Assembly (NCBI GenBank): GCA_026389455.1 | Contig: JAPLHV010000086.1 | Coordinates: 1-36,643, forward strand | Origin: Coprothermobacterota bacterium | GTDB lineage: Bacteria > Caldisericota > JANLFM01 | Direction: 5' to 3' | DNA: 36,643 nt | In this document: positions 1 through 36,643 of the stretch, one piece after another | Position numbering within the stretch: position 1 is the stretch's first letter | Layout: each line of letters starts with the position of its first letter | Program-made: the position numbers and the translations under genes | The notes under the pieces: generated by a model | Seen by the model: only the letters and a program-made list of their open reading frames with translations | Database searches by the model: none | Told to the model about the DNA's origin: nothing

Positions 1-1413
1 AGCAGGATTACTTCAGGACGTTTATCAGTACGGATCTCTCCAGGTGGTTTTATTTTTGCAGATGCTGGGTGCAGTGCCTTTCCGAGCAAAATAGATTCCT
101 ATGCGTTTCTTGGAATAATGAACAGCCAAATAATTTCGGTTCTATTATCATTTCTATCTCCAACCATAACCTATGAAGTTGGGCATATTTCGCAATTACC
201 CGTCCCTAAACGGTCCGATCCATTTCTTCAGGATCTGGTAGATCAGGCTATCGCACTTTCCCAAATAGACTCCGCCGAATCCGAGACCACCTTCGACTTC
301 CTCGCTCCGCCATGGTCGGGCTCGCTGGAGGCGACGCTGTGGGCTCTCTCCGATCGCCAGGCGCAATTAGCGGAGACGGAGCGGCAGATCGACGAGGAAG
401 TCTATCGCCTTTACGACATCTCCGACGAGGATCGCAGTGCCATCAAAGCCGAGTTGGGGAACGGCGCCCTCCCTTCCGCAGCGGAGGAAGAGAGCGAACC
501 GGGCGATGAAGAGGAAAGCTCGGCCTCCCTCTCCGCCCAAGAGCTGGCCCACCGCTGGATCTCCTACGCCGTGGGGATCGCCCTGGGCCGTTTCCAACCG
601 GGTGTTGAGGGTGCTCTCGGCCGCGGTAACTTCTCTCCTGAAACGGCGGAGCAGCTGCGTGCGCTGGCAGACGCCGACGGCATTGCTGCGCTGGAGGCCG
701 GGCACCCCGATGATCTGGCGGGGAAGGTGGAGGGGATTCTGGAGATCGCCCTCGGCGAGGAAGGGACGCACCAGGTATTGACCGCTGTCTTGGGCAAGGG
801 CGCCGGCCAGGAAGGCTTGCGCCAATACCTGGCCCGGGATTTCTGGAAGCTGCACATCCAGCAGTACCGCAAACGCCCGGTCTACTGGCTGCTCCAATCG
901 CCCAAGAAATCAGCCGCTTACCTCCTCTTCCACGAGCGGGTCAACCGCGACACTTTGCCCCTGCTGCGCGGCTCCAAATACCTGGGCGGCAGGATCCACC
1001 TGCTGCGAATGCGCCTGCAAGAGCTGGCCACTGCTGTGAATGGGCTGGAAGAGCGTGAGAAGCGGCGCCTGGAGAAGGCTGCCGAGAGCCAGGAGGAGGA
1101 GCTGGCTGATCTGGAGGCCTTTGACCGCAACCTCGCCAAGGTGCTGGAGACCACCGACGAGCGCGGTCAGACGGTGGGTTGGGCTCCCCAGATCGACGAC
1201 GGCGTGATCCTGAACCTGGCCCCCCTTTTCGAGCTGCTCCCCTCCTGGCGAGCCGAGCCGAAGAAGTTCTGGGAGGAGTTGGTCGCCGGGAAGTATGACT
1301 GGTCCCATACCGCCATGCGCTACTGGCCGGACCGCGTCCTATCCAAGTGCCAGGTCAACCGATCCTACGCCATCGCCCACGACGTTAAACTCGACGAGAC
1401 AGGAAATGGATGA
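1..1413 (+). CDS. pglX: BREX type 1 adenine-specific DNA methyltransferase PglX, C-terminal part (5' end outside window)
   Basis: The reading frame is open from base 1 through the ATG at 118 to the TGA at 1411-1413, so the ATG is internal and the gene is cut by the window edge. The visible 470 residues are the target-recognition and C-terminal region of PglX. A segment like SGRLSVRISPGGFIFADAG is followed by MNSQIISVLLSFLSPTITYE and QLPVP, a pattern typical of the specificity half of type IIG/PglX enzymes. The C-terminus has the family-typical YDWSHTAMRYWP and SYAIAHDVKL. An acidic low-complexity stretch lies around residues 120-135 counted from Met118. In BREX, PglX methylates host DNA at a non-palindromic adenine site so that self is distinguished from phage. 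The methylase motifs (SAM-binding, NPPY) lie upstream and are not visible. pglZ and brxL downstream confirm the system. Confidence 0.9.
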   Translation, partial: SRITSGRLSVRISPGGFIFADAGCSAFPSKIDSYAFLGIMNSQIISVLLSFLSPTITYEVGHISQLPVPKRSDPFLQDLVDQAIALSQIDSAESETTFDFLAPPWSGSLEATLWALSDRQAQLAETERQIDEEVYRLYDISDEDRSAIKAELGNGALPSAAEEESEPGDEEESSASLSAQELAHRWISYAVGIALGRFQPGVEGALGRGNFSPETAEQLRALADADGIAALEAGHPDDLAGKVEGILEIALGEEGTHQVLTAVLGKGAGQEGLRQYLARDFWKLHIQQYRKRPVYWLLQSPKKSAAYLLFHERVNRDTLPLLRGSKYLGGRIHLLRMRLQELATAVNGLEEREKRRLEKAAESQEEELADLEAFDRNLAKVLETTDERGQTVGWAPQIDDGVILNLAPLFELLPSWRAEPKKFWEELVAGKYDWSHTAMRYWPDRVLSKCQVNRSYAIAHDVKLDETGNG

Positions 1414-1475
1414 TGACAGGTGACATCAGAGATAGAGTGTATGGCCCGGCCAGAGACAACTGATCTGCACCCTGC

Positions 1476-1505
1476 TTGACTTCAACTTTCACTTTTAACT
1501 ATCAT
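1476..1505 (+). promoter_or_regulatory. candidate promoter of the AbiE-like pair
   Basis: TTGACT (1476-1481) and TATCAT (1500-1505) are spaced by 18 bases in an AT-rich gap after pglX. This would give the toxin-antitoxin pair its own transcription within the BREX locus. The assignment is by eye only. Confidence 0.4.
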
Positions 1506-1522
1506 TTCATCAAAAGATGAAA
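1505..1522. promoter_or_regulatory. inverted repeat, candidate AbiEi operator
   Basis: TTTCATC AAAA GATGAAA is a perfect 7-bp inverted repeat that overlaps the -10 element and predicted transcription start, 11 bases before the abiEi ATG. AbiEi antitoxins are known to autorepress by binding inverted repeats in their promoter, so this is the natural operator candidate. Binding is inferred. Confidence 0.4.
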
Positions 1523-1533
1523 GTAGCAAAAAT

Positions 1534-2616
1534 ATGAAAGAACAAGAATTGAAGCCGAAGGTTCAGCGCATGTTGGAGGAACTCCTCATGCATGCCGGCG
1601 TGTCTCTGGTAGGGGAGCCGAGTCAACCATCGCATAGAAGCGATGAAAGGAATTCGCGCACTGATCTGGAACTTGTGGTGCGAACACCCAGTGGTGGTGA
1701 CTTTCAGCTCATTGTCGAGATCAAAGACCGTCTATTACCACAAAATGCGCGCTTGGGTTCCCTTCAACTGCGCAATTTCCTTCGGAATCGTCCCGATCAT
1801 CAATACGGGATCCTAGCTGCACCCTTTATCTCTCCGGAAGTAGCCGCTATCAGCCGAGAAGCAGGACTTGGATCCGTTGACCTGGCTGGGAATTGTTTGT
1901 TGCAGTTCGGCGGCTTATACATCGAGGTATCCGGCCGGTTGAACCCATTCAAAGAGAACCGGCTGTTGAAGTCCGTGTTCTCCCGCGTCTCTTCCCGCGC
2001 CTTGCGGCGGTTGTTCCTGGAGCCAAAGCGGACCTGGTCACTATCCGCGCTGGCGCAGGAAGCCAACGTCAGCTTGGGTCAAACATTCACGTTGAAGAAC
2101 GCTTTGCTGTTGCAGGAGTTCCTGCAGGAACTGCGACAAGAAGGGAAGCGGGCGACCTACCAACTGCGAAATCCCAGATCGTTGTTAACCAGGTGGAGCG
2201 AGGCTTACAGCTACAAGAAGAACAGGATCTCCACTTTCTATGTAATGGCTGAACCGGCGGAGATCGAAAACCAATTGGCCGACATCTGCCGGCAGTATGA
2301 TCTTCGCTATGCTTTTACGCTTACCTCTGGAGCGATTCGGGTTGCGCCGTACCTTCCTTATTCGCGCGTCTTCGCTTATGTGGATGGGTCAGTTCAAGTA
2401 TTGCAAGAAGCGCTGGGCTGGAAAGAGGTGGATAGTGGGGGCAACCTGACGATCCTAGAGCCTTACGATGAAGGGATTTTGTTTGGCTTGCAGCAGGTGA
2501 ATGGAACTACGGTTGTGTCAGATTTACAACTGTACCTTGATTTACATGGCTTCCCGCAACGAGGTGAAGAGGCTGCCGATTGGATCCTGCAGACCCGCTT
2601 GGAGCCTTCGTGGTAA
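1534..2616 (+). CDS. type IV toxin-antitoxin AbiEi-family antitoxin
   Basis: The 360-residue protein appears to have three parts. Residues about 40-80 show Asp44 and the E62-I-K64 strand, a pattern resembling the D...ExK core of PD-(D/E)xK folds. Residues about 150-200 look like a winged helix (LSALAQEANVSLGQTFTLKN). The C-terminal part ends with VVSDLQLYLDLHGFPQRGEE (from about residue 327), a signature I associate with AbiEi-type antitoxins. Such proteins repress their operon and counteract the partner nucleotidyltransferase toxin. The next gene begins within the last bases of this one (GTGGTAA), which indicates translational coupling. No good ribosome binding site precedes the ATG. The gene and its partner look AT-richer than pglZ, consistent with separate acquisition. 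The family call is from motif recognition, not a search. Confidence 0.75.
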   Translation: MKEQELKPKVQRMLEELLMHAGVSLVGEPSQPSHRSDERNSRTDLELVVRTPSGGDFQLIVEIKDRLLPQNARLGSLQLRNFLRNRPDHQYGILAAPFISPEVAAISREAGLGSVDLAGNCLLQFGGLYIEVSGRLNPFKENRLLKSVFSRVSSRALRRLFLEPKRTWSLSALAQEANVSLGQTFTLKNALLLQEFLQELRQEGKRATYQLRNPRSLLTRWSEAYSYKKNRISTFYVMAEPAEIENQLADICRQYDLRYAFTLTSGAIRVAPYLPYSRVFAYVDGSVQVLQEALGWKEVDSGGNLTILEPYDEGILFGLQQVNGTTVVSDLQLYLDLHGFPQRGEEAADWILQTRLEPSW

Positions 2617-3467
2617 CGATTGCTGATTATTCCCGGGAAGCTACTGAAGCCTGCCTATCCGTACTGATGGAGTTGATGACTCTTCTTGGGGAAGACCGGG
2701 TTGCAAGTGTCGTGATAGGTGGGTTGGTCCCGCGCTTGTTGCTGGGAGAAATGGGCCAAAACCATGCAGGGACGCTGGATATCGACCTGGCTTTGGATGC
2801 TGGGAGAATCCCTCTGCGCAGCTATCGAACGATCTTACAACGACTTCAAGAGCACGGATACGAGATGATCAATCCCCAACAACCGTTCCGCTTCTCTCGT
2901 GTCGTTGGAAACCCTTCCGGCGGTATTCGTGTAGAAGTGGATTTCCTGGCAAGTCCCGATGAGGGCGCCGGGAAAGGTCACCGGCATCAGAGAATCCAGG
3001 GTTTACAAGCCCACAAGCTACCTGGCTGTGATTTGGCGTTTCAGCAGATGCGCAAAGTTCGCATTCAAGGCGTCTTACCGGAGGGGGGGACGATTGCTTG
3101 CGAAATCCAAGTTGCTGATGCTGTTCCCTTCTTGGTACTGAAAGGACTTGCGCTGGCCCAACGGATGAAAGCGAAGGATGCCTACGACATCTACTACGTG
3201 ATCCGTCATATTCCAGGAGAAGCCCGCCAACTGGTCGAGCTTTTTCAACCCTTTCTTACCCACGATCTGGTTCGGCAAGCGCTCCAGGCAATCGCGGACC
3301 GCTTCGCCACGCTGGAATCGGTGGGTTCTCTTTGGGTGGCCGATTTCTATGCAGAAGACGGGGAAGCCCGGCAAATCCGACTTCGCGATTCCTTTGAACG
3401 CGTGAATCAGCTCGTCGAGGCTTTGGGGTTCCATGGGTTGCAACCTTCCGTGAGGTCTCCTGGTTAG
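2610..3467 (+). CDS. AbiEii/AbiGii-like nucleotidyltransferase toxin
   Basis: A 285-residue protein of the DNA polymerase beta-like nucleotidyltransferase fold. It has the GG motif (Gly37-Gly38 in VVIGGLVPRLLL), the paired aspartates D57-I-D59 and a third candidate acidic residue, D111 in VEVDFLA. A later segment KAKDAYDIYYVI is typical of AbiEii-type proteins. Known AbiEii toxins arrest growth by transferring nucleotides, probably to tRNA, and are opposed by AbiEi without direct binding. I chose the GTG at 2610 because GGAG lies five bases upstream and the codon overlaps the stop of the antitoxin gene; an in-frame TTG at 2580 would add ten residues. The gene lies between pglX and pglZ in the same orientation, so the pair is embedded in the BREX locus. 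The actual substrate is unknown. Confidence 0.75.
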   Translation: MVTIADYSREATEACLSVLMELMTLLGEDRVASVVIGGLVPRLLLGEMGQNHAGTLDIDLALDAGRIPLRSYRTILQRLQEHGYEMINPQQPFRFSRVVGNPSGGIRVEVDFLASPDEGAGKGHRHQRIQGLQAHKLPGCDLAFQQMRKVRIQGVLPEGGTIACEIQVADAVPFLVLKGLALAQRMKAKDAYDIYYVIRHIPGEARQLVELFQPFLTHDLVRQALQAIADRFATLESVGSLWVADFYAEDGEARQIRLRDSFERVNQLVEALGFHGLQPSVRSPG

Positions 3468-3550
3468 GGCTGGGCGGATAGGAATCGGAGCGGGAACGGG
3501 GGGACTACATGAATTGATGACTGAGGGAACGGGCATCGCAGAGAGGAGGA

Positions 3551-6115
3551 ATGATGGGTTTCATCGCTGACTACTTGAAGGACTTGATCACCCAGCAGGC
3601 GGAAAGGTGGGGTGTGCTGGTCTGGTATGACCCGGAGAAGATCTATGGGCCGCTGGTCCAGTCTCTCTCCCTCTCCCTTTCGGATTGCCGGGTGGAGATC
3701 TACCATGACAGTTTCTTCGACCTGCGCTATCGCATCGAACCGTTTCTGGAGGCGATGGAAGGCCCTCCCAGGCTGTTGCTCTACATCCCCAAGGCGCAGA
3801 GCGATTGTTACTATGCTCTGGCTGAAGCGGAAGCCGCCGGAAAGGTGATGGAACCGGGCGCGCCCCGTCCGCTGAACAGCCGCTTTTTGGAGGTGGCGCA
3901 GCGGGTGGCGAAAGAGCGGGGTAAGTGGAGCGAGGAGGAGGCCGATCGGCTGGTGCAGGAGATCAAGCTGCAGCGATACCGGACTTTGGAAGAGGTGGAG
4001 TGGGTGATCGCGCATCATTCCTCGGCCTTGCTGTTGGTTTTCCAGACGGAGGAGCCGATCGAAGTCGCGCTGCGCTTTCTGCGAGATCCCCAGCGGGATG
4101 AAGCGCTGCTGGAGCGCCAGATCGTGGCCGATTTGGAGCAGCTTCTGGCGACGCGCTTCGGCATCCCGGTAGCCGAGGAGGAAAAGCCAGCCGAGCTGCG
4201 TCGTCGCTTCATCCGTTATCTCCTGATTAGCGAAGTGGTGGGGTCCCTGCCGGAGGTACCGCAAACCCTCTCGGGGGTTCCCTTGGCTTCCCCTGGGATC
4301 CATCGAGAGGCTTGTCGAGCGCTGGCGCAACGACTGCGGCAGGAGGGGGAAACAGAATACGCCGCGCTCGCGACCGTCGTCGAGGCGGAACTTCATCTGG
4401 AAAGCCTGACTCTCTCAATGGAAACGTTGGCAACCCTCGAGACCTTCCCGGGTTTGGAGCGCAGGCTCTTGGACGAGGTGGAACGCGCCATGGCCGGAAG
4501 CGTCGATGATGCGCTGCTGCAGCTTGCCCATGCGCGGCAGACTTTCTTCTGGGCGGGGCGAGATCTGGAGATCTTCGAGCACTGGAGGCTGCTGGAGGCT
4601 GTCGGCCGCGTCCGCTTGGAGGCGCGCCGGGTCGGGTTGGCGCTGGAATCTCCTCGCGAGACTGCCGAGGGGTATCTGAAGGCGTATGCTGAAGGCCCTT
4701 CGCCCTGGTGCCGGCTGGATCAAACCCATCGAGCGCTGGAGACGCTGGCTTGCTCCTTCTACTTCAAGCCTGATGGGACGCACGATAGCTTGTCCAGGTT
4801 GATCCTGAAAGCCAGAGAGGAAGCGCTGCGGGTGGACTCGCTGTTGACCCAAGCCTTCCTGCGCCAGTGGCAACGAGAGGGGTTCCCACAGCTTCTTCTC
4901 TCCCAAAAAGAGGTCTTCTTCCAGCGGGTGCAACCCTTCCTCAGCGAAGGGAAACGGGTCGCCTTTTTCGCCGTGGATGCCTTGCGGTACGAGCTGGCCC
5001 GCGAGTTGGCCGATTCCCTGGAGAAGGGATATGAAGTGAAGTTGGAACCTGCCATGGCCATGATCCCAACGGTGACCGAGGTGGGGATGGCGGCGCTGCT
5101 GCCGGGTAATGCCAAAGAGGTCGTTCTCTTAGGTGAGGATAAATTGGGGGTGAAGATCGATGGTACAGTTATCGCCAATCGCCCCGATCGCCTGGATTTC
5201 CTTCAAACCAACTTCCCGGGCGGGCTGATGCTGAAGCTGGAAGAGTTGTCCAATCCCTCGAAAGGGTTGCGGGAGAAGCTGAGCAACGCACCCGTGGTGA
5301 TGGTCACCTCGCAGGAGATCGACAGTGCTGCGGAAAGCCAAAGCGCACAAATGGCTCGCCAAATCATGGAGCTGGTCCCCCAGCAACTGGAGCGAGCTTT
5401 CCGCTTGCTCGCGGATCTAGGGTTCGAAGCCATCGTGGTAAGCGCAGACCATGGTTTCCTTCTTGGGGAAGCGGCCTCCAGTGAGAACCGGGTGGAGCCT
5501 CCCGGTGGGGAGACGATAATCCTGAGCCGGCGCTTCTGGCTGGGCCGAGGAGGAATCGCCAGCGAGGAATTCCTGCGGCTTCCCTTCCATCTCTGGAGCC
5601 TGGGATCCGATCTGGAATTGGCCACCCCGTGGAGCTTGGGCTTTTTCAAAGGGACGGTCAACCGGGCCTACGTTCATGGTGGGCTATCCCCCCAGGAGCT
5701 GGTGGCGCCCGTGCTCACCCTGCTACCCAAGATGCGCCAGGCCAAGCTTGAGAAGAGAAGCTGGATCTGGAAGCTGGAACCGAAGAGCGCCAAGATCAGC
5801 AACCGCGTCCTGCGAGTGGTGGTTGCCGCCAAATCCCAAGGTCTCTTTCCGCTTCCACCCCCCCGTGTACGCCTGGAAGTGATGGCGGGGAAAAGAGTGA
5901 TCGGTTCCGTCCAGACCGCCACCTATGGCTACGATGATGCCGCGAAAGTCGTCCAGATGCTTGCAGAGAGCGGATCGGAGACGCTGGCAACCAACACTTT
6001 CACGCTAGTCATCGATCAGGAATCGTCCGAGAAGAAGGCGATCCTGCGCCTGCTGGATGCGGAGAGCGGAGTGGAGCTGTCTCACAAGGAGATGGACCTG
6101 GACATTGCGATCTGA
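3551..6115 (+). CDS. pglZ: BREX-1 system alkaline-phosphatase-fold protein PglZ (type A)
   Basis: At 854 residues this has the usual length of BREX-1 PglZ. The central PglZ domain has metal-binding motifs of the alkaline phosphatase superfamily: VDALRYELA with Asp476 and, further on, SADHGF with Asp633-His634. The N-terminal 450 residues are largely helical. The last 130 residues form a beta-rich extension (LRVVVAAKSQGLFPLPPPRV onward). PglZ is a core component of all BREX types, needed for both modification and phage exclusion; its exact reaction is not settled. GAGGAGGA lies directly before the first of two adjacent ATGs (3551, 3554), so the second may be used. A gap of about 83 bases separates it from the AbiE-like toxin gene, and brxL follows 116 bases downstream. 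Confidence 0.93.
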   Translation: MMGFIADYLKDLITQQAERWGVLVWYDPEKIYGPLVQSLSLSLSDCRVEIYHDSFFDLRYRIEPFLEAMEGPPRLLLYIPKAQSDCYYALAEAEAAGKVMEPGAPRPLNSRFLEVAQRVAKERGKWSEEEADRLVQEIKLQRYRTLEEVEWVIAHHSSALLLVFQTEEPIEVALRFLRDPQRDEALLERQIVADLEQLLATRFGIPVAEEEKPAELRRRFIRYLLISEVVGSLPEVPQTLSGVPLASPGIHREACRALAQRLRQEGETEYAALATVVEAELHLESLTLSMETLATLETFPGLERRLLDEVERAMAGSVDDALLQLAHARQTFFWAGRDLEIFEHWRLLEAVGRVRLEARRVGLALESPRETAEGYLKAYAEGPSPWCRLDQTHRALETLACSFYFKPDGTHDSLSRLILKAREEALRVDSLLTQAFLRQWQREGFPQLLLSQKEVFFQRVQPFLSEGKRVAFFAVDALRYELARELADSLEKGYEVKLEPAMAMIPTVTEVGMAALLPGNAKEVVLLGEDKLGVKIDGTVIANRPDRLDFLQTNFPGGLMLKLEELSNPSKGLREKLSNAPVVMVTSQEIDSAAESQSAQMARQIMELVPQQLERAFRLLADLGFEAIVVSADHGFLLGEAASSENRVEPPGGETIILSRRFWLGRGGIASEEFLRLPFHLWSLGSDLELATPWSLGFFKGTVNRAYVHGGLSPQELVAPVLTLLPKMRQAKLEKRSWIWKLEPKSAKISNRVLRVVVAAKSQGLFPLPPPRVRLEVMAGKRVIGSVQTATYGYDDAAKVVQMLAESGSETLATNTFTLVIDQESSEKKAILRLLDAESGVELSHKEMDLDIAI

Positions 6116-6231
6116 GAGGAAAGCTCGCTTTGGTTTAAGCGGCCGTCTGCTGCGATCTGCAGGACGCATGTCAGGAGAAGATCGGGCGATGAAAACCGAT
6201 TGGAATGCGAAGATGATAAAGGAGAAGAGAG

Positions 6232-8268
6232 ATGCCTGAGTTGGATGCCCTGGACCGTAAAGCCAACGACGCTTTTGCCGGTCGTGTCGTGCGCAAGGAT
6301 CTGGTGCGCATGGTCAAGGTGGGTGCCACTGTGCCCGTCTTTGTGCTGGAGTACCTTCTGGGCAAATATTGCGCCACCGATGATCAGGAAGCGATCGAAG
6401 CCGGGCTGAAGCTTGTCAATCGGAGCCTGACGGAGAACTTCGTCCGGCCGGAAGAGTCCAACAAGGCGCAATCCAAGATCAAGGAAAAAGGCCAGGGCAT
6501 TCTGATCGACAAGGTCAAAGTGCGTTACCTTTCAGAGGATGACCGCTATTGGGCCGAGCTGGTGAACTTCGGCCACAAGTACGTGCACATCCCGGACCGG
6601 ATAGTGACGTCCTTCGACCGCCTGTTGCTGGGCGGGATCTGGGCTCAAGTGGAGTTGCGGCATCTGTACGACGAGAACGCCAGCGGGAAGCGCAGCCCCT
6701 TTTGGATCGAAGAGCTGCGCCCCATTCAAGTCGCCTCCTTCGATTTCCAGAGCTACCTGGAGGGGCGTCGTCAACTGACGGCGGAGGAGTGGATCGACCT
6801 CTTGATCCGAAGCATCGGCCTGGAGCCGGCGCACTTCGACCGCCGCCGGAAACTGCTCTTCCTGGTTCGCTTGATCCCCCTGATCGAAGAGCGCTACAAC
6901 TTGGTCGAGCTCGGGCCGCGCGAGACGGGGAAGTCCTACGCCTACCAGGAGTTGAGCCCCTACGTGATCCTGCTGACCGGACCTACGACGGTAGCCAACC
7001 TCTTCTTTAATATGGCCACCAACAAGGTCGGGCTGGTGGGATTGTGGGATGCGGTTGCTTTCGATGAGGTGGGTGACCTGCAGAAGATGCCCAAGGAAGT
7101 GGTCTCCACGCTGAAGACCTATTGTGAGTCGGGCGCCTTCGCGCGGGGCAAGGAACAACTCTCGGGAACGGCCTCGATCGCCCTCTTCGGCAACACCAAT
7201 CAACCGGTAGAGGTGATGACGCGATCCTCCCATCTCTTCGCGCCGATGCCGGATGTGATCCGCGAAGACATGGCCTTTCTCGACCGTCTGCACTTCTACC
7301 TGCCCGGGTGGGAGATCCCCAAGATGAAGATCGAATTCTTCACCGACCATTACGGCTTTGTAGTGGATTACCTGGCCGAGGCCATGCGCGAGCTTCGCCA
7401 CCACAATTACACCGATCGCCTGGATCGTTTCTTCTCGATGGGGGCCAACCTGAAGTCTCGGGATGTCAAGGCCGTGCGTAAGACGGTCTCCGGGTTGATG
7501 AAGCTGATCTACCCCAGTGGAGAGGTTACATCGGAGGAGATGGAAGAGCTAGTGGCGATTGCCATGGAGGGCCGTCGCCGGATCAAGGAACAGCTTCGCA
7601 AGATGAACCCCTCTGAGTTCTACCAGACCTCCTTCTCTTATATCTCCCAAGACTCGCGCGAGGAACACTATGTGGGGGTGCCGGAGGAAGGGGGACGGAA
7701 CCTGATCTCCAGTGATCCCTTGGCCCCTGGGTCGCTCTATGTCTCCTCGGTGGATTCGTCCGGGAAAGTATCGCTCTACCGGCTGGAGGTGGGCTGTTCG
7801 GCCGGCACAGGCAAGCTGCACATTTCCGGTGGGGCGGATAGCGCGATGAGAGAGTCGCTGCAACGGGCATTCGCCTACCTGCAAGGTCACAAAACGACCT
7901 TCGGCATCGGCCAAGCCCTGGATACAACCGATTTCCATGTAGAGGCGGTCGATCTGCTGGCCAATCGGGTCAGTTGCGAGGCAGGGGTGGGGCTTGTCGT
8001 GGCGGTGACCTCCGCTTTGAAGGGCGCGTCGGTCCTGCCGGCGATGTTGATTCTGGGCGATCTCAGCATTCAAGGTAACATCAAACCGCTCCGGTCTTTG
8101 GCTGAGGTCCTGCAAATGGGCATGGACAACGGCGTACGCCGTGCCCTGGTTCCCTTGGAGAACAAGCGCAACTTCCTTGACGTCTCGGCCGACATCATGG
8201 AGCAGATCGACCCCAGCTTCTACGGAGATCCGATCATGGCCGCAATGAAAGCAACGGGGATCAAATGA
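6232..8268 (+). CDS. brxL: BREX system AAA+ Lon-like protein BrxL
   Basis: The 678-residue protein matches BrxL in length and layout. Residues 1-200 are the N-terminal DNA-binding region. The AAA+ domain has a variant Walker A (GPRETGKS, about residues 227-234) and a Walker B (VAFDEVGDL, about 276). A Lon-protease-like domain forms the C-terminal 150 residues. By eye the Lon Ser position (PSAG) is replaced by Glu583 (CEAG) and the Lys position by Ala624, so peptide hydrolysis is doubtful. BrxL is known as a ring-forming AAA+ DNA-binding factor required for phage restriction. GGAG lies nine bases before the ATG. It is the last gene of the locus, as in the standard order brxA-brxB-brxC-pglX-pglZ-brxL; the first three genes would lie left of the window. 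Confidence 0.93.
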   Translation: MPELDALDRKANDAFAGRVVRKDLVRMVKVGATVPVFVLEYLLGKYCATDDQEAIEAGLKLVNRSLTENFVRPEESNKAQSKIKEKGQGILIDKVKVRYLSEDDRYWAELVNFGHKYVHIPDRIVTSFDRLLLGGIWAQVELRHLYDENASGKRSPFWIEELRPIQVASFDFQSYLEGRRQLTAEEWIDLLIRSIGLEPAHFDRRRKLLFLVRLIPLIEERYNLVELGPRETGKSYAYQELSPYVILLTGPTTVANLFFNMATNKVGLVGLWDAVAFDEVGDLQKMPKEVVSTLKTYCESGAFARGKEQLSGTASIALFGNTNQPVEVMTRSSHLFAPMPDVIREDMAFLDRLHFYLPGWEIPKMKIEFFTDHYGFVVDYLAEAMRELRHHNYTDRLDRFFSMGANLKSRDVKAVRKTVSGLMKLIYPSGEVTSEEMEELVAIAMEGRRRIKEQLRKMNPSEFYQTSFSYISQDSREEHYVGVPEEGGRNLISSDPLAPGSLYVSSVDSSGKVSLYRLEVGCSAGTGKLHISGGADSAMRESLQRAFAYLQGHKTTFGIGQALDTTDFHVEAVDLLANRVSCEAGVGLVVAVTSALKGASVLPAMLILGDLSIQGNIKPLRSLAEVLQMGMDNGVRRALVPLENKRNFLDVSADIMEQIDPSFYGDPIMAAMKATGIK

Positions 8269-8393
8269 CCTTATTGGCAAGGATATTATGATTCATGATT
8301 CTTTCTCAAACTGTGCGGGTAAGGCAGTCTGAGGATAAACAAGGCCTCTGGGATCAACAAGGCTGACGGCAACAAGTCAACTTGCGGCAGCTC

Positions 8394-8480
8394 GATAGCC
8401 CCCGGTAGGGTGTCCTGGAGAATGATGCGCCACTATGCCGAGACAGCCCGTGTGTGGGCGGGTTTGAAACCCACCCCTAC
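8394..8480. repeat. dispersed repeats downstream of brxL (CCGGGGGCT unit and palindrome)
   Basis: Bases 8394-8414 carry the reverse complement of the ACACCCTGCCGGGGGCTGT unit with one change (GGTAGGG). Bases 8456-8476 carry a copy of the palindrome with core GGCGGGTTTGAAACCC, slightly degenerate on its right arm. Both families recur further right in the window and often sit next to each other. Confidence 0.75.
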
Positions 8481-8508
8481 GAGAACCACTCCGGCGCAAA
8501 CCATATCT

Positions 8509-8730
8509 CTGGGACCGCGGCGCCCCAGTGCGGCAAACCTGAGATCGGGTCCGTCCCTTTGACTGAGACCGTCCCTGTTACTGTCGGTTTTCCTGGGACC
8601 GCGGCGCCCCAGTGCGGCATCTGCAGTGGCAAGACGGAAGATAGCTAGGCTTGATTCTCCCTGGGACCGCGGCGCCCCAGTGCGGCAAACCTGAGATCGT
8701 GACTGTCCCTGGGACTGAGACCGCCCCAGG
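8509..8730. repeat. three copies of a GGGACCGCGGCGCCCCAGTG element
   Basis: Near-identical 27-bp units start at 8509, 8593 and 8661, each with core GGGACCGCGGCGCCCCAGTG flanked by CT and CGGCA. The ends CTGGG and CCCAG pair, so each unit can fold. The first and third copies also share the following AACCTGAGATCG. Bases 8703-8730 hold a related degenerate segment. No gene is visible in 8269-8920 apart from these repeats. A further copy occurs in reverse orientation within the ATPase E subunit gene. Confidence 0.8.
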
Positions 8731-8920
8731 GCCGACAAGACTCTTTAAGATTATCATCGCCATGATTGCACGAAAGCTGGACTGCACTAAAGTAGGATTG
8801 CCCACTTGAAATGAGAAGAAACTTTCTTTCTGTGCTGAAACAGGGTGAAAGTCAAAAGTACGAAGCACGGTAGCGACTGCCATCTCGATTCCCCGCCTTC
8901 ACAGTCTTGGCGCCGGTCTA

Positions 8921-9262
8921 ACGAGAGCAGGCCTATAAGCCGAATTCTGTCCCTTCCTGCGAAGGTGGCGGTCATTTCTCTGGGAGACAGGTTACCCTGC
9001 CCCACTAGCGATCAACCCGAAGGGGAGCGGGCCACTCCATCCCTTCCTATTTGATCTTGCTCCGGGTGGGGTTTGCCTGGCCAGCCGGTCACCCGGCTGC
9101 CGGTGAGCTCTTGCCTCGCCATTTCACCGTTGCGGTCGCCCGCTGTGTATTTTCTGTGGCACTTTCCTTAAGGTTACCCTCACTGGGATTTCCCCAGCAC
9201 CCTGCCCTGCGGAGTTCGGACTTTCCTCGGGGATGCCCCGCGGCCGCCCGACCTGCTCTCAT
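8921..9262 (-). ncRNA. rnpB: RNase P RNA (bacterial type A)
   Basis: Read on the minus strand, the 5' part contains the signature GAGGAAAGTCCGAACTCCGC followed by AGGGCAGGGTGCTGG (P4 and CR-I region). The 3' part contains ACAGAATTCGGCTTATAGGC. The ends pair as helix P1: GAGAGCAGG near 9252-9260 with CCTGCTCTC near 8923-8931. The length of about 342 bases fits bacterial RNase P RNA. It is the ribozyme subunit that removes 5' leaders from tRNA precursors. End positions are set by the P1 helix and are approximate. Open frames through this region are spurious. Confidence 0.93.
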
Positions 9263-9264
9263 TT

Positions 9265-9465
9265 CTATTCTATACGCTTTCTGCGGCTCTTTCGATAGGA
9301 CGACCCCAATGGGAGATTCCTGAAGATTCTGGAACCACGAGCCTTTGCTTTGGCTGCCTGAACCAGGTTGTTGAATTCCTCCAGAATGTCGTTGTTGATC
9401 CTGCTTTCGTACCAACGCAGTACGCTGTCAAAGTGGTCACAAAGATCATGGATATGGTGAGTCTG
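9265..9465 (-). pseudogene. ISL3-family-like transposase fragment (C-terminal end)
   Basis: On the minus strand a frame of about 65 codons reads CDHFDSVLRWYESRINND, then ILEEFNNLVQAAKAKARGSR, and ends at a TAG at 9267-9265. The pattern of a short helix followed by N-(S/N)-L-(I/V)-Q-x-(A/K)-K-x-(K/R)-A-R-G is that of the end of ISL3-type DDE transposases. Everything upstream of about 9465 is missing or broken by stops. It is a decayed remnant adjoining rnpB. Confidence 0.65.
9267..9295 (-). promoter_or_regulatory. candidate rnpB promoter
   Basis: On the minus strand TCGAAA (9295-9290) and TAGAAT (9272-9267) are spaced by 17 bases, placing the start near 9260, where the P1 helix of the RNase P RNA begins. 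The elements lie within the 3' end of a transposase remnant. Confidence 0.45.
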
Positions 9466-9487
9466 GGTCTTCTACTAATCATAATAG

Positions 9488-9800
9488 GTGGATAGCAAGG
9501 TGGTTGGGATCGGGAGGTTGGTCGAAAACCGGGCAGTGAATGCGGATTCGGCGCGCTGGGCGGTGGAGAGCTGGTATGAGCAGCTAGGAGATCCGACCAT
9601 CGCCGATGCCATCCAGGATCGGCTGCTCCATAACGCCCATAAGAAAACGTGAAAGGAGAATCGATGAGGAAAATACATTCTGCCTTGATCTGAGAAACAG
9701 CCAATGATAAGAACTAAAAAACCAGCGTCGCTTCGCTGTGACCAGGGCGGCCGATTTCAAATCATATTGAGGGACCGATTTCAGCATATTGCCCACGATA
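9488..9800 (+). mobile_element. IS21-family remnant: 3' end of istB and downstream tail
   Basis: Bases 9488-9652 read in one frame to a TGA and contain SWYEQLGDPTIADAIQDRLL then HNAHK. This is the C-terminus of the IstB helper ATPase of IS21 elements (commonly GDPTLADAILDRLVHNAH). The next bases GGAGAATCGATGAGGAAAA and ACCAGGGCGGCCGATTTCAAATC (9740-9762) resemble the usual sequence after istB. The start of istB and all of istA are gone, and the last codons appear frameshifted. The truncated third PaaK-like gene ends about 180 bases to the right. Nothing else is recognisable in 9800-9980. Confidence 0.65.
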
Positions 9801-9980
9801 CCGGCCTGGCCGCTGATTGGCGTGTCTGGGGCTATATGCCTCCCTGGAAAAAGGGTGAAGAGGACAAAGATGTGGATTAAGCCACAGCGAAGGTGAAGGA
9901 AGCCTTGGTCCATTTTCGCTGGACATCAGACGGGGGTGCGCTGGTTGCCAGACAGAGCCGGCGATCCTCTGCGCAGAAGG

Positions 9981-11081
9981 CTAGCCGGCGCCAGGTTCCA
10001 TTCTACCCAGCGCTTCGATCCGCGGGTGCGTGCAGCCGCAACTGCAGGGGGAAGAGCCAACCATGCGGACAAGATCCCCCGTGCGGTAGCGCACCAGCGG
10101 CAAGCTTTGGCCGAAGGTGGTCGCCACCAGTTCGCCTTCCGCACCCTCCGCAGCGCCGGTCAACCAGATCGCTTGGGGCTGGTAGCCGGCCTCACTGCGC
10201 TCCCGCTCCAACTCACTCCGGGGCAGGATTTCCGGCAGGCAGGCATCCAACCAAAGGTGCAAACCCTGGTGAGCTGGACATTCCACCGCCAGAACAGGAA
10301 ATTCTGCGGAAAAGTACAGGGAGTGTGCCTCCAGGTCGTAGGCGTATTCCAATGCTGCCCGGTCGTCGCCCATGGCGTGTCCAAAGAAGAGGCCCTTCCG
10401 GGATGTGGCGGTGGGCGCCGCCGACCCGGCGACCGGCCAGCCCGCTTCAAGGAGAGGTTGGCGCAAGGCCAAGGCATCAGCCATGCTGGCCCACAGGACG
10501 GCTGGCTTCATTCGACCGGCAAAGATGGGCCAATTGCTGTGCTTCAGCGTTGCCATGGATCCGGGTATGAATTCCAGGTGGCGGCCGCCCGACAGCATGT
10601 CGGCCATGGCCCAAAGGTAAGGCAATGCATTTCCGGTCCGCGGAGCCGGTCCAGTGACTATCAGCACCCGGTCGCAGGAATTCAGTTGCACGAGGCGGCT
10701 CATCCGGTTGGCCAAGCCCATGATCTCGCGCAAATCGCGCTCGCCGTAGGGCACCCATTTCCGGGTGTTGCCGCGGGCTGCGGAAGAGACCCACAGGCGC
10801 GGAGGTTCCACGAAAAGACGCTGCAATGGAAAAGCGGATTGTGCCTGCAACCAGTCTGCCCCGGAGATCAGCGGCCATCTCTGCAAGTCGTCCAGCGTGC
10901 GCGGAGCGCCGGCTCGAACTCCCGCTTTTCGCCATGGTCGAACGTACAGGGACGAGCGCCCCGCTCGAGCGACGATGTTTTCCTGGATCAACCGACGTTC
11001 GCTCTTGCGGATCAACTCCTCCAGGGGGAGTTGATCGTCCCGTGGATCACCAAAAGGGATGACCAATTCTGCCATTGCCAT
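9981..11081 (-). CDS. degenerate, C-terminally truncated PaaK-like adenylate-forming protein
   Basis: This 367-residue product is a paralogue of the gene just upstream on the minus strand. Shared features include the N-terminal LPLEELIRKSERRLIQENIV region, LHLWLDACLPEILPRSELE, and the late motif PLVRYRTGDLVRMVG followed by a Cys cluster (PCSCGCTHPRIEALGR). Two features argue against activity. The phosphate-binding loop TSGTTGASKW of the neighbour is replaced by SSAARGNTRKW, and the product stops at MEPGAG where the C-terminal ANL domain of about 100 residues should begin. An IS21 remnant lies just beyond, so truncation by an IS event is likely. The ATG at 11081 has GGAGG eight bases upstream and starts one base after the previous stop. 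It is probably a pseudogene in progress. Confidence 0.7.
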   Translation of the reverse strand: MAMAELVIPFGDPRDDQLPLEELIRKSERRLIQENIVARAGRSSLYVRPWRKAGVRAGAPRTLDDLQRWPLISGADWLQAQSAFPLQRLFVEPPRLWVSSAARGNTRKWVPYGERDLREIMGLANRMSRLVQLNSCDRVLIVTGPAPRTGNALPYLWAMADMLSGGRHLEFIPGSMATLKHSNWPIFAGRMKPAVLWASMADALALRQPLLEAGWPVAGSAAPTATSRKGLFFGHAMGDDRAALEYAYDLEAHSLYFSAEFPVLAVECPAHQGLHLWLDACLPEILPRSELERERSEAGYQPQAIWLTGAAEGAEGELVATTFGQSLPLVRYRTGDLVRMVGSSPCSCGCTHPRIEALGRMEPGAG

Positions 11082-11082
11082 T

Positions 11083-12591
11083 TCAACTTCCTCCCGGACG
11101 GATGTCAGCTGCATACACCACCTTGCGCAATTTGCCGGATTGCGTACGTCGTTCCTCGATCGTGGCCACTATCTGCACTTCGGGTTCGGCGATCAGATGG
11201 TTGTCCAAGCCAAGCTTGATAGCGTCCAGGGAGAGGAATTCCTGCAGCACCTTCTCTTTCCAGACTTGACTGTCCTGGCGAGGATCCGACTCTTCCACTT
11301 TCAAGATGGCCTTCGGTTTATAATCCTGCCGTTCGATCCAAAGCTGCCAGCGTCCTAAACCCGGCAGCACGCTGAGGCGCTTCTGCAACTCAAAGATGGA
11401 AAAGCGCACCAATCCCAGGTTGACGATATCGTCCGTCCTGTGCAGTACGCGGATGCGCGGGTGCGTTCGTCCACACGCGCAGGGCTGCCGGCTTACCAGT
11501 TCGATCAAGTCAGCGGTACGATAGCGCACCAGCGGGAAGGCGTCAGCAAAGTTTGTAACCACAAATTCGCCTCGTTGACCCGCCTCCGCTTCCCACAAAG
11601 GGATAGCTTGGGGAATGTAGCCGGGCTGGCCTTCCTCCTGCTCGATCTCACTCTGCGGGATGATTTCCGGCAGGCAGTAGTCGATCCACAGGTGGACGCC
11701 GTCGTGGGCGGCGCAGTCTCCCATCACGCCAAGGAATTCTGAAAAAGAATAGACTTCGAAGGGCTCTACGCCGTAGGCTTGGCGGATCGCCGGACGGTAG
11801 GGATCGAGAGGTTCGCCGGCAAAGACGCAATGCCGGAAGGGGACCAGGTCGCGCGGTCGGACCTTTCTTACTTTGGTCATCAACACAGCCAGCAGATTCT
11901 GCAGGCTGCGGCTCTCTGCCAGCCGCTCGCGGGCCGCTGCGGGCGCCAGCTCAGCCACACCTTCGGCCATCCGCATGGCCACCGAAGGGAAGGCGGCGAA
12001 ATTTGACGGCCGCCGCCGCAGGGCAAAGAAGAGCGCATCCTGGGCTTCTGTGTAGTTGAGGGCGATCGTTTCCCCGGGGATTTCCAGCAACATTCCGTCA
12101 ATGGAACCGGTTACCGCTGAGGAATCGGTAACGAAAGGCGCGGGCGCTGCCAGCCCGAAGGTTGCCTCCTGGCCCGGCCGAAATCTCGATCCTCCATGCG
12201 CCAGATAAACATAACGCTTTCCTGTCTGGCGATTGTCGGCCAGATCGCGGTCCGACCGGGGGATCCATTTTGAGGCGCCGGTCGTGCCGGACGTGCTGAT
12301 CCATAGGCGCACATGTTCCGAGCAGACGATCTCCTCCGGAGCGTATTGGCTCTCTGCCTGGCGGAGATCGCGGCCGTTGGTGTAGGGCAGTTTGCGCAGG
12401 GCGGCATAGCTGGTGATGTCCGCTGGAATGACGCCTGCTGCTGTCCACCGCTCCCGGTAGAGCGATGATCGGGCTGCTCGCACAATGACGCTGGATTCCA
12501 CCAGTTTGCCCTCGGCTATCCGGACCAAATCTGCCAGGGGCATGCATTCCAGTTGGGGGTCGGCATACAAGGGTTGGACATCTCCACGCAA
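11083..12591 (-). CDS. phenylacetate-CoA ligase-like (PaaK/AMP-binding) protein
   Basis: A 503-residue member of the ANL adenylate-forming superfamily, PaaK branch. It has the Thr/Ser/Gly-rich phosphate loop STSGTTGASKW, then a region around YSFSEFLGVMGD, the late RYRTADLIELV hinge motif followed by CACGRTHPRIRV, and the C-terminal SGKLRKVVY with a likely catalytic lysine. Such enzymes activate a carboxylic acid with ATP, usually to make its CoA thioester. The substrate cannot be read from the sequence. I prefer the TTG at 12591: AAGGAG lies a few bases upstream, and it begins one base after the stop of the previous gene. A TTG at 12618 is the longer alternative. It is the middle gene of a three-gene minus-strand operon. 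Confidence 0.8.
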   Translation of the reverse strand: MRGDVQPLYADPQLECMPLADLVRIAEGKLVESSVIVRAARSSLYRERWTAAGVIPADITSYAALRKLPYTNGRDLRQAESQYAPEEIVCSEHVRLWISTSGTTGASKWIPRSDRDLADNRQTGKRYVYLAHGGSRFRPGQEATFGLAAPAPFVTDSSAVTGSIDGMLLEIPGETIALNYTEAQDALFFALRRRPSNFAAFPSVAMRMAEGVAELAPAAARERLAESRSLQNLLAVLMTKVRKVRPRDLVPFRHCVFAGEPLDPYRPAIRQAYGVEPFEVYSFSEFLGVMGDCAAHDGVHLWIDYCLPEIIPQSEIEQEEGQPGYIPQAIPLWEAEAGQRGEFVVTNFADAFPLVRYRTADLIELVSRQPCACGRTHPRIRVLHRTDDIVNLGLVRFSIFELQKRLSVLPGLGRWQLWIERQDYKPKAILKVEESDPRQDSQVWKEKVLQEFLSLDAIKLGLDNHLIAEPEVQIVATIEERRTQSGKLRKVVYAADIRPGGS

Positions 12592-12592
12592 T

Positions 12593-13990
12593 CTAGCTCT
12601 CCTTCCTTCGGTCGACAAACCGCTTCAGTTTCACGATATTCTCCTTGCTGAAGGTTCCCTGCGGCACAAACTGGAATTCCAGCGGCTCGATCACGCCTGA
12701 GTTTTCCACATCATGCCGGATGAAGGCAAGCTTGGCGTAGACCGCAGCGACAACCCGGGCTTGCACTTCTGCCGGGGGGGCGTTGGCTTCCAGGCGGAAG
12801 AGGAGGTGATCCCGAAAGCCGTTCTTGGTCAAGACAAGCTGATAAGCCAGGATCCCTGGCACGGCAAAGAGAATCTCGTCGAATTGAGTGGGGTAAATAT
12901 TCTCACCGGTTCCCAGAAATGTCATATCATCGGCTCTCCCCAGAATCCGATCGATGCGCGGAGTAGGCATCAGGCGGCAAGAGCATTTTCCCGAAAGCAG
13001 GCGCGACAGGTCGCCGGACCGGTAACGCAGCAATGGCATGGCCTTGCGCAGGAGGGGAGTATAGACCAGTTCACCGCGGCTATTGGGGGGCAGCAGTTCG
13101 CCGCTGACCGGGTCAATCACCTCCACGATCAGGTCGGGCGAGAGATGCAAGCCCTGGCGCCGGTGGCATTCCCCGGCAATCAGGTTGCCCATCTCGATCA
13201 TGCCGTAGCTGTCAAAAACTGCTGCACCTCCCCAGGCTTCCTCCACCTGATTGCGGAAGAACTCACTGAGGGGTTCTGCGCCTACTGTGATCATCCGCAC
13301 CCCCAAGGCGGCGAGGTCGGCATAATGCTGCCCCTCTTCCGTCAGGCGGTGCAGGTAGCTGGGTGTGCAGAAAAGAAGGTTGGTTCCCATTTCCTGGATT
13401 GTGTGCAACTGGGCCTCCACGGAAAGGTCATTGCCGGATGGAATGATCAGCACGCCGCACATCTCCAGGGCACTCTGCAGGAAGGAGCCAATCGGCCAGG
13501 ATGGCCGCCCGTAGGCAAAACAAATTTGGGCCGTGTCGCCTGGCTTGACTCCCCGAAGGATCATTGCGTATGCAGCGGTCAACACCAGGCGCCGCACTTC
13601 CCAACGGGTGAAGAATGCTCGCTTGGGTCTGCCGGTGCTCCCGCCAGTTTCCCAAATGTACTGTACCGCTGCCTGGGGCACCGCCAGAAACTGCCGGGGA
13701 TCTCGCGCCAGGTCGCTGGCGGTGGTGAAGGGCAGCCTCGCCAGATCCTTGATGGTGCGGATATCCTCCGGAGAAACGCCCCATTCCTTGAAGCGATCAC
13801 GGTAAAAAGGGGAGTGGCGCCAAGCGTACATGACTGCCTGGCGCAATAGTCGTTCGTGGTTGAAAAGGGTCCAGCCAGCCCTGACCCGACTTCCGTAGCG
13901 CAGCCAAGCGGGGCCTCGGACAGACGGCCGGTCTTGATAATTCGCCGACATAACCTTATCCGTCCTCCCTGAAGAATCAACAGCTAGCAT
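12593..13990 (-). CDS. phenylacetate-CoA ligase-like (PaaK/AMP-binding) protein
   Basis: A 465-residue PaaK-type adenylate-forming enzyme. Residues about 45-75 contain the family-typical RHSPFYRDRFKEWGVSPEDI. The phosphate loop is ETGGSTGRPKR, followed by SYGMIEMGNLIAGEC, the hinge motif LLRYRSGDLSRLL, the segment GRADDMTFLGTGENIYPTQF and a C-terminal domain ending GTFSKENIVKLKR, where a lysine is expected. It resembles PaaK more closely than the two downstream paralogues do. The expected reaction is ATP-dependent activation of an aryl or alkyl acid to AMP-ester and CoA thioester. AGGAGG lies seven bases before the ATG at 13990; the ATG at 14017 would lie almost on the predicted transcription start and is less likely. 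It is the first gene of the operon. Confidence 0.83.
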   Translation of the reverse strand: MLAVDSSGRTDKVMSANYQDRPSVRGPAWLRYGSRVRAGWTLFNHERLLRQAVMYAWRHSPFYRDRFKEWGVSPEDIRTIKDLARLPFTTASDLARDPRQFLAVPQAAVQYIWETGGSTGRPKRAFFTRWEVRRLVLTAAYAMILRGVKPGDTAQICFAYGRPSWPIGSFLQSALEMCGVLIIPSGNDLSVEAQLHTIQEMGTNLLFCTPSYLHRLTEEGQHYADLAALGVRMITVGAEPLSEFFRNQVEEAWGGAAVFDSYGMIEMGNLIAGECHRRQGLHLSPDLIVEVIDPVSGELLPPNSRGELVYTPLLRKAMPLLRYRSGDLSRLLSGKCSCRLMPTPRIDRILGRADDMTFLGTGENIYPTQFDEILFAVPGILAYQLVLTKNGFRDHLLFRLEANAPPAEVQARVVAAVYAKLAFIRHDVENSGVIEPLEFQFVPQGTFSKENIVKLKRFVDRRKES

Positions 13991-14025
13991 TCGGCGCCTC
14001 CTGCCATACAGCGACATATTTTAGC

Positions 14026-14054
14026 ATTCTATCCTCCAGCATCAGTTTGTACAA
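14026..14054 (-). promoter_or_regulatory. candidate promoter of the PaaK-like operon
   Basis: On the minus strand TTGTAC (14054-14049) and TAGAAT (14031-14026) are separated by exactly 17 bases. Transcription would start near 14019, just upstream of the AGGAGG and ATG at 13990. Confidence 0.55.
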
Positions 14055-14461
14055 TCGCGGGGTCAGGTCTTTAGATTTAGCATTCTCTCAGGATTTCCCA
14101 CCGCTTGAGCCCGAAGCGAATTCAGCGCACCAAAGCTGAATGCATCTTCCCTATGAGGTAGTTGGCTCGATTGTGTTTCCGCCTTCGATCCGCAGTAGTA
14201 AAGGTCAGTTCTTGGCGGCATAGAAGCACAAGCGCAAAATGCTAGACTGCCTTACCCACTCGATATGAGAAAGAGCCCTGAATCGCTTGTCTCTTTTCAG
14301 AGCTGCGAATGATTCAACGAGTTCTTTTATTAGACCTCCGGTCAACTTGGGCAACCTCCGGGGATCTATTCATCGACCAAGAATTTGCAGTAACGATGGG
14401 AAAATGACGCTGCCCTCAGAGATGCCTCAGCAGATGGCGGACGAGTGCCCAGCGCGAAAGG
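14055..14461. other. gene-free intergenic stretch with a possible IS-end remnant
   Basis: No credible gene, RNA or hairpin is visible. Bases 14251-14277 (TACCCACTCGATATGAGAAA and flanks) resemble 8798-8822 (CCCACTTGAAATGAGAAG). Read on the minus strand the sequence starts GGCTCTTTCTCAT, which recalls the ends of ISL3-type elements. It may be the leftover terminus of an insertion sequence. Confidence 0.3.
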
Positions 14462-14489
14462 TTGACAAATTTTTATGCAGTGTTGTAAG
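14462..14489 (+). promoter_or_regulatory. candidate promoter of the NlpC/P60 gene
   Basis: A consensus -35 TTGACA (14462-14467) is followed after 16 bases by TGTAAG (14484-14489). The start would be near 14496, with a leader of about 53 bases to the ATG. Confidence 0.6.
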
Positions 14490-14548
14490 CTTTTTGAGCA
14501 GCTAGTCCGGCTCTTTGGCTGGACCAAGTGGAAAAAGGAGGAAAAAGT

Positions 14549-15739
14549 ATGTTGAAACGTTTGCTAGTCGTGGGATTCATCGTGGCCATCGCTCTTTCCG
14601 CTATTCCTCCCGTCGCGCAAGCAACTCCCGCAGCCGATACTCATCTTGTCACCGTGGAGAGCTTGCGCCTACGGGCCGGCCCCAGCACCAGCGATGAGAT
14701 CCTTGCAACCTTAGGGGAGGGAGTTGGCTTGACCGTTCTCGGGAAAAAGGAGGGGTGGGCTCAGGTTCGTTGGGGTGAGCTGGAGGGTTGGGTCTCCGCT
14801 CAGTATCTTCGTGCCGAGAAGGTCCAAGCCGTCGATGCGGAATTTCTCAACCTGCGCGCTCAACCGAGCTTGGAAGCCACTGTGATCGAATTGGCCCCCT
14901 ACGGCGCCGTGCTCTCGATCCTGGAGCAAGCCGATGGTTGGTCCAAGGTTCTCTACCAGGATCAAGTCGGCTGGATGAAGAGCGATTACCTCACCGAACC
15001 AGAGAAAATCTCTCCGGATCTCTTGCCGGAAGCCCCAAAGCCCAGCCAGATTAAGATGGTCACCGTGGAAGCCCTCAATGTCCGTTCCGGCCCAAGTGCC
15101 GACGCTGAGCGGATTCAATTGCTCCCCGGGGGAACTCTGGTTACAGTGCTGGAGGAAAAGGATCTTTGGCGCCGAATCCAATTGGCGGATCAAGAGGCCT
15201 GGGTATACGGGGAGTACCTCGTCGACACCAACCCGGAGGCTGTAGTCGAGGCTTTGGGCGGGGAACCGGGCGGCGAACCTCTGGTGAACACACTCCCTGC
15301 CGACATCGCCAAGCTGCAAGAAAACGATCAAGCCTTGGCGGCGAAAATCCCTCCCGCGTCGTCTGGCGGAGACGTCTTGGTCCTTGATGAAGCGAGGAAA
15401 TACCTAGGCATTCCCTATGTCTGGGGTGGGGCTTCACCTGAGGAAGGTTTCGATTGCTCCGGTTACGTCATGTATCTCTTCGGTCAGTTGGGTGTTTCTC
15501 TGCCTCACGGGGCCGAAGCGATCTCGGCCTACGGCACGCCGGTGGAATTCGCCGATCTCCAACCAGGCGATGTCATCTTCTTCCAGAATACCTACCGCTA
15601 TGGCGTCTCTCATTTGGGCATCTGGGCTGGGAACAACCAGTTCATTCACGCGCCTGAACCTGGAGCAGTCGTTTGTTATGAAGAACTGAAGGGTTTTTAC
15701 CTGGCTCACTATTGGGGCGCCCGCCGCATCACTCCTTGA
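14549..15739 (+). CDS. secreted SH3b-repeat NlpC/P60 peptidoglycan endopeptidase
   Basis: A 396-residue exported protein. Residues 1-26 form a signal peptide ending near VAQA. Three bacterial SH3 domains follow, each starting with a line such as ESLRLRAGPSTSDEIL, EFLNLRAQPSLEATVI or EALNVRSGPSADAERI. A linker leads to a C-terminal NlpC/P60 domain with YVWGGASPEEGFDCSGYVM (catalytic Cys303), SHLGIW (His) and FIHAPEPG. It would cleave stem peptides of peptidoglycan outside the membrane, with the SH3b domains binding the wall. AAAGGAGG lies eight bases before the ATG at 14549, which favours this start over a GTG 21 bases upstream. A strong hairpin follows the stop codon, so it is probably monocistronic. 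Confidence 0.92.
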   Translation: MLKRLLVVGFIVAIALSAIPPVAQATPAADTHLVTVESLRLRAGPSTSDEILATLGEGVGLTVLGKKEGWAQVRWGELEGWVSAQYLRAEKVQAVDAEFLNLRAQPSLEATVIELAPYGAVLSILEQADGWSKVLYQDQVGWMKSDYLTEPEKISPDLLPEAPKPSQIKMVTVEALNVRSGPSADAERIQLLPGGTLVTVLEEKDLWRRIQLADQEAWVYGEYLVDTNPEAVVEALGGEPGGEPLVNTLPADIAKLQENDQALAAKIPPASSGGDVLVLDEARKYLGIPYVWGGASPEEGFDCSGYVMYLFGQLGVSLPHGAEAISAYGTPVEFADLQPGDVIFFQNTYRYGVSHLGIWAGNNQFIHAPEPGAVVCYEELKGFYLAHYWGARRITP

Positions 15740-15764
15740 GGACAGCCTTACGCTGAAACGATCG

Positions 15765-15799
15765 TTAAGGCTTCCGCCACGGAAGCCTTAATCATTTTG
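15765..15799 (+). terminator. Rho-independent terminator after the NlpC/P60 gene
   Basis: TTAAGGCTTCC (15765-15775) pairs with GGAAGCCTTAA (15781-15791) around a five-base loop, followed by TCATTTTGG. The 11-bp stem is perfect; the T-tract is short. Confidence 0.75.
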
Positions 15800-15870
15800 G
15801 CGCCAATTTTGCTCTTTTCTATCACCGAAGAGAATCTTAACAATACAGCCTGCGGCAGCATGTGATTACG

Positions 15871-16485
15871 ATGAATAAGATACTATCAGTTATTGGATTC
15901 GCCTTGGTTTTTTTCCTCTGCGCCTCGCTGGGGGGGTCTTTGGCTGCTCCCGGCGAGCCGCTCGTTCCTTCCATCCCCACCGGGAACCTTCTGGGAGCAT
16001 TGAGCGGGGGAGTCGATGCAGTGATGTCATTGCCGCAAGCTATGCTGGCGCCACTTCAAGAGATCGGTTCGGCTTTGATGCAAGCGGATCGCCTCCGCTC
16101 GCGCGAGATCCGCATCTCCTTGGGACTGCAGATCCTTTACCTGATCGAGGCGGACAAAGTGATTGCCACCTTTCCAATCCTCACCGGCCAACAAGGAATG
16201 GAGACGCCCCCCGGTGTCTATGAGGCACTCAGCAAATCCCCTGCCACTACCATGACAGGGGCGATCGGCACGCCTTTGGAGTACCGTGTGGAGAATGTCC
16301 CTTGGAACATCTTTTTCATCGGTCGCACCTATGCCATCCACGGCAATTATTGGAAACCTGAAGAGTATTTCGGCAAACAGCCTACCTGGACAGGGAGTCA
16401 CGGCTGTGTCGGTCTCCTCCCCGAGAATGCCCGCCTGGTCTATGATTGGACTCCGCTGGGGACCAAGATCACCATCGAAGAGTGA
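15871..16485 (+). CDS. secreted L,D-transpeptidase (YkuD family)
   Basis: A 204-residue protein with an N-terminal signal sequence (hydrophobic core residues 5-25, ending near SLAAPG). A YkuD domain occupies about residues 85-204: TFPILTGQ near its start, TPPGVYEA, the conserved YAIHGNYW and SHGCVGLLPENA with the catalytic Cys179. Such enzymes make 3-3 cross-links in peptidoglycan or attach proteins to it, using the Cys nucleophile. The ATG at 15871 fits the signal peptide; a GTG at 15862 is in frame, and neither has a clear ribosome binding site. It follows the NlpC/P60 gene after a terminator, so the two wall enzymes are probably transcribed separately. Confidence 0.9.
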   Translation: MNKILSVIGFALVFFLCASLGGSLAAPGEPLVPSIPTGNLLGALSGGVDAVMSLPQAMLAPLQEIGSALMQADRLRSREIRISLGLQILYLIEADKVIATFPILTGQQGMETPPGVYEALSKSPATTMTGAIGTPLEYRVENVPWNIFFIGRTYAIHGNYWKPEEYFGKQPTWTGSHGCVGLLPENARLVYDWTPLGTKITIEE

Positions 16486-16522
16486 CCAATGCACTTTTTT
16501 TTTAAGAAAAGGGGTAAAACTC

Positions 16523-16550
16523 TTGATCTCATGGGCAATCTCCGTATAAT
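16523..16550 (+). promoter_or_regulatory. promoter of the HU gene
   Basis: TTGATC (16523-16528) and a perfect TATAAT (16545-16550) are spaced by 16 bases. The start near 16557 gives a leader of about 84 bases to the HU start codon. Confidence 0.65.
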
Positions 16551-16597
16551 AAGGCGTGGAAGGGGCTTCTTTCCATATATGGCTTCTTTCCACATGC

Positions 16598-16617
16598 CGC
16601 CTGCTTGTAAGCAGGCG
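16598..16617 (+). promoter_or_regulatory. hairpin in the HU 5' leader
   Basis: CGCCTGCTT and AAGCAGGCG form a perfect 9-bp stem with a two-base loop, ending ten bases before the AAGGAGG of the HU gene. Two direct copies of GGCTTCTTTCCA (16564, 16581) precede it. It has no T-tract, so it is unlikely to be a terminator and may stabilise or regulate the mRNA. Confidence 0.45.
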
Positions 16618-16640
16618 AGTCGAGATAAGGAGGTGATTCG

Positions 16641-16946
16641 ATGAATAAACAGGAGTTCATCGACAAGCTGGCCAAGATGAGTGAGGCCCGCACTAAGAAA
16701 GAGTCTGAGGAGTTCGTGAACGACTACCATGCTCTGGTCCGAGATGTGCTAAAAGAGGGTGGAAAAGTCCAGTTCGTCAATTTCGGGACTTACGCCATTT
16801 CCTCCCGGGCCAAACGGAAGGGTGTCAACCCGCGCACTCGTCAGGCTATCGTCATCCCTGAGAAAAAGGTGCCCAAATTCACTCCTGGCAAGCAGCTTAA
16901 GGACGCCGTCAAGATTGTGAAACCGGTAGGCAAAGGCAAGAAGTAA
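16641..16946 (+). CDS. hup: HU/IHF-family DNA-binding protein
   Basis: A 101-residue protein with the HU fold. The N-terminal helical part starts MNKQEFIDKLAKMSEARTKK, followed by the beta-arm region FVNFGTYAISSRAKRKGVNP, RTRQAIVIPEKKVPKFTPGK, and a basic C-terminal tail KPVGKGKK. HU dimers bend and compact DNA. It is slightly longer than the usual 90 residues because of that tail. In the arm, NPRTRQAIVIP matches the usual NPxTGxxIxIP with Arg in place of the Gly. A strong AAGGAGG eight bases upstream fixes the start. It has its own promoter and a downstream hairpin. Confidence 0.95.
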   Translation: MNKQEFIDKLAKMSEARTKKESEEFVNDYHALVRDVLKEGGKVQFVNFGTYAISSRAKRKGVNPRTRQAIVIPEKKVPKFTPGKQLKDAVKIVKPVGKGKK

Positions 16947-16968
16947 GGAACAGCGCGAAGAGCATACG

Positions 16969-16999
16969 GCAAAAGGCGGACGATATGCCCGCCTTTTGC
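16969..16999 (+). terminator. hairpin terminator after the HU gene
   Basis: GCAAAAGGCGG (16969-16979) pairs with CCGCCTTTTGC (16989-16999). The stem is perfect over 11 bp with a nine-base loop. There is no long T-run after it, so termination may be partial. Its 3' arm overlaps the -35 of the next promoter. Confidence 0.6.
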
Positions 17000-17025
17000 T
17001 ATCCCCTCCGGCCGTTTGTTAGAAT
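16996..17025 (+). promoter_or_regulatory. candidate promoter of the V-type ATPase operon
   Basis: TTGCTA (16996-17001) and TAGAAT (17020-17025) are spaced by 18 bases, giving a start near 17032, about 15 bases before the first ATG. Confidence 0.45.
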
Positions 17026-17046
17026 CGGGTGCAATAAAGAAAGATC

Positions 17047-17400
17047 ATGAAAGAGAAAAAAGGGCCCACAAATTCCATATCAGGATCCATAAACCCTTTG
17101 CTGGCCGTTCGCCAACGCGAGGAGCAGTTAGACTCAGCTTTAGTGGAAACGGAGGCTCAAGCCCAAGCGATCAGGCAGGAAGCCGATCAGCAAGCCCATG
17201 CCGTCGAGGAGGCCACTCGTCGGCAGATCGATGACCTGGAAGCGGAAAGCAAGCGCGCGCTGCACGCCCAGACGCAGCAAGCGGAGTCCGATGCTGCGCT
17301 GGAAACAGGGAAATCCTTGCGCCGGGTAGCCCTTCTGGCCGGACAAAACATGGATAAGACGGTACAGCTTCTCGTACGGGAGGTTCTTCCAGCCGAATGA
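17047..17400 (+). CDS. V-type ATPase peripheral-stalk subunit G/H-like
   Basis: A 117-residue protein that is almost entirely heptad-like coiled coil rich in Ala, Glu, Gln and Arg (for example QREEQLDSALVETEAQAQAI). Its C-terminus is LVREVLPAE. Length, composition and position as first gene of the cluster match subunit G/H of bacterial and archaeal A/V-type ATPases. That subunit pairs with subunit E to form the stator stalk linking the catalytic head to subunit I. The stop codon overlaps the start of the subunit I gene as ATGA. Identification depends on context, as these subunits are poorly conserved. Confidence 0.75.
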   Translation: MKEKKGPTNSISGSINPLLAVRQREEQLDSALVETEAQAQAIRQEADQQAHAVEEATRRQIDDLEAESKRALHAQTQQAESDAALETGKSLRRVALLAGQNMDKTVQLLVREVLPAE

Positions 17401-19259
17401 TCACGCGAATGCGGAAACTCCTGCTGGCAGGGAAGAAGCCCCTCCTGCCGGAGTTGCTGGCATTCATCCAGGGCGAAGGCGTATTCCAGGTGGAGCAACT
17501 GAACGAGGATGGGCTCTCGCCATATCGCGATCCCCAGGAGATAAACCGGAGCCTTCCCCCTTTGGAGAAGGAGTTGGGGCGATTGGACGCTCTCCTTCTT
17601 CTCCTCCCGCGAAAGACCGCCATCCCTTCCCCCTCGCCGCCGGTGGCTCTGGATGTGTTAGAGCAGGAAATCGTAGGCATTCGCAGCCGGCTCTCCCAAT
17701 TGGAGGAGGAAAAACGCTTCTTGGCAACCTATCAAAAAGCCTTATGCGTCCTTCTCCCCTTGCTGTCGGCGTTGCAAACCAGTCCAAGGTTGGAGGCTCT
17801 TGGTTTCCTCTCTTTGCCTCGTGAGCGAGTGAACTTGGCCAAGCTGCAAAGCGCCTTGGAGAAGGAGCTCGCCGGACGGATCGAATGGATTTCCCAGGCC
17901 GTTGAGGAAGGCCTCTCCGCACAGGTCATCGCCTACCCCAAGAACGATGCCTCCTTCATCCGGGCCGCCCTCCAGCAGCATGGTTTTTCCGAATTGCGCT
18001 TGCCGGACAAGTCTGAAGACCTCCCAGCCGTGGATCGGGTGAAACGGATGACGCAGCGATTAGCTGAATTGCCGGAGGAGATCGGGAGTCTCTCCCGGCA
18101 GCTTGCCCATATCGCCGGTGAACAACGCGTCAACCTCGAGCAGGCCAAGGCCCAGTTGCTGGATCAAATAGAGCTGGAGAAAGCTTTGCAGATTGCCGGT
18201 CGCTCACATTTTGCCTTTTTCCTCTCCGGTTGGATCCCGACCCAACGAGTAAGCTTGTTCCGCTCTCGGTTGGAGCAGGCTTTCTCCGGCCAAGTGACGC
18301 TCCAACTTCTGGAGACTAGCGAGCATGAATTGCAGCAGGCTCCGGTGTTGTTGCAGAACAAACCCATCTTTCAACCCTTCGAGCTATTGCTTTCAGTCTT
18401 CCAACCTCCCCGCTACGACCGCATCGACCCAACGCCGATCGTCGGTTTCTTCTTTCCTCTCTTCTTTGGCTTGATCATTGGCGATATCGGCTATGGGCTC
18501 CTCTTCCTCATTCCCTTGCTCTTCCTCTTCTTCCGCAGCAAGCCCGGGACGTTGCGCTCGGTCGCTCAGATCGGCATCATTTGTTCGGCTTGGACCATTC
18601 TTTTCGGGGTTCTCTTCGGTGAGTTCTTCGGAACTTTCGGGGTGGCATTCGGCATTCACCCTCTCCTGATCAACCGTGAGACGCAGCTTGGGATCCTGGC
18701 CTTCCTTTTAATCTCATTGGCCATCGGGGTGATCCAGATCTTCCTCGGCTTCATCCTGGAGATCGTCATGTCGCTGCGGGAACGAGCCTACCGGGAGGCC
18801 ATCGAGGCCGGCTCTCTGCTGGGCTGGATCCTCGGCTTACTCTTGGCCCTTCTCGCCGTGATCGGTCTTTTACCGTCTCTCTTCCTCTATTTCGGCCTTG
18901 GTTTGCTAGGCATCGGCTGGATTGGCGTGATTGCTACCAAGGGTCCCATCATCGGAATCACCGAGCCGCTCTCCACCACCGGCAACATTCTCTCTTACTC
19001 TCGTCTCATGGGGATCGGCGTTGCCTCGGCATACCTTGCCTTCGCCGCTAACCAGATCGGCGGACTGATGGGCAACCCAGTCATCGGATTCATCGTGGGA
19101 GCCATCTGTCACCTTCTCTTCCTGATCCTGGGGATCATCAGCCCGATTATCCAGTCTGCCCGTCTTCATTTCGTCGAGTTTTTCTCCAAATTCAAGTACC
19201 ACGAATATTCTGGAAATCCTTACAAACCATTGGCGAAAGCCATCCAGAAAGGAGCATAA
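17397..19259 (+). CDS. atpI: V-type ATP synthase subunit I
   Basis: The 620-residue protein has a cytoplasmic N-terminal half (about 1-330, with coiled coils around residues 95-115 and 225-260) and a membrane half with seven or eight hydrophobic helices starting near residue 345 (VGFFFPLFFGLIIGDIGYGL). The segment LSYSRLMGIGVASAYLAFAA carries Arg536, the position of the essential arginine facing the rotor ring in subunit I/a. It forms the ion half-channels of the membrane sector. The length is typical. Its ATG overlaps the previous stop, and the K subunit gene follows two bases after its own stop codon. Confidence 0.93.
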   Translation: MITRMRKLLLAGKKPLLPELLAFIQGEGVFQVEQLNEDGLSPYRDPQEINRSLPPLEKELGRLDALLLLLPRKTAIPSPSPPVALDVLEQEIVGIRSRLSQLEEEKRFLATYQKALCVLLPLLSALQTSPRLEALGFLSLPRERVNLAKLQSALEKELAGRIEWISQAVEEGLSAQVIAYPKNDASFIRAALQQHGFSELRLPDKSEDLPAVDRVKRMTQRLAELPEEIGSLSRQLAHIAGEQRVNLEQAKAQLLDQIELEKALQIAGRSHFAFFLSGWIPTQRVSLFRSRLEQAFSGQVTLQLLETSEHELQQAPVLLQNKPIFQPFELLLSVFQPPRYDRIDPTPIVGFFFPLFFGLIIGDIGYGLLFLIPLLFLFFRSKPGTLRSVAQIGIICSAWTILFGVLFGEFFGTFGVAFGIHPLLINRETQLGILAFLLISLAIGVIQIFLGFILEIVMSLRERAYREAIEAGSLLGWILGLLLALLAVIGLLPSLFLYFGLGLLGIGWIGVIATKGPIIGITEPLSTTGNILSYSRLMGIGVASAYLAFAANQIGGLMGNPVIGFIVGAICHLLFLILGIISPIIQSARLHFVEFFSKFKYHEYSGNPYKPLAKAIQKGA

Positions 19260-19261
19260 GA

Positions 19262-19579
19262 ATGAAGAAAGCGCTATTTGCCACACTGTTGGCCCTGGTG
19301 GTTCTCTGTGCCATCGCGCCTTTCGCCATGGCTGCAGACACTGCCACTGACCCTGAGGCGACATCCTCCACCAATTGGAAGGCGATCGGGGCAGCCCTTG
19401 CTGTCGGCCTCTCCGCGCTCGGTTCGGCCTATGCGCAGGCTCATATCGGCGCCGCGGCTGCTGCCACACTGGCCGAGAGGCCTGAGGTTGGCGGTCTACT
19501 GATCGTCTTAGAAGCGATCCCCGAGACGATGATTATCCTCGGCTTCGTCGTCGCCCTCTTGATCTTGATCCTGGCCTAA
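19262..19579 (+). CDS. atpK: V-type ATP synthase subunit K (c-ring proteolipid)
   Basis: A 105-residue proteolipid. Residues 1-24 are a hydrophobic leader ending AMAADT. Two membrane helices follow (WKAIGAALAVGLSALGSAYA and VLEAIPETMIILGFVVALL). Glu88 in the IPET motif of the second helix is the expected ion-binding carboxylate of the rotor ring. One hairpin per subunit plus a leader resembles the Thermus-type subunit rather than the doubled Enterococcus NtpK. The sequence does not decide between protons and sodium ions. Confidence 0.92.
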   Translation: MKKALFATLLALVVLCAIAPFAMAADTATDPEATSSTNWKAIGAALAVGLSALGSAYAQAHIGAAAAATLAERPEVGGLLIVLEAIPETMIILGFVVALLILILA

Positions 19580-19582
19580 GCG

Positions 19583-20197
19583 ATGAACGATGCTCTGATC
19601 CGCTTGCTGGAGGGAGAAGCCGCGGTCGAACAGCAGCGGATCCTAGAAGAAGCCCGATCCTACGCTCAGGAAACCGTCCAAGCCGCGCGCCGCTTAGCCG
19701 AGAATACTCTCGCGGAAGCCGGCCTCCGCTGGCAGCATTGGTCAGAAGCAGAGATGGAAAAGAGCATTAAAGCGCAGGCCTTGAAACGACAAACTCAGAT
19801 TCTGGAAGAGAAGACTCGTTGGTTGCAGGTCGCGCTGGCCAAAGCCAAGGAGACCCTCGCTAATTTCCGCCAGGACGCGCGCTACCCGGAGGTTTTCTTG
19901 CGCTTGGCGAGAGACTTCGATGAAGATGGCCGCACTGGGGCGCCTCGGTCCCAGTCCCAGGGGGATCAGGATACGTGGGTGTTAACCGTCCATCCTCTCG
20001 ATCAGAAACTCCTGGAAGGGGATCTCGCAAACCGGGTCATCCAGGACCAAACCCTCCCCCCCGGGCTCCTCGCCCAGACCGCAGACGGCAAAATTGAAGT
20101 GCGCGACACCCTCGCGGATCGCCTGGAAAAAGGTTGGCCGATCCTCATGGGAAGAGCGGCGGAATTGCTCTGGGACACCCTGCCGGGGGCTGTCTAG
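19583..20197 (+). CDS. atpE: V-type ATP synthase subunit E, interrupted in frame by a dispersed repeat
   Basis: The 204-residue stator subunit has an N-terminal helical half (QQRILEEARSYAQETVQAAR) and a C-terminal globular half. Subunit E pairs with G/H to hold the catalytic head. Two parts of the gene are repeat DNA. Residues about 116-127 (GRTGAPRSQSQG), at the junction before the strand TWVLTVHP, are encoded by a reverse copy of the GGGACCGCGGCGCCCCAGTG element, with one mismatch in the aligned 26 bases. The last residues (DTLPGAV) and the TAG stop are encoded by the ACACCCTGCCGGGGGCTGT unit. The frame is intact, and the gene is in an otherwise normal operon, so the altered protein is presumably functional. 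Start ATG at 19583, four bases after the K gene. Confidence 0.88.
   Translation: MNDALIRLLEGEAAVEQQRILEEARSYAQETVQAARRLAENTLAEAGLRWQHWSEAEMEKSIKAQALKRQTQILEEKTRWLQVALAKAKETLANFRQDARYPEVFLRLARDFDEDGRTGAPRSQSQGDQDTWVLTVHPLDQKLLEGDLANRVIQDQTLPPGLLAQTADGKIEVRDTLADRLEKGWPILMGRAAELLWDTLPGAV
19928..19963 (-). repeat. GGGACCGCGGCGCCCCAGTG element inside the ATPase E gene
   Basis: Read on the minus strand, CCCTGGGACTGGGACCGAGG continues into CGCCCCAGTGCGGC. The last 26 bases match the three copies at 8509-8687 with a single change. The copy keeps the reading frame of the host gene. Confidence 0.8.
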
Positions 20198-20246
20198 TTG
20201 CCGGGGGCTGTCTAGTTGCCGGGGGCTGTCTAGTTGCCGGGGGCTG
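20174..20246 (+). repeat. 18-bp tandem array between the ATPase E and C genes
   Basis: GACACCC leads into three exact units TGCCGGGGGCTGTCTAGT (20181-20234) and a partial fourth TGCCGGGGGCTG. The first unit supplies the stop codon of the E gene, and every unit repeats a TAG. The ribosome binding site of the C gene starts immediately at the array end. Confidence 0.9.
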
Positions 20247-20255
20247 AGGAGTAGC

Positions 20256-21284
20256 GTGCCCGAAGACCTCGCATATATCAACGCTCGCCTGAAAGGCATG
20301 CACAGCCGCATGCTGCAGCCCAAAGACTGGGTCGAGTTGAATAAGGCTGAGTCGCTGGAGCAGCTATTCTCGCTATTGCAGGCCACCGACTATCAGAGTG
20401 CTGTCGAAGAGACGCGAGCGCAGGGACTAAACCTAGCTACTCTTGATCGTGCTCTCTCCCTCCATTGGCAGGGGATTTTGGATAAACTGGCTGGTTTCAT
20501 CGAAGGGAAACCTGCTTTAGCCCTTCAGATTGAACTTTGGCGCCTAGACCTGCTCAACCTGTTGCGAATCGCCGGACGACTCCGCAGTGGCAAAGCCGGC
20601 GATCGAGAGGCGCCCTTGTACGGTACGCTGAGCGCACAGCAAATCGAGGAACTGGAGAAGGCATCGAGTTGGCGGGAGATGGCCAGAATGCTGACCCTTT
20701 GGCATCATCCCTTGGCGGAGACGGTCGCATCCCTGAAGAATGAGGAGTCCCCTTTCCTGATTGAAACAGTGCTGCAGAAAGGTTTCTTCGAGATGGTTCA
20801 GCGCCGCTTGGCCCCCTCTCTCTCGCCTGTCTGCCGAGCATTGGCTAGATACTGGAGCGATCGGGTGGACCAGCAGAACTTGCGAGCGGCAACCATCCTG
20901 CGAGAACTGCCCCGCGATATCTCTCCGCAATCTGCTTTCATTCCGGGTGGTCGCCTGCTCACCATGAAAGATTTTCTCATCTTGGCCAATCCCGATATTT
21001 TGGAGCATTCGCGTCGGCGGCTGCTGCGTTACCCTTCGCTGCGATATGCCTTGGCCTGTAAGAACCCCGCTGAGTTGGAGCGAACCATGGAGCGCAGGTC
21101 TTTGACCGAAAGCGCGCGCACCTACCGTCAAGAACCCCTGGGGATTGGCGTTTTATTAGCCTACTTGTTGCAGGAGGAGGCGGAAATCGCCAATCTGCGC
21201 CTGATCGGCCGTTCGATAGAATATGGCCTCGATCCAGAGACAGTGAAGGAGAACTTACTTGTTCCGGGTCTCGCTGCTCACTGA
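20256..21284 (+). CDS. atpC: V-type ATP synthase subunit C
   Basis: The 342-residue product has the family start PEDLAYINARLKGMHSRML and repeated helical segments such as LIETVLQKGFFEMVQRRLAP and LLAYLLQEEAEIANLRLIGR near the end, typical of subunit C/d. It forms the socket joining the central rotor shaft to the K ring. GAGGAG at 20246-20251, four bases upstream, fixes a GTG start at 20256. The same frame is open upstream through the repeat array (SCRGL repeats), but that part is not real coding sequence. The stop overlaps the start of the F gene. Confidence 0.9.
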   Translation: MPEDLAYINARLKGMHSRMLQPKDWVELNKAESLEQLFSLLQATDYQSAVEETRAQGLNLATLDRALSLHWQGILDKLAGFIEGKPALALQIELWRLDLLNLLRIAGRLRSGKAGDREAPLYGTLSAQQIEELEKASSWREMARMLTLWHHPLAETVASLKNEESPFLIETVLQKGFFEMVQRRLAPSLSPVCRALARYWSDRVDQQNLRAATILRELPRDISPQSAFIPGGRLLTMKDFLILANPDILEHSRRRLLRYPSLRYALACKNPAELERTMERRSLTESARTYRQEPLGIGVLLAYLLQEEAEIANLRLIGRSIEYGLDPETVKENLLVPGLAAH

Positions 21285-21573
21285 TCGCGACCTGGCCAGT
21301 GGTTTCCGCTTGGCCGGGGTTGATGTGTACAGCGCCCAGGACCGCGCGGAGGTCGAGGCTGCCTTCCGCGCCATGCTGGAGGATCCCCAAATCGGCTTGA
21401 TCGGTGTCCAGGAAGACTATCTGCCCTGGATCGAGGAGGCCTTCGAGCGCCAACTGAAGGGGATGGATCTGCCGGTGGTGATCCCCTTCCCCAGCCCTCG
21501 CACGGTGAAGGGCGCCGACCACATTGCAGAGATGGTCAAAGAAGCCATCGGCTACTACGTGAAGTTGAGGTAA
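21259..21573 (+). CDS. atpF: V-type ATP synthase subunit F
   Basis: A 104-residue protein with the Rossmann-like layout of subunit [21 protein letters not shown] at the start, then [11 protein letters not shown] and [10 protein letters not shown]. It sits with subunit D in the central rotor shaft. Translation appears to start at TTG 21259, with AAGGAG seven bases upstream, and the gene overlaps the end of the C gene by 26 bases. The A gene starts five bases after its stop. Confidence 0.92.
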
Positions 21574-21578
21574 GGACA

Positions 21579-23309
21579 ATGGGACAGATCATCAAAATAT
21601 CCGGCCCCGCGGTGATCGCCAAAGGGATGACCGGATCGCGGATGTACGATATCGTTCGAGTCGGCAAGGAAAGACTGGTAGGCGAGATCATCCGCTTGGA
21701 ACGTGACACTGCGTTCATCCAAGTCTATGAGGATACCTCCGGCCTTTTCCTCGGGGAACCTGTAGAGAGCACCGGCCTTCCCCTCACCGTCGAGTTGGGA
21801 CCTGGCCTCCTCTCCGCTATCTTCGACGGCATCCAGCGACCGCTTGACGACATCCGCAGGCAATCCGGCGATTTCATCGCCCGCGGCATCTTGGCCAACG
21901 CCCTGTCGCGAACCTCGCTGTGGGATTTCCAGGCTACGGCGCAAATCGGCGACATGGTTTCACAAGGCGATATCCTGGGCGCCGTGCGGGAGACAGAGAG
22001 CTTCACGCTGCGCATTCTCGTCCCCCCAAAGGTGGAAGGCCGGATCAAGCGGTTGGAATCAGGGCGGTATCGGGTTGACCAGGCTGTCGGCGAGTTGGAG
22101 GATGGTACGCCGCTCTCCTTGATGCAGGTCTGGCCGGTCCGCGCTCCCCGCCCTTATCGCCAGAAGTTGGACCCCGACGAGCTGTTCGTCACTGGGCAAC
22201 GCATCTTCGACACGCTCTTTCCGGTTGCCATGGGAGGGACCGCTGCCATCCCCGGGCCATTTGGCTCCGGCAAGACGGTGGTGCAGCAGACCTTGGCCAA
22301 GTTCGGCAATGCCCAGGTGATCGTCTATGTGGGGTGCGGGGAACGCGGCAACGAGATGACCGAGGTGCTCACCGAGTTTCCTGAGCTGGAAGACCCCAAT
22401 ACCGGCCGACCGCTGATGGAGCGCACCATTCTGGTGGCCAACACCTCAAACATGCCAGTGGCGGCTCGAGAAGCCTCCATCTATACCGGGATCACTATCG
22501 CCGAGTACTTCCGCGATCAGGGTTTCTCGGTGGCTCTGATGGCCGACTCAACCAGTCGGTGGGCGGAAGCGCTGCGCGAGATCTCCTCTCGTCTGGCGGA
22601 AATGCCCGGGGAGGAAGGGTACCCGACCTACCTTGCCAGTAAGTTGGCCGCTTTCTACGAGCGGGCCGGGCGCGTGATATGCCTTGGCAAGGACGCAGGA
22701 AGCGGCTCTGTCACGGTTATTGGTGCGGTTTCCCCTCCCGGGGGAGATTTCTCTGAACCGGTCACCCAAGCCACCCTGCGCATCGTCGGCGCCTTCTGGG
22801 CGCTGGACGCAAGCTTAGCCAACCGGCGACATTTCCCGGCGATTAACTGGAACCGCAGTTACTCTCTCTACACCGATCAACTGACCTCTCACTACAGCGA
22901 ACAGGTGGCTCGCGACTTCGTCGACCAGCGCCGCCGGCTGATGGCCCTGCTGCAACAGGAAGCGGCTTTGCAGGAAGTGGTGCAACTGGTCGGCCCGGAT
23001 GCGCTGCAGGACAACGAACGACTCTTAATCGAAGCCGGCAAGATGATTCGCGAGGACTTCCTGCAGCAGAACGCCTTTTCCCCCGTGGATGGCTATTGCC
23101 CGATGAATAAGCAGTACGGCATCCTCAAATCGATCCTCCTCTTCTACGATCTGGCCGCGGAGACGCTGCGCCGGGGGAAGCGAGAAGTGGGGGCGATCAT
23201 CAACTTGCCGGAAGTGGAAGAGATCTCCCGCATGAAAGAGATCTCGCGGGAAGAGTTCCCCAGCTACCTGGACGATTTCCTCGCCCGGCTGCAAAAAGAG
23301 TTCAACTAG
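21579..23309 (+). CDS. atpA: V-type ATP synthase catalytic subunit A
   Basis: The 576-residue protein is of standard length for the catalytic A subunit. It has an N-terminal beta-barrel ([17 protein letters not shown]), the non-homologous bulge region around residues 115-190, the P-loop GPFGSGKT at about residues 226-233, the [11 protein letters not shown] helix, [16 protein letters not shown] and a C-terminal helical domain. Three copies alternate with B subunits in the head and couple ATP hydrolysis or synthesis to rotation. Start ATG at 21579 with AAGG upstream. B follows after two bases. Confidence 0.97.
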
Positions 23310-23311
23310 AC

Positions 23312-24775
23312 ATGCTGCCGAAGGCTGTCTTGCCGCAGGCTGTCAACGTTATGGATCTCGCACAAAAGAAATACAAGACCATCTCTTACGTCTCGGGCCC
23401 TCTATTGTTCGTCGAGCGAGCCCATGACCTTTCCTACGGCTCCTTGGTGAACATTTACCTGCCGGACGGCTCGATCAGGGGCGGGCAGACCATCGAGATC
23501 TCCGAGCGGCATGCCGTGATCCAGGTCTTTGAGGAGACTCGGGGCATCGACATCGCCAACAGCAGTATCAGCTTGAAGGAAGATGTGGCCAGACTGGCCG
23601 TCTCCAAGGAGATGATCGGCCGTCGCTTCAACGGACTGGGCGATCCGATCGACGGCCTCCCACCGATCATTCCCGAAGCGCGTCCCGAGATCATCGGCTC
23701 CCCAATCAACCCCACTTCCCGGGCCAAGCCGGAGGAATTTATCCAGACCGGCATCTCTTCCATTGACGGGTTCAACACCCTGGTCCGCGGGCAGAAACTA
23801 CCCATCTTCTCCGGAGCAGGCCTTCCGGCCAATGAGATCGCCGCCCAGATCGTACGCCAAGCCAAGGTCTTGGGAGAAGCTGAAGAGTTCGCCGTGGTCT
23901 TCGCCGCCATGGGGATCACCCACCGTGAAGCTTCCTTCTTCATCCACGAGTTCGAATCTACCGGCGCTCTGAGCAAGACGGTGGTCTTCATGAACAAAGC
24001 CGACGACCCAACCATCGAGCGCTTGCTGACTCCCCGCTGCGCGCTGACCTGCGCCGAGCACCTGGCCTACCAGCACGACTACCATGTGTTGGTGATCCTC
24101 ACCGATATGACCAATTATTGCGAGGCCCTTCGCGAGGTAGGAACCGCCCGCGAGGAGATCCCCGGCCGTCGTGGGTATCCCGGCTATATGTACACCGACT
24201 TAGCAACCATCTATGAACGGGCAGGCCGGATCAAGGGCCGGAAAGGCACGATCACCCAGATCCCGATCCTGACCATGCCGGACGACGACATTACCCACCC
24301 CATCGCCGACCTCACTGGCTACATTACCGAGGGCCAGTTGGTTCTCTCGCGCCAACTGCATCGCCTCGGCTACTTCCCACCCATCGACGTCCTCCCTTCC
24401 CTCTCCCGCTTGATGAACAACGGCATCGGCGGCGGACATACCCGCGAGGACCACCGCGAGTGGGCCAACCAGCTCTATGCGGCTTACTCTACCGGACGGG
24501 ACTTGCGTAAACTGGTGGCCATCATCGGAGAGGAAGCCCTCACCCCCACTGACCGCATGTACCTCAAGCTGGCAGAGACCTTCGAACAGCAGATGATCAA
24601 CCAGGGAGACTCGGACCGCTCCATCCAGGAGACCTTGCAGTTAGGCTGGAATCTCCTTTCCCACCTTCCCGAACGTGAACTGAAGCGCATCTCGCGCAAC
24701 AGCTTGGGCAAGTATTACGTGCCCGGAATGGAAGATCTATGGGAACACCAGGCGGAAAAGACGCGCCGGGGTTGA
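23312..24775 (+). CDS. atpB: V-type ATP synthase non-catalytic subunit B
   Basis: Conserved B-subunit blocks are present: [14 protein letters not shown], a nucleotide-site region without a P-loop ([20 protein letters not shown]), [20 protein letters not shown] and [20 protein letters not shown]. It alternates with A subunits in the head. From the ATG at 23312 the product has 487 residues. Its first 13 residues are encoded by two degenerate copies of the CCGGGGGCTGTC unit, and most family members begin close to the ATG at 23351 ([11 protein letters not shown]). I keep the longer form because an AAAGAG precedes it and the shorter start has no visible binding site. Confidence 0.93.
23314..23346 (+). 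repeat. two degenerate CCGGGGGCTGTC units at the 5' end of atpB
   Basis: TGCCGAAGGCTGTCT and TGCCGCAGGCTGTCA are consecutive copies of the dispersed unit with two and one or two changes in the GGGGG core. They occupy the first codons of the long form of atpB. Confidence 0.6.
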
Positions 24776-24792
24776 TGAGGCGTACACAGAAC

Positions 24793-24905
24793 TCCCTGCC
24801 GGGGGCTGTCATGCTGCCGGGGAGGGCGGGTTTGAAACCCGCCCCTACACATGCTGCCGGGGGCTGTCAACATAACTGTAGGGGCGGGTTTGAAACCCGC
24901 CCTAT
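24793..24905 (+). repeat. composite dispersed repeat between atpB and atpD
   Basis: In order: a CCCTGCCGGGGGCTGTC unit (24794-24810); a partial unit; the palindrome with core GGCGGGTTTGAAACCCGCC (24824-24844) ending CCCTAC; another CTGCCGGGGGCTGTC; then a second palindrome copy (24882-24902) preceded by TGTAGG. It fills nearly all of the 144-base gap inside the ATPase operon and ends directly before the AAGGAG of atpD. The first part matches 26009-26083 in opposite orientation. Confidence 0.9.
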
Positions 24906-24919
24906 AAGGAGAGTCTAGC

Positions 24920-25567
24920 GTGGAGAGCATCAGCCCCACCCGGATGAACCTCTTGGCCAGGCGGAGCCAGATATCCTTGGCTTTTCAAGGAGTGGATCTG
25001 CTGAAGCGAAAGCGCGATGCGCTAGTGGCCGACTTCTTTAACATGGTTCGCCAAGCCTATCAACAGCGAGACCAACTGGAAAAGCTCAGCCAAAAATCCT
25101 ATCTTGCCTTGGCTTTGGCCAAATCTCACGCCGGCCCCGAGGCGCTGGACGCCTTGGGGGCATTAGGCGCTCGTTCCGTAGAGGCCTCGATTGAAACGCT
25201 CAACATCTGGGGAGTGCGCGTCCCAGACCTGAAAAGCCCACCGCTGCGCCGATTGCCGCACCAGCGAGGCTGGAACCCGCAGTGGCAGAGCTACACAATC
25301 ACCCAGGCGGCGGATGCCTTCGAAAGCTTCTTGGAAAGCTTAGTGCCCATCGCCGGCCTAGAGATCAAGATCCAGAAGATGGGCAGCGAGATCAAAAAGA
25401 CGACAAGGCGGGTTAATGCTCTCGAGCAAGTGGTGATTCCACGGTTGCGGGAGGAGATCGCCTATATCAAATCAGTCTTGGAGCAACGTGAACGAGAGGA
25501 TATGTTCCGGCTAAAGAGGGTGAAACAGAAGAAAGAACAAGAAGCGGCTTCCTTCGGCGAAGCTTAA
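24920..25567 (+). CDS. atpD: V-type ATP synthase subunit D
   Basis: The 215-residue protein begins with the typical SPTRMNLLARRSQISLAFQG and VDLLKRKRDAL and ends with a second long helix (RRVNALEQVVIPRLREEIAY, then a charged tail). The two helices form the coiled-coil rotor shaft of the ATPase. The start is GTG at 24920, with AAGGAG eight bases upstream, just after a repeat element. It is the last gene of the operon. Its end overlaps the end of the convergent rimI-like gene by four bases. Confidence 0.94.
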   Translation: MESISPTRMNLLARRSQISLAFQGVDLLKRKRDALVADFFNMVRQAYQQRDQLEKLSQKSYLALALAKSHAGPEALDALGALGARSVEASIETLNIWGVRVPDLKSPPLRRLPHQRGWNPQWQSYTITQAADAFESFLESLVPIAGLEIKIQKMGSEIKKTTRRVNALEQVVIPRLREEIAYIKSVLEQREREDMFRLKRVKQKKEQEAASFGEA

Positions 25568-25572
25568 ATTTT
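25547..25572 (+). terminator. weak terminator at the end of the ATPase operon
   Basis: GCTTC (25547-25551) and GAAGC (25559-25563) enclose CTTCGGC and are followed by TTAAATTTT. The stem lies within the last codons of atpD. It has only five base pairs, so the call is tentative. Confidence 0.4.
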
Positions 25573-26061
25573 CACCTCCATCAGGAAAGCGTCCTCATCG
25601 TTGTCGCGGTAGTACGCTTTTCGCAGCCCGATATAGCGGAAACCATGCTTAAGGTAGAGGTTGAGGGCTCGCGCGTTGCTCGCCCGCACCTCCAAGATGG
25701 CGCAACGCGCCCCATGATGGCCGGCTATTTCCAGAGCAAAGAGGAGTAACTTCTCTCCTACTCCTTGACGCCGGAAATCCGGAGAGACAGCAATGTTGGT
25801 GATGTGAGCTTCATCAACCACCAGCCACATCCCAATGAAACCAGCTATCCTTTCCCCGGCCTCCACTAAGAAGTAGTAGGCCAGTTGGTTGTAGGTGATC
25901 TCGCGCAAGAAATCGGAAGACGTCCATGGGGTGCGGTAGGAAGCCTCTTCAATCTCGAGGATCTGCTCTAGATCATGTACGCCGATCGGTCGAATGAGCA
26001 GCTCAATGCCCCCAGCAGCATGTGTAGGGGCGGGTTTGAAACCCGCCCTCCCCGGCGCCAT
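25564..26061 (-). CDS. rimI: RimI-like ribosomal-protein alanine N-acetyltransferase
   Basis: A GNAT-fold protein. IRPIGVHDLEQILEIEEASY is followed by TPWTSSDFLREI, the acetyl-CoA binding segment NIAVSPDFRRQGVGEKLLLF, and LEVRASNARALNLYLKHGFR then YIGLRKAYY with the terminal tyrosines of RimI. It would acetylate the N-terminal Ala of ribosomal protein S18 or similar substrates. From the ATG at 26061 it has 165 residues, close to the family norm of about 150. The first 18 or so (MAPGRAGFKPAPTHAAGG) are encoded by a composite repeat. The frame continues upstream to 26220, but that part is not RimI-like. The start is therefore uncertain and appears to be provided by the repeat. Confidence 0.85.
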   Translation of the reverse strand: MAPGRAGFKPAPTHAAGGIELLIRPIGVHDLEQILEIEEASYRTPWTSSDFLREITYNQLAYYFLVEAGERIAGFIGMWLVVDEAHITNIAVSPDFRRQGVGEKLLLFALEIAGHHGARCAILEVRASNARALNLYLKHGFRYIGLRKAYYRDNDEDAFLMEVKI

Positions 26062-26083
26062 GACAGCCCCCGGCAGGGTGTCC
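26009..26083 (-). repeat. composite dispersed repeat at the 5' end of rimI
   Basis: On the minus strand: ACACCCTGCCGGGGGCTGT (within 26082-26062), ATG, CGCCGGGGA, the palindrome (26048-26028), CCTACACATGCTGCTGGGGG. This has the same order and spacing as 24793-24870 on the plus strand. It carries the candidate start codon of rimI. Confidence 0.85.
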
Positions 26084-26195
26084 TGCGCAGACTCAGTCCA
26101 ACCTGCGCCAAGACAACCAGTCTCGTTTTGGCGGGGGCATCCTTGCGGCTGGCCAGCCAGCTCGCCGGTTTGCTCCGGCGAATCTATCTTATCTT

Positions 26196-26909
26196 TCATC
26201 GGTGTACCAAGAGGGCCCACTTTGCCAGCTTGGCCAGCTCTTCGGCTTGCCCAAGGGTGAGGTGTCTCTCTTCCCCTTTAGGTTGGCTGAAAGTAGCCTC
26301 AATGATGGCCAAGTCGGCATCCTGAATAATATTTCGCAGGCCCGCGAACCAACCCGTATCACCACTATAGACGACCCGTTCCCCGGTGCGGCCGATAAAC
26401 GCATACCCCACTGCCGGCACCAGACCGGCAGTTCCGAAGAAGCTGGTCCGCTCGCGATGAGGTACGGGAAAAGCGCTTGCCTCGCAGCCACAGAGTCGAA
26501 TCGCCGATGGACCGCTCTCCCAGTATTCTATCTCGAAGGGGAAACCACCGAAGAACGAGTCTCGATAGTGGTTGATGCCCAGCTCTAGCCGGCGAGAGGG
26601 ACTGGCCATCACCAGCGTTTCCTTTCGCCCGGCCAGCCGCAAGAAGGAGAGCAAGGCAAAGAGGCCGGCCGTGTGGTCGGGGTGATCATGGCTGAGGAAG
26701 ACTCCGCGCAAAGCGTGGATCCATTCTTCCCCCATGGAGAGCAAATCGCGCAAGGTCCCGTCGCCGCAGTCCAGGAGAAAGAAGGAACTCTTGGCCAGAA
26801 GGAGGATCTGCGTAGCCACACCCTTCTGCGAGAAGAGAACCTTTGCCTTGAAGTCTCGGCCACGCCAATTCCACCACCTCCCGTCACCCCCCATCATTTC
26901 CGCTTTCAT
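26196..26909 (-). CDS. metallo-beta-lactamase-fold hydrolase (RNase Z-like)
   Basis: A 237-residue protein of the MBL fold. LLDCGDGTLRDLL is followed by the metal-binding FLSHDHPDHTAG, then AFPVPHRERTS with a further His, and VVYSGDTGW with the bridging Asp. It ends WALLVHR, apparently right after the last metal-ligand His, where related proteins usually have LTHxS and a further tail. The overall pattern is that of RNase Z-like or phosphodiesterase members, but the substrate is unknown. The ATG at 26909 is directly preceded by a long hairpin that includes the ribosome binding site. Two further in-frame ATGs lie at 26897 and 26894. It is transcribed toward rimI with a 134-base gap containing a repeat. 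Confidence 0.8.
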   Translation of the reverse strand: MKAEMMGGDGRWWNWRGRDFKAKVLFSQKGVATQILLLAKSSFFLLDCGDGTLRDLLSMGEEWIHALRGVFLSHDHPDHTAGLFALLSFLRLAGRKETLVMASPSRRLELGINHYRDSFFGGFPFEIEYWESGPSAIRLCGCEASAFPVPHRERTSFFGTAGLVPAVGYAFIGRTGERVVYSGDTGWFAGLRNIIQDADLAIIEATFSQPKGEERHLTLGQAEELAKLAKWALLVHR

Positions 26910-26950
26910 GCAGCAGCCCTCGACCCTTCGCTTCGCTTGAGGGCTGCTGC
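26910..26950 (-). promoter_or_regulatory. hairpin sequestering the ribosome binding site of the MBL gene
   Basis: On the minus strand GCAGCAGCCCTC pairs perfectly over 12 bp with GAGGGCTGCTGC, which directly precedes the ATG at 26909. The GAGGG in the 3' arm is the only visible Shine-Dalgarno sequence, seven bases before the start codon, so it would be buried in the stem. Confidence 0.5.
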
Positions 26951-27043
26951 GCGTTGAAGGGCAAGCGGAGGGGCGGCATCAGGATGGGAGGCTCGACTCC
27001 CTTGCGCGGTCTTTTTCATCGGAATGGCGGAGCCAACCTTCCT

Positions 27044-28345
27044 CTAGGAGTTCGCCTTCTCGATCTCAGTCAAAGCTTCATCCAAGATTCGGCAGGCCAG
27101 GACGACATCTTCGTCACAGAAACAGAGCGGGGGCGTGATTCGGCAGACATTGCCGAAGAGTCCTGATTTTCCGACGAGCAAGCCGTGCGCACGGCACAAT
27201 TCGGCCAGTTGGATCAATCCCTGGGAGTATGGCTCGCGCGTAACTCGGTCCTTCACCAGCTCGACGCCGATCATCAAGCCCAAGCCGCGGACCTCGCCGA
27301 TGGAAGGATGTCGCTCCGCTAAGCGCTCCAGTTCAGAGCGGAAACGATCGCCTACGCTGGCGGCGTTCTCCACCAGCTTCTCTTCCTCGATCGTTTCGAT
27401 AACGGCCAGGGCAGCCGCGCAGGTGACCGGGTTCCCGCCGAAAGTGGAGAAGTGCTGACCCTGCAACAAGCCGGGGGCAACCTCGGGAGTCGCGATAAAG
27501 GCGCCCAAGGGGAGTCCGTTGGCGATCCCCTTGCCCAACGTCATGACATCAGGGTTGACCGCAAAGTGCTGAATGCCGAACCATTTCCCGGTCCTGCCAA
27601 AACCAGCCTGCACGTCGTCATCAATGAAGAGGCCGCCGTAGCGGTGAATGATCTCAGCGACGATCGGAAAATACTCCGGTGGGGGAACCACGACACCCCC
27701 GTTTCCTTGCACCGGCTCGGCGATGAATCCGGCGATCTGGCCGTTGGTGGAAGTGCGAATGGCCTCCTCGACATCGGTGGCGCAAGCGATCCCACAGGAT
27801 GGGTAGCTGAGCTTGAAGGCGCAGCGGTAACAATACGGGTTGGGGGTGAAGATCACACCCGGGGCGTAGGGGCCTTTTCCACGCCAACTGCGCTGAGCGG
27901 TAAGGCTGAGAGCCATCAAGGTGCGGCCGTGAAAGGAAGAGCGAAGGGCGATGAACTGGTGGTTGTCGGTGCATGCCTTCACCAAGGCGGTCGCCCCTTC
28001 CACCGCCTCCGCGCCGGAGTTGCAGAAGAAGGATTGTTGCAGCCTGCCGGGGGCGCGCTGAGCGATTTGTTCGGCCAGCAGGACCATCGGTTCGGTCAGC
28101 ATCAGGCTGGAGGTGTGGACCATCTGCCCCATCTGCTGGGCGACCCGCTGGGCGATGCGGGGGTGGCAGTGCCCGCAATTCACTACCGCTACGCCGGCGA
28201 AACAGTCCAGATACCTTCTACCCTCTTCATCAAAGACATACTGCCCTTCTCCGCGCGTCAGGAAAAGGTAGTCCTTAAAATAATGCGCGTAGGCAGGCAG
28301 CAGGTAGCGTTCCCTTTTGGCGGCAAGTTCCTCTTTGTTGGTCAT
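27044..28345 (-). CDS. class III PLP-dependent aminotransferase (4-aminobutyrate / alanine-glyoxylate type)
   Basis: The 433-residue protein shows the class III pattern: FDEEGRRYLDCFAGVAVVNC near the start, FFCNSGAEAVEGA, SFHGRT, IAEPVQGNGG, then FIDDDVQAGFGRTGKWF and TLGKGIANGLPLGA with the PLP-binding lysine. The usual ADEVQTGFGR reads DDDVQAGFGR here; the Asp that contacts the pyridine nitrogen is kept. A Cys-rich insert (NPYCYRCAFKLSYPSCGIAC) is typical of a subgroup annotated as 4-aminobutyrate or alanine-glyoxylate aminotransferase. The exact amino donor is not clear. GAGAGG lies about eight bases before the ATG at 28345; a GTG at 28354 is the longer alternative. Confidence 0.9.
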   Translation of the reverse strand: MTNKEELAAKRERYLLPAYAHYFKDYLFLTRGEGQYVFDEEGRRYLDCFAGVAVVNCGHCHPRIAQRVAQQMGQMVHTSSLMLTEPMVLLAEQIAQRAPGRLQQSFFCNSGAEAVEGATALVKACTDNHQFIALRSSFHGRTLMALSLTAQRSWRGKGPYAPGVIFTPNPYCYRCAFKLSYPSCGIACATDVEEAIRTSTNGQIAGFIAEPVQGNGGVVVPPPEYFPIVAEIIHRYGGLFIDDDVQAGFGRTGKWFGIQHFAVNPDVMTLGKGIANGLPLGAFIATPEVAPGLLQGQHFSTFGGNPVTCAAALAVIETIEEEKLVENAASVGDRFRSELERLAERHPSIGEVRGLGLMIGVELVKDRVTREPYSQGLIQLAELCRAHGLLVGKSGLFGNVCRITPPLCFCDEDVVLACRILDEALTEIEKANS

Positions 28346-28459
28346 TGTCTTCACCTCTCTCTTTCTAACTGAATTTGGATATGCTTCACTTTCCTAAACA
28401 GCCTGCTTCGCACGTGTGAGATGCGGTCCAAGATCCAAGGTCAAGAGGACTTTGTGTAG

Positions 28460-28534
28460 GGGCGGGTTTGAAACCCGCCCTTGAGTCAGCATCTTCTCAA
28501 CCCCCGGCAGCATCTCAGCCCCCGGCAGGGTGTT
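28460..28534 (-). repeat. composite dispersed repeat at the 3' end of folD
   Basis: A palindrome copy lies at 28460-28480, and two CCGGGGG units lie at 28499-28534 on the minus strand (ACACCCTGCCGGGGGCTGA, then GATGCTGCCGGGGGTTGA). The first unit encodes the last residues and the stop of FolD. Confidence 0.85.
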
Positions 28535-29375
28535 CTGTATTCAAGGCAGTAGCCTCCATCGCCGCCTCCAGCAAGACAGCCGTGGTGATCGGGCCAACCC
28601 CGCCAGGGACCGGAGTGATCGCCGAGGCCAATGGCTCCACTTCTTTGAAACAAACATCTCCTACCAATCGCCCTCCCGTCCAGGTCATCCCCACATCGAT
28701 CACCACCGCCCCTGGACGGATGAAGGCGGCGCCAACCATCTCGGGTTGACCGGCGACACAGATCAGGATCTCCGCTTGGCGGGCGATCTCGGATAAATGA
28801 ACGGTCTTGCTGTGACAGATTGTCACAGTGGCGTCCCGCTGCAGGCACATCCAGGCAATAGCCCGGCCGGCGGAAGGTCCCCGGCCGATGATCACCACAC
28901 GACGTCCGGCCAGGGAGATCTGATAGTAGCTCAACAATTCGTCCACCGCTCGTGCTGTAGACGGGATAAAGGCAGGGCGCCCGGAAAAAAAGAGGCCAAG
29001 CGTGTGTGGACTGATGGCATCAACGTCCTTGGATGGTGGGATAACCGGCGCCACTGCTTCCCGACGGATCTGCGCCGGCAAGGGGACCAAGGGAAGCATG
29101 CCGTGAACTGCCGGGTCAGCGCCGATACGCTGCAATTGCGCCATATATTCTCCCTCACAGATCGTCTCCGGAAGGGTATGTTTCTCCACTGCCATGCCTA
29201 GACTGCGGCCGCTTCTGGCAAGCCCCTCGGCATAAACGGCAGAGGATCCCTGATCGCCGCAAAGGATCAGGTCAAGGCGAGGGAGCACTCCTTGTTCCTG
29301 CCACCAACGCGCCCCCTCCGCCACCTTCGCGCGGATTTCTTCCTGCAAGGGGCGGGCGCTTAGAAGAAGAGTCAC
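28515..29375 (-). CDS. folD: divergent FolD-like methylenetetrahydrofolate dehydrogenase
   Basis: At 286 residues it has the FolD length and the NADP-binding domain is well conserved: VVIIGRGPSAGRAIAWMCLQ, ATVTICHSKT, GAVVIDVGMTW and ITPVPGGVGPITTAVLLEAA. The catalytic domain is altered. The Lys of YxxxK is Leu (VYAEGLARS), the Gln of VQLPLP is Leu (LPLVPLP) and PCTPxG reads PSTARA, while the Asp of KDVD is kept. FolD normally interconverts methylene- and formyl-tetrahydrofolate; loss of the Lys and Gln argues against the cyclohydrolase step. The GTG start overlaps the ddl stop by four bases, so the two are coupled. The last residues (EHPAGG) and the stop come from a dispersed repeat. Confidence 0.85.
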   Translation of the reverse strand: MTLLLSARPLQEEIRAKVAEGARWWQEQGVLPRLDLILCGDQGSSAVYAEGLARSGRSLGMAVEKHTLPETICEGEYMAQLQRIGADPAVHGMLPLVPLPAQIRREAVAPVIPPSKDVDAISPHTLGLFFSGRPAFIPSTARAVDELLSYYQISLAGRRVVIIGRGPSAGRAIAWMCLQRDATVTICHSKTVHLSEIARQAEILICVAGQPEMVGAAFIRPGAVVIDVGMTWTGGRLVGDVCFKEVEPLASAITPVPGGVGPITTAVLLEAAMEATALNTEHPAGG

Positions 29376-30358
29376 TGGGCGGATCGCTCCAAACCCAGCC
29401 GGACGATCTCCGCCATCAATTGAGGAAACTCTATGCCGGCGGCTCGCGCAGCTTTCGGCACTAGGCTCTCTTTTGTCAAACCGGGGATGGTGTTGACCTC
29501 CAAGAGGTACAAGTGGCCGCCCGAGAAGATCAGATCGACGCGGCCGAAGCCGGAACTCCCCAGTAGATGATAGGCGCGAAGAGCTATCTCCTGCGCCTCG
29601 CCGGCCAGGGTGGTCTTGATCCGGGCGGGACAGATCTCCTGCGTGCTGCCGTCGTATTTACAGGAGTAGTCGAAGAACTCCCCCGGAGGAATCACCTCAA
29701 TCACCGGGAGAGCGCGCGCTTGCTCGTTGCCCAGGATAGGGACGGTCAGCTCCACTCCTGGGAGATAGGACTCCAACAAAACCAGCGAGGAGAGCGCCGC
29801 AGCCTTGTCCACGCCATCCAGCAAGGTAGTTAAGTCGCGGCAGATGCGTACACCAATCGAGGATCCGCAGTCGTTGGGTTTCACCACCAGAGGCCATCCC
29901 AATTCTTCCACCGCTCGATCCGCCTGGATTCCTAACTCCGCCCCAGCATCGATGCGCACGGTAGGCGGGATTCGCAACCCCTCCTGTTGAAAGAGGACGC
30001 GGCTGCGCCATTTGTCCATCCCCAAGGAACTGGCCAGAACTCCGGAGCCGGTATAAGGAAGTCCCAACACCTCAAGGAACCCCTGGATTGTGCCGTCCTC
30101 CCCCTTGGCGCCGTGCAAGGCGATGAAGACGATATCCGGCCAAGGGTCAAGGGCTTCCACCATCGTGTGGGAGACCGCTGTCGCAGCGACGGGCCGTCCT
30201 CGCTGTTGCCAGCGGCCGTCCGTGGCAATCTCCACCTCGAAGACGCGGAAACCCTGCTCCCTCAAGCCGATGGCCGCCATCTCCCCGGAAGCGAGGGAGA
30301 CTTCCCGTTCGGGCGAGATCCCCCCTAACAGAACGGCCACCGTTCGTGATTCGGTCAT
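29372..30358 (-). CDS. ddl: D-alanine-D-alanine ligase
   Basis: A 328-residue ATP-grasp ligase that joins two D-Ala for peptidoglycan precursors in the cytoplasm. The N-terminal VLLGGISPEREVSLASG, then FIALHGAKGEDGTIQGFLEV, LPYTGSGVLASSLGMDKW, WPLVVKPNDCGSSIGV and the C-terminal GFGRVDLIF followed by LLEVNTIPGLT are the standard Ddl blocks. AAAGGAGA lies upstream of the ATG at 30358. A tandem repeat array begins 25 bases upstream of the start. It is followed by folD with a four-base overlap. Confidence 0.95.
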   Translation of the reverse strand: MTESRTVAVLLGGISPEREVSLASGEMAAIGLREQGFRVFEVEIATDGRWQQRGRPVAATAVSHTMVEALDPWPDIVFIALHGAKGEDGTIQGFLEVLGLPYTGSGVLASSLGMDKWRSRVLFQQEGLRIPPTVRIDAGAELGIQADRAVEELGWPLVVKPNDCGSSIGVRICRDLTTLLDGVDKAAALSSLVLLESYLPGVELTVPILGNEQARALPVIEVIPPGEFFDYSCKYDGSTQEICPARIKTTLAGEAQEIALRAYHLLGSSGFGRVDLIFSGGHLYLLEVNTIPGLTKESLVPKAARAAGIEFPQLMAEIVRLGLERSAQ

Positions 30359-30382
30359 CTCAACTGATCTCCTTTCTCATAA

Positions 30383-30490
30383 CACCCTGCCGGGGGCTGT
30401 CAAGCTGCCGGGGGCTGTCAAGCTGCCGGGGGCTGTCAAGCTGCCGGGGGCTGTCAAGCTGCCGGGGGCTGTCAAGCTGCCGGGGGCTGT
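30383..30490 (+). repeat. 18-bp tandem array upstream of ddl
   Basis: ACAC leads into six units CTGCCGGGGGCTGTCAAG starting at 30387, 30405, 30423, 30441, 30459 and 30477, the last partial. The units are identical. The array lies between ddl and the HAD gene and has the same core as the array at 20181, but with CAAGC instead of CTAGT in the joint. Confidence 0.95.
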
Positions 30491-30518
30491 TTGCCTTGCG
30501 CCATCGCCCCGGTATCTG

Positions 30519-30550
30519 CCGTAGGGGCGCAACATGCCGTGCCCCTACGG
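30519..30550. repeat. inverted repeat CCGTAGGGGC...GCCCCTACGG
   Basis: The 10-bp arms at 30519-30528 and 30541-30550 are perfect complements with a 12-base loop. The right arm supplies the TAG stop codon of the HAD gene on the minus strand. The TAGGGGC arm is shared with the flanks of the GGCGGGTTTGAAACCCGCC palindromes. Confidence 0.75.
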
Positions 30551-31216
30551 AAAGTGGGGGGAAAGTGGGGGATATTCGGAACCTGACGATTTCTTCGGGA
30601 GGATCTCCAGGATCCCCTCGAGGCGTTCCACCAGGAAGTCTGGCCGGGCAGCGCGCAGCGCCTCTTTGGAGACGAAGGCGCTGGGGACGGCCAACGTATA
30701 GGTTCCCGCCCCGCGACCCATCTGAATATCCTCGACGGCATCCCCCACATAGATCGCTTCGTGCGGCGCAGTCACGCTCTCCACCAACAAAGAGAGGAGG
30801 GCGCGGGGATTCGGCTTCCTGACGCCATACTGGTCCATTGTCCGTATATGGTGAAAGAGTCCTCCGATTTGATACTCCTCCAACTCACTGTGCAGGCGGC
30901 TCGCTGCGGCCGCTGTGAGCAGCGCTACTTGATATCCCCTTTCCCGCAGAGCTTGTAAGGTCTCGAACGCCTCCGGCAAAAGCTGACGAGGAAAACGGCT
31001 GAACAATTCCAACCAGCGGCGATCCGCCCACTGGAATTTCTCCCGTGGCAGCCCCAAAGCCTCGTATGTGCGATACCAATCCGGCGAGTAGGTCGCCAGG
31101 AAATCCGAGCGCTGGAGAGGGATCCCAGCCTCGCTGAAGATCGTCTCGTAAGCGCGGAGGGTCCCTTCCGCGGAGTCTTGAAGGGTCCCGTCCCAATCGA
31201 AGATGAACAACTTCAC
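30545..31216 (-). CDS. HAD-superfamily hydrolase (phosphoglycolate phosphatase-like)
   Basis: A 223-residue HAD phosphatase. The nucleophile motif is FIFDWDGTLQDS, motif II lies in VALLTAAAASRL, the Lys in YGVRKPNPRALLSLL, and the acidic motif in AIYVGDAVEDIQMGRGAG. The cap helices between residues 20 and 80 are of the Gph type. The likely role is dephosphorylation of a small phosphate ester such as phosphoglycolate; the substrate is not certain. I chose the GTG at 31216 (start MKLFIFDWDGTL); GTG 31246 and TTG 31288 are in frame, and none has a clear binding site. The end of the gene runs into an inverted repeat that contributes the stop codon. Confidence 0.85.
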   Translation of the reverse strand: MKLFIFDWDGTLQDSAEGTLRAYETIFSEAGIPLQRSDFLATYSPDWYRTYEALGLPREKFQWADRRWLELFSRFPRQLLPEAFETLQALRERGYQVALLTAAAASRLHSELEEYQIGGLFHHIRTMDQYGVRKPNPRALLSLLVESVTAPHEAIYVGDAVEDIQMGRGAGTYTLAVPSAFVSKEALRAARPDFLVERLEGILEILPKKSSGSEYPPLSPHFP

Positions 31217-31265
31217 GGAAAGTGGAACCCGAGATCGCTTGGTCACGTCCAATAGGTTAAAAACT

Positions 31266-31282
31266 TTGCGAGAAAATCGCAA
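31266..31282. promoter_or_regulatory. inverted repeat between the divergent HAD and SIMPL genes
   Basis: TTGCGA GAAAA TCGCAA is a perfect 6-bp inverted repeat just upstream of the SIMPL ribosome binding site. It could be an operator or a leader hairpin; nothing further supports either. Confidence 0.3.
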
Positions 31283-31300
31283 GTGCAAAAGGAGGTTACA

Positions 31301-32047
31301 ATGAAGAATGTTTGGAAAAGGATCACCATCGCCATCCTGGTGGTGGGGTTAATGCTGTTGGGTTTCTCTACCCTGAAACCCGCCGGACAAGCAGCGCTGG
31401 CACAGGACGTGCAGCCGACGAACCGCATCTCGGTAACGGGCGAGGGTGTCTTGAAGATGAAGGCAGATACCGCTCGCATCACCCTCGGCGTGCTAACCGA
31501 AGAAGTCACTGCTGAGAGCGCGCAGGCCAAGAACGCTGAGAAGATGAACGTCATCAAGGGCGCCCTCGGCCGCATCCTGACCTCGGCTGATGAGTGGGAG
31601 ACGGTCGGCCTCTCGCTCTACCCCCAATATGACTGGTCGGAGGGAGGGAACGGGAAACTGATCAGCTTCCGCGCTGAGAACACTATCCTCATCACCCTGT
31701 CCGATCCCACCCGTGCCGGGGAAGTGATCGATGGTTGCGTGAAATCCGGGGCGAACACCGTAAGCGGAATCGAGTTCACCCTCCGCGACACGGACAAGGT
31801 GCGTCTGGAAGCCATCAAGCTGGCCATGCAAAACGCCGAGGTGAAAGCCAGCACGGCTCTTGCAGTGGCTGGTCGGGCGATCAAGGACGTCCTAGAAGTG
31901 AACGTTATGGACAGCTACTACAATCCTGTACCGATCTACAAATCCTACGACATGGCACTATCGGCAGAGGGCGCCCCCGCCCCTACCCCCACCCAACCCG
32001 GTACGCTGGAGGTGCAGGCCACCGTCAGCGTGGTCTACGCTTTCTAG
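31301..32047 (+). CDS. exported SIMPL-domain (DUF541) protein
   Basis: The 248-residue protein has a signal peptide (hydrophobic residues about 8-22, then KPAGQAALAQ) and a SIMPL domain: RISVTGEGVLKMKADTARIT, LGVLTEEVTAESAQAKNAEK, SFRAENTILITLSDPTRAGE and the C-terminal EVQATVSVVYAF. These periplasmic or surface proteins of the DUF541 family have no firmly known reaction; some respond to oxidative stress. AAAAGGAGG eight bases upstream fixes the ATG at 31301. A strong terminator follows, so it forms its own transcription unit, divergent from the HAD gene. Confidence 0.9.
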   Translation: MKNVWKRITIAILVVGLMLLGFSTLKPAGQAALAQDVQPTNRISVTGEGVLKMKADTARITLGVLTEEVTAESAQAKNAEKMNVIKGALGRILTSADEWETVGLSLYPQYDWSEGGNGKLISFRAENTILITLSDPTRAGEVIDGCVKSGANTVSGIEFTLRDTDKVRLEAIKLAMQNAEVKASTALAVAGRAIKDVLEVNVMDSYYNPVPIYKSYDMALSAEGAPAPTPTQPGTLEVQATVSVVYAF

Positions 32048-32075
32048 GAACGAACTCCATCAAGTTCCTCCTTTG

Positions 32076-32107
32076 TGCGCCTCCCATCATGGGAGGCGCA
32101 TTTTTTG
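32076..32107 (+). terminator. Rho-independent terminator after the SIMPL gene
   Basis: TGCGCCTCCCA and TGGGAGGCGCA form a perfect 11-bp stem (32076-32100) with a short loop, followed by six T residues. It is the strongest terminator seen on this strand. Confidence 0.9.
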
Positions 32108-32145
32108 TTCAGATCGTATTTTCTTCCCTCGCGGTACAATGAAGC

Positions 32146-33207
32146 ATGACCTTCCACGAAGCCATCCTTTACCAGAAGCTGGAGCGCGGGGCGGTGCGGT
32201 GCGCCGTCTGTCCGCGGCGTTGCCGAATCGAGGAGGGGCAGCGTGGTTTCTGCAAGGCCAGGGAAAACCACGGGGGGATCCTCTACGCTTTGACCTATGG
32301 CATGGTCTCTTCGTTGGCCGTAGACCCGATTGAGAAGAAGCCGCTCTTTCATTTCCACCCGGGCAGCCGATGCCTCTCCCTAGGGTCTTTGGGCTGCAAT
32401 CTGCGCTGTCTTCACTGCCAGAATTGGTCCATCTCGCAAGCGGATCCGCTCCATTCCGGCCTCCTTGAGACACTCTCGCCGGAAGACTGCCTGCGCGCCG
32501 CCCAGAAGGAGGGGGTCGCCGGCCTCGCCTGGACCTACAACGAACCGACCATCTGGCTTGAATATACCCTGGACTGCGCCCGGCTGGCCAAGCAGGCGGG
32601 GCTCTACACGGTGTCGGTGACCAATGGTTACATCACCCCGGAAGCGCTGGCCATCCTTGCTCCCTGGTTGGACGCCTACCGCGTAGACTTGAAGGGCTGG
32701 AGCCAAGAGTTCTGGCGGCAGATCCCTCAAATCCCTGATCCCAAGCCGATTTTTGAGGCGGCCCGCTTGGCGCGCCGGCAGTATGGCCTCCACCTGGAAG
32801 CGGTGACCAACATGATCCCCGGTTGGAACGATGATGAGACTTCCCTGCGCGGCCTGGCGCGGTGGATTGCGCGGGAATTGGGGGACGATACGCCCTGGCA
32901 CCTGACCCGTTTCTTCCCTTCTTACCGCCTGCAGGAAACGCCGCCCACCCCCCTCTCCTCGCTCTTGCGGGGGGAACGGATCGGACGGGAGGAGGGGCTG
33001 CGCTACATCTACCTGGGCAATCTCGCGGGAAAGGGAGAGAACACACTGTGCCCCTCCTGCGGAACGACTTTGATCGAGCGCTCCGGTTTTTCCTTGCTGC
33101 GCTGCGCGTTGGGTCAAGATCATCGTTGTCCCCACTGCGGGCTGGTCATCCCGATCGTCGGCGCGTTACAATGCCCGGGATCAAGAGAAGTCTCCACAAA
33201 GCAATAA
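32146..33207 (+). CDS. amrS: AmmeMemoRadiSam system radical SAM enzyme AmrS
   Basis: A 353-residue radical SAM protein of the AmrS/PflA-like family. An N-terminal Cys motif CAVCPRRCRIEEGQRGFCKA is followed by GSLGCNLRCLHCQNW, where Cys84, Cys88 and Cys91 bind the 4Fe-4S cluster. AWTYNEPTIWLEYTLD and NMIPGWNDDE are typical of the family. The C-terminal tail has two CxxC pairs (CPSCGTT and CPHCGLV), suggesting a zinc ribbon. The AMMECR1 and MEMO partners are not in the window, and the function of the system is not established. The ATG at 32146 has no ribosome binding site; a TACAAT at 32135-32140 suggests a very short leader. Confidence 0.88.
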   Translation: MTFHEAILYQKLERGAVRCAVCPRRCRIEEGQRGFCKARENHGGILYALTYGMVSSLAVDPIEKKPLFHFHPGSRCLSLGSLGCNLRCLHCQNWSISQADPLHSGLLETLSPEDCLRAAQKEGVAGLAWTYNEPTIWLEYTLDCARLAKQAGLYTVSVTNGYITPEALAILAPWLDAYRVDLKGWSQEFWRQIPQIPDPKPIFEAARLARRQYGLHLEAVTNMIPGWNDDETSLRGLARWIARELGDDTPWHLTRFFPSYRLQETPPTPLSSLLRGERIGREEGLRYIYLGNLAGKGENTLCPSCGTTLIERSGFSLLRCALGQDHRCPHCGLVIPIVGALQCPGSREVSTKQ

Positions 33208-33245
33208 AGGGATAAAATCCCTGCCGTCGATTGAAGCAACAAACC

Positions 33246-33281
33246 AGCCCCCGGCAACTAGACAGCCCCCGGCAGGGTGTC
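33246..33281 (-). repeat. dispersed repeat before the deacetylase gene
   Basis: On the minus strand ACACCCTGCCGGGGGCTGT is followed by CTAGTTGCCGGGGGCT. This is the same CTAGT-type joint as in the array at 20181. Confidence 0.85.
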
Positions 33282-33318
33282 CAAGGACGCTCTGATTCAA
33301 AGAAAGTCTGTGTAATTT

Positions 33319-34224
33319 ATGTTGCCTGCGAAGATCGTCTACTCATCGCATTATTCAGTACGCTTGGAACATCATGTCTTCCCTACCGAGAAATATCAGT
33401 TGGTGAAAGAGCAACTGATCCGGGAAGGATGGGCGGAAGCGTGCGATTTCCTCGAGCCTGGTCTCCCTCCCCGCGAATTGCTGCAGCGAGTTCACCAGGC
33501 CCCCTTCCTCGACGATCTGGAGGCTTTGCGCTTAACGCCCCGCACCTGGCGCGCTGAATTGCCGGTGAACCGGGAGACGATCGACTCCGCCCTCTATGCG
33601 GTAGCCGGCACTGAGCTGGCGGTGCGGGAAGCCCTGCGGCAGGGAGTCGGCATCCACCTTGGAGGCGGGCATCATCATGCCTTCCCGGGTCACGCCGAGG
33701 GTTTCTGCTTTCTCAACGACGTGGCCATCGGCGTCCTCTCCGCCCTCCTTCAGGGCGCCCGCAAGGTAGCAGTAGTGGATTGCGACCTTCACCAAGGTAA
33801 CGGGACAGCGGTGATCTTCCAGAGAGATCCACGGGTCTTCACCTTCTCCATCCATGAGGAAGACATCTACCCGCCCAAGGAGCGGGGCTCTCTGGATATC
33901 GGTCTGCCCGCAGGAGCGGGTGACGACCAATATCTCTCCTCTTTGGAAGGAGGCCTGACCAAAGTCTTCAAGGCTGATCCGGACCTGGTTCTCTATCTAG
34001 GCGGGACCGATCCCTACCGCGGCGATAAACTGGGCCTCCTCGAATTGACCATGGAAGGGTTGCGCCGGCGCGATGAGATGGTGCTGGGCGGGTGTTTCAC
34101 GCGCAAGATACCCTTTGTCACAACTTTCTCCGGCGGTTACGCGGTGCAGATCGAAGACACCATCGAGCTGCACGCTCAGACCGTACGCTTGGCCATTGAC
34201 CTGATGAAGCGTTGGCCGCGTTGA
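33319..34224 (+). CDS. histone deacetylase family protein (AcuC/HDAC-like)
   Basis: The 301-residue protein has the arginase/deacetylase-fold motifs of the HDAC superfamily: HLGGGHHHAFPGHAEGFCFL with the paired active-site His, AVVDCDLHQGNGTAVIF with the zinc-binding Asp and His, FSIHEEDIYP, and LYLGGTDPYRGD with another Asp. ATFSGGYAV-type sequence (TTFSGGYAVQIEDTIELHAQ) closes the domain. Bacterial members remove acetyl groups from lysines, polyamines or small molecules. It resembles the short class IV/HDAC11-like group. The start ATG at 33319 has only a weak binding site. The next gene overlaps its stop. Confidence 0.9.
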   Translation: MLPAKIVYSSHYSVRLEHHVFPTEKYQLVKEQLIREGWAEACDFLEPGLPPRELLQRVHQAPFLDDLEALRLTPRTWRAELPVNRETIDSALYAVAGTELAVREALRQGVGIHLGGGHHHAFPGHAEGFCFLNDVAIGVLSALLQGARKVAVVDCDLHQGNGTAVIFQRDPRVFTFSIHEEDIYPPKERGSLDIGLPAGAGDDQYLSSLEGGLTKVFKADPDLVLYLGGTDPYRGDKLGLLELTMEGLRRRDEMVLGGCFTRKIPFVTTFSGGYAVQIEDTIELHAQTVRLAIDLMKRWPR

Positions 34225-34952
34225 TCAGAAATCCGACTTCCAGGAAGCGGAGAGCGTTTGGTAGAAGGCCATACAGCCTCCTCCTGTTGATCTTCCTGTT
34301 GATCCTCTCGCCATTGGTTTATCTCAGCCTGGGGCTCAGCCTGTTGGCCTTCGACCCCGTCTACTACCAGGAAATGCAGGTTCAAGTTGGGTGGCAAACG
34401 ACCCCCCAGTTGCAAGAAATGGACCGTGCCTTGGCCGCCTACTTTCAGGGAAGGGAAGAGATCCCCCTTGAATTGCTCCAGCGCTTCCAGGCGAAAGAAC
34501 AGGTTCATCTGGCCGACATCGCCTGGCTGTTGGGCATCCTCCGCTGGATTACTATCGTCAGTGCGGCGGTCTTTCTGGCACTCGTCGTCCTCCTCTTTGG
34601 TCGCGACCCATCTTGGGCGCGACGAGCCTTTCCTTGGGCACTGGGGGCGACCTTGGCTTTTCTAGCAGCGGCAGGATCGGCCTTCTTCCTGGTCTTCGAC
34701 ACCCTCTTTCTCCAGTTCCATCTGCTCACTTTCAGCAACGACACCTGGATGCTGGGGCCGGACTATCTCCTCTTTCAGCTCTTTCCCCCCGACCTCTTCT
34801 TCCGTTCCATCCTCCCCTTCGCACTCGTGGTGATCCTGCTGCTCTTCCTCTCCTTCCTGGCTAGCCGGCTGATCCGGCCGCGACCAATCGCTCCAGCCAA
34901 TCGGCCACCCCCTCCATCGCCAGAGGAGAATCGCGGTAACGAACCAGGGTGA
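34212..34952 (+). CDS. integral membrane protein, TIGR01906/DUF1461-like
   Basis: The 246-residue protein has a basic N-terminus and about four membrane helices: LLLLIFLLILSPLVYLSLGL, ITIVSAAVFLALVVLLF, GATLAFLAAAGSAFFLVF and LPFALVVILLLFLSFLA. An extracellular loop with YYQEMQVQVGW lies between the first two. The second half has FDTLFLQFHLLTFSNDTWML, a sequence I associate with the TIGR01906 (DUF1461) membrane proteins; their function is unknown. The start is unclear: TTG 34212 or TTG 34221, both overlapping the end of the deacetylase gene. Its 3' end overlaps the convergent hydrolase gene by 92 bases. Confidence 0.8.
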   Translation: MAALIRNPTSRKRRAFGRRPYSLLLLIFLLILSPLVYLSLGLSLLAFDPVYYQEMQVQVGWQTTPQLQEMDRALAAYFQGREEIPLELLQRFQAKEQVHLADIAWLLGILRWITIVSAAVFLALVVLLFGRDPSWARRAFPWALGATLAFLAAAGSAFFLVFDTLFLQFHLLTFSNDTWMLGPDYLLFQLFPPDLFFRSILPFALVVILLLFLSFLASRLIRPRPIAPANRPPPPSPEENRGNEPG

Positions 34953-35292
34953 GGGCCGGATTGCCCTCGATCATAGCCGAGACGGGGACGCCCGCCTCTG
35001 CCAGGCAGAGCGCCGGCTTGCCCAGACTGATGGCATGAGCGATCTCATAGCCCACCCCAGTGGAAGGCGCTGTCACCTCGGCGATCAGAACATCGGACTC
35101 TTCCAACCAGCGGATGTCGCGCGCGAAAACTTGGCAACGCGGCACTTTCCGCTCTGCAGGGAGGGCATCCAGATGGAAGAGATGCTCGGTCAGAACGCGA
35201 TGCCCCTTCTCTTCAAGGAAAGCGAGCATTTCCAGGAAGGATAACACTCCCGTTCGACCGGCGACCACCGGCAGGGCAAAATAGATCTTCAT
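34861..35292 (-). CDS. nucleoside 2-deoxyribosyltransferase-fold protein, DNPH1-like
   Basis: The 143-residue protein begins MKIYFALPVVAGR and carries VFARDIRWLEESDVLIAEVT followed by APSTGVGYEIAHAISLGKPA, the signature of 2'-deoxynucleoside 5'-phosphate N-hydrolase 1 and related deoxyribosyltransferases. The Glu of GVGYE is the expected nucleophile. It would cleave the glycosidic bond of deoxynucleoside monophosphates, a nucleotide-pool cleaning role. I chose the ATG at 35292; a TTG at 35298 would add two residues. Its last 31 codons are antisense to the tail of the membrane protein gene. Confidence 0.85.
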   Translation of the reverse strand: MKIYFALPVVAGRTGVLSFLEMLAFLEEKGHRVLTEHLFHLDALPAERKVPRCQVFARDIRWLEESDVLIAEVTAPSTGVGYEIAHAISLGKPALCLAEAGVPVSAMIEGNPALTLVRYRDSPLAMEGVADWLERLVAAGSAG

Positions 35293-35353
35293 TGCCAATT
35301 CTCTCTCATCCGTCTACTATAGGCCCAATTTTGCAGAAAGGAATGGATACACT

Positions 35354-36400
35354 ATGAAAAAAATCGCAGTAATCTTGCTGGCTGCAATCCTCTTGTTGAC
35401 CGTCTCCTGGCCGGCGAGCGCTGACAGCGACCTCCCTCCACCCCCTCCAGACCTGCCTGGATCCACGATCAGCGAGCCGGTCAACGGCGCTGTCTTAACA
35501 GTGGCGCCGATCACGGTGAAGGGGTTGTTCAGCGACCAGGACGGCATCGCCAAGGTCGAGTTGACCATCCTGGGGCCCACCGGGACCACCACTGTTCCCT
35601 GCACCATCACCGCCACCCGTCCCGGCGGAGGGGATTGGGAAGTTCAATGGAACCCCACCCAGGCCGGTTCCTATACCCTCACTCCCAAAGCAACGGACAC
35701 TTATACACTAGAGCAAGAACCGGAGACCTACAAGCCGATCACGGTAACGGTGAACTTGGGAGGAACTCAGACCCCCACCCCAACCGTAACCCCCAGCATC
35801 CCCATGCCGACATCGACTCCGACTCCCACGCCGACATCCACCCCTTCCCCATCCCCTACTTCCACCGCAACCCCGTCAGCTCCCTCTTTCAGTGACTTGA
35901 ACGGACACTGGGCTGAAGCGCTGATCCTCTCTTTGACCGGGAAAGGGGTGATCTCAGGCTACCCGGACGGCACTTTCCAACCCGACCGGCCGATCACCCG
36001 GGCCGAGTTCAGCGCTATCCTCTGCCGCGCCCTGAACCTCTCTCCTTCCTTGAACCAGGGGAACTTCAGCGATTTGAGTTCTCATTGGGCCAAGGGGTTT
36101 GTCTTGGCCTTGGTGGAAATGGGTTTCATCAATGGCTACCCGGATGGCGCCTTCGCCCCCGACGCTCCCATCAAACGAGCTGAGATCGCCGCTATCATGA
36201 GCCGCGTCAAGGCGCTCCAGCCGGTGACTGGTTTACCTACCTTCAGCGACGTCAACGCCGGTTATTGGGCTTTCGGACAGATTGAGGCCTGCGCCGGCGC
36301 CAAGATCGTCTCCGGCTACCCGGACGGCTCTTTCCACCCGGAGAGCTCCGCCACCCGCGCCGAAGCGAGCGCCGTCATCGCTCGCGGCTTGGGATTGTAG
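35354..36400 (+). CDS. S-layer-anchored protein with Ig-like domain and three SLH domains
   Basis: The 348-residue secreted protein has a signal peptide (residues 1-23, ending PASA), an Ig-like beta domain at about 32-135, and a Thr/Pro/Ser-rich linker at about 136-178 (repeats like TPTPTSTPSPSPTST). Three SLH domains follow at about 180-230, 238-288 and 296-347, each with FSDL or FSDV, W, and GYPDG then (T/I/A)xRAE. SLH domains bind pyruvylated secondary wall polymer, so the protein is held on the cell surface. The third TRAE is conserved. AAAGGA precedes the ATG at a slightly long distance. A strong terminator follows. Confidence 0.93.
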   Translation: MKKIAVILLAAILLLTVSWPASADSDLPPPPPDLPGSTISEPVNGAVLTVAPITVKGLFSDQDGIAKVELTILGPTGTTTVPCTITATRPGGGDWEVQWNPTQAGSYTLTPKATDTYTLEQEPETYKPITVTVNLGGTQTPTPTVTPSIPMPTSTPTPTPTSTPSPSPTSTATPSAPSFSDLNGHWAEALILSLTGKGVISGYPDGTFQPDRPITRAEFSAILCRALNLSPSLNQGNFSDLSSHWAKGFVLALVEMGFINGYPDGAFAPDAPIKRAEIAAIMSRVKALQPVTGLPTFSDVNAGYWAFGQIEACAGAKIVSGYPDGSFHPESSATRAEASAVIARGLGL

Positions 36401-36421
36401 ACCTCGCCCCACTCGAGCAAG

Positions 36422-36466
36422 AAGAAAGGCTCTTTGGCTGGTTCGGCCAAAGAGCCTTTCTTTCGT
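36422..36466. terminator. bidirectional terminator between convergent genes
   Basis: GAAAGGCTCTTTGGC (36424-36438) pairs perfectly with GCCAAAGAGCCTTTC (36446-36460); two more A-T pairs extend the stem. A run of T residues on the right and A residues on the left allow it to serve both the SLH gene and the minus-strand gene at the window end. Confidence 0.9.
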
Positions 36467-36487
36467 TTACTCCTCGATCGTGCGACG

Positions 36488-36643
36488 CTAGATGAAGATC
36501 CCGAAGAGTCCTGTCTGCAAGACGAAAAGCGCAATCAGGAAGATGAGGGGTATCGCTCCCACCAGCAAAGCCGGAGCCATCTCCAAGCCTTCCTCCTCTT
36601 TCAGCAGGCCAGTCAACAACCAGAGATGCAAGAGCAGAGAGAT
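36488..36643 (-). CDS. C-terminal end of a membrane protein (5' part outside window)
   Basis: On the minus strand an open frame runs from the window edge to a TAG at 36490-36488, giving 51 residues. It contains a short loop (LLKEEEGLEMAP) and a strongly hydrophobic helix (ALLVGAIPLIFLIALFVLQT) ending GLFGIFI. It is too short to assign to a family. The terminator at 36422-36466 lies just downstream, which supports a real gene end here. Confidence 0.6.
   Translation of the reverse strand: MSLLLHLWLLTGLLKEEEGLEMAPALLVGAIPLIFLIALFVLQTGLFGIFI

Follow-up and report, generated by a model that had tools for sequence, protein, structure and literature searches.

An in-frame insertion of a dispersed repeat in the V/A-ATPase stator subunit E gene of a Coprothermobacterota bacterium

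The gene for V/A-ATPase stator subunit E in a Coprothermobacterota bacterium carries an in-frame insertion of a dispersed repeat in an otherwise ordinary stator subunit, as is confirmed here by analysis of a 36,643-nucleotide contig (the window) from a 2.63-Mb draft genome (G000) that consists of 263 contigs and is 89% complete. The inserted sequence is very probably a single copy of a genus-specific, imperfect 26-nt hairpin that makes up the inverted termini of a REP-associated tyrosine transposase (RAYT) element. It would have entered the gene before the split between two species of the genus.

A repeat copy is read in frame in the E-subunit gene

The longest repeat match in the window pairs the intergenic positions 8509-8534 with positions 19929-19954 in the E gene, 26 nt that are 96% complementary (Table 1). 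When the window was searched with a 20-mer of the repeat, three exact copies were found, all in the intergenic stretch 8511-8682, along with a minus-strand match at 19933-19952 that differs at one base; in shuffled sequence, 0.02 matches are expected per whole window. A sequence-only reading of this DNA had described a reverse copy with one change in 26 bases that encodes about 12 residues of the protein. Both parts of that description hold, as 25 of the 26 bases match and the open reading frame at 19583-20197 stays open across the repeat, where codons 116-127 are read through as GRTGAPRSQSQG. The repeat-derived peptide is presumably translated.

Table 1. Positions of the repeat copies and related features in the window
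Feature	Position	Strand	Evidence or remark
V/A-ATPase stator subunit E gene	19583..20197	+	Structural match 3v6i_A; 47 aligned orthologues
RAYT terminal repeat, in-frame copy in the E-subunit gene	19929..19954	-	25/26 bases identical to intergenic copies
E codons 116-127, GRTGAPRSQSQG	19928..19963	+	Most of a net insertion of ~13 residues relative to insert-free E subunits
Direct GTCCCA duplication	19948..19959	+	6-nt gap in the alignment with G001 (same-genus genome)
Predicted E peptides at the insert, DEDGRTGAPR and SQSQGDQDTWVLTVHPLDQK			
RAYT terminal repeat, intergenic copy	8509..8534	+	Repeat match
RAYT terminal repeat, intergenic copy	8593..8618	+	Repeat match
RAYT terminal repeat, intergenic copy	8661..8686	+	Repeat match
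Second, unrelated repeat in the E gene, 72-nt array of an 18-nt unit	20174..20245	+	Empty site in G001

The E protein scored 17.9 bits against Pfam PF01991, which is under the cut-off of 24.2. The top structural match of its model is 3v6i_A, the E chain of the Thermus thermophilus peripheral stalk, and the gene lies between those of the K and C subunits in an intact operon, so that both fold and gene order identify it as E. This fold match and the 47 orthologues that could be aligned bear out the earlier description of an otherwise ordinary V-ATPase E stator subunit.

The E orthologue of a second species of the genus (G001) is 86% identical and carries the element at the same site, the insert region reading DEESRTGVRRSQDSQDSW in G001 and DEDGRTGAPRSQSQGDQDTW in the window. 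The window copy has six extra bases in the form of the GTCCCA duplication, which lengthens its insert by two codons relative to G001. Between fixed alignment columns, the loop joining helix and strand has 23 residues in the window and 21 in G001, compared to 7 to 12 in the other 47 E subunits. These comprise three orthologues from the same family (32 to 36% identical) and 44 from loci of other bacteria and archaea, and the insert is absent from all of them; the only other E with the segment comes from G001, the only other repeat-rich genome. This distribution indicates that the insertion occurred in the lineage of the genus, before the split of the two sampled species. Repeat-free orthologues with the same residues at this position, which would speak against an insertion, were sought among these 47, and none has the segment. 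The precise insertion anticipated by the sequence-only reading is thus seen as a segment that relatives lack, but its exact edges are not visible in the alignment, because insert-free orthologues at most ~36% identical are too distant to fix them to the base.

The repeat family is abundant in one genus

A pattern search allowing up to two mismatches found 196 copies of the repeat in the window genome, and the reversed control pattern found none there. A wider search detected 199 copies in G000 and 73 in G001. Among 59 other genomes, three of them from the same family, 58 had no copy and one had a single one-mismatch match. By these counts, the repeat family is confined to one genus.

For further analysis, 183 of the 199 copies in G000 and 66 of the 73 in G001 were fetched. 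Many copies stand singly, with clean edges at 26 nt and unrelated sequence on either side. In the main variant, a 7-bp stem closes a hairpin (GCCGCAC/GTGCGGC, z = -3.0); the CGCCG and CGCCA variants, like the copy in the E gene of the window, fold no better than shuffled sequence. No GTAG head was found in 252 copies, and GTGG was not among the tetramers listed; the tetramer 5' of the stem is in most cases GATG, TTTG, or GGAG.

The repeat marks the ends of a RAYT element

Across both genomes, 59 head-to-head pairs of copies lie within 1.2 kb of each other, some of them nested, and the DNA between paired copies encodes fragments of one protein. An intact version of this protein, found in G001 (G001:C152:18379-19038), was recognized as a RAYT by NF047646 (96 bits, cut-off of 80) and has a weak match to the solved TnpArep structure 4er8. 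It has inverted copies of the repeat near both ends, inside its open reading frame, read as PGTAAPQCG at the 5' side and as SRTGVRRS towards the 3' side; the latter frame is the one used in E. The inverted copies near both ends of the intact RAYT and the RAYT pieces between paired copies together indicate that RAYT elements terminate in this repeat. Inverted copies at RAYT ends, a high copy number, and a location mainly outside genes are features that it shares with RAYT-associated repeats. Given the lack of GTAG heads in 252 copies, it resembles the TIR-type repeats of RAYTs (TIRYT; PMC3733652) more than canonical REPs (PMC2817692). Most paired copies are internally deleted, MITE-like derivatives of the RAYT. 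An intact RAYT of the subfamily of this repeat was not found in the incomplete genome to which the window belongs.

Other genes carry copies of the repeat

Only five of the 183 fetched G000 copies lie within called genes with coding-like codon usage, compared to ~109 expected at random, indicating that genes are strongly avoided or purged of the repeat. Many open reading frames that span copies were set aside as spurious since their codon usage was not coding-like on both sides. In the case of dnaX (L165), the true start of the gene probably lies downstream of the copy. A DinB-like open reading frame (L268) is probably broken and was absent from the four other genomes in which it was sought; it was not counted, nor was a G001 copy with two mismatches near the C terminus of a nuclease (L280, 3942).

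A search for other in-frame copies across the genome, proposed in the earlier reading, found them in RimO and MnmA and at the C termini of NuoJ, a 2Fe-2S subunit, and NnrD, so that E is not a unique case. The internal genic copies in the window genome are those in E and in the TRAM domain of RimO, where the segment is present in both species and absent from three outgroups. An internal copy in MnmA of G001 adds ~10 residues relative to three outgroups; an MnmA orthologue was not found in the draft genome of the window. The C termini of NuoJ and of the 2Fe-2S subunit are extended by the repeat in both species, the latter with at least three tandem copies in G001. The C terminus of NnrD is extended in G001; in the window genome, a stop codon immediately precedes the repeat. 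Genic copies use at least four reading frames. All of these genic copies and those in the RAYT have the 26-nt core in common, and their flanks are unrelated just outside it.

At the 2Fe-2S subunit gene, two G001 contigs (L265 and L286, the ends of G001:C88 and C191) both terminate in at least three tandem copies of 36 nt, and the window genome has one copy there. The tandem repeat probably broke the G001 assembly at this point.

Repeats of other kinds were also observed. The array of 18-nt units at the end of the E gene supplies the C terminus DTLPGAV and the stop, and the G001 protein ends LLWKK*; with the RAYT repeat, the array amounts to two unrelated repeat insertions in the E gene of the window species. 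A copy of the 18-nt family at 28515-28537 on the minus strand contains the TGA stop of folD, the product of which ends NTEHPAGG. The called B-subunit open reading frame starts in repeat sequence at 23312-23350, and its true start may be downstream. A different dispersed palindrome, GTAGGGGCGGGTTTGAAACCCGCCC, which resembles a GTAG-tagged REP, occurs at 24823-24849, 24877-24903, 26021-26049, and 28453-28481. At 15846-15863, an 18-nt insertion, CAGCCTGCGGCAGCATGT, comes from another dispersed repeat and is absent from G001. Outside the window, the linker of DnaX (L165, G000:C33, open reading frame 3177-5138) holds PAGGCQAAGGCQAAGGC, apparently one more dispersed repeat in frame.

Subunit E is under purifying selection on both sides of the insert

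Comparison of the E genes of the window and G001 gave dN/dS values of 0.32 upstream and 0.09 downstream of the insert, with a significant excess of synonymous changes in both parts (P = 0.002 and 2e-5, respectively). Purifying selection on E therefore persists on both sides of the insert, and the frame has been kept despite a length difference of six bases between the two species.

An AlphaFold2 model of E, made with an alignment of 34 other E subunits as input, has a mean pLDDT of 91 that falls to 71 and 58 over residues 111-130. This segment is modeled as unstructured between a helix (101-118) and a strand (132-136), in agreement with the earlier proposal that the insert occupies a tolerant loop preceding a beta strand. 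Most likely, the insert now has little or no effect on the ATPase.

Origin of the insertion

The anatomy of the repeat suggests that a RAYT could have made the insertion in E by single-strand cleavage and joining at the hairpin. The landing site would have been the loop that joins the stalk helix to the first strand of the globular domain, and the copy may have persisted because it added a net length divisible by three, its frame was free of stops, and it had landed in a loop.

The repeat could instead have entered E passively, through recombination or repair with repeat DNA or through gene conversion, with the RAYT spreading only the longer paired elements. The orthologous E copies belong to different subfamilies, tandem copies lie at the end of the 2Fe-2S subunit gene, and other repeat arrays abound in the genome, from which it is clear that copying without a transposase happens in this genome. 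As the source of the E insertion, we nevertheless consider it unlikely, since many single copies have clean 26-nt edges and lie in unrelated sequence, as expected of a unit that a transposase recognizes.

The subfamily difference bears also on what happened after the insertion. The E copies have the cores CGCCT in the window and TGCGG in G001 (G001:C113:1637-1656) and differ at 4 of 26 bases. The window copy, of the CGCCT subfamily, also carries an AGTCCCAGG tail. Different subfamily cores at one site hint at gene conversion or re-insertion, and genic copies might be rewritten from the intergenic pool without loss of frame, in which case a mobile repeat would still be editing a stator loop. 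Plain divergence suffices in number for the four differences, and we regard such rewriting as rather improbable.

There is little likelihood that the inserted loop has acquired a function, such as a new stator contact. It has been kept in two species, in a gene under selection, but disorder is predicted for it, the two species differ in its sequence and length, and similar copies occur at loops and tails of unrelated proteins.

Still less credible is a loop extension native to E with a chance resemblance to the repeat, or an E gene that seeded the repeat family. Loop lengths of 7 to 12 residues in other E subunits suggest that changes of length are tolerated there, but 25 of 26 bases match where 0.02 matches are expected, the same core is read in other frames in RimO, NuoJ, MnmA, and the RAYT, and the outgroups are free of the insert. 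We therefore reject chance resemblance, given also the absence of reversed-control matches and the restriction of the copies to one genus; as for a source in the E gene, the ~200 copies are explained by the RAYT and its remnants and not by E.

An assembly artefact or a pseudogene is hardly conceivable and was rejected: both genomes are drafts of more than 250 contigs, and repeats break assemblies, but two separate drafts of different species have the repeat at the same site in an intact operon, and the reading frame is intact, with dN/dS values well under 1 before and after the insert.

Comparison with known systems

We conclude that insertion of a RAYT-associated hairpin remains the best explanation for the E segment. 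The family resembles REPs and REPtrons and their TIR-flanked TIRYT/TIRtron variants (PMC2817692; PMC3733652) in that its copies are short, GC rich, partly palindromic, more than 100 in number, and mostly intergenic, and in that inverted pairs surround a Y1 transposase gene and sometimes overlap the gene ends. It differs from these systems in lacking a GT(A/G)G head, in having its 3' repeat at some distance within the RAYT reading frame, and in that most pairs bound internally deleted, MITE-like pieces of the RAYT.

In-frame palindromic insertions are known from Rickettsia (PMC10969869). The sequence-only reading held that such invasion of coding genes is rare outside Rickettsia-type cases, which is too strong, because intragenic REP-type insertions are documented in several bacteria; intragenic REPs are known in many genera, among them Opitutus, Thioalkalivibrio, Thauera, and Rickettsia (PMC3733652). 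The Rickettsia palindromic elements (RPEs; cited in PMC10969869) are likewise palindromic and in frame in unrelated housekeeping proteins. They are ~150 bp long and add tens of residues, whereas the copies here add 10 to 15 residues, use at least four frames, and are linked to a RAYT.

Like the intragenic GTAG and CGTC REPs (PMC3733652), the repeat is found in frame in housekeeping genes, at loops, linkers, and termini, and its ends can supply stop codons. Those REPs are tagged with GTAG or CGTC and often occur as dimers of 20 to 30 residues in replication and repair genes, whereas single TIR-type units of 10 to 15 residues are found here in E, RimO, and MnmA, the loops of which accept that many foreign residues. 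Short repeats of this kind also call for caution, as they can create false orthologue differences in metagenome-assembled genomes. In-frame insertion of REP-type repeats is already known, and the value of the present case lies in evidence that is datable, covers several genes, and is linked to a RAYT. The insertion is shared with a sister species and missing from outgroups, selection on the gene has been measured, and six or more genes are targets, which makes this a clean example of mobile-element ends from one RAYT repeat family turned into protein sequence.
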